Positions 1-37,152 of a DNA stretch of 37,152 nucleotides are shown piece after piece. Within the stretch, counting starts at the first letter, position 1, and every line of letters starts with the position of its first letter. This DNA is from Anaerolineae bacterium. Its GTDB lineage: Bacteria > Chloroflexota > Anaerolineae > Anaerolineales > Villigracilaceae. The translations under genes were made by a program, and so were the position numbers. The notes under the pieces are model-generated. The model saw nothing but the letters and a program-made list of their open reading frames with translations, had not been told where the DNA came from and searched no databases. Location: NCBI GenBank assembly GCA_017303655.1, contig JAFLCE010000037.1, positions 1 to 37,152 of the forward strand. The letters are read 5' to 3'.

Positions 1-108
1 AAATGTATGATCGAACACGGCGCCGGGGTTCCGTTCTTCGGCTTCCAGCATCAGAAGGCCCAGTGCCTTGAGCAGGGCCATATCGCCGTTTATCTTTACC
101 TGAAGGAA
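1..108 (-). pseudogene. Fragment of a YdeP/FdhF-like molybdopterin oxidoreductase
   Basis: The minus strand from about 108 down to 1 reads FLQVKINGDMALLKALG and onward to NPGAVFDHTF, 33 codons from the Val at 97-99 to the window edge. This pattern (VKINGD-ALLK, then a LEAEE-NPG-VFDH block) is typical of the large subunit of formate-dehydrogenase-like molybdopterin oxidoreductases of the YdeP/FdhF group. The frame hits an in-frame TAG a few codons upstream, so no start exists here and the gene is cut on its 5' side. The stretch directly 5' of it encodes an unrelated histidine kinase. The 3' part lies outside the window. Family assignment is from recall of the motif. Confidence 0.5.
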
Positions 109-1097
109 TACCTATTGGAATTAAAAACTCTCTCTGCGAGCAGTTTCAGGTTGCATTTCTTAAGTTCCAGTTTCTGAATGCTGTTCTCAATTTTGGAAAG
201 ATCGAGGATGGAATTCAGAGTGTTTCCCAGTCTTTTTCCCGAAGAGTAGATTTTGTCTATAAGAGACTGCTGGTAGTCGGATAATCTTTCCTGCTTCAAG
301 AGTTCGGCGTATCCAACAATGCCGGTGAGCGGAGTTCTGATCTCATGGCTCATATTAGCAAGAAAGGAGGATTTTATTTTGCTTATCTCTTCAGCTTTAA
401 GTTTTGCCGCAAGAATTGCCCCCTCGTAGAGTTTCCTTTCAGAAATATCGAAAGCAACGAGAACGAATCCTTTAAGTTTGTTGCCATTCTCGAAGAGGGG
501 TGAGCCGGAAATAACAACGGGTAGCTTCTCCCCGCCTTTCTTCACTATTTCCATTTCTGTTTTGGGAAAGAACGGATTGCCGTCTTCCACAAGGTGATTT
601 TTCCAACCGGCAAAGAAATCGAAATCGAACAGCCGGTTAATCTTCATTGATTTAAGTTCAGTCTCGGAGTATCCCAGAATTTGTATTGCCGAGGTATTGA
701 CATTGGTGATGGCAGAATCCATATCGATAACGATCAACGAATCGTTGATTGAACTGAGTACACTCTCGAGGTAATTCTTCGATTTCTCGAGTTCAATCTT
801 TTCAAGAAGCTCATATCGCTTTTTATCGAGATCGAGGAATATTCTCACTTTGGTTGTCAGGAAGAATGGATTAAAGGGTTTCGTAACAAAATCCACAGGC
901 AGCACCTTCTTGACCATGTCTTCGGTGAGACCGGCGTCTTTGGCTTGCGGCATGGCAAGGATCTGTTTGAGGGTGAAGCCTTTTGCCATTCCGATCATGG
1001 GGTTCTTGGAGATGCCGGGGATATGCTTCTCCAGAACTTTCACGGCGCCGGTGTCTTCCAGAATGTCGCCTACGGTGGTATCCATTGTGTATGCCAT
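96..1097 (-). CDS. Chimeric ORF: small helical domain joined to receiver-tail/PAS/HisKA kinase fragment
   Basis: The 333-residue frame starts at an ATG with a good AAGGAG about 8 bases upstream. Residues 1-66 form a small helical domain (VLEKHIPGI, NPMIGMAKGFTLKQI) of a kind I recall as a complete small protein in anaerobes. From residue 67 the sequence changes abruptly to VDFVTKPFNPFF, the last strand of a response-regulator receiver domain, then a PAS domain (about 105-225) and a HisKA helix with the phospho-accepting His251 in SHEIRTP. It stops at residue 333, before any ATP-binding domain. The kinase part is visibly more AT-rich than the first part. A kinase lacking both the receiver start and the catalytic domain cannot signal normally. 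I read the joins near 895-905 and 98-110 as artificial or recombinational, not as a working fusion. Confidence 0.6.
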   Translation of the reverse strand: MAYTMDTTVGDILEDTGAVKVLEKHIPGISKNPMIGMAKGFTLKQILAMPQAKDAGLTEDMVKKVLPVDFVTKPFNPFFLTTKVRIFLDLDKKRYELLEKIELEKSKNYLESVLSSINDSLIVIDMDSAITNVNTSAIQILGYSETELKSMKINRLFDFDFFAGWKNHLVEDGNPFFPKTEMEIVKKGGEKLPVVISGSPLFENGNKLKGFVLVAFDISERKLYEGAILAAKLKAEEISKIKSSFLANMSHEIRTPLTGIVGYAELLKQERLSDYQQSLIDKIYSSGKRLGNTLNSILDLSKIENSIQKLELKKCNLKLLAERVFNSNRYSFR

Positions 1098-1119
1098 TTT
1101 ATGCTCCTTGGTTGGGTGG

Positions 1120-1137
1120 GTGTGAAACGCTTCACAC
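1120..1137. promoter_or_regulatory. Perfect CRP-type operator (TGTGA-N6-TCACA)
   Basis: GTGTGAAACGCTTCACAC is a 7+7 inverted repeat with a 4-base centre and matches TGTGA-N6-TCACA exactly. It lies 22 bases upstream of the ATG at 1097. A TATAAT on the minus strand at 1151-1146 places it right at the expected transcription start, a position that usually means repression. The regulator is unknown. The Crp/Fnr protein encoded at 27637 is one candidate but would more likely bind the palindrome at 28381. Confidence 0.55.
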
Positions 1138-1227
1138 GGTCTCTTATTATAAACAGTTGGTTGAAATAAATCTTATGAACTTTCTCTGCTCTAGTGAGGG
1201 CTTAGCCCTCACCAGAGCCAAAAGGAT

Positions 1228-1452
1228 TTACTTGCTCACAGACTGCAAGTACAACTCTTCCACTTTTTTGCGCGCCCATGCGGTTTGACGTAGAAACTTG
1301 AGGCTCGATTTGATGCTTGGGTCATTCGTAAAGCATTTGATCGGGATGCGTTTACCCAGTTCTTCCCAGCCGTATTGACTGACCAACTGGGTAACTATCA
1401 TTTCAAGCGTAATACCGTGCAGGGGATTCTTGGGTTGGGAAGTTTCTGTCAT
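1228..1452 (-). CDS. VF530-family (DUF2132) DNA-binding protein
   Basis: This 74-residue protein carries the family signature almost end to end: [43 protein letters not shown] and a KVEELY tail. VF530 proteins are small, mostly helical and described as double-stranded DNA-binding, without a firm physiological role. The ATG at 1452 is preferred because GAAGGA lies 9 bases upstream. A TTG two codons earlier would only add Met-Leu. The gene stands alone between intergenic stretches of about 130 and 190 bases and shows no clear operon partner. The length is normal for the family and nothing appears broken. Confidence 0.85.
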
Positions 1453-1646
1453 AAGCAATCATCCTTCAATCATAAAAAGAATAAATACAAGCAATGCTTT
1501 CATAGGTCAACTCCCTATTAATCATACCCGTTATCTTGTAGAGATGCTGCAAGTCAGACGATGCCTGAACAGGAATACAATCACTCAATGGCATGACCAT
1601 ATGCGGGTACAATCACAAAAGGCTCATCTTTAGGAAGGATAACAAA

Positions 1647-2813
1647 ATGAGAAAAAACATCATAATGACCCTGCTAGTAGCTAGCCTTCTATCGGCTTGC
1701 GGCATTAACCCGTTCATCCCCACGCCTACGACTACATTCACTGCCACCCTGGCACCCCCAACGATTCTGCCAACGACTACAGCCACGTTCACCCCCACAG
1801 CCACACCCACCCTCACACCCACTCAAACCCCGATTCCCTCGCCAACCCTTGAGGTTCCACCGTTGGATACTGCCATCCCTGTTCCGCCGGGTGTCTTTGA
1901 TCTTCGCGAGGGATTCTTCTCAAGTGAGGGCATCGACTCGCTCCTCTTCATGCATCAAACCATTTTTCTGGATGATCTGCGTGATTTTTATATAACCGAA
2001 TTAACCAACCGCGGCTGGACCTGGGTCTATACCGAAGAAGGCTCATCCCATATCCCTGCAACAGGGGCGCGGCTCTTGATTCTCGAATTCAAGAAAGACG
2101 GACAAAAACTGGGCATATTGGCATACGGATCTGAAGAAGGCGGCGCGCTCGTCTCTGCGGCGGTCGGCTTTAGCGGATATTTTCAGTTCGGAGCTCTGGT
2201 AATTAGTTCAGTAGATGGCACGGTTTCTTCACCATCACCCGAAGAGATTCAACCAGCTTCCATGAAATTCTCCTCGCCATTCCTGAGTTTCAACCATCCA
2301 TCCCATTGGGTGGCACAAGACCGACTCATGCAAAGATTTTATGGCGACGATAATAGTACCTACCTACTTGAAGGGGAAACGACCTGCTCGGTCGAATTTG
2401 ACCCCTGTCTGGTTGCTTTTGCCAATTTATCGAACAGCCATTTCGATGTGCCTGTTTCCATCCGCCTCTGGTCTGACCTCGCCGGATTGACCCTCGAAGA
2501 AGCAGATGCCCTACGCTGGCAGCAATTAAATTCCCCTTCCAATCCGTATCGCTTCCCCGAAGATGTAGCAGTGCCGGGTTCGTTGACATCGCTCGAAACC
2601 CGCAATTTTACGCTTGTAGATGGCACACCCGCCCTTCAACGCATCTATCAATGGAAGCAGCTTAAATTTAGCGGCATCATGATCGGCACATACACCCTTT
2701 TTTCAACCCCAAGCGGTTATATCGAATTCCACACCGACTACCGCAGCGATGAATGGGACTTTATGAAGCCGCTCATTGAACAAGTCAACGCCAGCATGTC
2801 TGCCCAACCCTAG
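1647..2813 (+). CDS. Secreted lipoprotein with Pro/Thr-rich linker, unknown function
   Basis: 388 residues. The start at 1647 is chosen because AGGAAGG sits 8 bases upstream and because it places a clean lipoprotein signal at the N-terminus: basic MRKN, a hydrophobic run, then lipobox LLSAC. The Cys is followed by a tract of about 50 residues of Pro/Thr repeats (TPT, TATPTLTPTQTP), typical of Chloroflexota cell-surface lipoproteins. The remaining ~320 residues are globular with no transmembrane segment. The first part (FSSEGIDSLLFM, LRDFYITELTNRGWTW) resembles lipoproteins in which a predicted small fold follows the linker. I recognise no catalytic motif. A TACAAT -10 candidate lies at 1608-1613. 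The gene converges on the lipoprotein at 2831 with an 17-base gap. Confidence 0.85.
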   Translation: MRKNIIMTLLVASLLSACGINPFIPTPTTTFTATLAPPTILPTTTATFTPTATPTLTPTQTPIPSPTLEVPPLDTAIPVPPGVFDLREGFFSSEGIDSLLFMHQTIFLDDLRDFYITELTNRGWTWVYTEEGSSHIPATGARLLILEFKKDGQKLGILAYGSEEGGALVSAAVGFSGYFQFGALVISSVDGTVSSPSPEEIQPASMKFSSPFLSFNHPSHWVAQDRLMQRFYGDDNSTYLLEGETTCSVEFDPCLVAFANLSNSHFDVPVSIRLWSDLAGLTLEEADALRWQQLNSPSNPYRFPEDVAVPGSLTSLETRNFTLVDGTPALQRIYQWKQLKFSGIMIGTYTLFSTPSGYIEFHTDYRSDEWDFMKPLIEQVNASMSAQP

Positions 2814-2830
2814 CGCGGACAAGCCCAGTT

Positions 2831-3259
2831 CTATTCCACGATCAGGGTGTATTCCATCTGCCCGGTCTGCCCGCTGACCATGGTGCCAACGCAAGAGACA
2901 AAGACCGTGAATGTGAAGCTGCCAGTTTCTTCTGGCACGCCGCGGATCGTGAATGAGTCGTCGCCATCTACAAAGACTAGTTCCAGCCCGGCGGGCAGTG
3001 TGTCTTCTGAAAGGAAAACGCTGTTGATCGGGGTGATGTTGTCGCTGACGCGGATCTCCACCTCGTAATCGACACCCAGCTCCCCCTTTGGCAGAGAGGC
3101 GGGTTCGATCTTGAGCGGTGTCGTCACCTCCGGGAAAATATAGTCGGGAGTCGGCGCCGCTGCAGTGGGAGTCAACGCTTTGCAAGCAAAGGATGCCAGT
3201 AAGATCAGCACTATGATTGCCAATAAGAAGGGTTTGTTATTTTTCATCAGATCTTTCAT
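2831..3259 (-). CDS. Small lipoprotein with putative Ig-like domain
   Basis: 142 residues with an N-terminal signal ending in lipobox LASFAC, so it should be lipid-anchored outside the cytoplasmic membrane. After a short Ala/Thr/Pro linker the body (about residues 45-142) has the layout of a bacterial putative-Ig (He_PIG-like) fold: SLPKGELGVDYEVEIRV, LPAGLELV, then TIRGVPEETGSFTFTV. The LPAGL...I.G.P...G...F.V pattern is the hallmark. Such domains bind partners or act as spacers, and no enzymatic site is seen. SD AAAGGTGA precedes the ATG at 3259. An alternative Met four codons on would also keep the signal. It converges with the lipoprotein ending at 2813. Confidence 0.8.
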   Translation of the reverse strand: MKDLMKNNKPFLLAIIVLILLASFACKALTPTAAAPTPDYIFPEVTTPLKIEPASLPKGELGVDYEVEIRVSDNITPINSVFLSEDTLPAGLELVFVDGDDSFTIRGVPEETGSFTFTVFVSCVGTMVSGQTGQMEYTLIVE

Positions 3260-3293
3260 GTGTCACCTTTGGTTGCGCGGATCGGCGCGAAGT

Positions 3294-4355
3294 TTATATC
3301 AACGCCTCAAAATCATATTCAATAAAAGGCAGATTCTGCTCAATGCGGGGCTTGCGGTTTCGCATGAAGTTGGCGATCCACATATGACCATCGCTGTTGA
3401 TGTCGAAACCGGGAGTCTGTTTAAAGCGTTCGAGTACCCAGTGCTCAACGCCATCGATCTGAAAATCTCGATGGACCACGGCATACAGTTCAAGCTCGCG
3501 CAATTTAAGAAAGGCAGGGATCTCTTTCAGCCACGCAGGCGACAAGCTATAGGCTTGACGATAGCCTCGCAGAAAATGGGTCATAAACTCATGCGTAAAA
3601 GAGGCGGAGTCTTTGAATCCCAGTTCTTCAGCATCCATTGAAATATAGAAGAGCACGATGGCAATGTCGTTGATAAACCAACTGTAGGCGCAGTCGTCGA
3701 AGTCAAAGAGCGTCAGCGCCCCATCCGCATCCATGAAGAAGTTATTTTGATGGGCATCTTGATGGACAAGACCATAGGATGTTTTATCTTTAGGCAGGGC
3801 ATGGATATGCTCGAGCAGGGACAAATAGTTCTGATGCGCGCGGACTTCCGCCTTGGGCAGGTACAGCTCAATAAAATTCAGGCTGACATCGTTCCATTCC
3901 GGGCGTCGCCAGGCAGGCACGGGTTGATAGTCCACGGTTAGGGCATGCATCTTGCCAAGCAGCCTGCCGTAGTTTTCGTAACGGGTGGACGTCCACCCGG
4001 CAACCCAGGGCTGTTGACCTTTCGCTTTGATAAATGCCGTGGCTAAAAATTGACCGCCCTGCGCGTCGTCAATGACTTCTACCAGCTTCCCGTTTTCAGA
4101 GGGAATCGCCCGCGCCACCGAGACGCCACCCCGCGCCAGATAATTGATCCAATCCAATTCGCCTTGAATGAGCGCTTCGCTCTTGCGAAAGCTGTGACCA
4201 ATGCGCAGAATGAAGCCCTGCCCCTCGCGCTCGAATTCGTAGATTATGCTCTCGAAGGAATCAAGCAAGTGGATCGCATCGCGAGCGATGCCATAACGGC
4301 GCATGGCTTCGTGCAAGATCGTGTCGTTATATCGGTCAATGATTTGCTGGTCCAT
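3294..4355 (-). CDS. APH-fold phosphotransferase (aminoglycoside/choline/homoserine kinase-like)
   Basis: 353 residues, the normal length for the aminoglycoside-phosphotransferase/ChoK-like fold. The catalytic loop reads LVHQDAHQNNFF, fitting the HxDxxxxN motif with catalytic Asp200 and Asn205, followed by the metal-binding DFDD at 218-221. The N-lobe has EFEREGQGFILRIGH in place of the usual ATP-binding strands. The family phosphorylates small hydroxyl substrates. The sequence does not say which one, and a resistance role should not be assumed. No signal peptide, so cytosolic. The start at 4355 lacks an SD, but a -10-like TAGCAT ends 7 bases before it (4363-4368), so the mRNA may be leaderless. 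Confidence 0.85.
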   Translation of the reverse strand: MDQQIIDRYNDTILHEAMRRYGIARDAIHLLDSFESIIYEFEREGQGFILRIGHSFRKSEALIQGELDWINYLARGGVSVARAIPSENGKLVEVIDDAQGGQFLATAFIKAKGQQPWVAGWTSTRYENYGRLLGKMHALTVDYQPVPAWRRPEWNDVSLNFIELYLPKAEVRAHQNYLSLLEHIHALPKDKTSYGLVHQDAHQNNFFMDADGALTLFDFDDCAYSWFINDIAIVLFYISMDAEELGFKDSASFTHEFMTHFLRGYRQAYSLSPAWLKEIPAFLKLRELELYAVVHRDFQIDGVEHWVLERFKQTPGFDINSDGHMWIANFMRNRKPRIEQNLPFIEYDFEALI

Positions 4356-4368
4356 GCGGCTTATGCTA
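4356..4368 (-). promoter_or_regulatory. Possible leaderless promoter of the APH-fold gene
   Basis: TAGCAT on the minus strand (4368-4363) ends 7 bases before the ATG at 4355. There is no SD sequence in the short leader. The hexamer is only a moderate match to TATAAT, so this is the weakest of the leaderless candidates in the window. Confidence 0.35.
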
Positions 4369-4406
4369 CTCGATTATGCGAGAATTACAACCCCTCCCAG
4401 TGTTTA

Positions 4407-4437
4407 GACTTCCGAAGTCTTGTAGACTTCGGAAGTC
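4407..4437. repeat. Paired REP-like palindromes GACTTC(C/G)GAAGTC
   Basis: Two 13-base palindromes, GACTTCCGAAGTC at 4407-4419 and GACTTCGGAAGTC at 4425-4437, lie in opposite orientation five bases apart. Together they form a larger hairpin, the layout of a REP doublet. The same unit recurs at 4782-4794 and inside the transposase gene near 11.1 kb. Confidence 0.8.
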
Positions 4438-4456
4438 TACGTCATACCTAACCTAC

Positions 4457-4717
4457 TCATTCATCAGCACGGACGAACTTCACCCACTTCTTGTTTACAT
4501 CCAAACCCACGATCTTCCAGCCAGCATTTGCCCATGCGCGCTTGTTGACGTGGTTGCCTTCTGTCTCATGATCCCACCAGCGCCGGTCTTCATACGCGGA
4601 CGCTGGCAGTTTACTGTTCAATATTCTTTCAATCTCTTCAAAACGAAGCGTCACTTCTCTTTGGCTTTCAGGAAGATCACGCAGATAATTTTCAAGCGGA
4701 CTATATTTACCAGGCAT
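4457..4717 (-). CDS. Small hypothetical protein, DUF7662-like
   Basis: 86 residues, cytosolic, with a good AAAGGA ahead of the ATG at 4717. Visible pattern: KYSPLENYLRDLP, LRFEEIERILNSKLPASAY, then RRWWDHE...HVNKRAWANAGWKI. The Y-PL-YL start, the FEEIE-IL...LP-SA segment and the W/H-rich second half recall the DUF7662 group of small proteins. I am moderately sure of that name and no function is established. It sits between REP-like palindromes at 4407-4437 and 4782-4794, so the gene is bracketed by the same repeat family found around the RAYT transposase. Confidence 0.7.
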   Translation of the reverse strand: MPGKYSPLENYLRDLPESQREVTLRFEEIERILNSKLPASAYEDRRWWDHETEGNHVNKRAWANAGWKIVGLDVNKKWVKFVRADE

Positions 4718-4781
4718 GACTATCCTTTCTTTTCTCTCTTAGCGCCAATCCCGAGGGTCGTAGCATGGACATTCGAGTTCA

Positions 4782-4794
4782 GACTTCCGAAGTC
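4782..4794. repeat. Single REP-like palindrome GACTTCCGAAGTC
   Basis: A single copy of the 13-base palindrome found in pairs at 4407-4437 and in the transposase gene. It lies just outside the stop codon of the gene ending at 4800. Confidence 0.75.
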
Positions 4795-4799
4795 TTAGT

Positions 4800-5300
4800 T
4801 TATTCCACAGATAGGCTATGGCTCAACCACAAGGCTGCTAACAGATAATGATCGGATTCGGGCTTGCTCTTCTGCGCGGACAAGTCCGTTGCCAATTGAT
4901 CGAACTCGGGCGTATCCTCCCCCTGCACAAAGCCATAACGCGCCTGCTGCCAGCCCCAGCTTTCAGGGACGGGGATGTTGGCTTCCCGCGCCGCCTTCGC
5001 AAGCGACTCGATCAACTCGTGTTGTTTCTCTGCCCATAAGCAGATGATCGCCTCCGCAAGCAGCTCGTTGACCTTGAATTCTTTAATCACCTGTATTTTT
5101 GCCATCTGTGGCGGAATGCTTTGAAAGGAACGAAACCCATTCACTTGGATGGTCTTCTTGAGAATATCCAACGCAAATTTATTTAGTTCTGGCGAAGCCT
5201 TGGGGTAGTGACCGAGCGCCTCCGCCACCACCAGTTGACGATACTCATCGTCCATCATTTCATTAACTTCGATCCACGGCAGTACATTTGTTTCTGTCAT
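4800..5300 (-). CDS. Hypothetical helical cytosolic protein
   Basis: 166 residues with no signal peptide or membrane segment. AAAGGAG lies about 6 bases before the ATG at 5300, so the start is secure. The composition suggests an all-helical protein: long stretches such as ELNKFALDILKKTIQ and VNELLAEAIICLWAEKQHELIESLAKAARE, with a Trp-rich turn (PESWGWQQARYGF) in the middle. I recognise no family and see no metal or catalytic motif. The next gene upstream is on the other strand, and the REP palindrome at 4782-4794 lies just downstream of the stop. Confidence 0.75.
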   Translation of the reverse strand: MTETNVLPWIEVNEMMDDEYRQLVVAEALGHYPKASPELNKFALDILKKTIQVNGFRSFQSIPPQMAKIQVIKEFKVNELLAEAIICLWAEKQHELIESLAKAAREANIPVPESWGWQQARYGFVQGEDTPEFDQLATDLSAQKSKPESDHYLLAALWLSHSLSVE

Positions 5301-5336
5301 TGTTTCTCCTTTGAATTCAAACTAACCCCTCCCAGC

Positions 5337-5355
5337 CTCCCCCAAAGGGGAGGGG
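5337..5355. other. Short GC hairpin in spacer
   Basis: CCTCCCC AAA GGGGAGG forms a 7-base stem with a 3-base loop, preceded by CCCCTCCC which could pair alternatively. There is no T-run, so a terminator role is uncertain. It may be a short interspersed element. Confidence 0.35.
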
Positions 5356-5481
5356 ATAAAGTCCTTACGCAACAAACTGTTAGTTCGTGGTCTATAGGGA
5401 TGCAAACCAGATTTCGGTAGTTGTAATTTGAAAAATTTGTTGTACACTGATTATAAACATTTATTCATAGGAGAGTGAAAA

Positions 5482-5934
5482 ATGAATATATATAGAAAAT
5501 TATTTAATGATAGCGGCATACAAAAACTGGACGAAGAGATAGATCCGATTAAAAAAGTGGGAATGGCGTTACGTGAATATGTTCCTGTAGACGTTACTGC
5601 ATTTTACTTAACTTTCTTTTCTGCCGCCGCTGGGCAACCCGAACCAGACAAATCATTAGCCCAATTTACAATCCTTCCAATTCTTGGATTAATTGCTACC
5701 TTTATAGTCAGTATCGCAAAAAATATAGATAGTAAATCTGAAGAACCTAAATGGTGGAAAAAAACACATTGGGGTGGCGTATTTGTCTCAACACTTGCAT
5801 TTGTTGGTTGGTTGTATGTATCTGGCGGACATTTCGGTACATTTGTATTCAAGCCTTTTTTTATTGCAATGGGCTTTACGTTTTTAGGGATAGTCGTCCC
5901 GGTAGTTTATGGACTTCTTAAAAAACCTAGTTGA
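5482..5934 (+). CDS. Hypothetical four-helix membrane protein
   Basis: 150 residues starting at an ATG with AGGAGA 7 bases upstream. About four hydrophobic segments are visible: near residues 36-52, 66-82 (ILPILGLIATFIVSI), 98-114 (GGVFVSTLAFVGWLYV) and 122-146. The cytoplasmic-looking N-terminus is charged. No family is recognised. The gene is clearly more AT-rich than its neighbours, which may mean recent acquisition. It ends with a TGA, and the same frame reopens 12 bases later in the next ORF, so the two could be one longer membrane protein split by a stop codon or a two-gene unit. Confidence 0.7.
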   Translation: MNIYRKLFNDSGIQKLDEEIDPIKKVGMALREYVPVDVTAFYLTFFSAAAGQPEPDKSLAQFTILPILGLIATFIVSIAKNIDSKSEEPKWWKKTHWGGVFVSTLAFVGWLYVSGGHFGTFVFKPFFIAMGFTFLGIVVPVVYGLLKKPS

Positions 5935-5946
5935 TTTTTTCAGGTC

Positions 5947-6267
5947 TTGCTTTTTTATTTATTAGCTGAGGTTATTGAAATAAACACTCAAAGTTTATTT
6001 GGTCCGGTTGGTGGTTTTGTAATAGCAGCTGCTTCTTATCTTTCTCCTTTTGGAGAAGTTGTATTCACCCTTATATTAGCAATCAGTGGAGTTGATGCTC
6101 CACTAAATTGCTGGCAAGCCATAGACGAATCATCTTCCAACATTGCTAGTGTTTGTTACCCATATAGTGACCCAATTTCTTTGCTCTTTTTATCAAACTT
6201 GCTTGTAGCAGGAGCAATAGGGCTTATTGTTTGGTTTATTATCAGCTCTTCAAAAAAAAGTAATTAG
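5947..6267 (+). CDS. Hypothetical small membrane protein, TTG start
   Basis: 106 residues in the same frame as the preceding gene, separated from it by one TGA and three or four codons. The only start in the right place is the TTG at 5947, with no usable SD (AGG ends one base before it). Hydrophobic helices are seen at about 17-32, 36-50 and 80-100, with a Cys-containing loop between (LNCWQAIDESS, SVCYPYSD) and a basic tail SSKKSN. The absence of initiation signals fits translational coupling, readthrough, or a single gene interrupted by a stop. It shares the AT-rich composition of its neighbour. No family recognised. Confidence 0.5.
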   Translation: MLFYLLAEVIEINTQSLFGPVGGFVIAAASYLSPFGEVVFTLILAISGVDAPLNCWQAIDESSSNIASVCYPYSDPISLLFLSNLLVAGAIGLIVWFIISSSKKSN

Positions 6268-6360
6268 ATATCTTAATCTAACTTTTCACAACTCTCTCTT
6301 AAGCATCCTATCTAGCACGAACAAACCAACCTCTACCCCTTCGGGGCACTCGTCCCCAGC

Positions 6361-6385
6361 CCTCCCCCCCGTAGCGGACTGACTC
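6361..6385. repeat. Left copy of a direct repeat flanking the hydrolase gene
   Basis: CCTCCCCCCCGTAGCGGACT followed by GACTC. A near-identical copy, CCTCCCCCATAGCGGACT followed by GTGACTC, lies at 7195-7219. The two bracket the hydrolase gene, and this copy overlaps its stop codon. Confidence 0.6.
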
Positions 6386-7139
6386 ACCAATGTTTCCGAA
6401 TAAATTCGTGGGTTTTCATAGCTACCTCTTTCCACTCACTATCCAGTGTCACATCATGACCGCAGTTGTGCAAAGCCATAAGCGTCTTCTCCGTTGTACC
6501 CATATGATCATATGTAAATTGTGCGCTCTTGGGCGCAATCAGTCGGTCAAGCGTGCTATAGACGATCAGAACGGGAGAAAGGATGCCTGGCAACAAGTGC
6601 TGCACCCGTGCTCGCAAGCGTGCCATTTCATGGACGCCAAAAAGTGACACGGACGGATAGTGCCACAATCGATCCAGCGCATGCGGGTCGGTGGCAAAAT
6701 CAGGTGACTTGCGTATGATCGGCAGTAGATACTTGAGCATCGGCACGAGGTGGATGGCGACTCCTCCCGGCATTTTGACCAAGGGTGAATAGAGAATTAC
6801 GCCTTTTAGATCAGGGTGCTCCGCGGCTAGATGCAACGCGAGAAGGGACCCTAATGAAATGCCTGCTACAAAGACAGTCTGGCAGCGCGATTTCAGGTCC
6901 ATGAGAGCGGTGTCAACGTGCTGAGTCCAGTGCTGCCAGTGCTGTTGACTAAGATCAGCAATCGTTGTGCCATGACCAGGTAATAGAGGAGCAACAACCG
7001 TCAGCCCCTGCTGATGCAAAGCTTCTCCGACCAGCCTCACTTGAGTAGGGGAAGCAGTAAAGCCATGGATGAGCAATATACCTACGTCCCCGCCTGCTAA
7101 TTCAAAAGGAGAAGGATCAAGAGAGCTGGACGTCTTCAT
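6384..7139 (-). CDS. Alpha/beta hydrolase (carboxylesterase/monoacylglycerol lipase-like)
   Basis: 251 residues, the typical size for the Est30/monoacylglycerol-lipase group. The oxyanion-hole segment LLIHGFTASP comes first, then the nucleophile elbow GISLGS with Ser95, Asp198 in YSTLDRL and His228 in NCGHDV, completing a Ser-Asp-His triad. A cap region lies at about 120-180. No signal peptide, so cytosolic hydrolysis of short esters or monoacylglycerols is likely. The exact substrate is unknown. The SD before the ATG at 7139 is weak. The gene is tightly bracketed by a direct repeat of about 20 bases (6361-6385 and 7195-7219), which suggests it arrived as a unit. Confidence 0.88.
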   Translation of the reverse strand: MKTSSSLDPSPFELAGGDVGILLIHGFTASPTQVRLVGEALHQQGLTVVAPLLPGHGTTIADLSQQHWQHWTQHVDTALMDLKSRCQTVFVAGISLGSLLALHLAAEHPDLKGVILYSPLVKMPGGVAIHLVPMLKYLLPIIRKSPDFATDPHALDRLWHYPSVSLFGVHEMARLRARVQHLLPGILSPVLIVYSTLDRLIAPKSAQFTYDHMGTTEKTLMALHNCGHDVTLDSEWKEVAMKTHEFIRKHW

Positions 7140-7194
7140 TTATTACCATTACTACTTTCCAAATTCAGGGACAGTAACTTCTCCAGAATCTCAT

Positions 7195-7219
7195 CCTCCC
7201 CCATAGCGGACTGTGACTC
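7195..7219. repeat. Right copy of the direct repeat flanking the hydrolase gene
   Basis: CCTCCCCCATAGCGGACT followed by GTGACTC, matching the copy at 6361-6385 except for a two-base C difference, a G/A change and a two-base TG insertion. Confidence 0.6.
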
Positions 7220-7330
7220 CCTCAACACAATAACCATCACCTACAAGCATCACGATAGGTAAACAATATGCAGCAACTCTTATAGTCAATAACTACAATA
7301 CATTCTTATATATGTTTTATCTTAAACATC

Positions 7331-9025
7331 TTACGAAACGATTTTACTTATAGCCCACATTGCCATTAATTGCCGTTTTGGGATTCTGTTTTTAGGCAAA
7401 TTTGAAATTCGGGCATCTTCATACACTTCTTTTTCAGTATCATATTTCTCAATAAAAGACTTGATTTCATTAACAAGTTGTATGGGAGAAAGAATATCAC
7501 TTTCTCTAGAAACATTCGCCTCTAAAAGCTCTTGTAATTTTTTGGGGCTGCCAATTTTTCCATCAAACTCCTGAGCGAATTCAATCATAAATTTCTGAGA
7601 GTCACCCTTCATCTTACTATGAAGAAAAGCCTCTATAGCTTTTCTAGTTGATGATGTTATGTTTACAACTTCAAATTCTTTTCCAGATCCTAGAAAGACC
7701 GAACAATACCACTTTTTACCATTGGTTTCAGGAGACGGTTCTGACCTTGCATCAAAATTTGTAAGCGCTACAGTCATATTTCCATCTTTGAAAGGGTGCA
7801 TTCGGAATTTCGCGCCATTCTTCTTCTTAGGTGGCGCGTTAAAATTAGCAATGGTTGAACTATTTAAGTTATTTACTAGTTTGTAGCTTTCTGTTTGGTC
7901 AGAAAAATCTAAAGCTCTAATAGGAGGTAGGTTTAACCTTACTCGGATTTCTTTTGCAAGTGCAGCAGACATATGTGGGCAAACAGCATTACCAATTTGT
8001 TTCCATTTGGAACCCTCCCCACCTACAAATTGATAGGTGTATGGAAAACCCATCAATGTAGAAGCTTCTCGAATTGTTGGCAAACGATATTGCCCATCAC
8101 CTACTCTGTTAATTTCTGAAGGAAAAATCAGAGCTTCTCGGGTGCTTGCAGAGCGAGTTGCCATAATTGTGCGACATGGTTTACTCTCATCTTCTGGGAA
8201 TGACATACGACCCATATAAGGGTGATTAGTCTTTGCGAATTTCGCCATTTCCCACTCAACCATATAAAGCCCAGTATCATAAAAATGATCTGTCAATTCA
8301 TCTTTTGATAAGACTAGTTCAGGATAATTTGGATCACTGAAAGAAGAACTATCCTTTGAGATAGGCGATGGCATATTTTTTTTAATATCTTGTAATGTAA
8401 CATGTCTTCTTGGCTTATCTACTCCATGAGTAACGATTGGACTAGGGAATTCTCCAGTTGAGACAATTTCTCCGCAAATAAACCTTTGTCGCGATTGAGG
8501 AGAACCATAGTCAGCCGCTACAAACAAGCCCCCATTATCTTTTGCTCTCAACGCCTCATCATTTGGCTTTTTTCCTACACTTTTAGCCCAGTCGCCTAAA
8601 CCTAAATCTTTAAATGTGTAAACCTCTTGTACCCAATTTCGTGAATTAGGCACGTTCTCCATAAGCCAAGCTTTTAATATCGAATTTGGTTGATGTTTCT
8701 TGACGGCAACAACTCTTAGATAAGCTTCTATCAACCGTACACCTAGAGATTTATCTGCTTTTCCAGCTTTGTTTGCCATAGAGAAGTTAACACATGGTGG
8801 GCTACCAATAATGATTTCTGTATTAGGCAGCGCATTAATTACATCTATACTTTTTTCAAACTCTAAAATATCTCTAACCGTGTCATTAAGACCATGGTTA
8901 AGATTATGCGTTTCAATTGCAGGGCGCCAATTATCAACACCCATGACAATCTTAAATCCTTGTTGGCGGAAACCTTCCGAAAAGCCGCCCGCGCCACAGA
9001 AAAAGTCAATTGCTCGTAGTTGCAT
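7331..9025 (-). CDS. DNA (cytosine-5) methyltransferase of a type II R-M system
   Basis: 564 residues. It transfers a methyl group from SAM to cytosine C5 in the target site, protecting DNA from the neighbouring nuclease. Motifs are in canonical order: I DFFCGAGGFSEGF (8-20), IV GSPPCVNFS with catalytic Cys78, VI MENV (122-125), VIII QSRQRF (177-182), IX-like RTIMATRS (285-292) and X GNAV (345-348). The target-recognition region would fall between VIII and IX. The core ends near residue 370. About 195 further residues, Lys/Asn-rich and AT-rich, form an extra C-terminal region not usual in this family. Divergent from the nuclease gene at 9112 across 86 bases. By partner, the target is probably GATC. 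Confidence 0.92.
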   Translation of the reverse strand: MQLRAIDFFCGAGGFSEGFRQQGFKIVMGVDNWRPAIETHNLNHGLNDTVRDILEFEKSIDVINALPNTEIIIGSPPCVNFSMANKAGKADKSLGVRLIEAYLRVVAVKKHQPNSILKAWLMENVPNSRNWVQEVYTFKDLGLGDWAKSVGKKPNDEALRAKDNGGLFVAADYGSPQSRQRFICGEIVSTGEFPSPIVTHGVDKPRRHVTLQDIKKNMPSPISKDSSSFSDPNYPELVLSKDELTDHFYDTGLYMVEWEMAKFAKTNHPYMGRMSFPEDESKPCRTIMATRSASTREALIFPSEINRVGDGQYRLPTIREASTLMGFPYTYQFVGGEGSKWKQIGNAVCPHMSAALAKEIRVRLNLPPIRALDFSDQTESYKLVNNLNSSTIANFNAPPKKKNGAKFRMHPFKDGNMTVALTNFDARSEPSPETNGKKWYCSVFLGSGKEFEVVNITSSTRKAIEAFLHSKMKGDSQKFMIEFAQEFDGKIGSPKKLQELLEANVSRESDILSPIQLVNEIKSFIEKYDTEKEVYEDARISNLPKNRIPKRQLMAMWAISKIVS

Positions 9026-9111
9026 ATAAACTCATACCTTAGATAGAATTAGGTTATTATTATAAAGCAATACGCTTTTTCGATCAAGTGTTCTATTAAA
9101 GGAGCGATTTT
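9026..9111. promoter_or_regulatory. Divergent promoter region of the R-M system
   Basis: This 86-base AT-rich spacer must hold both promoters. It contains one GATC (9082-9085), the probable recognition sequence, so methylation could feed back on expression. It also holds the nuclease SD AAAGGAG (9098-9104) before a GTG start. No separate C-protein gene or obvious C-box is present. Confidence 0.55.
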
Positions 9112-10467
9112 GTGACTTTACCTTATGATGATGAAGATCCTATTTCAATAGAGAAGTACGCTAGAACTTTACTGAATAGAACGCTCAGAGAAGTTTATCA
9201 AGCATCCCAAACCTATAATATGGGAGCGCGTGGGGCATTAGGGCAAGCTGTAGAAAAACTACATTTTAAATATCAACCTAATAACATTGCTGCACCTGAT
9301 TTTCCTAAAGCGGGTCTTGAATTAAAGGTAACTCCAATCAAAACACTCAAAAATGGGGAATTGGTGGCAAAAGAAAGATTAGTACTTAATATCATTGATT
9401 TCATGGTTGAACATAGTAAATCTTGGGAAGAAAGTTCTTTTTGGCAGAAAAACAAACGTTTATTATTGATGTTTTATTTGCATCACGATAATGCGGCAAT
9501 CTACGATTTATATTTCCGTTTAATAGGTATATGGGATTATCCTGAAAAAGACCTATTAATCATCAAAAACGACTGGAAGATAATTGTAAATAAAATCCGA
9601 AATGGAGAAGCACATTTGATTTCGGAGGGCGATACGATGTATCTAGGAGCTTGCACAAAGGGGGGCGGACATGGGGGAGACTTTCGTAGTCAGCCATTTT
9701 CAAGTGAGCTTGCTAAACAACGCGCTTACTCTCTAAAGAAAAAGTACCTCGACATAATAATTAGCACTTGGCGCAAAGACAAGAGATTGAACGACATTGA
9801 GCCTATTGTAAAAAACGTCAAAGACCTTTCCAACGAAAAATCATTTGAACAACTTGTTATTGAAAAATTCGCACCTTATATCGGTAAATCACCTACTGAA
9901 ATAACCAAGGCACTAGGAGTAAAAATAAATCCTAATGCAAAGAATTTTTTTTCTACCTTGTCACTAAGAGTCTTAGGGGTGAAAACAAAAAAAGTTGAGG
10001 AGTTTGAAAAAGCTGATATTACCTTGAAAACCATTCGCCTTAAACACAACAACATGCCTAAAGAGGATATCTCTTTTCCATATTTTAAGTACAAAGAAAT
10101 AGTAGAGGAAACTTGGTACGAATCAACTTTTAGAAGCTATCTTGAAAAGAAATTCTTCTTTGTAATTTATAAATTCAACAAAAAAGGAGAGTTGAGATTA
10201 GCAAAGGTTATGTTTTGGAATATGCCAGCACGAGATATCGATTCGTATGCAAAACTAGTGTGGGAGCGGACAGTTGAACAAATAAACAATAATAAAGCGG
10301 GTGATCTGCCTAAAAAAAGAGAAAATTATGCTTGCCATGTCAGACCGCATGGTAGAAACGCAAAAGATACCGATGAAACTCCCAATGGCGTTATGCTTGT
10401 AAAAAAATCCTTCTGGTTGAACTCAAAATATATCAGAGATCAAATCTTAGATAAATCTATTGATTAA
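9112..10467 (+). CDS. Sau3AI/MutH-family type II restriction endonuclease
   Basis: 451 residues starting at GTG with AAAGGAG 7 bases upstream. The N-terminal half has the MutH/Sau3AI catalytic layout: GALGQAVE (Glu48), then DFPKAGLELK with Asp63, Glu70 and Lys72, the D-x6-ExK metal site. The C-terminal half (about 245-451, beginning QLVIEKFAPYIGKS) looks like the second, catalytically dead MutH-like lobe that Sau3AI uses to bind a second site. The length is close to Sau3AI. Members cut GATC-type sites, so a GATC specificity is likely but not proven. It pairs with the divergent C5 methyltransferase, and its last 11 bases overlap the vsr remnant running the other way. AT-rich, so probably transferred. 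Confidence 0.88.
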   Translation: MTLPYDDEDPISIEKYARTLLNRTLREVYQASQTYNMGARGALGQAVEKLHFKYQPNNIAAPDFPKAGLELKVTPIKTLKNGELVAKERLVLNIIDFMVEHSKSWEESSFWQKNKRLLLMFYLHHDNAAIYDLYFRLIGIWDYPEKDLLIIKNDWKIIVNKIRNGEAHLISEGDTMYLGACTKGGGHGGDFRSQPFSSELAKQRAYSLKKKYLDIIISTWRKDKRLNDIEPIVKNVKDLSNEKSFEQLVIEKFAPYIGKSPTEITKALGVKINPNAKNFFSTLSLRVLGVKTKKVEEFEKADITLKTIRLKHNNMPKEDISFPYFKYKEIVEETWYESTFRSYLEKKFFFVIYKFNKKGELRLAKVMFWNMPARDIDSYAKLVWERTVEQINNNKAGDLPKKRENYACHVRPHGRNAKDTDETPNGVMLVKKSFWLNSKYIRDQILDKSID

Positions 10468-10680
10468 TAGTTTCGAAAATTTCTAAAACAAGCTCATCTT
10501 TTTTATCTCGAATTTGACACTCCCAAACGACAATAACGATCCAACCGCTTTTTTTAGTTCGCGAATTTTCCGTTTGTCTCGCAGTTTGTTTTTATGAAAT
10601 TTATCTCTCCAGAATTTTTGGTTTGACTTTGGCATATTAGGCTTGCATATAGGGCATCTATGCCAAAAACGCCCATTGAC
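10457..10680 (-). pseudogene. vsr: vsr mismatch endonuclease remnant (5'-truncated, frameshifted)
   Basis: On the minus strand the sequence reads NGRFWHRCPICKPNMPKSN then KFWRDKFHKNKLRDKRKIRELKK, the core of very-short-patch repair endonucleases (usual form HGCFWH-C, then the K--FW--K---N--RD segment). At an A7 tract (10548-10554) the frame breaks. With one extra A it continues SGWIVIVVWECQIRDKKDELV to a TAG at 10457-10459, matching the Vsr C-terminal GW-V-VVWEC motif. The first ~60 residues, including the N-terminal helix and catalytic Asp, are absent: the gene starts exactly at the palindrome 10678-10690. Vsr repairs T:G mismatches from deaminated methylcytosine and commonly travels with C5 methyltransferases. 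Its tail overlaps the nuclease gene by 11 bases, so it was part of this locus. Confidence 0.8.
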
Positions 10681-10690
10681 CTCCGAGGTC
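10678..10690. repeat. REP-like palindrome at the vsr/RAYT junction
   Basis: GACCTCCGAGGTC, a 6+1+6 palindrome. The vsr-homologous sequence begins immediately beside it. Confidence 0.8.
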
Positions 10691-10702
10691 TGGGGTTCAA
10701 AT

Positions 10703-11380
10703 CTACCTCTCCAACCCCTCCACATACTTCCGAAACTCCTCATCCACCTGTCGGTTCTGAATATACTCCGCCACAAACTTCTTATACTCCTCCCCCGTCC
10801 CAAAATTCTCGCTGATAAATTCACGGTTCACCAGCGTCCCATTGCGCAAGCCCAGCCACTCCAGATAGTTCGAAAAATCCCACATCTCTGGCGCAGCCGC
10901 CAGCCCATCCTTCACCGGGTTCGCATGGATGTACGCGCATAAGGTTAGCAAGTGCTTGTAAGTTGTAACCGGCTTGGCTTGGAACTGTCCCTGAAAGAGC
11001 GCGCCTGTCCGCTCAAAGCGCTTGTTGATGGCTTTGGTGTAAGAGATCAAAAACTTTTGCATGGCGAGGGATACTTGCTTTGAGGCTTCTCCGCGTCCGG
11101 AGACTTCCGGTCTTAAGACTTCCGAAGTCTTTAAGACTTCGGAAGTCTGTCCTTCAACCTCGGAGGTCTGGTGCTTTGCCACCACCTTTACCAAAATATG
11201 ATAATGCGTTGGCATCAGACAATACGCAATCACCTCCACCCGTCCGTGCAGGTAACGCTTAATGCCTTTAAGGAAATAAACATAATTCTCGCGTTCCATA
11301 AAAACAACCTGACGGTTATTTCCGCGATTGTAGAAGTGATAATACTGCTCGGGAAGAAAAGGAATTTCTCTGCGTGGCAT
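10703..11380 (-). CDS. REP-associated tyrosine transposase (RAYT, Y1/IS200-like)
   Basis: 225 residues. The family nicks and joins single-stranded DNA at REP hairpins through a 5'-phosphotyrosine. The N-terminus MPRREIPFLPEQYYHFYNRGNNR is classic, the HuH motif is MPTHYHILV (His59, His61), and the nucleophile is probably Tyr114 in LISYTKAINKRF, followed by GALFQGQFQAK and the YIHANPV motif. The start at 11380 is chosen at the conserved MPRRE. The longer frame upstream only translates flanking repeats. Residues ~70-95 are an insertion made by four in-frame palindrome copies (TSEV repeats), placed between HuH and Tyr helices where the fold tolerates loops. All catalytic residues are intact. Confidence 0.9.
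   Translation of the reverse strand: MPRREIPFLPEQYYHFYNRGNNRQVVFMERENYVYFLKGIKRYLHGRVEVIAYCLMPTHYHILVKVVAKHQTSEVEGQTSEVLKTSEVLRPEVSGRGEASKQVSLAMQKFLISYTKAINKRFERTGALFQGQFQAKPVTTYKHLLTLCAYIHANPVKDGLAAAPEMWDFSNYLEWLGLRNGTLVNREFISENFGTGEEYKKFVAEYIQNRQVDEEFRKYVEGLER
11102..11168. repeat. Four palindrome copies inside the transposase gene
   Basis: Copies at 11102-11113 (degenerate GACTTCCGGTCT), 11117-11129 (GACTTCCGAAGTC), 11135-11147 (GACTTCGGAAGTC) and 11156-11168 (AACCTCGGAGGTC). The three intact or near-intact copies start 18 and 21 bases apart, and all four keep the reading frame, encoding TSEV three times and PEVS once. Confidence 0.85.
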
Positions 11381-11391
11381 AAGTCCTCTTA

Positions 11392-11443
11392 GACCTCCGA
11401 GGTCTGTGCGAAGCCTCCCGTAGGGGCAAAGACCTCGGAGGTC
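11392..11443. repeat. REP-like palindrome pair upstream of the transposase
   Basis: GACCTCCGAGGTC (11392-11404) and GACCTCGGAGGTC (11431-11443) lie 26 bases apart in opposite orientation, with an internal CCTCCCGTAGGGG segment between them. They sit just upstream of the transposase start. Confidence 0.8.
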
Positions 11444-11499
11444 TGGGTATTCAAGGGGTCTCAACCTAGTTACCCCATCATGAAAAAAGTATAGCATAA

Positions 11500-12010
11500 A
11501 CCCAATTATTTTCCTTGGCTATCCGAATGAATTTCCTCCACCCGCCGCCTGCTCATCCTATATCCATCCTTCGTCCATCCTATATCCATCCTATATCCCC
11601 TCTCATAATCGCCCCCCCAACCCCAATGTAGCTCCACAGTAGCTCCACATAGCCTCCACAAAAGCCCCGCACCTGACCTGAAACCTGGCATTTGGTACTA
11701 CCTATCAGCTCATCCTATAGTCATCCTATACTGATCCCATACTGAACCTATAGTCAACCTATACTCATCCTATACTAACTCTCATTTTCCCCCTCTTACC
11801 GCCCCTTGACCACCAATGTAGCTCCACATAGGCTCCAATCTGTTCCCAATGTGTTCCCACAGTGTGTCCACAGTGTTCCCAATGCGTCTCCACAAAAGCC
11901 CCCTAAAAGCCAACAGCTAATAGCTAATAGCTAATAGCTAACCGCCAACCGCCAACCGCCAACTATTACCAATTACCCCTTCCCTATTCCCTAAATCCCC
12001 ATAAAATATC
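11500..12010. repeat. Gene-free spacer of degenerate tandem repeats
   Basis: I see no gene here. The stretch holds repeats of TCCTATA/TCCTATAC type (11565-11600 and 11711-11780), and GTAGCTCCACA in three or four copies (11628, 11639, 11818), with a diverged duplication of the surrounding ~100 bases. It also has AGCTAAT/TAGCTAA units (11920-11940) and CCGCCAA units (11942-11961). The minus-strand frame over 11506-11691 only translates these repeats. Confidence 0.65.
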
Positions 12011-12028
12011 CCCCAAGGAGAACTACCC

Positions 12029-13363
12029 ATGGGCGTGATGATGCAAACTTTTTACTGGGACTGTCCCAGAGAAGACGGAAAAGAATTCCAATGGTGGAAC
12101 TACATCCACCGCGAAATACCCGGGCTGGCAAAGGCGGGCTTCACCTCGCTCTGGCTGCCACCCGTCCACAAAGCCGCCAATCTATTCGGACCTTCCATGG
12201 GCTACGACCCATATGACTATTATGACCTCGGCGAGTTCGACCAAAAGGGTGGCGTCCCTACCTGGTTTGGCACGCGCACAGAGTTGAATCAGCTCATTGA
12301 AAGCGCACACAAGCACGGGCTGAGTCTGATCGCGGATATGGTCCTCAATCATAACTCCGGTGCCGATGCGCAGGAAGTCAATCCCATCACCGGTCAACCA
12401 CGTTGGACAGTCTTCAATTCCAAAAGCGGACGCTTCACACGTAACTGGGAGTCGTTCCACCCCAGCATGTATGAGTCTTGGGATGAGATGACATTCGGCG
12501 ACATGCCCGATCTCTCGCATCGCAATCCCTATGTGTATGCCGAGTTACTCAAGCTCGCGCGCTGGCTCATCGAAGAAGTCGGCTTCGACGGTTTTCGCTA
12601 TGACTTCGTCAAAGGCTTTGCCGCCAACACCGTCACTGCCATTCAAGAATATCGCTACATGAAGAACGGCGCCTATCACAAACCCTATGGCGTCGCCGAA
12701 TATTGGGACAACGCCGCCAACACCCTGCACTGGGTCAATGAAGCCAACGAGTCCAATTACAACCCGGTCGACGCCTTCGACTTCCCCCTGCGCGAATTGC
12801 TCAAAGGCATGTGCGATACCTACGGCTTCAGCCTCAAGACCCTCGTCCACGGCGAATCAGTCCTCAAGGCACAACCGAACAGCACCGTCACCTTTGTTGA
12901 GAACCACGACCTGCGTGATGAAGGTCGCCCGATCAGCAACGACAAACTGCTCGCCTACTCCTACATCCTCACGCATGAAGGCTATCCCTGCATCTTTTGG
13001 AAAGACTACTTCAACTACAACCTCGCCCTGCGCGATACCCCCAACGGCATCGACGCCCTCGTGGATGCTCATAACAAACATGCAGGCGGCGACACGAACA
13101 TCCTCTACCTCTCCGATGATCTCTACATCATGCAGCGCGGCGGTCACGACTCACAACGCGGGCTGATCTACGTCCTTAACAACCGCGGCGACGACTGGCG
13201 CGGAGAATGGGTCACCACCAAGTGGAGCAACGCCTCATTCTCACCCGTAGCTTGGTGGGGCAAAAACGACCTTCATCGCCCCGCCGACGCATCCACCAGT
13301 GCCGACGGACGCGCCCAATTCTTCGCCCCTGCCAGAGGCTATGCCGTCTACGCCTTGAAGTGA
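12029..13363 (+). CDS. GH13 alpha-amylase, cytoplasmic
   Basis: 444 residues, hydrolysing alpha-1,4-glucans. All four GH13 regions are visible: I DMVLNH (103-108), II FDGFRYDFVKG with nucleophile Asp192, III GVAEYWD with acid/base Glu224, and IV FVENHD with Asp294. No signal peptide is present (MGVMMQTFYWDCP is the barrel start), so it probably acts inside the cell on glycogen or imported maltodextrins. The C-terminal beta domain (about 360-444) is the short amylase type. AAGGAG lies 8 bases upstream of the ATG. It is flanked by repeat-rich spacers on both sides and has no sugar-transport or glycogen genes beside it. GC-rich codon use suggests it is a native gene. Confidence 0.93.
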   Translation: MGVMMQTFYWDCPREDGKEFQWWNYIHREIPGLAKAGFTSLWLPPVHKAANLFGPSMGYDPYDYYDLGEFDQKGGVPTWFGTRTELNQLIESAHKHGLSLIADMVLNHNSGADAQEVNPITGQPRWTVFNSKSGRFTRNWESFHPSMYESWDEMTFGDMPDLSHRNPYVYAELLKLARWLIEEVGFDGFRYDFVKGFAANTVTAIQEYRYMKNGAYHKPYGVAEYWDNAANTLHWVNEANESNYNPVDAFDFPLRELLKGMCDTYGFSLKTLVHGESVLKAQPNSTVTFVENHDLRDEGRPISNDKLLAYSYILTHEGYPCIFWKDYFNYNLALRDTPNGIDALVDAHNKHAGGDTNILYLSDDLYIMQRGGHDSQRGLIYVLNNRGDDWRGEWVTTKWSNASFSPVAWWGKNDLHRPADASTSADGRAQFFAPARGYAVYALK

Positions 13364-13370
13364 TTCTCCT

Positions 13371-13570
13371 ACCGCGAAGCACGCAAAGAGCGCAAAGAAA
13401 AAGCTTTAAATCTTAGCGTCCGTAGCGTGCTTCGCGGTTCGCTTTAAATCTTGGCGTCCTTGGCGCACTTGGCGGTTCAATAGGCACGCAAAGAAAGTGT
13501 CAGAGACTCAAAGAGAAGAAAAAAACTTTGTGACTTTGCGCCTTAGAGACTTCGTGGTTCGTTTTCAGAC
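13371..13570. repeat. Diverged tandem repeat and long hairpin after the amylase
   Basis: ACCGCGAAGCACGC (13371-13384) pairs perfectly with GCGTGCTTCGCGGT (13425-13438), and could end the amylase transcript. The second arm begins a run of related units: CTTTAAATCTTAGCGTCCGT and CTTTAAATCTTGGCGTCCTT (about 13403 and 13441), then a third more diverged copy ending CTTCGTGGTTCG (13551-13562). Similar CGCGG/AGCGGTTAACC pieces recur at 14161 and 14409. Confidence 0.6.
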
Positions 13571-13659
13571 GAGTGCTGGCGGTTCATTATTTTATCCCCA
13601 TGCAAAACCGGACTTCGTAACGAACAACTATCCAACTACCAAACTATCCAACTACTCAA

Positions 13660-13935
13660 CTAACAATTCCCATCCTCACCCGGCATACACATATCCCCCT
13701 GATACAACTGCCAGTGAGTCATCAGCTTCTCCAACGCCTTAATATACGGCTGGATCTCATCTCCGCTCACAATGCGTTCGTTGTTCGTGATCACCGGCAA
13801 CGCCAGCCCCTCAAACATCGTCAGCGCCTCGGCAGGCTCCACGATCACCCGGTCATATCCCAACACCATCTCACGGAACTCCGCCTCGATCGTATCTGCC
13901 TGCGGACTCTTCTCTTCGCGATAAAGTTTTATCAT
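13660..13935 (-). CDS. Glutaredoxin-like protein lacking the CxxC
   Basis: 91 residues with a thioredoxin/glutaredoxin-fold pattern: first strand and helix [20 protein letters not shown], a middle strand DRVIV, the cis-Pro segment [18 protein letters not shown], then a helix [11 protein letters not shown]. The usual CPYC redox pair is replaced by SPQA, so it cannot be a dithiol oxidoreductase. Two Cys occur in the tail ([10 protein letters not shown]). A stretch upstream, AGGAGATGTGTGA, supplies an SD for the ATG at 13935. Function is unknown: a binding or scaffold role is more likely than redox catalysis. The gene stands alone between repeat-rich spacers. Confidence 0.65.
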
Positions 13936-13978
13936 TCACACATCTCCTACCCCATCAGACGCTTTTACTCACAACTAT

Positions 13979-14155
13979 CTTCCACCTCACCACTGCCTTC
14001 CGCCCTCTGCCCTCTGCCTTCCGCCTTCTGCTTACTGCCCACTGCCTTCTGTCTTCTGCCTTCTACCTACTGCCTTCTGCCTTCTGCCTTCTACCTACTA
14101 GCCTTCTGCCTTCTACCTACTAGCCTTCTGCCTTCTGCCCACTCCCTTCCTTCGC
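13979..14155. repeat. Polypyrimidine tandem repeat (CTTCTGCC-type)
   Basis: About 175 bases of C/T-rich sequence made of repeated CCTTCTGCC, CTTCTACCTACT and close variants, some perfectly duplicated (CTACCTACTAGCCTTCTGCC appears twice near 14091-14135). There is no credible gene; the plus-strand frame across it is a translation of the repeat. The strand bias could favour slippage or triplex formation. Confidence 0.75.
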
Positions 14156-14192
14156 GCCCATAGCGGTTAACCTCTCTTCCTCCATCAAACCC

Positions 14193-14228
14193 AAAACGTC
14201 CCGCGAATACCCCTCGCTGGGACGTTTT
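14193..14228. terminator. Terminator-like hairpin in gene-free spacer
   Basis: AAAACGTCCC (14193-14202) pairs perfectly with GGGACGTTTT (14219-14228), with a 16-base loop that can partly pair. The A/T ends would suit either strand. No gene on either strand obviously ends here, so it may be left from a decayed gene or insulate the region. Confidence 0.45.
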
Positions 14229-14271
14229 CAATCTATCTATCTCTACTTAAAATCTCACCGTACGCATCTTC

Positions 14272-14290
14272 AATCCCGAAGGGATGACAT
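14272..14290. repeat. AATCCCGAAGGGATGACAT repeat, copy 1
   Basis: A short hairpin (ATCCC GAA GGGAT) with a conserved GACAT tail. Further copies lie at 15350-15367 and 15400-15418. Related hairpins CCCCTTCGGGG (14313-14323) and CTCCTTCGGAG (14361-14371) lie nearby. This is a second interspersed family, distinct from the GACTTC palindromes. Confidence 0.7.
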
Positions 14291-14453
14291 ATTCTAAGCA
14301 AAGCCTATAACACCCCTTCGGGGTTGCCCGCACACCTTATGAAAATCTATAATCATTTCACTCCTTCGGAGTTGTGACTGCTTAAAATCTCTTCCTTCGC
14401 GCTCTTCGCGAGTTTAGCGGTTAACCTTAAGACCCCATCCCATTCCCATACGG

Positions 14454-14465
14454 TACAATCATCCC
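14454..14465 (+). promoter_or_regulatory. Leaderless promoter of the 14466 gene
   Basis: TACAAT at 14454-14459 is followed by six bases (CATCCC) and the ATG at 14466. There is no room for an SD, so the transcript probably starts at or just before the ATG. Confidence 0.55.
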
Positions 14466-15200
14466 ATGAACAATCAACCTGTTCTAAAGCAATGGCTTGG
14501 CACCCTGCTTTTTCTTATCGGTACAGCCATCGGACTCACCCTATCTGGCTTCATGACCTGGGGCGAAATGGAATCCAACCTCGCCATCACCCTACCTGAT
14601 GCCAAAGGACTCGAGTTGTCCTGTCCGCTCATGCTCGCATATAACGAAACCGGCACCGTCCAAGCCGTCATCGTCAACGACACCGAAAGAGAGATCAAGC
14701 CCGTCGTCAAAGCTGGCTTCGGTCAACCCGACTCCCTCGCACAACAGAAGATCGAAGACACCATCATTCTCGCTGCAAAAAAAACACAAAGTGTTCAATA
14801 TACGATCAACTCATCCCAATCCGCATTTGGGCGCATCATCCCCGTCAACATCATCCAATCGCGCTACAGTCGCAACGCACCACGCTGGGGCGCTTGCGGC
14901 GTCCTACTCTTTAGCCTGTTCGGCATGAACGGCGCCTCTTCCCTAGCCCTCATCGTTACATCTAGTCTGCTGTTTCTCGCTGCCGGAATCTATCTCACCT
15001 ATCCCATCCTCATTGCCCGCGGCGACGCTCTGCGCAGTCTACGCCAGGCAGGTGGAGTGTTAGCCTTCCTTACCATCACTGCACTCATCAGCGCCCTCTT
15101 CCGCTGGTGGGGTCTCAGCATCATCATCGAAGCCATCAGCCTCATCGCCCTCGGCACCTTCATCATCGACAGCCTCTTCGGTCAACATAAGCTGATCTAA
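14466..15200 (+). CDS. Hypothetical multi-spanning membrane protein
   Basis: 244 residues. One N-terminal transmembrane helix (about 10-32) is followed by an extracytoplasmic domain of about 105 residues (MTWGEMESNLAIT to PVNIIQSRYSRN) with a beta-rich look (TGTVQAVIVNDTEREIKPVV). Three or four more helices lie between about 142 and 237. The exposed domain resembles an Ig-like or small beta-sandwich sensor, but I do not recognise a family. The start at 14466 has no SD and a -10 box six bases away, so leaderless translation is likely. No partner gene is adjacent: the next gene is 300 bases on. Confidence 0.75.
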   Translation: MNNQPVLKQWLGTLLFLIGTAIGLTLSGFMTWGEMESNLAITLPDAKGLELSCPLMLAYNETGTVQAVIVNDTEREIKPVVKAGFGQPDSLAQQKIEDTIILAAKKTQSVQYTINSSQSAFGRIIPVNIIQSRYSRNAPRWGACGVLLFSLFGMNGASSLALIVTSSLLFLAAGIYLTYPILIARGDALRSLRQAGGVLAFLTITALISALFRWWGLSIIIEAISLIALGTFIIDSLFGQHKLI

Positions 15201-15500
15201 CTTCACTTCCTTCATCATAAAGACTCGTTTGAACACGGATACTACGGATTTCACAGAGGTTCACGGAAAATCACTAAAGATCACCGCTCTTTTCCGTGCG
15301 CGCATTGTCCATGCAATCCGTGTACGAAAAGAAATAGCCTCTTCCCCCCAATCCCGAAGGGATGATAGGATTATAGAAAACAATAAACCAGCTAATTCAA
15401 ATCCCGAAGGGATGACATAGTCTTACAATCTTTGTCACCCAATCAGGGTCACAACACAAGGTGATTTATTCTTTCTGAGACTTAACAATAGAGGTGTATC
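15201..15500. other. Gene-free spacer with interspersed repeats
   Basis: No gene is seen. It contains a GAACACGGATACTACGGATT block with partial inverted copies (AATCCGTGTAC near 15316), a type of spacer repeat I recall from environmental Chloroflexota and Bacteroidota. It also holds two AATCCCGAAGGGATGA copies (15350-15367, 15400-15418) and the SD GAGGTG before the gene at 15501. Confidence 0.55.
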
Positions 15501-16022
15501 ATGGATCAATACGAAAAGAACGTAGATGCCGCCGCCAACAAAGTCTTTAACACCGCCGAAAAGGTCGGGCGTGGCGCAAACAAACTCGCCATTGGCTGTA
15601 CCACCATCATAGCCAACCTGTTCTTTGGCGCTTTCTGTCTGTGGGGAGCCTACGCCGCCACCATCGCCTACCGCCTCGAAACAACAGGCATCGTCGTCCC
15701 CGGCATCGTCATCGGCTTGGACGAAAGCAACACCGACGGCTCAAGCACCTATTCCCCCGTCGTCGAATTCACAGCCAACGGGCAGACCTACACCTTCGAA
15801 AGCGACAACGCCTCCTCCCCACCCGCCTATCAAGTCGGCGAAACGGTCAACGTCCGCTACGACCCTGCCGACCCCAACACCGCCCAGATCGACAAACTCA
15901 CCGAACGCTGGCTCATGCCCATCCTGCTGATCCCATCCATGCTATGCGGCTCCATCGTGCTCACCTTCTTCATGGTGCGTGCCTGGCGTCGCGGAGATGA
16001 CGTGATAACCAACCTCGTATGA
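15501..16022 (+). CDS. DUF3592 membrane protein
   Basis: 173 residues. A charged N-terminal amphipathic segment is followed by transmembrane helix 1 (about 34-56), an external beta domain with the DUF3592 signature (TTGIVVPGIVIGL, YSPVVEFTANGQTYTF, YQVGETVNVRYDPADPNTAQI) and helix 2 (about 138-160). The G-V-V-Y-P-NP-A pattern makes the family clear, but its function is not established. GAGGTG lies 7 bases before the ATG. The stop overlaps the next ATG (ATGA at 16019-16022), so the two are translationally coupled and head a three-gene run with the CPBP protease. Confidence 0.85.
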   Translation: MDQYEKNVDAAANKVFNTAEKVGRGANKLAIGCTTIIANLFFGAFCLWGAYAATIAYRLETTGIVVPGIVIGLDESNTDGSSTYSPVVEFTANGQTYTFESDNASSPPAYQVGETVNVRYDPADPNTAQIDKLTERWLMPILLIPSMLCGSIVLTFFMVRAWRRGDDVITNLV

Positions 16023-16399
16023 CCGAACTCGTCCCCATTCACTTCTACGACGAAACCATCGAAGTCCGCTTCGATGAACCGCCCGTGCGCGAGAAAGCGC
16101 CGCACTGTCCCAACGCCTTTGTTTGGAACGACACAACCTATCCCATCACCGCTGCCCTCTCCGAGTGGAGCGATTTCACCCGCCGCGGCAGAATGGCAAA
16201 TAACATGCGCCCCGCTCATGCCGCCACAGCCGCCACACGCGGTTCCTTGAACGTCGGGCGCTACTACTTCCGCGTGCAAGTGGCAAACGGACAGATCTTC
16301 GATATCTACTACGACCGCGCCATGAAAAGCGTGGATGATCGTAAGGGGCAATGGGTTCTATATAGAGAATTGGAACAACATGAATCAACAGCAGGATAA
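16019..16399 (+). CDS. DUF6504-like small protein
   Basis: 126 residues, soluble. The N-terminal pattern IEVRFDEPP, then AFVWNDTTYPITAALSEW, and the second half GRYYFRVQVANGQIFDIYYDRA fit DUF6504-type proteins, which in actinobacteria often sit near DNA-repair polymerase genes. No function is established, and no repair gene is adjacent here. It overlaps the stop of the DUF3592 gene by four bases and the start of the protease gene by 20, so the three form a tight operon. A shared role at the membrane is possible but only inferred. Confidence 0.75.
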   Translation: MTELVPIHFYDETIEVRFDEPPVREKAPHCPNAFVWNDTTYPITAALSEWSDFTRRGRMANNMRPAHAATAATRGSLNVGRYYFRVQVANGQIFDIYYDRAMKSVDDRKGQWVLYRELEQHESTAG

Positions 16400-17090
16400 C
16401 TCCACTCCGCCTCCCCCTCCGCCCGTGCCTGCCACCTGGTCCGCAAACGATACCTGGCTCGGGCTTGCGCTCCTGATCCTGATCGTACTCGGCTATGCCT
16501 TCGGTGTTTCCCAGCTCGAAGCCACCCCAAGCCTGAATACGCTCTCCATCGCGCTGTTCGAGTTTCTCCTGCTCATTCCCATTGCAATCATCTTTCTCTG
16601 GCGCAAGGTCTCATGGCAGGCATTGGGGCTCAAGCGTTTTGACAACAAAGACCTTGCCCTGGGCTGCGGCTTGCTCATCATGATCTACTTCGTAACCATA
16701 ATCAACAACTTGCTCATGATCGCCCTGGGTGTTGCCGTCCAAGTAGAAACCATCACAGAGATGTTCAACGAAATGGACTCTCCGCTGATTTTCGCCGTAT
16801 CCACTGTCCTCCTGGCACCCTTCACCGAAGAGCTCTTCTTTCGCGGATTTCTCTTCAAAGGCTTGCGTGAAAAATACGGCTGGGTCAACGCCTTGATGTT
16901 CAGCTCGATCATCTTCGCCCTGTTTCATGGGCAGCTTGCCACCCTGCTGCCCACTTTCTTAATGGGAGCCTTGTTCGCCTATATGTTCCAGAAGACCGGG
17001 TCCGTCTTCCCGGGCATGCTGCTGCATTTTTCCATCAACGCCTTCAGTACAACCATCTTTCTGATCGCCGCACAAATGGGCTTGCTGTAA
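16380..17090 (+). CDS. CPBP-family intramembrane metalloprotease
   Basis: 237 residues from the ATG at 16380, chosen over the earlier ATG at 16335 because it begins the disordered MNQQQDNSTPPPPPP tail and keeps overlap with the upstream gene short. About six to eight hydrophobic helices follow. The CAAX/bacteriocin-processing signature is present: EELFFRG with Glu150, Glu151 and Arg155, then FALFHG with His183, and LLHFSIN near the C-terminus. These residues form a zinc or glutamate-type protease site in the membrane. Bacterial members process peptides or act in self-immunity, and the substrate here is unknown. A palindromic hairpin at the stop separates it from the convergent ndh. Confidence 0.9.
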   Translation: MNQQQDNSTPPPPPPVPATWSANDTWLGLALLILIVLGYAFGVSQLEATPSLNTLSIALFEFLLLIPIAIIFLWRKVSWQALGLKRFDNKDLALGCGLLIMIYFVTIINNLLMIALGVAVQVETITEMFNEMDSPLIFAVSTVLLAPFTEELFFRGFLFKGLREKYGWVNALMFSSIIFALFHGQLATLLPTFLMGALFAYMFQKTGSVFPGMLLHFSINAFSTTIFLIAAQMGLL

Positions 17091-17113
17091 GACGAGATAA
17101 TATCTCGTCTTAC
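17087..17113. terminator. Hairpin between convergent CPBP and ndh genes
   Basis: GTAAGACGAGAT AAT ATCTCGTCTTAC: a perfect 12-base stem with a 3-base loop. The TAA of the protease gene lies inside the stem, and the ndh stop follows three bases later. No T-run, so it may act through stem strength or as a 3' end stabiliser. Confidence 0.6.
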
Positions 17114-17115
17114 AC

Positions 17116-18366
17116 TCACTCCTTCGTGATCAAACGCACCTGGTTATCGTAGAAGAAGTAATCCCACGCCCAGTTGAACATTACGATCAAGCGGTTACGA
17201 AAGCCGATGATGCGATAGATGTGTAGGAAGACCCAGATCATCCACGCGATGAATCCGCTGAATGAGATGCCGAAGATGCGGGCGACGGCAGCGTTACGTC
17301 CTACCGTGGCGAGTAGACCGGGGTCCTTGTAATGGAACGCAAGCGGCTCTTTCCCTTCCATCATCAATCGAATATTCTTCGCGGCGGCTTGTCCCTGCTG
17401 AATGGCGACGGTCGAAAGCATCGGCAGGGGTTGACCATTCCCATTGGCGAAGAAAGCGGCATCCCCGATCACAAAGGCTTCAGGAAACTGAGTCAGGTTC
17501 AAGGTCGCTTGGATGCGAACACGTCCCATGCTAGCTTTCTCGGCAGGCAGGGTATCGATGATCTCCGCGGCTTTGGCACCGGCAGTCCAGATCAGCGTTT
17601 GTGTTTCAATGATCGCACCATCCCCCAGGGTCACACGCCGACCGTTGAAATCTTGCATCTTGGTATTCAAGCGCACATCCACTTGTTTCTTTTGTAAAAG
17701 CCGCAGCGTCGCCTGACGCAATTCATCGGGGTATGCCGCGATCAGGTTCGCACCTGCTTCAAGCAAAATCACCCGCGCCTCGCTCAGATTCAAGCGCGGA
17801 TAATCCTTACGCATCACATGCGTGATCAACTCTGCCAATGCGCCTGCGGTTTCCACGCCAGTCGGTCCGCCCCCAACGATGACGAATGTCAGCAGGGCTT
17901 TGCGCTTCTCGGCGTCGGCTTCGCGGCTGGCAGCTTCGAACATGGATAGCAAATGATTGCGGGTCTCCACGGCGGTCTCCAAGTCTTTGAGTTGCAGTCC
18001 ATGTTGCTCCAGAGTGTTGAAGCCGAAGAAGTTCGTGCGCGCTCCGGCTGCCAGCACGAGATAATCGTAGGCAATGACCGAGCCGTTGAGTCTCACAAAT
18101 TTTTCAGCGAGGTTGACCTCGGTCACCGTGCCCATTTGAAATGTGAGATTCTTTTGCTTGCGGAAGATGGTACGCACCGGCTGGGCAATCTGCGAAGGCA
18201 GCAAACCGGCAATCGCCACCTGATACAACAGCGGCTGAAAGAGATGGTGGTTGTTCTTATCGATCAATGTGATGCGCACGGGGGCTTTGGCAAGTCCGCG
18301 GGCGGTCTCCAGCCCGGCAAACCCTGCGCCGATAATAACGATATGGGGGATTTCCCTGATGTTCAT
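17116..18366 (-). CDS. ndh: Type II NADH:quinone oxidoreductase (NDH-2)
   Basis: 416 residues, full length for the family. It oxidises NADH and reduces membrane quinone without pumping protons, using FAD. The FAD-binding dinucleotide fold is at the start (HIVIIGAGFAGLE), the quinone/FAD loop NHHLFQPLLYQVA follows, the NADH-binding fold is FVIVGGGPTGVETAGAL near residues 161-178, and the second FAD motif is EAFVIGDAA. The C-terminal amphipathic membrane anchor is rich in aromatic residues (WMIWVFLHIYRIIGF, WAWDYFFYD). SD AGAGGA lies before the ATG at 18366. It lies near the quinone-biosynthesis-type prenyltransferase at 19190, which fits a respiratory role. Confidence 0.92.
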   Translation of the reverse strand: MNIREIPHIVIIGAGFAGLETARGLAKAPVRITLIDKNNHHLFQPLLYQVAIAGLLPSQIAQPVRTIFRKQKNLTFQMGTVTEVNLAEKFVRLNGSVIAYDYLVLAAGARTNFFGFNTLEQHGLQLKDLETAVETRNHLLSMFEAASREADAEKRKALLTFVIVGGGPTGVETAGALAELITHVMRKDYPRLNLSEARVILLEAGANLIAAYPDELRQATLRLLQKKQVDVRLNTKMQDFNGRRVTLGDGAIIETQTLIWTAGAKAAEIIDTLPAEKASMGRVRIQATLNLTQFPEAFVIGDAAFFANGNGQPLPMLSTVAIQQGQAAAKNIRLMMEGKEPLAFHYKDPGLLATVGRNAAVARIFGISFSGFIAWMIWVFLHIYRIIGFRNRLIVMFNWAWDYFFYDNQVRLITKE

Positions 18367-18490
18367 GGTTTCCTCTGTGTGAAAAGTACCTCGTACTTCT
18401 TATTGTGAAATTTATCACCATTATTATAACCAAAACGGTCGTATTTGGGAATATTTTCACAATAGGATTTTAGTACTACCCCACCAACTA

Positions 18491-18522
18491 AAAAGACGGG
18501 CTCTCACGAGGTCCCGTCTTTT
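18491..18522 (-). terminator. Rho-independent terminator of the SnoaL-like gene
   Basis: AAAAGACGGG (18491-18500) pairs with CCCGTCTTTT (18513-18522) with a 12-base loop. Read on the minus strand it follows the stop of the 18545 gene and ends in a T-run. Confidence 0.75.
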
Positions 18523-18544
18523 ACATTGAGCCAAACAGAGTTAT

Positions 18545-19102
18545 CTACACCCGCCGAACATCGGGGAAATAGACCGTGGGGAAAGAAAAATTGACTTGTG
18601 CAAACTTCCATTGATCTTGTTCGCGCACGACCACAGCTGTAAAACGTAGGGGCCAAGTGAAGGTCTCGCCGCGGTTCAACTCATAAACCGTATTCGTGCC
18701 ACCGCGCAGGATGTAATGCAGCTTTTCCTCAGCGGGCAACTCGGAGGTTTCGATAAACTCTTTCACAAACTTGAGATACGAAGCATAGTTCTCTTTTTTG
18801 ATTGTCTGTGTGACGGTGGCAGTCGCCGCAACCCAGCCAACCTCACCGCGTGAATGAATGGACGCGGACTCAATATCCAGCTTCAAGTCGCCCCACTCTT
18901 CCCAATCTCCTTTTACCAGGGCGCGTGCCGTGTCACGCGTGAGATACCATTCGTATTCACCGGGTTTGACTCCATTCGTGCCAACGATCTCAACATCCGC
19001 CGTGAACAACCCCATAAAACTATCGAGTTGTTGAAGATCACGATGGGTATAGCCTTCTTGAAAAAGAGTGAGTAGGGCTTTGATCTCAGTGTGTGCGGTC
19101 AT
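18545..19102 (-). CDS. SnoaL-like (NTF2-fold) domain protein
   Basis: 185 residues. The first ~120 residues have the NTF2/SnoaL cone-fold layout: an opening helix pair (IKALLTLFQEGYTHRDLQQLDSFMGLF), TADVEIVGTNG, a Trp-rich helix and paired strands (GEVGWVAATATVTQTI), ending in RFTAVVVREQDQWKFAQVNFSF. Such domains act as small-molecule isomerases/hydrolases or simply bind ligands, and no catalytic residue can be assigned here. The start at 19102 (MTAHTEIK) has GGAG upstream and is preferred over the earlier ATG at 19153, which would overlap the terminator hairpin of the upstream gene. Terminators on both sides make it monocistronic. Confidence 0.75.
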   Translation of the reverse strand: MTAHTEIKALLTLFQEGYTHRDLQQLDSFMGLFTADVEIVGTNGVKPGEYEWYLTRDTARALVKGDWEEWGDLKLDIESASIHSRGEVGWVAATATVTQTIKKENYASYLKFVKEFIETSELPAEEKLHYILRGGTNTVYELNRGETFTWPLRFTAVVVREQDQWKFAQVNFSFPTVYFPDVRRV

Positions 19103-19137
19103 ACAAACTCCAAAAATGCAGGATAGTCTATAAATGA

Positions 19138-19167
19138 AAACCTCCCGCCTCAAACGACGGGAGGTTT
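19138..19167 (-). terminator. Rho-independent terminator of the prenyltransferase gene
   Basis: AAACCTCCCG (19138-19147) pairs perfectly with CGGGAGGTTT (19158-19167), loop of ten bases. On the minus strand it follows the stop of the gene ending at 19190 and ends in TTTT. Confidence 0.75.
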
Positions 19168-19189
19168 GGTTCCAACCATCAAGCGGATC

Positions 19190-20221
19190 TTAGCGCCAGA
19201 AATTTTGGGTAGCAGGGAGTAAACGCAGGGCTACATCCAAGAGTAAGCCGAGCATGAAGAGCGAGCCAAAGGCACGGTTGTTGCGGAAGCCAATCGGTGC
19301 GAAGTAGAGGGGCCAACCACCTTGCCCGTCGGGGAAGCCTTCAGGGCGAGTTTCAGGCTTGGGCTTGGAAAGAGGCGCAAGACTTTCTCGCAGGGCAGGC
19401 AGTGCGAACAGCACGATCAACATGATCGGGGTGAAGAACTTCGTCGCGATCAAATAGCCAGTGAAAATATAAGGCAGGACCATCATGGCGATGATGGTGT
19501 AGCGCGCGGCTTTTTCGCCGATGACAACCGGCAGGGTGTAGATCTTTTTTGAACGATCAATCTGAATCTTATCGATATGCTTGCCGAAGATGACGGTGGT
19601 GACGCCAAGCACGTAGGGCAGGCTGGCAATCACGACAGACCAGTTCCAATTGCCTGCGAGGACGTAGTATCCCCCGCCGATCATAAGCGGTCCCCAGACC
19701 ATAAGGACCGCCACTTCACCGAGGGCAAGCCCTTTGAGGGGCCAGGTGTAAAAGAGGACGAAGAACGAACCGAGCCCAAGCAAAATCCAGGTGGTGGTAT
19801 TGAACTCAGTCTGCCAGACGAGATACAAGCCCGCGATCATGGCAAGGATGCCAGTGACCACAAAGTAGGTCAGGTGCTGACGTTTGGTCATCAAACCAGA
19901 AGCGACCGGCTGGGCACCGTACATGGTGCGATAATAGTTGTCCTTGTCCACACCGCGGACAAAGTCGGTATAGTCATTGAAGATGTTATTGCTGGCATGC
20001 GCCATGATGAGCCCAAAGACCAGGGCGAACCACGGCAAAAATTCAAACGACCCATCGCGCCAGGCAAACAAGCCAGCCAGAGCGGCAGAGATGAAGGTCA
20101 TGATGAGAACAGCAGCGCGGGTGGAGATCAGCCACTTGGAAATGACATCCAGACCGTCCCACTCTTCCTTTGAGACTTCGGGAATTACGTTTAACGCTTT
20201 TTTCCACATTGCGAAGTTCAT
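19190..20221 (-). CDS. UbiA/MenA-family prenyltransferase
   Basis: 343 residues, integral membrane with about eight or nine helices. The prenyl-diphosphate site is NNIFNDYTDFVRGVD (78-92), the NDxxD-type motif of MenA-like enzymes, and the second Asp-rich site reads FGKHIDKIQIDRSKK near residue 220. MenA joins a polyprenyl chain to 1,4-dihydroxy-2-naphthoate in menaquinone synthesis, and a respiratory quinone role would match the nearby ndh. Other UbiA members (heme O, chlorophyll or lipid prenylation) cannot be excluded. Length is a little above the usual ~300 because of an N-terminal extension and a GG-rich loop (FPDGQGGWP). SD AAGGAG lies 8 bases before the ATG. Confidence 0.85.
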   Translation of the reverse strand: MNFAMWKKALNVIPEVSKEEWDGLDVISKWLISTRAAVLIMTFISAALAGLFAWRDGSFEFLPWFALVFGLIMAHASNNIFNDYTDFVRGVDKDNYYRTMYGAQPVASGLMTKRQHLTYFVVTGILAMIAGLYLVWQTEFNTTTWILLGLGSFFVLFYTWPLKGLALGEVAVLMVWGPLMIGGGYYVLAGNWNWSVVIASLPYVLGVTTVIFGKHIDKIQIDRSKKIYTLPVVIGEKAARYTIIAMMVLPYIFTGYLIATKFFTPIMLIVLFALPALRESLAPLSKPKPETRPEGFPDGQGGWPLYFAPIGFRNNRAFGSLFMLGLLLDVALRLLPATQNFWR

Positions 20222-20363
20222 GTTTTTACTCCTTATTTTTTTTGAATTATATCCAATTCACCCTGTTTCGTCTGATACAGGGTCTAAGTTTGAACATCTG
20301 TCACCTGAATTCAGGAATTAAATCACGGCAGTCTGCTTTTTCGCATGGCGCATGCAAGGGAAA

Positions 20364-20410
20364 CGGTCATCGTTGCTGCGATTAACTCGCCTATCGGGCA
20401 ACGATGACCG
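20364..20410 (-). terminator. Hairpin downstream of phosphofructokinase gene
   Basis: CGGTCATCGTTGC (20364-20376) pairs perfectly with GCAACGATGACCG (20398-20410), a 13-base stem with a 21-base loop. It sits 34 bases after the stop at 20444 on the minus strand. The T-run is short (GTTTCCC), so strength is uncertain. Confidence 0.55.
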
Positions 20411-20443
20411 GCTCATAATTTGTACCTGCTTGCAAATCCGAAC

Positions 20444-21643
20444 TTACAATTCGCTGGTCATAATGAACAGCGGTTTCATTTCAAAGTTCTCATAGATCGG
20501 ACGGTAGCGTTCGGTGTCGTAGAATTGCGGCACACTGATGACCTTCTTGGTCGCGGTCACTACATCCAGCGGGACATTATCGTAACGTCCGTTCTTCAAG
20601 ACCACCAGACGTCCATGAATTCCTTTTAGCAGCAAGTCTAAAGCCAGGTTGCCGAATGCCATGGGTGCAATCGAATCGACCGCGTCCGGGTCGCCGCCGC
20701 GCACCATGTAGCCAAGCTTCTGGTTGACCACGTCGACAGCCTTGCCGTCGTTGAATTTCGGCGATATTTCCTTGATCTGAGATGAGACAAGATCGCCAAT
20801 GCCGCCCAATTTTGCATGACCATAAGCATCTGTGGTGCGGTCGGCAAAGACCATTTCGCCGCCTTCATACATGGCGCCTTCCGAGATCAACAGCACGGAA
20901 TAATTGCTGGGGTTGGCACGGCGATCCTTGATCAACAACTCTGTCAGATGCTCGATATTGAATTTAAATTCAGGGATCACACAGCGATTTGCCGCGCCTG
21001 CCATGGTTGGCAACATGGCAGTATAACCTGCGTAACGCCCAAAGACTTCCAGCACGAGGATGCGTTCATGCGAACCGGCAATGGTACGCAGACTATTCGT
21101 CAATGAGATGGTGCGAGTGACGCAGGTACTAAAGCCGATGCAATAATCGGTGCCCGGCACGTCGTTGTCCATTGTTTTCGGAATGGCAATGACCTTGAAG
21201 CCTTCCTGATATAGGCGCACGCCATAACTCAGGGTGTCATCCCCGCCGATGGGGATCAAGGAATCTACACCGAGGAAATCGAGATTTTTGAGGATCTCGG
21301 GAGTCAGGTCGTTTTTTTCTTCGGAGTAGGCATCTTTCAAATGAGCAGGAACGCTCGACTTCTTGACAGAACTCGGCTTGGTACGCGAGGTATGCAAGAA
21401 GGTTCCACCCGTGCGCCCGGCGCGATTGACGATCTCTTCGGTTAGGAATTGATAATTATTGCTGTTATCCGCGTTTTTATCACGGATAATATCGACTAAG
21501 CCCCCCCACCCACGACGAATCCCGACTACTTGATATCCCTCTCGTAAGGCACGGATGGTTACCGCGCGAATGGCTGGGTTTAATCCCGGCACATCGCCTC
21601 CGCCAGTCAGAATTCCGATCACGCCTTTCTTCTTGTTCACCAT
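20444..21643 (-). CDS. 6-phosphofructokinase, pyrophosphate-type
   Basis: 399 residues. It phosphorylates fructose 6-phosphate at C1. The substrate loop GILTGGGDVPGLNPAIR starts the protein. The phosphoryl-donor site reads PIGGDDTLSYG (GGDD, Asp136), where ATP-using enzymes have GGDG. The catalytic loop reads PKTMDNDVPGTD with Lys156, where ATP-using enzymes have Gly (PGTIDND). These two substitutions are the accepted signature of PPi-dependent enzymes, so this one is probably reversible and uses PPi. The fructose-binding segment MAGAANRCVIPE and the MVRGGDPDAVDS region are present. The start at 21643 has a GCGAGG-type SD. No other glycolytic gene is adjacent. Confidence 0.9.
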   Translation of the reverse strand: MVNKKKGVIGILTGGGDVPGLNPAIRAVTIRALREGYQVVGIRRGWGGLVDIIRDKNADNSNNYQFLTEEIVNRAGRTGGTFLHTSRTKPSSVKKSSVPAHLKDAYSEEKNDLTPEILKNLDFLGVDSLIPIGGDDTLSYGVRLYQEGFKVIAIPKTMDNDVPGTDYCIGFSTCVTRTISLTNSLRTIAGSHERILVLEVFGRYAGYTAMLPTMAGAANRCVIPEFKFNIEHLTELLIKDRRANPSNYSVLLISEGAMYEGGEMVFADRTTDAYGHAKLGGIGDLVSSQIKEISPKFNDGKAVDVVNQKLGYMVRGGDPDAVDSIAPMAFGNLALDLLLKGIHGRLVVLKNGRYDNVPLDVVTATKKVISVPQFYDTERYRPIYENFEMKPLFIMTSEL

Positions 21644-21729
21644 GGCAACCTCGCAATATTTTTATAGGATCGAAAGAATTTTACGCAAGTGCTTGACTAC
21701 ATTTCTATGATATTACCTCATTTTTTTTA

Positions 21730-22626
21730 TTACTCTCCAAGCTCGGGAATGGTCTGAATCGGGGCGCGCTTTGCTGTAAGATTCTCAACCCAAAAGATAA
21801 TGAGAGCGATCCAGACAATGCCGAAGCCGATAAAGCGGGTGGTGTCGAAGGGTTCTTTATAAACAAAGACACCAATAAGAAATTGAATGGTGGGCGCAAA
21901 GTATTGCAAAATGCCGATCATATTCAGAGGAATCTCTTTGGCGGCTGAAGCGAACATCAGCAATGGAATGGTCGTTACCACTCCGCCACCAATGAGAAGC
22001 AGGTCCACGGTGAGACCATCATGTAGAAAACCACCGGTGCCATTCCCTTGCACGACCATGAGGTAGATCAAAGCCGCAGGGAAGACAATGCCTGTTTCGA
22101 GAGTCAGCCCAAAGACCGACCCGAGCGGGGATAGTTTCTTGACCAATCCATACAAGCCGAAGCTGACCGCCAGCGAAAGCGCGATCCATGGCAGACGTCC
22201 GTAGGTGATGGTGAGATACGTCACACCGATGGTAGCTACGATCACAGGCAACCATTGCATGGGGCGAAGTTTTTCACGCAAAAAGATAACCCCGAACAAG
22301 ACACTCAATAACGGATTAATAAAATAACCAAGACTCGTTTCAATAATAAAACCGGCGTTCACACCCCACACATAAATAAGCCAATTTATAGAAAGCAGCA
22401 CGCCCGCCACGGCATAAATGCCAAGTGTTTTGCGGTCGAAGGCAACTGCGCGAAAATCATTCCATTGTTTTGTGAACAGAATGAATGCCAACAATAAAAG
22501 GAAAGACCAGGCAATGCGATGCCCAAGCAACTGCAAAGCCGGAACATCATGCAGCAACTTCCAATAAATCGGAAAGAACCCCCACATGGCGTATGCCGCA
22601 ATGCCGTACCAGATACCTTTATTCAT
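21730..22626 (-). CDS. rarD: RarD/EamA-family transporter
   Basis: 298 residues from the ATG at 22626, chosen because GGAG lies 5 bases upstream. The longer frame would add a non-conserved segment overlapping the kinase gene. Ten predicted helices in two EamA repeats fill the protein. RarD-like features are the opening MNKGIWYGIAAYAMWGFFPIYWKLL, the HRIAWSF helix, and LGYFINPLLSVLFGVIFLREKL, plus LQYFAPTIQFLIGVFVYKEPF in repeat two. RarD proteins are putative metabolite exporters (chloramphenicol-sensitive in name only). Its start lies 14 bases after the stop of the Ser/Thr kinase gene, so the two may be co-transcribed. Confidence 0.9.
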   Translation of the reverse strand: MNKGIWYGIAAYAMWGFFPIYWKLLHDVPALQLLGHRIAWSFLLLLAFILFTKQWNDFRAVAFDRKTLGIYAVAGVLLSINWLIYVWGVNAGFIIETSLGYFINPLLSVLFGVIFLREKLRPMQWLPVIVATIGVTYLTITYGRLPWIALSLAVSFGLYGLVKKLSPLGSVFGLTLETGIVFPAALIYLMVVQGNGTGGFLHDGLTVDLLLIGGGVVTTIPLLMFASAAKEIPLNMIGILQYFAPTIQFLIGVFVYKEPFDTTRFIGFGIVWIALIIFWVENLTAKRAPIQTIPELGE

Positions 22627-22640
22627 TTTTCTCCAGAAGT

Positions 22641-23471
22641 CTATAGTTTTCTTAAATACCACTTGCCTGAAACAACTTCGTTCACATCGCGGGCGAAATC
22701 ACCGGCAGATGCATAGCGATCTTGTGGGTCCTTTGCCATGGCTCGCGCAACCACTTCCTGCCATACAGAAGGAATATTGGCTTTCACACTGCGAATATCG
22801 GGAATGGGCAGATCCACATGCGCATTGATCAGGCTGGTCGCCGAGTCACTTGAAAATGGCAATTGCCCGGTCAGCAAACGGTACAAGGTCACCCCCAGAG
22901 CATAGACATCCGAACGTCCATCCACTTTTTTTCCTTGTGCCTGTTCAGGGCTCATATAAGCAGGCGTCCCCACCAGCCACTCTCCATCATCATCTGCAAT
23001 GGCTTGCGAGGTGGCGATACCAAAATCGGAGAGAAAGGCTTCACCTGTTGAATCAAAAAGCATATTCGACGGTTTGATATCGCGATGAATAATATTCTTG
23101 GCATGCGCCGCATCCAAAGCTTCTGCAACTCGCTTAAGGATGTGTGCCATCTCGCTCAATTTCAATTCGCCTTTGTTTAAGCGATCTTGCAAACTGCCGC
23201 CAGCCATATAGCGCATGACAATATATGGTTGCTGCCCATGCCAGCCAAAATCATAGATCGGCACAATGCAAGGATGTTCCAATGCGGCGATCACTTCCGC
23301 TTCACGCTGGAAAAAATCGCGATACACCTCATCCAATGTGCGGCTGTACATCAATACTTTAACGACCACCTGCCGTTGAATATATGGATCTTTCGCAAGA
23401 ATGATCACCCCCATGCCGCCCTGAGTCAACTCAGATTCGATCTCGTACCGACCAATTTTGGAAATGCTCAT
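22641..23471 (-). CDS. Hanks-type Ser/Thr protein kinase, single-domain
   Basis: 276 residues, cytosolic. A complete kinase domain is visible: glycine loop TQGGMGVIILAK (16-27), the ATP-anchoring Lys38 in VVVKVL, catalytic loop HRDIKPSN (129-136, Asp131), DFG at 149-151, the GTPAYMSPEQ activation segment and the DVYALGVTLYRLLTG helix. Unlike PknB-type kinases there is no transmembrane segment or external sensor, so the input must come from another protein. SD GGAG lies 8 bases before the ATG. RarD follows directly and may be its operon partner. The substrate is unknown. Confidence 0.92.
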   Translation of the reverse strand: MSISKIGRYEIESELTQGGMGVIILAKDPYIQRQVVVKVLMYSRTLDEVYRDFFQREAEVIAALEHPCIVPIYDFGWHGQQPYIVMRYMAGGSLQDRLNKGELKLSEMAHILKRVAEALDAAHAKNIIHRDIKPSNMLFDSTGEAFLSDFGIATSQAIADDDGEWLVGTPAYMSPEQAQGKKVDGRSDVYALGVTLYRLLTGQLPFSSDSATSLINAHVDLPIPDIRSVKANIPSVWQEVVARAMAKDPQDRYASAGDFARDVNEVVSGKWYLRKL

Positions 23472-23525
23472 CTTAATTCTCCGGGAGTCTGTGAAGTGTA
23501 TCGATAAAGAAATTGGGATGCAAAT

Positions 23526-23909
23526 CTACTCCCAGTCGATGGGCTCGCGCCCTGCAAAACCCGCCTCAATCTCGTGCCAGAACTGGATAGACCCCTCATT
23601 ATATTTCCAACACAGATAAACGACTCTGCCATCTTTAAGAGCTGGAAAATCGATCAAGCCGGTGGATAGGTCTTTGACTTCAATGCCCATGTCTTGAAGC
23701 TGATGCAGAATAAGATCCAGCCGGTCGAAATCGGGCAGCATCTTACTTAAGGTTGGGTTGCCGCCATTCCCCGCGGATTTTTCCACCACCGACCAGATCT
23801 CGGGTTGGTGCGCCCGAATGCGCTCACTGATCGCTATCAATTCCGCCACCATGGGGCGCACAACTTCCAATTGGTGATTTGCTTCTTTCGGCGTATAGTA
23901 TTTGGGCAT
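23526..23909 (-). CDS. DUF2203 protein
   Basis: 127 residues with the family pattern: KYYTPKEANHQLEVVRPMVAELIAI at the start, LDLILHQLQDMGIEVKDLSTGLIDFPALKDGRVVYLCWKYNE in the middle, and IQFWHEIEAGFAGREPI at the end. This is a small helical-plus-strand protein of unknown function, widespread in Bacillota and Chloroflexota. The start at 23909 matches the family N-terminus. The ORF continues upstream but would add a hydrophobic segment that does not belong. There is no SD, but TATACT ends 7 bases before the ATG, so it is probably leaderless. Confidence 0.85.
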   Translation of the reverse strand: MPKYYTPKEANHQLEVVRPMVAELIAISERIRAHQPEIWSVVEKSAGNGGNPTLSKMLPDFDRLDLILHQLQDMGIEVKDLSTGLIDFPALKDGRVVYLCWKYNEGSIQFWHEIEAGFAGREPIDWE

Positions 23910-23922
23910 GGGAGACAGTATA
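23910..23922 (-). promoter_or_regulatory. Leaderless promoter of the DUF2203 gene
   Basis: On the minus strand TATACT (23922-23917) is followed by seven bases and the ATG at 23909, with no SD in between. Confidence 0.55.
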
Positions 23923-23967
23923 ACGGAAAGAAGTAGGTAGGTAAATATGGATAAAAGTTTAAAGAAG

Positions 23968-24012
23968 TAGTCGGGCAAACAGGCACTTTCGTGTTGTCTG
24001 TTTGCCCGACTA
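23968..24012 (-). terminator. Rho-independent terminator of copA
   Basis: TAGTCGGGCAAACAG (23968-23982) pairs perfectly with CTGTTTGCCCGACTA (23998-24012) around a 15-base loop. On the minus strand it follows the copA stop by 22 bases and runs into a T-rich stretch. Confidence 0.75.
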
Positions 24013-24034
24013 TAAAACAGGTTATCTTAAAGAT

Positions 24035-26488
24035 CTATATTTTCAAGTTTCGCAAGCGCAAACTATTTGTCACCACAAAGACACTGCTGAACGCCATCGC
24101 ACCCGCGGCGAGCATCGGGTTCAAATAACCAAGCATCGCAGCAGGGATGAGGATAATGTTGTAAATGAACGCCCAGAACAGATTTTGTTTAATGGTGGTC
24201 AAAGTCTTACGTGAAAGTTTGATCGCGCGCGCAACACCGCGCAGGTCACCACTCATCAGAGTCACAGGCGCCGCAGCCATGGCTACATCCGTACCCGTTC
24301 CAATGGCAAGACCTACATCCGCTTGTGCGAGAGCAGGCGCATCGTTCACACCATCACCGACCATAGCTACTACATTTTCGATTTTTGATTTCTGATTGAC
24401 GATTGACGATTGCAACTTCTTGACTTCGGCAGATTTGCCTTCGGGTAAAACCTCAGCCAGCACAACATCAATTCCGACTTGCTTCGCAATCGCTTCGGCA
24501 GTTTTTTGGTTATCGCCAGTGATCATCGCAACTTTCAAGCCCATCTTGTGCAGGTCAGCAATCGCATCTTTCGAACTGTCTTTGATCGTATCTGCCACCG
24601 CAATGATTCCTGCAGCAGTATTATCAATGGCAACCAACATCGCGGTCTTGGCTTCGGATTGCAGACGCGACACTTCGGATTCGAGATTGCCCAACGAGAT
24701 TCCTCTCGCTTCGAACATTCTCTTGTTCCCAACCATAACGCTTCTTCCTTCGACCTCGGCTTGAACGCCATGCCCAGCCTCTGCCTTAAACCCAGCCGGA
24801 TCCACTAATGTCAATCCGCGAGTTGTGGCTTCAGCCCAGATCGCTTCACCGAGTGGATGTTCACTGCCTTTTTCAACACTCGCTGCCAAACGAAGCAGTT
24901 CGTCTGCGGTCAATCGTTCATCGTCCGTGGTCACAATATCCGTCACCGCAGGCTGCCCTTTGGTAATCGTCCCAGTTTTATCCAGCACCACCACAGAGAC
25001 TTTTCCTGCTCGTTCCAAAGCTTCACTATTTCTAAAAAGGATGCCCGCTTCGGCGCCTTTGCCCGTCCCGACCATGATGGCGGTAGGAGTGGCGAGTCCC
25101 ATTGCACATGGACAAGCAATCACAAGCACAGCGACCATGTAAATAAGGGCACGGGTGAAATTATTGACATCCGAGTCGATTGGCAAGGCAGGACCAAAGA
25201 AGTACCAGCCGAAAAACGTCAGCGTGGCGATGGCAATAACAACGGGAACAAACACCGCCGAGACTTGATCCGCCATTTTTTGGATCGGAGCCTTGCTGCC
25301 CTGCGCATCTTCCACGAGCTTAATGATCTGTGCCAGCGCGGTTTCTTTTCCAACTTTGGTAGCTTCGAATTTCAGCATACCCATCTTGTTAAGCGTCGCG
25401 CCAATAACTGGGTCGCCGGGCATTTTTTGAACCGGCAGAGACTCGCCCGTCAGCATGGATTCATCAATGGCACTGCGACCTTCGATCACAACCCCATCTA
25501 CCGGAATTTTCTCACCCGGCTTGACGATGACCACATCCCCCACGCGGACATCGTCCACAGGGATTTCAATTTCAACATTATCACGGATGGCATGTGCAAT
25601 CCTAGCACGCAGACCCATCATCTTCTTGATAGCATCGGATGTGCGTCCCTTGGCACGAGCTTCGAGGAACTTACCGAGCTTTATCAATGTGATAATGACC
25701 GCCGCCGTCTCAAAATAGACGTGACCTGTGAGAAAACCAAATGTGATCGGCAGTGAGTAAAAGAAAGCAGCCGACGAACCCATCACGATCAGCACATCCA
25801 TGTTCGCAGACTTATTACGCAGCGCCTTGTATGCACCAACGTAATACTGCCAACCAACATAAAATTGCACGGGCGCAGCAAGCAGGAACATGCCGAAATG
25901 CACCAATGAATCATGCAACCACAATCCTTTTATAAGACCAAAATCCCGCGCCATTGAAAACACAAACAGTGGCACGGTAAAGATAAGACCGATGATTAGC
26001 AGGCGGCGCTGTTCGTTAATCTCATTTTCGCGTGCCACGGCTTCGGCATCTTCTGCCGCACCGCCAAGTTCGATGGCTTCAAAACCGGCGGCAGATACTG
26101 CACGGCGTAATTCAGCTTGCGTGATGATCGTTGGCACATAAACGATATACGCCTTCTCCAGCGTGAAAGAGACATGCCCCTTGAGCACACCTTCTAATTT
26201 GAGTAAGGCTTGCTCTAGCCGACGGGCATCGTTATCGTCGGACATGCGTTTAATGATAAGTTCCGCTTCACCAGTGGCAACGCCATACCCGGCGCGATCG
26301 ATGCGGGCGATGACATCGGTCAAGCCGAGTTTCGAGGCGTCAAAATCCAATGTGGCGCGCTCAGAGGAGAGATTCACCACTGCGCTTTGCACGCCGTCGA
26401 GTTTCTTTAAATTGCGCTCCACGGTGGCGACGCAGTTGGCACAGGTCATGCCGGTGATGGGGAGTGTGAGTTGCTTTATTTCGGTCAT
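24035..26488 (-). CDS. copA: Copper-exporting P1B-type ATPase
   Basis: 817 residues, pumping Cu(I) out of the cytosol. Order of domains: first HMA domain with GMTCANC (Cys16, Cys19), a second HMA-like domain (77-140) in which the motif reads MSDDND, eight membrane helices, the actuator loop with TGES (347-350), CPC in the sixth helix (Cys459, Cys461), phosphorylation motif DKTGT (Asp503), HP in the nucleotide domain and the [10 protein letters not shown] hinge. This is a complete Cu(I) ATPase. Both copper-binding Cys of the second HMA domain are replaced by Asp. It ends the leftward operon csoR-cupredoxin-copZ-copA, which should be induced when CsoR releases DNA on binding copper. Confidence 0.96.
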
Positions 26489-26504
26489 TCGAACCTTCTT
26501 TGAA

Positions 26505-26540
26505 AAGACCTGACAGGTTTTTAAAAACCTGTCAGGTCTT
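26505..26540. repeat. 36-base perfect palindrome between copZ and copA
   Basis: AAGACCTGACAGGTTTTT (26505-26522) is followed immediately by its exact reverse complement (26523-26540). It lies between the copZ stop and the copA start, so it would form a strong mRNA hairpin in the intercistronic region. Each half contains a smaller palindrome of the form ACCTGACAGGT, resembling the REP-like units elsewhere in the window. Confidence 0.8.
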
Positions 26541-26545
26541 GAACA

Positions 26546-26764
26546 CTACAAAGTGAGCAAACCTTCAGCAGGGTAATTGATCTCAGCAAGCAACGCCTTG
26601 ATCTTCGCTTCGTCAGCGGGCGCATCGAAAGTGATAACAACCTTCTTGGTGGTTTCTTCAGCCTTCACGGACTGAACGCCCTGCAATTCACCCACTTCTG
26701 TTTCGATGGTGTGGGTGCAATGTCCGCAGGAAATTGCGGGAACGGAATAAGTAACTGTAGTCAT
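26546..26764 (-). CDS. copZ: CopZ-like copper chaperone
   Basis: 72 residues, a single HMA domain: TVTYSVPAISCGHCTHTIETEVG, with the copper-binding pair in SCGHC and the second half VKAEETTKKVVITFDAPADEAKIKALLAEINYPAEG. It carries Cu(I) in the cytosol and hands it to CopA. The ATG at 26764 is chosen because AAGGAG lies 8 bases upstream. A longer frame would add a basic, unconserved N-terminus. It lies between the cupredoxin gene (28 bases upstream) and copA, with the 36-base palindrome in the gap before copA. A His in the CxxC spacer (CGHC) is common in CopZ proteins. Confidence 0.92.
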   Translation of the reverse strand: MTTVTYSVPAISCGHCTHTIETEVGELQGVQSVKAEETTKKVVITFDAPADEAKIKALLAEINYPAEGLLTL

Positions 26765-26792
26765 GAGTTTTTCTCCTTGAATTTTGTTTTTA

Positions 26793-27200
26793 TTATTTGA
26801 CAATTAACTCGCCCGTCATACCGGCATCGAGATGACCGGGAACAGAGCAAATAATTTTATAGGTACCGGGCTCGGTAACAGTGAATGTGAGCGTACTGGT
26901 CTCACCCGCCGTAGTGGATGAGTGCAGGTCGAATTCCGAATGTTCATCGGTGGACATGTGATGGTCGCCCGAATTGGAGATGGAAACATTCTCTACCGGA
27001 ATGATTTCGATCACGAAATCATGTTCGATGGCGCCTTCATTGACCAGGGTCAATTCCACAGGCGTGCCCACCGCTACTGTGATGGTATTCGGCTCAAAGC
27101 CAAATTCCTTCATGGTCAGGGTGGCTTTTGTCACCGACTGCCCTGAACAAGCGGACAGAAACATCACCAATACAACCGGTAAGACTTTCTTAAACAACAT
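26793..27200 (-). CDS. Cupredoxin lipoprotein
   Basis: 135 residues. A signal ends in lipobox LSAC (Cys18), so the protein is anchored outside the membrane. The body is a cupredoxin: IEHDF with ligand His60, and CSVPGHLDAGM with Cys118, His123 and Met128, a complete type-1 copper site. Between the two halves is an inserted loop (about 71-95) with four His and several acidic residues (GDHHMSTDEHSEFDLH). This may bind extra copper. It could be an electron donor to the nitrite reductase encoded nearby or an external copper-buffering protein. Placement inside the csoR-copZ-copA operon favours a copper-handling role. Confidence 0.9.
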   Translation of the reverse strand: MLFKKVLPVVLVMFLSACSGQSVTKATLTMKEFGFEPNTITVAVGTPVELTLVNEGAIEHDFVIEIIPVENVSISNSGDHHMSTDEHSEFDLHSSTTAGETSTLTFTVTEPGTYKIICSVPGHLDAGMTGELIVK

Positions 27201-27226
27201 AGAGTAGCCTCCAAAAATATAGTTGA

Positions 27227-27496
27227 TTAAACTTTCGTAGACATTTCGAACACTTCAGTAATTTCTTTCAACACCCGTTCGCGTTCCTTCTTGTCATTGC
27301 CTTGAATGGCGGTAATGACGCAGGAATTCAGATGGTCTTCAAGAATTCTCGAGCTGACTTTGTTCAACGCCGCTTCCACGGCCTGTATCTGGCGGATGAT
27401 GTCGATACAATAAGCATCTTCCTCCACCATACGGATGACGCCGCGCAGGTGTCCTTCCACTGTCTTTAATCGTCTAAGTGTCGCTTCGTTTTCCAT
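27227..27496 (-). CDS. csoR: CsoR-family copper-sensing repressor
   Basis: 89 residues, all-helical. The start at 27496 (MENEATLRRLKTVEGHLRGV) matches the family N-terminus and has GAGG upstream. The Cu(I) site is the Cys-His-Cys triad typical of CsoR: Cys30 (DAYCIDI), His55 and Cys59 (EDHLNSC). FrmR- and RcnR-type relatives lack this exact set, so copper is the likely signal. In the apo form it should bind the C/G-tract palindrome at 27538-27557, just 42 bases upstream, shutting off its own operon with the cupredoxin, copZ and copA. Copper binding releases it. Confidence 0.92.
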   Translation of the reverse strand: MENEATLRRLKTVEGHLRGVIRMVEEDAYCIDIIRQIQAVEAALNKVSSRILEDHLNSCVITAIQGNDKKERERVLKEITEVFEMSTKV

Positions 27497-27537
27497 GGTT
27501 ACCTCTAGCTTCCAGATACAGTTTGCTGTTTTTCTCT

Positions 27538-27557
27538 TACCCCCCCCCAGGGGGGTA
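27538..27557. promoter_or_regulatory. CsoR-type operator
   Basis: TACCCCCCCCCAGGGGGGTA: a 20-base near-palindrome of C- and G-tracts with TA ends, the form established for CsoR operators. It lies in the divergent region between csoR (start 27496) and the Crp/Fnr gene (start 27637), so it could control either or both. Confidence 0.8.
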
Positions 27558-27624
27558 GGGATAGAAGAAATATAAGGCATCCCCTACCCTCCGTCAAGTC
27601 GATAAATGTCATCGGATTGGGGTG

Positions 27625-27636
27625 TAAAATGACTTT
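27625..27636 (+). promoter_or_regulatory. Leaderless promoter of the Crp/Fnr gene
   Basis: TAAAAT at 27625-27630 is followed by six bases and the ATG at 27637. No SD is present. Confidence 0.55.
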
Positions 27637-28338
27637 ATGAAAATTTCGTCCAAAGACCTAAAGCAGGTCGTCGTTTTTGAGCACTGCACAGACGATGATC
27701 TGAACCTGATCCTGAAGAATAGCATCACCCGCTCCTTAGAAGAAGGCAGCTTCTTCTTTATGCAGGGAGATGAAGCAGAGTACCTGTATATTCTCACCAG
27801 CGGACAGGTCAAATTGATGCAGTCGAATCCGAACGGACAGCAAGTCAATTTGCGAACGATTTACCCGTGGCAGATGTTCGGTGCGTTGGGCGTCACACGC
27901 GGCCCAGGAGCTACATACCCAGCCACCGCTGAAACCCTGGAAAATAGCACTGCGCTTGCAATTCAAAGTGCCTTTTTGAATTCGATGATGGAAACCCGCT
28001 CCTATCTCTCCTTCGATCTGATGAACCTTATGACGTCTTATATTCAGGAGATGCAGGTACGTTACCGCGAACTTGCAACCGAGAAGGTCGAGCAGAGAGT
28101 GGCTAACGCGTTGATCCGCCTGGCAGGGCAAGCAGGCATAAAGTCGGAAAAAGAGGCGGGCATTGAACTATCCTTCTCACGACAAGATGTGGCAGAGATG
28201 ACAGGCACTACGGTGTACACGGTTAGTCGCCTCTTAAGTGAATGGGAAAGACGCGGCTCTATAAAAACGGGCAGGGAAAGGATTACCATCCTAAAACCGC
28301 ACGATCTGGTACGAATTGCGGAAGGTCTCGAAGAATAA
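27637..28338 (+). CDS. Crp/Fnr-family transcription regulator
   Basis: 233 residues. An N-terminal cyclic-nucleotide-binding-like beta barrel (about 10-120, with EEGSFFFMQGDEAEYLYILTSGQVKLM) is followed by the long dimerisation helix and a winged-helix DNA-binding domain at about 160-230 (LSFSRQDVAEMTGTTVYTVSRLLSEWERRG). There is no Fnr-type Cys cluster: only one Cys (Cys17), so oxygen sensing through an iron-sulfur cluster is unlikely. Haem- or NO-responsive members (DNR-like) have the same architecture and commonly control nitrite reductase. It precedes the DUF1858-nirK pair and probably binds the palindrome at 28381-28396. It faces csoR across a shared promoter region. Confidence 0.9.
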   Translation: MKISSKDLKQVVVFEHCTDDDLNLILKNSITRSLEEGSFFFMQGDEAEYLYILTSGQVKLMQSNPNGQQVNLRTIYPWQMFGALGVTRGPGATYPATAETLENSTALAIQSAFLNSMMETRSYLSFDLMNLMTSYIQEMQVRYRELATEKVEQRVANALIRLAGQAGIKSEKEAGIELSFSRQDVAEMTGTTVYTVSRLLSEWERRGSIKTGRERITILKPHDLVRIAEGLEE

Positions 28339-28369
28339 GATGGGCGCAGGAATTCTGTGCCCATCTTTT
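28337..28369 (+). terminator. Rho-independent terminator of the Crp/Fnr gene
   Basis: AAGATGGGC (28337-28345) pairs with GCCCATCTT (28359-28367) and extends inward, followed by TTTC. It separates the regulator transcript from the nirK transcript. Confidence 0.75.
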
Positions 28370-28380
28370 CTTTATTCTAA

Positions 28381-28396
28381 TTTGCGCTAGCGCAAA
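28381..28396. promoter_or_regulatory. Crp/Fnr-type operator of the DUF1858-nirK operon
   Basis: TTTGCGCTAGCGCAAA is a perfect 16-base palindrome with the TTGnn-N4-nnCAA form of Crp/Fnr-family sites. If the -10 box is TATTCT (28419-28424), transcription starts near 28430. The palindrome centre is then at about -41.5, the class II activation distance. Confidence 0.75.
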
Positions 28397-28432
28397 GAAG
28401 GATTTGGGGGAATAAGATATTCTGTATCCACT

Positions 28433-28663
28433 ATGAGCGATGATTTTGCGATTTCAGAAACCAGTGTAGAAAGTCTGCTGAAAGCCACACCCAAAGCCGT
28501 CCGCTTCTTTTTGGACCGGCACTTGGGATGTGTCGGCTGCGGATTTGCCCGTTTCTGCACGTTGGGCGATGTCGTCAAGACCTATCACATTGACGAACAG
28601 CCTTTTCTGGAAGAGGCACAAAATTTACTCGTTCAAACAAACGTAATTAGGAGTTCAGAATGA
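28433..28663 (+). CDS. DUF1858 small redox-disulfide protein
   Basis: 76 residues. The family signature is present: an N-terminal helix VESLLKATPKAVRFFLDRHLG, then CVGCGFARFCTLGDVVKTYHI with Cys33, Cys36 and Cys42. DUF1858 proteins are described as hybrid-cluster-protein-associated redox-disulfide domains and often sit near nitrogen-oxide metabolism genes. The stop overlaps the nirK start (ATGA at 28660-28663), so the two are translationally coupled and made together. A role in NO handling, electron transfer or maturation of NirK is plausible but inferred. The ATG at 28433 has no good SD, so the transcript may be close to leaderless. Confidence 0.85.
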   Translation: MSDDFAISETSVESLLKATPKAVRFFLDRHLGCVGCGFARFCTLGDVVKTYHIDEQPFLEEAQNLLVQTNVIRSSE

Positions 28664-30438
28664 AACTTTATACAAGATTTTCTGCTTTGATGATCCTGCT
28701 TGGACTTTTCATAACAGCCTGTGCAGGCGCAAGTTTCCAAAATGTTGACAAGGAATATGTATTGACCACCGACCTGCGAGATGGACGATTGGTCTTCCTC
28801 GGAGTCAGCGATGAGATCAATGGGATGGAAAATCCCACCCTCAGCGCCAAGCCTGGTGAACGCATCACCGTCACCTTAATCAACGGCGGTGAAGGCGAGC
28901 ACGATGTCACCTTCCCGGAAGTCAACGCCTCTACCAAAGTACTCGAAGAAAAAGGTGAAGAATCTTCCGTCACATTCACGGTGCCAAGCATTCACGGCGA
29001 AATGGAATATTATGACAGCGTTGGCAATCATAAAGAATTAGGTATGTGGGGAAAACTACTGGTGACCGAATCTGGTGAGATGGCGATGCCTGCAGCAAAT
29101 ACAACCAGCAATGGTGATCCTGCCGTGATCGCTGCCTTTCAAAAGGGCGCCTGCGGTTCATGCCATGAAATTCCTGGCATTCCGAATGCAGTCGGCGTTG
29201 TTGCCCCCAGCCTTGCCGATGCAAAGATGACCGCTGAAGAACACATTGCGGATGCTGCCTACACGGGTGCAGCTACCACCTCAGAAGAATACTTGCACGA
29301 ATCGATCCTTGAACCGAACCTGTTCATCGCTCCCAAATGCCCCACTGGCGCTTGTGTTCCAGATGTGATGCCTGCTACATTAGCGGAATCACTAACGACC
29401 GATGAGATCAACGCCATCGTCACCTATTTGAATGGACTTCCCGAAGGTGCATACATCGAAGCGACCACTTCAGGTGAATCAGCCACGATTCCACAAGAAC
29501 CCGATAACAGCGGCGTAGACATCATCCGCGAACCGAGTGACCTGCCCGGTCCGATCGGTGACCGCGAACCGCAAGTTGTCCGTATTGACCTCGAAGCGAC
29601 TGAAGTCATCGGTCAGCTCGCCGATGGAACCACCTACACCTACTGGACGTTCAATAATCAAGTCCCCGGACCATTCTTCCGCGTGCGCATTGGCGACACC
29701 ATCGAAGTTCACATGAAGAACAGCGGCTCCAGCACTATGAACCACTCGGTTGACTTCCATGCAGTCACGGGTCCCGGTGGCGGCGCGGTGATGACCCAAA
29801 CCCAACCCGGTCAAGAAACTGTCTTCACAGCCAAAGCACTCAACGCAGGTTTATTCGTCTATCACTGTGCCACCCCAATGGTGGCTGACCATATCTCGAA
29901 TGGCATGTACGGTCTCATCCTCGTTGAACCCGAAGGCGGGCTTCCCCCCGTGGACCGCGAATTCTATGTGATGCAAGGCGAACTCTATACCGCTGGTGCA
30001 TTCGGTGAACAAGGTCACCAAATGGGCGACACTACCAAACTGCTCAACGAAGACCCTGAGTACTTTGTCTTCAACGGCGCAGCAAATGCACTCGTGCAGA
30101 AACCGCTCAAAGCCAATGTTGGCGAAAGCGTACGCATCTTCTTCGGGGTCGGCGGACCGAACTTCACGTCCTCCTTCCATGTCATCGGTGAAATTTTCGA
30201 CCGCGTGTACGATCAAGCCTCACTTACCAGCGCACCCCTCACAGACGTGCAGACCACCCTCGTCCCACCCGGAGGCGCAACCATGGTCGAGTTCAATGTT
30301 GAAGTGCCCGGCAACTTCATCCTTGTTGACCATGCCCTCTCTCGTCTACAACGTGGTCTCGCCGGATACCTCGTCGTCGAAGGCGACCCCAACCCCGAGA
30401 TCATCAACGGTACCCCTTCCTCTGGAAGCGGACACTAA
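28660..30438 (+). CDS. nirK: Copper nitrite reductase with N-terminal cupredoxin and cytochrome c domains
   Basis: 592 residues; reduces nitrite to NO outside the membrane, lipid-anchored through lipobox ITAC (Cys21). Domain 1 (about 30-138) is a cupredoxin with His81 and HKELGM (His124, Met129) but Asp119 where the copper Cys should be. Domain 2 (about 150-265) is cytochrome c with CGSCH (165-169) and probable axial Met237. Domain 3 (about 300-580) is an AniA-type reductase: type-1 ligands His362, Cys403, His411, Met416; type-2 ligands His367, His402 and His558; catalytic Asp365 and His507. The core is intact. It follows DUF1858 by a 4-base overlap and ends at a strong terminator. Confidence 0.93.
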   Translation: MKLYTRFSALMILLGLFITACAGASFQNVDKEYVLTTDLRDGRLVFLGVSDEINGMENPTLSAKPGERITVTLINGGEGEHDVTFPEVNASTKVLEEKGEESSVTFTVPSIHGEMEYYDSVGNHKELGMWGKLLVTESGEMAMPAANTTSNGDPAVIAAFQKGACGSCHEIPGIPNAVGVVAPSLADAKMTAEEHIADAAYTGAATTSEEYLHESILEPNLFIAPKCPTGACVPDVMPATLAESLTTDEINAIVTYLNGLPEGAYIEATTSGESATIPQEPDNSGVDIIREPSDLPGPIGDREPQVVRIDLEATEVIGQLADGTTYTYWTFNNQVPGPFFRVRIGDTIEVHMKNSGSSTMNHSVDFHAVTGPGGGAVMTQTQPGQETVFTAKALNAGLFVYHCATPMVADHISNGMYGLILVEPEGGLPPVDREFYVMQGELYTAGAFGEQGHQMGDTTKLLNEDPEYFVFNGAANALVQKPLKANVGESVRIFFGVGGPNFTSSFHVIGEIFDRVYDQASLTSAPLTDVQTTLVPPGGATMVEFNVEVPGNFILVDHALSRLQRGLAGYLVVEGDPNPEIINGTPSSGSGH

Positions 30439-30447
30439 ACGCAATAC

Positions 30448-30479
30448 AAAAGCCCCGTTCAAATTGGACGGGGCTTTTT
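30448..30479 (+). terminator. Rho-independent terminator of nirK
   Basis: AAAAGCCCCGTTC (30448-30460) pairs with GGACGGGGCTTTTT (30466-30479), a GC-rich stem ending in five T, ten bases after the nirK stop. Confidence 0.85.
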
Positions 30480-30502
30480 GGTTACAGTGTGCCCACTCTG
30501 GG

Positions 30503-30515
30503 TATAATCATTTGG
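30503..30515 (+). promoter_or_regulatory. Leaderless promoter of the 30516 lipoprotein gene
   Basis: A perfect TATAAT (30503-30508) is followed by seven bases and the ATG at 30516. GTTACA at 30481-30486, 16 bases upstream, is a fair -35. Confidence 0.65.
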
Positions 30516-31145
30516 ATGAAAAGAAAAACGCCTCTTCTCTTAACAATAAGCCTGCTCCTATTTCTGACAGTTGCCTGCTCGCCGAAAACGACTCAAGACC
30601 CGAACGTGCAGATCCAGCAAGCGGTCAACGCCACACTTGCCGCCATCCCTACACCAACGAGAGCAGCACTTCCCACACCATTTCCCTCGCCGACACCCTT
30701 TAGCCTCGTCGGTTTATTCTGCGAATATCAATTCTGCATCGGGCATCCAGTAGATGTATCCTTTTTCGATGTAAGCGCACAACAAAACCCCGCCTCGCCC
30801 AGCACCTACAGCCAGGGATTGATCGCCGCCTTCAATGGCAATCTCTTCATTCAAGCCATGTGGCAGATCGCACCCGGCACCGCTGACCCAAAATTTCTCT
30901 TCGATACTTTAGTGGATGACACCATTGATACCCCCGCCAACAACCTCGATGTTTTCCTAACCCGCAACATGAACGTGGTCTACGATAGCATCACCTCCAT
31001 TGCCACCCCAGCCCTGCCCTACGGCGGCGCAGGCGCATGGACTTGTGGTGACCGTGTCTTTGCTTGGAAGGTCTACACCCCCCAAGCCGACTCTGCCCGT
31101 GGATTATTCGAGGAAGCCCTAGCGCGCTTCACTTGCGGTCAGTAG
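30516..31145 (+). CDS. Secreted lipoprotein, unknown function
   Basis: 209 residues from the ATG at 30516. The signal MKRKTPLLLTISLLLFLTVAC ends in lipobox TVAC, followed by a Pro/Thr/Ala linker (AAIPTPTRAALPTPFPSPTPF). The body of about 150 residues has five Cys, among them the close pair CEYQFC and a C-terminal pair in WTCGDRV and FTCGQ, so disulfide bonds are likely. No catalytic or metal motif is recognised. The upstream frame start at 30489 would cover the promoter and should be ignored. The -10 box 7 bases before the ATG makes the mRNA leaderless. It follows the nirK terminator and need not be functionally related. Confidence 0.8.
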   Translation: MKRKTPLLLTISLLLFLTVACSPKTTQDPNVQIQQAVNATLAAIPTPTRAALPTPFPSPTPFSLVGLFCEYQFCIGHPVDVSFFDVSAQQNPASPSTYSQGLIAAFNGNLFIQAMWQIAPGTADPKFLFDTLVDDTIDTPANNLDVFLTRNMNVVYDSITSIATPALPYGGAGAWTCGDRVFAWKVYTPQADSARGLFEEALARFTCGQ

Positions 31146-31208
31146 GAGTAATAGGTGAATGGCAGTACCTATGAAGAAAGGTAATATCTTGTTTAAGGAG
31201 ATACCCAA

Positions 31209-31457
31209 ATGTCCACTGAACAAGACCTTATCAACCTACGTGTCCGCGTAGCAGAACTGGAAGTTAAATTAGATTTCCTTTACAGGAATTTAGGCATCGA
31301 ATATGTCAATAACCCCGGTATGGCAGATTCGCGGATTATTGACTTGCTCAAAAAAGGCAACAAGCTTGAAGCCATCAAAGTCTACCGCGACCTGACCAAT
31401 GCCGATCTAGTTGACGCAAAAAGAGAAGTTGAAAAAATCGAAGCAAGCATTTTATAA
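31209..31457 (+). CDS. Stand-alone ribosomal L7/L12 C-terminal-like domain protein
   Basis: 82 residues. A short coiled-coil-like N-terminus (LINLRVRVAELEVKLDFLYRNL) precedes a domain matching the L7/L12 C-terminal fold: IIDLLKKGNKLEAIKVYRDLTNADLVDAKREVEKIEAS. In L7/L12 this domain binds translation factors. Stand-alone copies are common in bacteria and their role is unclear. AAGGAG lies 9 bases before the ATG. A strong bidirectional terminator follows directly. It is not the real bL12: too short, without its hinge, and not next to rplJ or rpoB. Confidence 0.85.
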   Translation: MSTEQDLINLRVRVAELEVKLDFLYRNLGIEYVNNPGMADSRIIDLLKKGNKLEAIKVYRDLTNADLVDAKREVEKIEASIL

Positions 31458-31464
31458 AGAAATA

Positions 31465-31499
31465 AAAATAGCCAGAGACTTTTTGTCTCTGGCTATTTT
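31465..31499. terminator. Bidirectional terminator
   Basis: AAAATAGCCAGAGAC (31465-31479) pairs perfectly with GTCTCTGGCTATTTT (31485-31499) with a TTTTT loop. It ends both the L7/L12-like gene and the convergent MBL hydrolase gene. Confidence 0.88.
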
Positions 31500-31507
31500 A
31501 TTCTATT

Positions 31508-32197
31508 TTATCGCGACTTGAAGTTGGCGATCTCTTTTTGCATGATATTTACATCAAAAGATCTGCCGTGTGCCGGGTGAACTTTTTTAATCCCCATTGG
31601 CAAGATCTTCTCCCAACTTTCAACGACCTTATTGATATCATCCGCAAGCACGGGCAGACCGGGCGTAAGGCGTAGGTACCAATCGTTCATCGCCATGTCG
31701 CCTATGATGGCATCGCCTGTTTCCAGCAAAATGCTCACATGTCCCTGCGAGTGACCGGGGGTGTACACCACTTCACCGGGAATGCCAAACTCTTTCAGCG
31801 ACATACCAGTATCGGGAATAACTGAATCCACTTTGAGCGGAGTCAGATGCGGATTTAATATCCGCTTAGCTGACCATGCCATCATCTTCCCATACGGTGT
31901 CACTCCATCTGGAAATGGCGGCTCGCCGGTCTCAACCATGAACTGATCTTGTTTATGGACGGCGATCTTTGCGCCGGTGAGTTTTTGAATATCCGCCAGA
32001 CAGGTGATGTGATCCCAATGCCCATGTGTCAGCAGAATTAAATCGATCTCTTGCGGGTCAACTTTCAATTCACTCAGTTTACGTTGAAAGGCAGCGAACC
32101 CACCCATTGCGCCGCCATCAATAAGAATGGTGCGGTCACCGCGTAAAAGAAAGCAGTTACAAATTCCAACCGCAATGCGATGAAAAGTGAAACTCAT
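31508..32197 (-). CDS. MBL-fold metallohydrolase
   Basis: 229 residues. The zinc motif THGHWDH gives His58, His60, Asp62 and His63. Further ligands are GHSQGHV, IIGDM and HPAHGRS, so a binuclear zinc site is intact. The family includes glyoxalase II, lactonases and other hydrolases, and the substrate is not evident. No signal peptide. The start at 32197 overlaps the galE stop by four bases, so the two genes are translationally coupled with galE first. A link to sugar-nucleotide metabolism is not known for this family. Confidence 0.88.
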   Translation of the reverse strand: MSFTFHRIAVGICNCFLLRGDRTILIDGGAMGGFAAFQRKLSELKVDPQEIDLILLTHGHWDHITCLADIQKLTGAKIAVHKQDQFMVETGEPPFPDGVTPYGKMMAWSAKRILNPHLTPLKVDSVIPDTGMSLKEFGIPGEVVYTPGHSQGHVSILLETGDAIIGDMAMNDWYLRLTPGLPVLADDINKVVESWEKILPMGIKKVHPAHGRSFDVNIMQKEIANFKSR

Positions 32198-33171
32198 TTT
32201 TCATACCCATGCGGGTGAGTTGTGTGCCACTCCCACGCGCTGGAGAGGATGTCTCGCAAGTTGGTGTTCTTCGGTTCCCAGCCCAATTCCTTTTTGATCT
32301 TTGCCGGAGATGCCACCAGTCGCGCTGAGTCACCGGCGCGGCGCGGCTGTTCAACAACAGGAATAGCATGACCCGTCACTTTGCGCGCAGCCTCGATCAC
32401 TTCTCGAACGGAAAAGCCGTTGCCGCTGCCCACGTTGTAGATCATCTTGTCGCGCTTCTCTAACGCACCCAATGCAAGGATATGTGCCGAGACCAGATCG
32501 CCCAAATGAATGTAATCACGAATACAGGTTCCATCGGGGGTTGGGTAATCGGTGCCGAAGATCGTGGCGCTCTCCGCCTGCCCTAACGCAATTTGCAGCA
32601 CACGCGGAATCAAATGGGATTCTGGTTGGTGCGCTTCACCACGTCCGGGCAATGCGCCACAGGCGTTGAAGTAACGCAAGATCGCGTAATGCATTCCAAA
32701 AATCGAGCGATACCACTCAAGCGCTTGTTCGGTCATCAGCTTGGTGTGACCATACACATTGGTCGGTCCGATCGGTGAATCTTCTGTCAATGGCTCTTCG
32801 CTGGATTGATACACCGCCGCCGTGGAGGAAAAGACAATCTTTCGCACACCAGCTTGCACGGCAGTATCCATCAACTGCACTGAATTTCCAAAGTTGTTAC
32901 GGAAAAATCTACCGGGGTCTTTCATACTTTCACCGGCTTCAATGAAGGCTGCAAAATGCATTACGGCATCATATTTTTTTGAGTTCAACGCATTTGTAAG
33001 CGCCTGACTGTCATCCAATGAAGCATGGATGAATTCAGCGCCAGCCGGAACCGCTCCACGATGCCCGGTCACGAGGGAATCATAAACAGTGACCGAATGT
33101 CCTGCTTTGATGAGTGCTTCTGCCGTGGCAGAGCCGATGTATCCGGCACCGCCGGTGAGAAAGATATTCAT
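32194..33171 (-). CDS. galE: UDP-glucose 4-epimerase
   Basis: 325 residues, the usual length. It interconverts UDP-glucose and UDP-galactose with tightly bound NAD. The NAD loop is GGAGYIGS (7-14). The catalytic pair is Tyr140 and Lys144 in VYGHTK, with Ser115/Ser116 in VFSSTAAVY. Substrate-binding signatures LRYFNACGALPG, TPDGTCIRDYIHLGDL and the GSGNGFSVREV segment are all present. SD AAGGAG lies 7 bases before the ATG. It heads a two-gene unit with the MBL hydrolase. Related epimerases with other sugars cannot be fully excluded. Confidence 0.93.
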   Translation of the reverse strand: MNIFLTGGAGYIGSATAEALIKAGHSVTVYDSLVTGHRGAVPAGAEFIHASLDDSQALTNALNSKKYDAVMHFAAFIEAGESMKDPGRFFRNNFGNSVQLMDTAVQAGVRKIVFSSTAAVYQSSEEPLTEDSPIGPTNVYGHTKLMTEQALEWYRSIFGMHYAILRYFNACGALPGRGEAHQPESHLIPRVLQIALGQAESATIFGTDYPTPDGTCIRDYIHLGDLVSAHILALGALEKRDKMIYNVGSGNGFSVREVIEAARKVTGHAIPVVEQPRRAGDSARLVASPAKIKKELGWEPKNTNLRDILSSAWEWHTTHPHGYEK

Positions 33172-33211
33172 GGATGCTCCTTACTGTTTTTTACCAGCCT
33201 AAAATTATATC

Positions 33212-34111
33212 TTATCCGCCACTTGCGGGTTCGTTCCACGGCTCGGCGTACCAGCGTAAATAGTCAAGAACATGCGCGCCCCAATAGACTTCCGAATGAT
33301 CGCCAGCATATAGATGAAATTCATAAAAGTAATCGTTGCGGGCTAATATTTCTTCGAAGACAAGAATGCTTTCCAGTTCGCGGTCATTGTCACCGGCGTC
33401 GAGCCACAAACGCGGACGGGCTTCTTCGGGTATGTTCTTCAGAATCCGTTCAATCACAGGCGCATTGTCTTTGAAAATTCCAGGCGAGTGCAAACCAAGC
33501 GAGCCGAATAATTCTGGGCGGTCAAAGCCTAATTGGAGCGTCCAACCGCCGCCGCGAGAAAGTCCGCCCAGAGCGCGGTGTGTACGATCGGGCAGGGTAC
33601 GATATGTAAAATCAATATAGGGCACCAACGCCCCCACCAGCCGCTCGCCAAAACCTGGTCCGGCTGCCAAATTCCAGAAGCGATCATCTGGGAAGACTAC
33701 AATGAAAGGCAAACTTTCACCCGAAGCGATCATTTGGTCCACCGCTTGCGGAACGCCCAACCGCACCCACTGATCTTGAGTGTAGGTCTGCCCATGCAAA
33801 AGATACAACACGGGATAACGCTGGTCGGTCAACTCGGTGTAGCAAGGCGGGAGATAGATAAGATATTCCTGCGCCGGAGTAGTGGAGGATACACTTCCCG
33901 CCTCCACCCGCCCTGGCTGGGTTCGGCAACCCAAGGGTGTGGATGTCGCTGTGGGCGGAACCGGGCTTGGGCTGGGAGTAATCGTCGCAGTCGGTGGAGG
34001 GGCTGTGATAGTAACAGTGGGTGGAATTTCCGGGGCGGGGGAACAAGCCAAAGGTCCAAAAAGAAGCGTGGCAACAAAGATTGCAAGGATAATTGCTTGA
34101 CGGGGTCTCAT
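33212..34111 (-). CDS. Lipid-anchored esterase (enterochelin-esterase-like alpha/beta hydrolase)
   Basis: 299 residues from the ATG at 34111. A signal ends in lipobox GPLAC, followed by a Pro/Thr linker (PPTVTITAPPPTATI). The catalytic domain is of the putative-esterase/Fes-like type: YLIYLPPCYTELTDQRYPVLYLLHGQ, nucleophile elbow GGLSRGGG, Asp in WLDAGDNDRE and His in YAGDHSEVYW. It acts outside the cell on an unknown ester. The start at 34111 is preferred over the ATG at 34120, because TATAAT (34124-34119) overlaps the first ATG and lies seven bases before the second, the spacing seen at other genes here. Confidence 0.85.
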   Translation of the reverse strand: MRPRQAIILAIFVATLLFGPLACSPAPEIPPTVTITAPPPTATITPSPSPVPPTATSTPLGCRTQPGRVEAGSVSSTTPAQEYLIYLPPCYTELTDQRYPVLYLLHGQTYTQDQWVRLGVPQAVDQMIASGESLPFIVVFPDDRFWNLAAGPGFGERLVGALVPYIDFTYRTLPDRTHRALGGLSRGGGWTLQLGFDRPELFGSLGLHSPGIFKDNAPVIERILKNIPEEARPRLWLDAGDNDRELESILVFEEILARNDYFYEFHLYAGDHSEVYWGAHVLDYLRWYAEPWNEPASGG

Positions 34112-34124
34112 CCTTCGCATTATA
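34112..34124 (-). promoter_or_regulatory. Leaderless promoter of the esterase gene
   Basis: TATAAT on the minus strand (34124-34119) is seven bases before the ATG at 34111. It overlaps an earlier in-frame ATG, which therefore cannot be the start if this is the -10 box. Confidence 0.6.
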
Positions 34125-34188
34125 CTCGGCAGGCTTAATCACATCGAGCTCTTGCTTGGCTCGAAAAATAGCGAAATAGAAGAAATAT

Positions 34189-34263
34189 CGGGGCGTGGCG
34201 CAGTCCGGCTAGCGCGCTTGCTTTGGGAGCAAGAGGTCGCAGGTTCGAATCCTGTCGCCCCGA
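34189..34263 (+). tRNA. tRNA-Pro (anticodon UGG)
   Basis: 75 bases. Acceptor stem CGGGGCG (34189-34195) pairs with CGCCCCG (34256-34262), with discriminator A. The anticodon stem CTTGC/GCAAG encloses TTTGGGA, so the anticodon is TGG (34224-34226), reading proline CCN codons. The T-arm GGTTCGAATCC is standard. The 3' CCA is not encoded (ACAAAA follows), so it must be added by the nucleotidyltransferase. Confidence 0.95.
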
Positions 34264-34294
34264 CAAAATGATGAGGGTCTTCCCAAAACCCACC

Positions 34295-34332
34295 AGAGAC
34301 ACGGAAATTACAATTGCGTAATTCGTGTCTCT
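34295..34332 (+). terminator. Terminator-like hairpin after tRNA-Pro
   Basis: AGAGACACG (34295-34303) pairs with CGTGTCTCT (34324-34332), and AATTAC (34306-34311) with GTAATT (34317-34322), giving a long stem with a small bulge before GTTCATTT. It probably ends the tRNA transcript. Confidence 0.55.
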
Positions 34333-34375
34333 GTTCATTTAAGGTGTGTTAAAATTAATTTGTGAGGATTTCCCA

Positions 34376-34678
34376 ATGGCAAAAAAAATTGATGGTGTGA
34401 TCGAAGCCGTACGTTTCAAAAATGGTCAGATTTTTTCTGTGCGTGCCTATGAAAAGCGTGGTTTCACGTTTTCAGACCGACTCGTGCTCGACCGAAAAAT
34501 GTTGCTAGAACGTCTGCAAAAGGGGCAGGCTTTTATTGCCGGGTCACGGCAAGACCTGATGGCAAGCACGTTCAACCTCTCCAAACCCATCCTGCTCGTT
34601 AAGTCAGACGGACGCGAATTCATCGCCACCAGCGAGAATGCAACCCGCGACGAGCTGGAAAATGTCCCCTTCTTTTAG
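34376..34678 (+). CDS. Hypothetical 100-residue cytosolic protein
   Basis: The start at 34376 has TGAGGA about 8 bases upstream; an earlier frame start at 34346 is not supported. The sequence (MAKKIDGVIEAVRFKNGQIFSVRAYEKRGFTFSDRLVLDRKMLLERL) looks like a small mixed alpha/beta protein with several basic residues. The second half is strand-rich (SKPILLVKSDGREFIAT). I recognise no family. It is followed nine bases later by the NERD-like gene, then GT2 and rnhB on the same strand, so it probably opens a four-gene operon. Its role there cannot be inferred. Confidence 0.75.
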   Translation: MAKKIDGVIEAVRFKNGQIFSVRAYEKRGFTFSDRLVLDRKMLLERLQKGQAFIAGSRQDLMASTFNLSKPILLVKSDGREFIATSENATRDELENVPFF

Positions 34679-34686
34679 GAAATCGT

Positions 34687-35541
34687 ATGCGCGTTATCGA
34701 TAAAACCCCGTTTCAGGATGAACAAGGAAATATCAGTCTTATCGCCCGTATTCAAGGTACCTTGAAATATGGTCTAAGTTGGTATTCCGAATTGGAAGCC
34801 CAGAAAAGGGTGATTGCCTATTTGGATCGCGTGCTGGAAAAAGGTTTTGTGTTGATCCGCAACTTTCCCCTGCCGGACAGTGAGATCGTGATCCCCTTGA
34901 TCTTGATCGGTCCGGGGTCTCTTTCGGTCATTTTGGTTTCGCCGGTAAAAGGACAGTTCGAAGCCAAAGGCGCAGATTGGAACATCATAACTAATGGGGT
35001 TGCAGCGCCTGCCAGCCGCAACTTGATCGACCTGGTCGGAAAGTTATCGCGCGTTTTTCAAAAATACATGCAAGTGCATAACATTAACATTCCGATGCAG
35101 CCAGAGCCGGTACTCATTGCCAGCGACCCGGGCGCGCAGATCGAGTCGGTGCGACCAATGGTACGAGTGGTGCGCAGTGATGCCATCAAGCAATTTGCGA
35201 ACACCCTTTCGCAAGCCAGCCCTGTTTTGCGAACGGATCTGATCTCGATCATTGCCGATCTGATCATTGAACCGCAGCCAAAAACCATTCAACCTTCAGA
35301 ACCGGATGCTACACCAGAAGAGCGTGCCAAGGCGATTTTCAATGCCTCCGAAGCAGGCACCATTCCACCAGGGGTGATGCCGCCATCCGCGCAGCCGCGT
35401 GGAAATAAAGCTGCACAGCCAGCGCCAAAGAAGTCTCGCCCCATGTCTCGCACACAGCTCATTATGCTGGTTGTATTGGGAATCTTTGAATGTTGTGTAC
35501 TGGCAGGCGGCGTATACTTTTTATTCTTCTTCAATTCGTAG
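34687..35541 (+). CDS. NERD-like domain protein with C-terminal membrane anchor
   Basis: 284 residues. The N-terminal region (about 40-140) has strands typical of nuclease-related (NERD-like) domains: EKGFVLIRNFPLP, IVIPLILIGPGSLSVILVSPVKGQF and ADWN, although a full catalytic set is not clear. A linker rich in Pro, Ala and Lys (about 195-255) leads to one transmembrane helix at the very C-terminus (LIMLVVLGIFECCVLAGGVYFLFFF), so the domain faces the cytosol. The GGA before the ATG is modest. It sits nine bases after the small 34376 gene and six bases before the GT2 gene. Function is unknown, and the NERD assignment is tentative. Confidence 0.7.
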   Translation: MRVIDKTPFQDEQGNISLIARIQGTLKYGLSWYSELEAQKRVIAYLDRVLEKGFVLIRNFPLPDSEIVIPLILIGPGSLSVILVSPVKGQFEAKGADWNIITNGVAAPASRNLIDLVGKLSRVFQKYMQVHNINIPMQPEPVLIASDPGAQIESVRPMVRVVRSDAIKQFANTLSQASPVLRTDLISIIADLIIEPQPKTIQPSEPDATPEERAKAIFNASEAGTIPPGVMPPSAQPRGNKAAQPAPKKSRPMSRTQLIMLVVLGIFECCVLAGGVYFLFFFNS

Positions 35542-35547
35542 CTCGCA

Positions 35548-36279
35548 TTGAACACACCTTTCCTCTCCATTATCATCCCTGCCCATAACGAAGAGAAGCG
35601 CCTGCCGCAAACGTTGGAGCAGGTTTTTTCATTTCTTAAACTACAGTCCTATACAAGCGAAGTGGTCGTGGTGGAAAACGGCAGTTCAGACCGCACGCTT
35701 GAGATCGCCAAAGAATTTTCAGACCTTTACCCAACCCTTGTCGTTATAAAAGAAGAGCAACGCGGCAAAGGCAACGCCGTGAAGCGCGGTATGCTTTCGG
35801 CACGCGGCGAATATCGCTTTATTTGTGATGCCGACCTTTCGATGCCGATCGAAGACCTGCAAAAGTTCCTGCCGCCCGCGCTCGAAAATTTTGACGTTGC
35901 CATCGGCTCGCGTGAAGCGCCAGGGGCTATCCGTTATAACGAGCCTTCGTATCGCCACATTGGCGGACGTGCCATCAATCTTGCCATCCGCATGCTGATC
36001 TTGCCAGGGCTGAACGATACGCAATGCGGCTTCAAGTGCTTCAATGCCCGCACGACCGAAAGCTTATTTAATCAGCAAACGCTCAACGGTTGGTCTTTCG
36101 ATATTGAATTGCTCTACCTGGCCCGCCGGAAAAAACTGCGCATCCATGAAGTGCCCATACGCTGGTATTTCGCCTCGGATAGCAAAGTCAACGCCATCCG
36201 CGATGCACTGCGTATGATCAGCGATATCTTCCGCATTCACCTCAACGCCCTGCGCGGCGCGTATGATTCCAAAGCCTGA
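35548..36279 (+). CDS. GT2-family glycosyltransferase, dolichyl/polyprenyl-phosphate glucosyltransferase-like
   Basis: 243 residues. GT-A fold motifs: LSIIIPAHNEEKRLPQTL, EVVVVENGSSDRT, QRGKGNAVKRGM and the DXD-type CDADLSMP, followed by IGSREAPGA and the acceptor-loop segment DTQCGFKCFNARTTESLF. This series is typical of Alg5/DPG-synthase-like enzymes, which load a sugar from a nucleotide onto a polyprenyl phosphate at the membrane. There is no transmembrane helix, so it is peripheral. The start is a TTG at 35548 with no SD, six bases after the upstream stop, which suggests translational coupling. Its end overlaps rnhB by 17 bases. Confidence 0.87.
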   Translation: MNTPFLSIIIPAHNEEKRLPQTLEQVFSFLKLQSYTSEVVVVENGSSDRTLEIAKEFSDLYPTLVVIKEEQRGKGNAVKRGMLSARGEYRFICDADLSMPIEDLQKFLPPALENFDVAIGSREAPGAIRYNEPSYRHIGGRAINLAIRMLILPGLNDTQCGFKCFNARTTESLFNQQTLNGWSFDIELLYLARRKKLRIHEVPIRWYFASDSKVNAIRDALRMISDIFRIHLNALRGAYDSKA

Positions 36280-36892
36280 TCTTTCTTACGAAAGGACCTT
36301 ATGGGTTACCCACCCTCTCATCGCTGGGATGGATGAAGCCGGACGCGGTGCGCTTGCGGGTCCCGTCTGTGTGGGGGCAGTGATTCTGCCGCACGATCAT
36401 CCGCATCTTCTCCGCGCTCTAAAAGGAGTCCACGACTCGAAGCAGTTAACCGAGCGACAACGCGCCGAACTCGTCCTGCCGATCCAGGAACATGCTCACG
36501 CACACGGAATCGGATTCGCCTCCAGCGTGGAAATAGACCAACTGGGAATCGTACCCGCCACCCGTTTGGCAGCGAGCCGGGCACTTGAATCCATGCATTG
36601 TTTTCCAAATTATCTGCTTACTGATTTCCGTCTTGAACTCCCCGAATTGGATCTGCCGCAAAGTGCCATCGTCAAAGGCGACCAGCGTTCACTCAGCATT
36701 GCCTGTGCTTCCATCCTGGCGAAAACCGCGCGAGATGAATTCATGCACGAAGCCCACGAGCAATTTCCTGAATATCGTTTTGCAAATCACAAAGGCTATG
36801 GCACTCTTTTACACCGCAAAAAAATAGAGCAGTTCGGTCACTCCCCCATTCATCGAAAAACCTTTCAGTTCAAAACAGGGCTTGTATCATAA
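36263..36892 (+). CDS. rnhB: Ribonuclease HII
   Basis: 209 residues, normal length. It cuts the RNA strand in RNA-DNA hybrids and single ribonucleotides in DNA. The catalytic DEAGRGALAGPV motif gives Asp24 and Glu25. Asp121 (LLTDFRL) and the KTARDEF segment with Asp158 complete the metal site, and KGDQRSLSIACASILAK is the conserved basic stretch that contacts the substrate. The C-terminal HKGYGT is present. The ATG at 36263 lies inside the end of the GT2 gene, so the two are co-transcribed. A strong terminator follows the stop. Confidence 0.94.
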   Translation: MIPKPDLSYERTLWVTHPLIAGMDEAGRGALAGPVCVGAVILPHDHPHLLRALKGVHDSKQLTERQRAELVLPIQEHAHAHGIGFASSVEIDQLGIVPATRLAASRALESMHCFPNYLLTDFRLELPELDLPQSAIVKGDQRSLSIACASILAKTARDEFMHEAHEQFPEYRFANHKGYGTLLHRKKIEQFGHSPIHRKTFQFKTGLVS

Positions 36893-36926
36893 AAAAATCG
36901 CGAGGTGTTGAGCCTCGCGATTTTTT
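36892..36926. terminator. Bidirectional terminator after rnhB
   Basis: AAAAAATCGCGAGG (36892-36905) pairs with CCTCGCGATTTTTT (36913-36926) with a 7-base loop, ending in a T-run on both strands. It separates rnhB from the convergent partial gene. Confidence 0.9.
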
Positions 36927-37152
36927 ATTTTTTTCTCAAGATCCCGCCGCCTGATAGTTTACTTTCGGGCTTGCTGGTGCGCCAGGCATAATACCCCAGC
37001 CCTGCCCCGCCGAGTAAGAGGATGACACCAAAAATACCAAGAATGGTAGAGGTTCCGCTTGTGCCACCATCATCCACAGTGCCGGGGTCTGCCACCAAAT
37101 CTTGTGATTGAGCGCCAAATGGAACAAAGGCGCGGTCACCTGCATTAACTTC
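36925..37152 (-). CDS. C-terminal end of a membrane-anchored surface protein (partial)
   Basis: The minus-strand frame from the window edge to the TAA at 36925-36927 gives 76 codons including the stop. It reads EVNAGDRAFVPFG, a Gly/Thr/Asp-rich linker (DDGGTSGTSTIL), one transmembrane helix (ILGIFGVILLLGGAGLGYYAW) and a basic tail (RTSKPESK to LRKK). This is the usual C-terminal anchor of an exported protein with the bulk outside. The start lies beyond the window. An overlapping frame at 36936-37145 is longer as an isolated ORF, but lacks such sense and is a shadow. Confidence 0.75.
   Translation of the reverse strand, partial: EVNAGDRAFVPFGAQSQDLVADPGTVDDGGTSGTSTILGIFGVILLLGGAGLGYYAWRTSKPESKLSGGGILRKK

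Follow-up and report, generated by a model that had tools for sequence, protein, structure and literature searches.

It is an open question why some nitrite reductases have extra domains tethered to them. For such tethered forms, the reported activity is roughly tenfold below that of the plain enzymes (PMC13324648). In the NirK hexamer of Hyphomicrobium denitrificans, the N-terminal domains of two trimers are described as lying head to head, with the N-terminal copper about 24 Å from the core copper, a distance that seems too great for electrons to be passed on effectively from the tethered copper (PMC7201279). The electron-transfer role of this N-terminal domain is debated (PMC7201279, PMC4770552), and pulse radiolysis has been interpreted as electron entry via its copper (PMC7201279).

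Larger architectures have also been published. The NirK of Bradyrhizobium sp. ORS 375 (BrNiR) is described as having four domains, with a cytochrome and a cupredoxin in N-terminal positions (PMC7775769, PMC12117333, PMC8301774). The PDB title of 6the reads 'heme-cupredoxin-Cu', and a review lists a BrNiR version without the cytochrome and likens the three-domain version to the Hyphomicrobium enzyme; from these, the order is apparently cytochrome, cupredoxin, core. In Chloroflexi, Schwartz et al. 2022 (PMC8756737) reported cupredoxin-C1-NirK fusions in a few metagenome-assembled genomes, which they deemed a possible artefact, and also named cupredoxin-C1-C2-NirS. The four-module architecture is, then, already described. 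A preliminary description of the locus analysed here had held that known tethered enzymes carry either an N-terminal cupredoxin or a C-terminal cytochrome c, a limit to one extra domain which BrNiR shows to be wrong; the layout that it set against these is also found in the Chloroflexi fusions. We examined this locus in a 37,152-nucleotide stretch of an Anaerolineae genome of the Villigracilaceae, hereafter the window.

Domain organization of the window protein

The open reading frame at 28660-30438 (+) encodes a protein of 592 amino acids, ordered as lipoprotein signal, cupredoxin, class I cytochrome c and NirK core. The layout that had been proposed, with both extra domains N-terminal of the core, was thus confirmed, and the protein belongs among the four-domain tethered NirKs. 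Its features are as follows:

28660..28722, + strand: signal peptide with lipobox ITAC, read from the sequence with the lipobox rule given in PMC8301774; Cys21 is the predicted lipidated first residue
28753..29064, + strand: N-terminal cupredoxin, residues ~32-135, with Asp for the type-1 copper Cys
28900..28902, + strand: His81, first His ligand position by alignment
29014..29016, + strand: Asp119 (GAC), Cys ligand position by alignment
29029..29031, + strand: His124, second His ligand position; Asn, Phe, Tyr or Ser in some relatives
29044..29046, + strand: Met129, axial Met ligand position by alignment
29122..29442, + strand: class I cytochrome c domain, residues 155-261 (Pfam Cytochrome_CBB3 below cut-off; C1 profile; tree)
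29152..29166, + strand: haem c attachment motif CGSCH, residues 165-169
29368-29370, + strand: Met237, likely axial ligand
29515..30435, + strand: NirK core, residues 286-592 (TIGR02376 above cut-off; ligands invariant; PDB matches)

The cytochrome domain, which we regard as the C1 of Schwartz et al. 2022, has the CxxCH motif and the distal Met, and C165, C168, H169 and M237 were invariant over the 38 rows of alignment A2. The core scored 313.6 bits against TIGR02376, the NCBI copper nitrite reductase model, whose curated cut-off is 296.3. Its nearest solved counterparts were the cores of H. denitrificans (2dv6, 6tfd) and BrNiR (6the), with AniA behind these. Conservation was assessed in 16 four-module sequences, namely the window protein and 15 relatives (among the best 80 of 391 relatives). 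The type-1 ligands H362, C403, H411 and M416, the type-2 ligands H367, H402 and H558, and the catalytic D365 and H507 were each invariant (16/16). These roles were set by alignment to 2dv6 and by general NirK knowledge. The full-length predicted structure was poor in the core (pTM 0.45).

The first domain has a cupredoxin fold and lacks the Cys thiolate ligand. Asp119 aligned with the type-1-copper Cys of the Hyphomicrobium N-terminal cupredoxin, with His81, His124 and Met129 retained; residue 119 therefore sits on the Cys ligand position and not off it, which bears out the earlier reading of this substitution. Because the thiolate is absent, the domain should not form a normal type-1 centre. 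Calling it 'dead' is incomplete as far as it implies decay, given the single origin of the Asp, its presence in every relative examined, the purifying selection on the domain and its occurrence on NirS fusions. The set His81-Asp119-His124-Met129 was complete in 14 of the 16 four-module NirKs (second His, 14/16), so that the window protein may have a weak or type-2 copper site.

Distribution of Asp- and Cys-cupredoxins

Matches to the first domain were found in 84 of 400 genomes of the order Anaerolineales, 65 of which were examined; the other 19 had weaker matches (E 1.3e-17 or worse). Identical ORFs were dropped before counting (L075 = L074), leaving 85 domains with the Hyphomicrobium reference included. 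Among these, Asp was present in all 43 N-terminal cupredoxins with a further electron-transfer domain behind them, either C1 or a second cupredoxin with Cys. Specifically, these were 17 cupredoxin-C1-NirKs, the first domains of 15 cupredoxin-cupredoxin-NirKs, 9 cupredoxin-C1-C2-NirS fusions and 2 cupredoxin-C1 ORFs. One of the latter (L065) lies on a short contig, and its copy L132 extends to the contig end; after the other (L071, on the same contig as L138), NirS follows in another frame. The remaining 42 domains all had Cys and comprised 15 second cupredoxins, 20 single-cupredoxin NirKs, the Hyphomicrobium reference and 6 domains labelled stand-alone by the script, one of which (L096) can be assigned to NirK from the YHC motif at the same locus. 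All 17 cupredoxin-C1-NirKs fell in the genus group of the window, so the search of other genomes proposed for this architecture yielded 17 genomes, counting that of the window, all from a single genus group. Similarly, Asp was found in 31/31 loci with a cupredoxin and C1 (among the best 80 of 391 relatives), a set that overlaps the 85 domains, so that the two counts are not additive. Since the Asp rule goes back to one ancestral change (see below), these many rows are not independent.

The order also contains another type of NirK, which consists of an Asp-cupredoxin followed by a normal Cys-cupredoxin, with no CxxCH (L052, L053, L055, L057-L063, L066, L070, L072, L073 and L077). The first-domain loop was two residues shorter in 13 of these 15 NirKs, as it was in 4 of the 9 cupredoxin-C1-C2-NirS fusions, which makes the placing of the second His less sure in those domains.

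Beyond the order, Asp was looked for in samples of the class and the phylum, which are not full surveys, and none was seen. The class sample gave Cys in 18/18 domains outside the order, from 19 loci picked among the matches listed, one of which (L199) had no such domain. Cys was likewise present in 17/17 fetched loci outside family f1 in the phylum sample, a count that repeats two loci of the class sample and leaves out nine weaker matches outside family f1 without a locus. Among 471 matched records, five regions were inspected for plasmid-borne relatives of the whole protein. The NirK genes in four of them are annotated at ~880-1070 bases and so leave no room for extra domains; the fifth region, from Deinococcus, has a cupredoxin with Cys and no CxxCH. 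A plasmid-borne relative of the whole protein was therefore rejected for these five regions.

Phylogeny and selection

The cupredoxin tree was built from 85 domains and 93 columns, with the ligand loop (Cys/Asp position through Met) left out. One Cys-to-Asp change sufficed, with a support of 98/95 on the branch separating Asp from Cys domains, and repeated independent loss of the Cys was not needed to fit this tree. The sequences thus suggest that the change arose once, in an ancestor within the Anaerolineales. The cupredoxin-C1-NirK clade had a support of 90/21. The NirS context changed 6 times on this tree, and 5 of these changes were forced by well-supported branches. The C1 tree (83 rows, 107 columns) required one change between NirK and NirS, and its 29 C1-NirK rows formed one clade (100/90). 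Cupredoxin presence or absence switched 9 times on it, and 9 C1-NirK rows had no cupredoxin. As there were few columns for the number of rows, many forks are unsure in both trees. Taken together, the changes in NirS context and in cupredoxin presence indicate that the Asp-cupredoxin family came to stand before different cores, or disappeared from them, on several occasions.

Selection was estimated by a simple counting method of dN/dS, for which 24 of 120 pairs had dS under 2 in all three regions. For 16 four-module genes, the median omega was 0.12-0.15 in the cupredoxin, 0.14-0.17 in C1 and ~0.09 in the core, indicating that the first domain is not decaying. The ligand positions behaved differently from one another within the Asp clade. 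Among 42 distinct Asp domains, Asp and Met were present in 42/42 with no change each. The first His was kept in 39/42 with one change, the other three having Gln, and the second His in 31/42 with 7 changes (as many as the median column), the other 11 having Asn, Phe, Tyr or Ser. The NirS fusion L125 carries Leu for Met. All four ligands were present in 41/41 distinct Cys domains, with no change. A conserved four-ligand copper site across the whole Asp clade was not supported, given the drift of the second His. In a blue copper site the second His is the usual electron entry point, and its drift therefore fits a loss of electron transfer. The Asp clade had 14 unchanged columns out of 104, including that of Asp119. 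That Asp stays constant even in domains without the His suggests that it contributes to the fold or to an interface, and does not act solely as a ligand.

Gene neighbourhood and denitrification context

The genes next to nirK in the window are as follows:

26793..27200, - strand: lipoprotein cupredoxin with Cys, His and Met, a separate gene; possible electron or copper partner
27637..28338, + strand: CRP/FNR-type regulator gene
28433..28663, + strand: 76-aa redox-disulfide domain gene (TIGR03980 just below cut-off, DUF1858 below cut-off), overlapping the nirK start

The redox-disulfide gene is of the hybrid-cluster-protein-associated type (TIGR03980). A TIGR03980-like gene lay upstream of nirK in 15/15 four-module relatives and a CRP-type gene in 14/15, the exception being L115, which ends at the contig end. 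At cupredoxin-C1-NirS or truncated loci, the upstream homologues were present in 11/16 (TIGR03980-like) and 8/16 (CRP-type, one of them on the opposite strand). All four counts are among the best 80 of 391 relatives. Because these upstream genes are common to both, NirK and NirS fusions often seem to occupy the same gene slot. The Villigracilaceae locus L111 contains a cupredoxin-C1-NirK (3908-5686) followed directly by a C1-C2-NirS (5873-7912), so that both kinds of nitrite reductase, with related front modules, are adjacent.

A copper P-type ATPase, the lipoprotein cupredoxin and a CsoR-type repressor lie at 24035-27580 of the window, divergent from the regulator-nirK genes. Within the same 15 relatives (among the best 80 of 391), the copper ATPase was beside nirK in 13 and the CsoR-type repressor in 14, and a homologue of the lipoprotein cupredoxin in only two (L111 and L112); a weak third match, in L117, was the first domain of the L117 NirK itself.

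The genome to which the window belongs has two heme-copper oxidase subunit I loci (L210, L211); in one, subunit II carries a fused cytochrome c, and the other looks B-type. Judged by their neighbours, both probably encode oxidases, as opposed to NO reductases. One NosZ family (TIGR04246) gave five matches in this genome, none above the cut-off, and the organism may therefore stop at NO. With an assembly completeness of 93.55%, such gene absences are provisional. Four matches to the cd1 propeller family PF02239 were obtained, of which three (L212, L213 and L215) were above the 25.5-bit cut-off with low scores (33.6; 27.9; and 22.8, or 39.4 when its neighbours are counted in). A divergent cd1-like protein may thus be present in this genome.

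Discussion

The window gene probably encodes a membrane-anchored NirK with electron entry through its haem, in which the first cupredoxin lost electron transfer once and persisted as a redox-silent domain for anchoring, docking or assembly. Electrons would pass from a membrane donor to the C1 haem, then to the core type-1 copper and on to the type-2 copper, where nitrite would be reduced to nitric oxide. A single Cys-to-Asp change in an Anaerolineales ancestor would have ended electron transfer through the first domain, and the Asp-cupredoxin would then have been retained as a redox-silent unit before NirK and cd1 NirS. This route, the lack of a redox copper in the first domain and its docking or assembly role are what we infer from comparing the sequences. 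Haem entry, already favoured in the preliminary description, is the most likely route, since the haem motif is intact and every examined member of the Asp family has a second electron-transfer domain. For a redox-silent docking or assembly role, the head-to-head domains of Hyphomicrobium offer a precedent. The pulse radiolysis of that enzyme, read as entry via the N-terminal copper, counts against the preferred reading, and the C1-NirK relatives without a cupredoxin (the 9 rows of the C1 tree) speak against the cupredoxin being necessary.

These same rows would suit the view that the first domain is a functionless relic, left in place once electron delivery had passed to the haem domain, and the 9 switches on the C1 tree indicate that the cupredoxin can be lost. 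Such a relic is improbable, however, when purifying selection on the domain is similar to that on C1, when the unchanged columns of the Asp clade include Asp119 itself, and when the domain is retained in 17 four-module NirKs and occurs before other cores. Far less credible is an origin of the Asp, or of the fusion, in an assembly or sequencing artefact, a worry that Schwartz et al. 2022 raised about the fusion. Most source records are indeed metagenome-assembled genomes, but 17 genomes of a single genus group, with that of the window among them, each contain a distinct gene of this architecture, which argues against an artefact. Moreover, 15 relatives (among the best 80 of 391, and overlapping with the 17) are 66-86% identical to the window protein, the upstream genes are conserved and Asp is found in every one of these proteins. 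We reject this reading on account of the many assemblies.

It is rather unlikely, though worth weighing, that a natural type-2-like copper centre, with His81, Asp119, His124 and Met129 as ligands, persists in the first domain and serves copper storage, sensing, core loading or slow redox tuning instead of fast electron transfer. All four positions are metal-capable in the window protein and in 14/16 four-module NirKs, Asp and Met did not change across the Asp clade, and copper genes (the CsoR-type repressor, the copper P-type ATPase and another cupredoxin) are nearby; C112D azurin, moreover, is a copper protein (PMC8915257). Against this, the second His drifts like an average column and is replaced in 11/42 distinct Asp domains, the first His is Gln in 3, and L125 has Leu for Met. 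Core loading, in addition, would not account for the same domain on the haem-based NirS. Also unlikely, and put forward tentatively, is a broader proposal in which the Asp-cupredoxin family would bind copper or another metal through His-Asp-His-Met without blue-copper transfer and would serve as an exchangeable membrane-side unit for different entry domains and two unrelated nitrite reductase cores.

The redox-silent reading that we prefer bears on the reason for tethering. These genes amount to a natural experiment, in which the copper thiolate of a tethered cupredoxin was removed once and the domain, which also fronts the haem-based NirS, was kept under selection. A structural or docking role would therefore be separable from an electron-transfer role.

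Among the nearest counterparts are the fusions of Schwartz et al. 2022, whose domain order and phylum match those of the window NirK. The words 'aspart', 'cysteine' and 'ligand' are absent from the main text of PMC8756737 (supplements apart), and the parts consulted make no mention of one Asp-cupredoxin family before both cores, nor of NirKs with an Asp- plus a Cys-cupredoxin. No report of an Asp-cupredoxin family was found in the literature searched, with most subscription papers outside its scope. BrNiR (core structure 6the) has a core 63% identical to that of the window and likewise carries both extras N-terminally, but its apparent order of haem, cupredoxin and core differs from that of the window protein (cupredoxin 32-135, haem 165-169, core from 286 on). 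The H. denitrificans NirK (2dv6, 6tfd, 6tfo) has no haem domain and, unlike the window protein, a cupredoxin with Cys and type-1 copper. C112D azurin carries the Cys-to-Asp substitution at the same ligand of a cupredoxin and is reported to have a reorganization energy well above that of the wild type (PMC8915257). It is a laboratory mutant of a stand-alone carrier, whereas the Asp of the window protein is natural, fixed in a clade and located inside an enzyme. Altogether, what looks new is a conserved, single-origin Cys-to-Asp cupredoxin family that fronts both NirK and NirS in the Anaerolineales.
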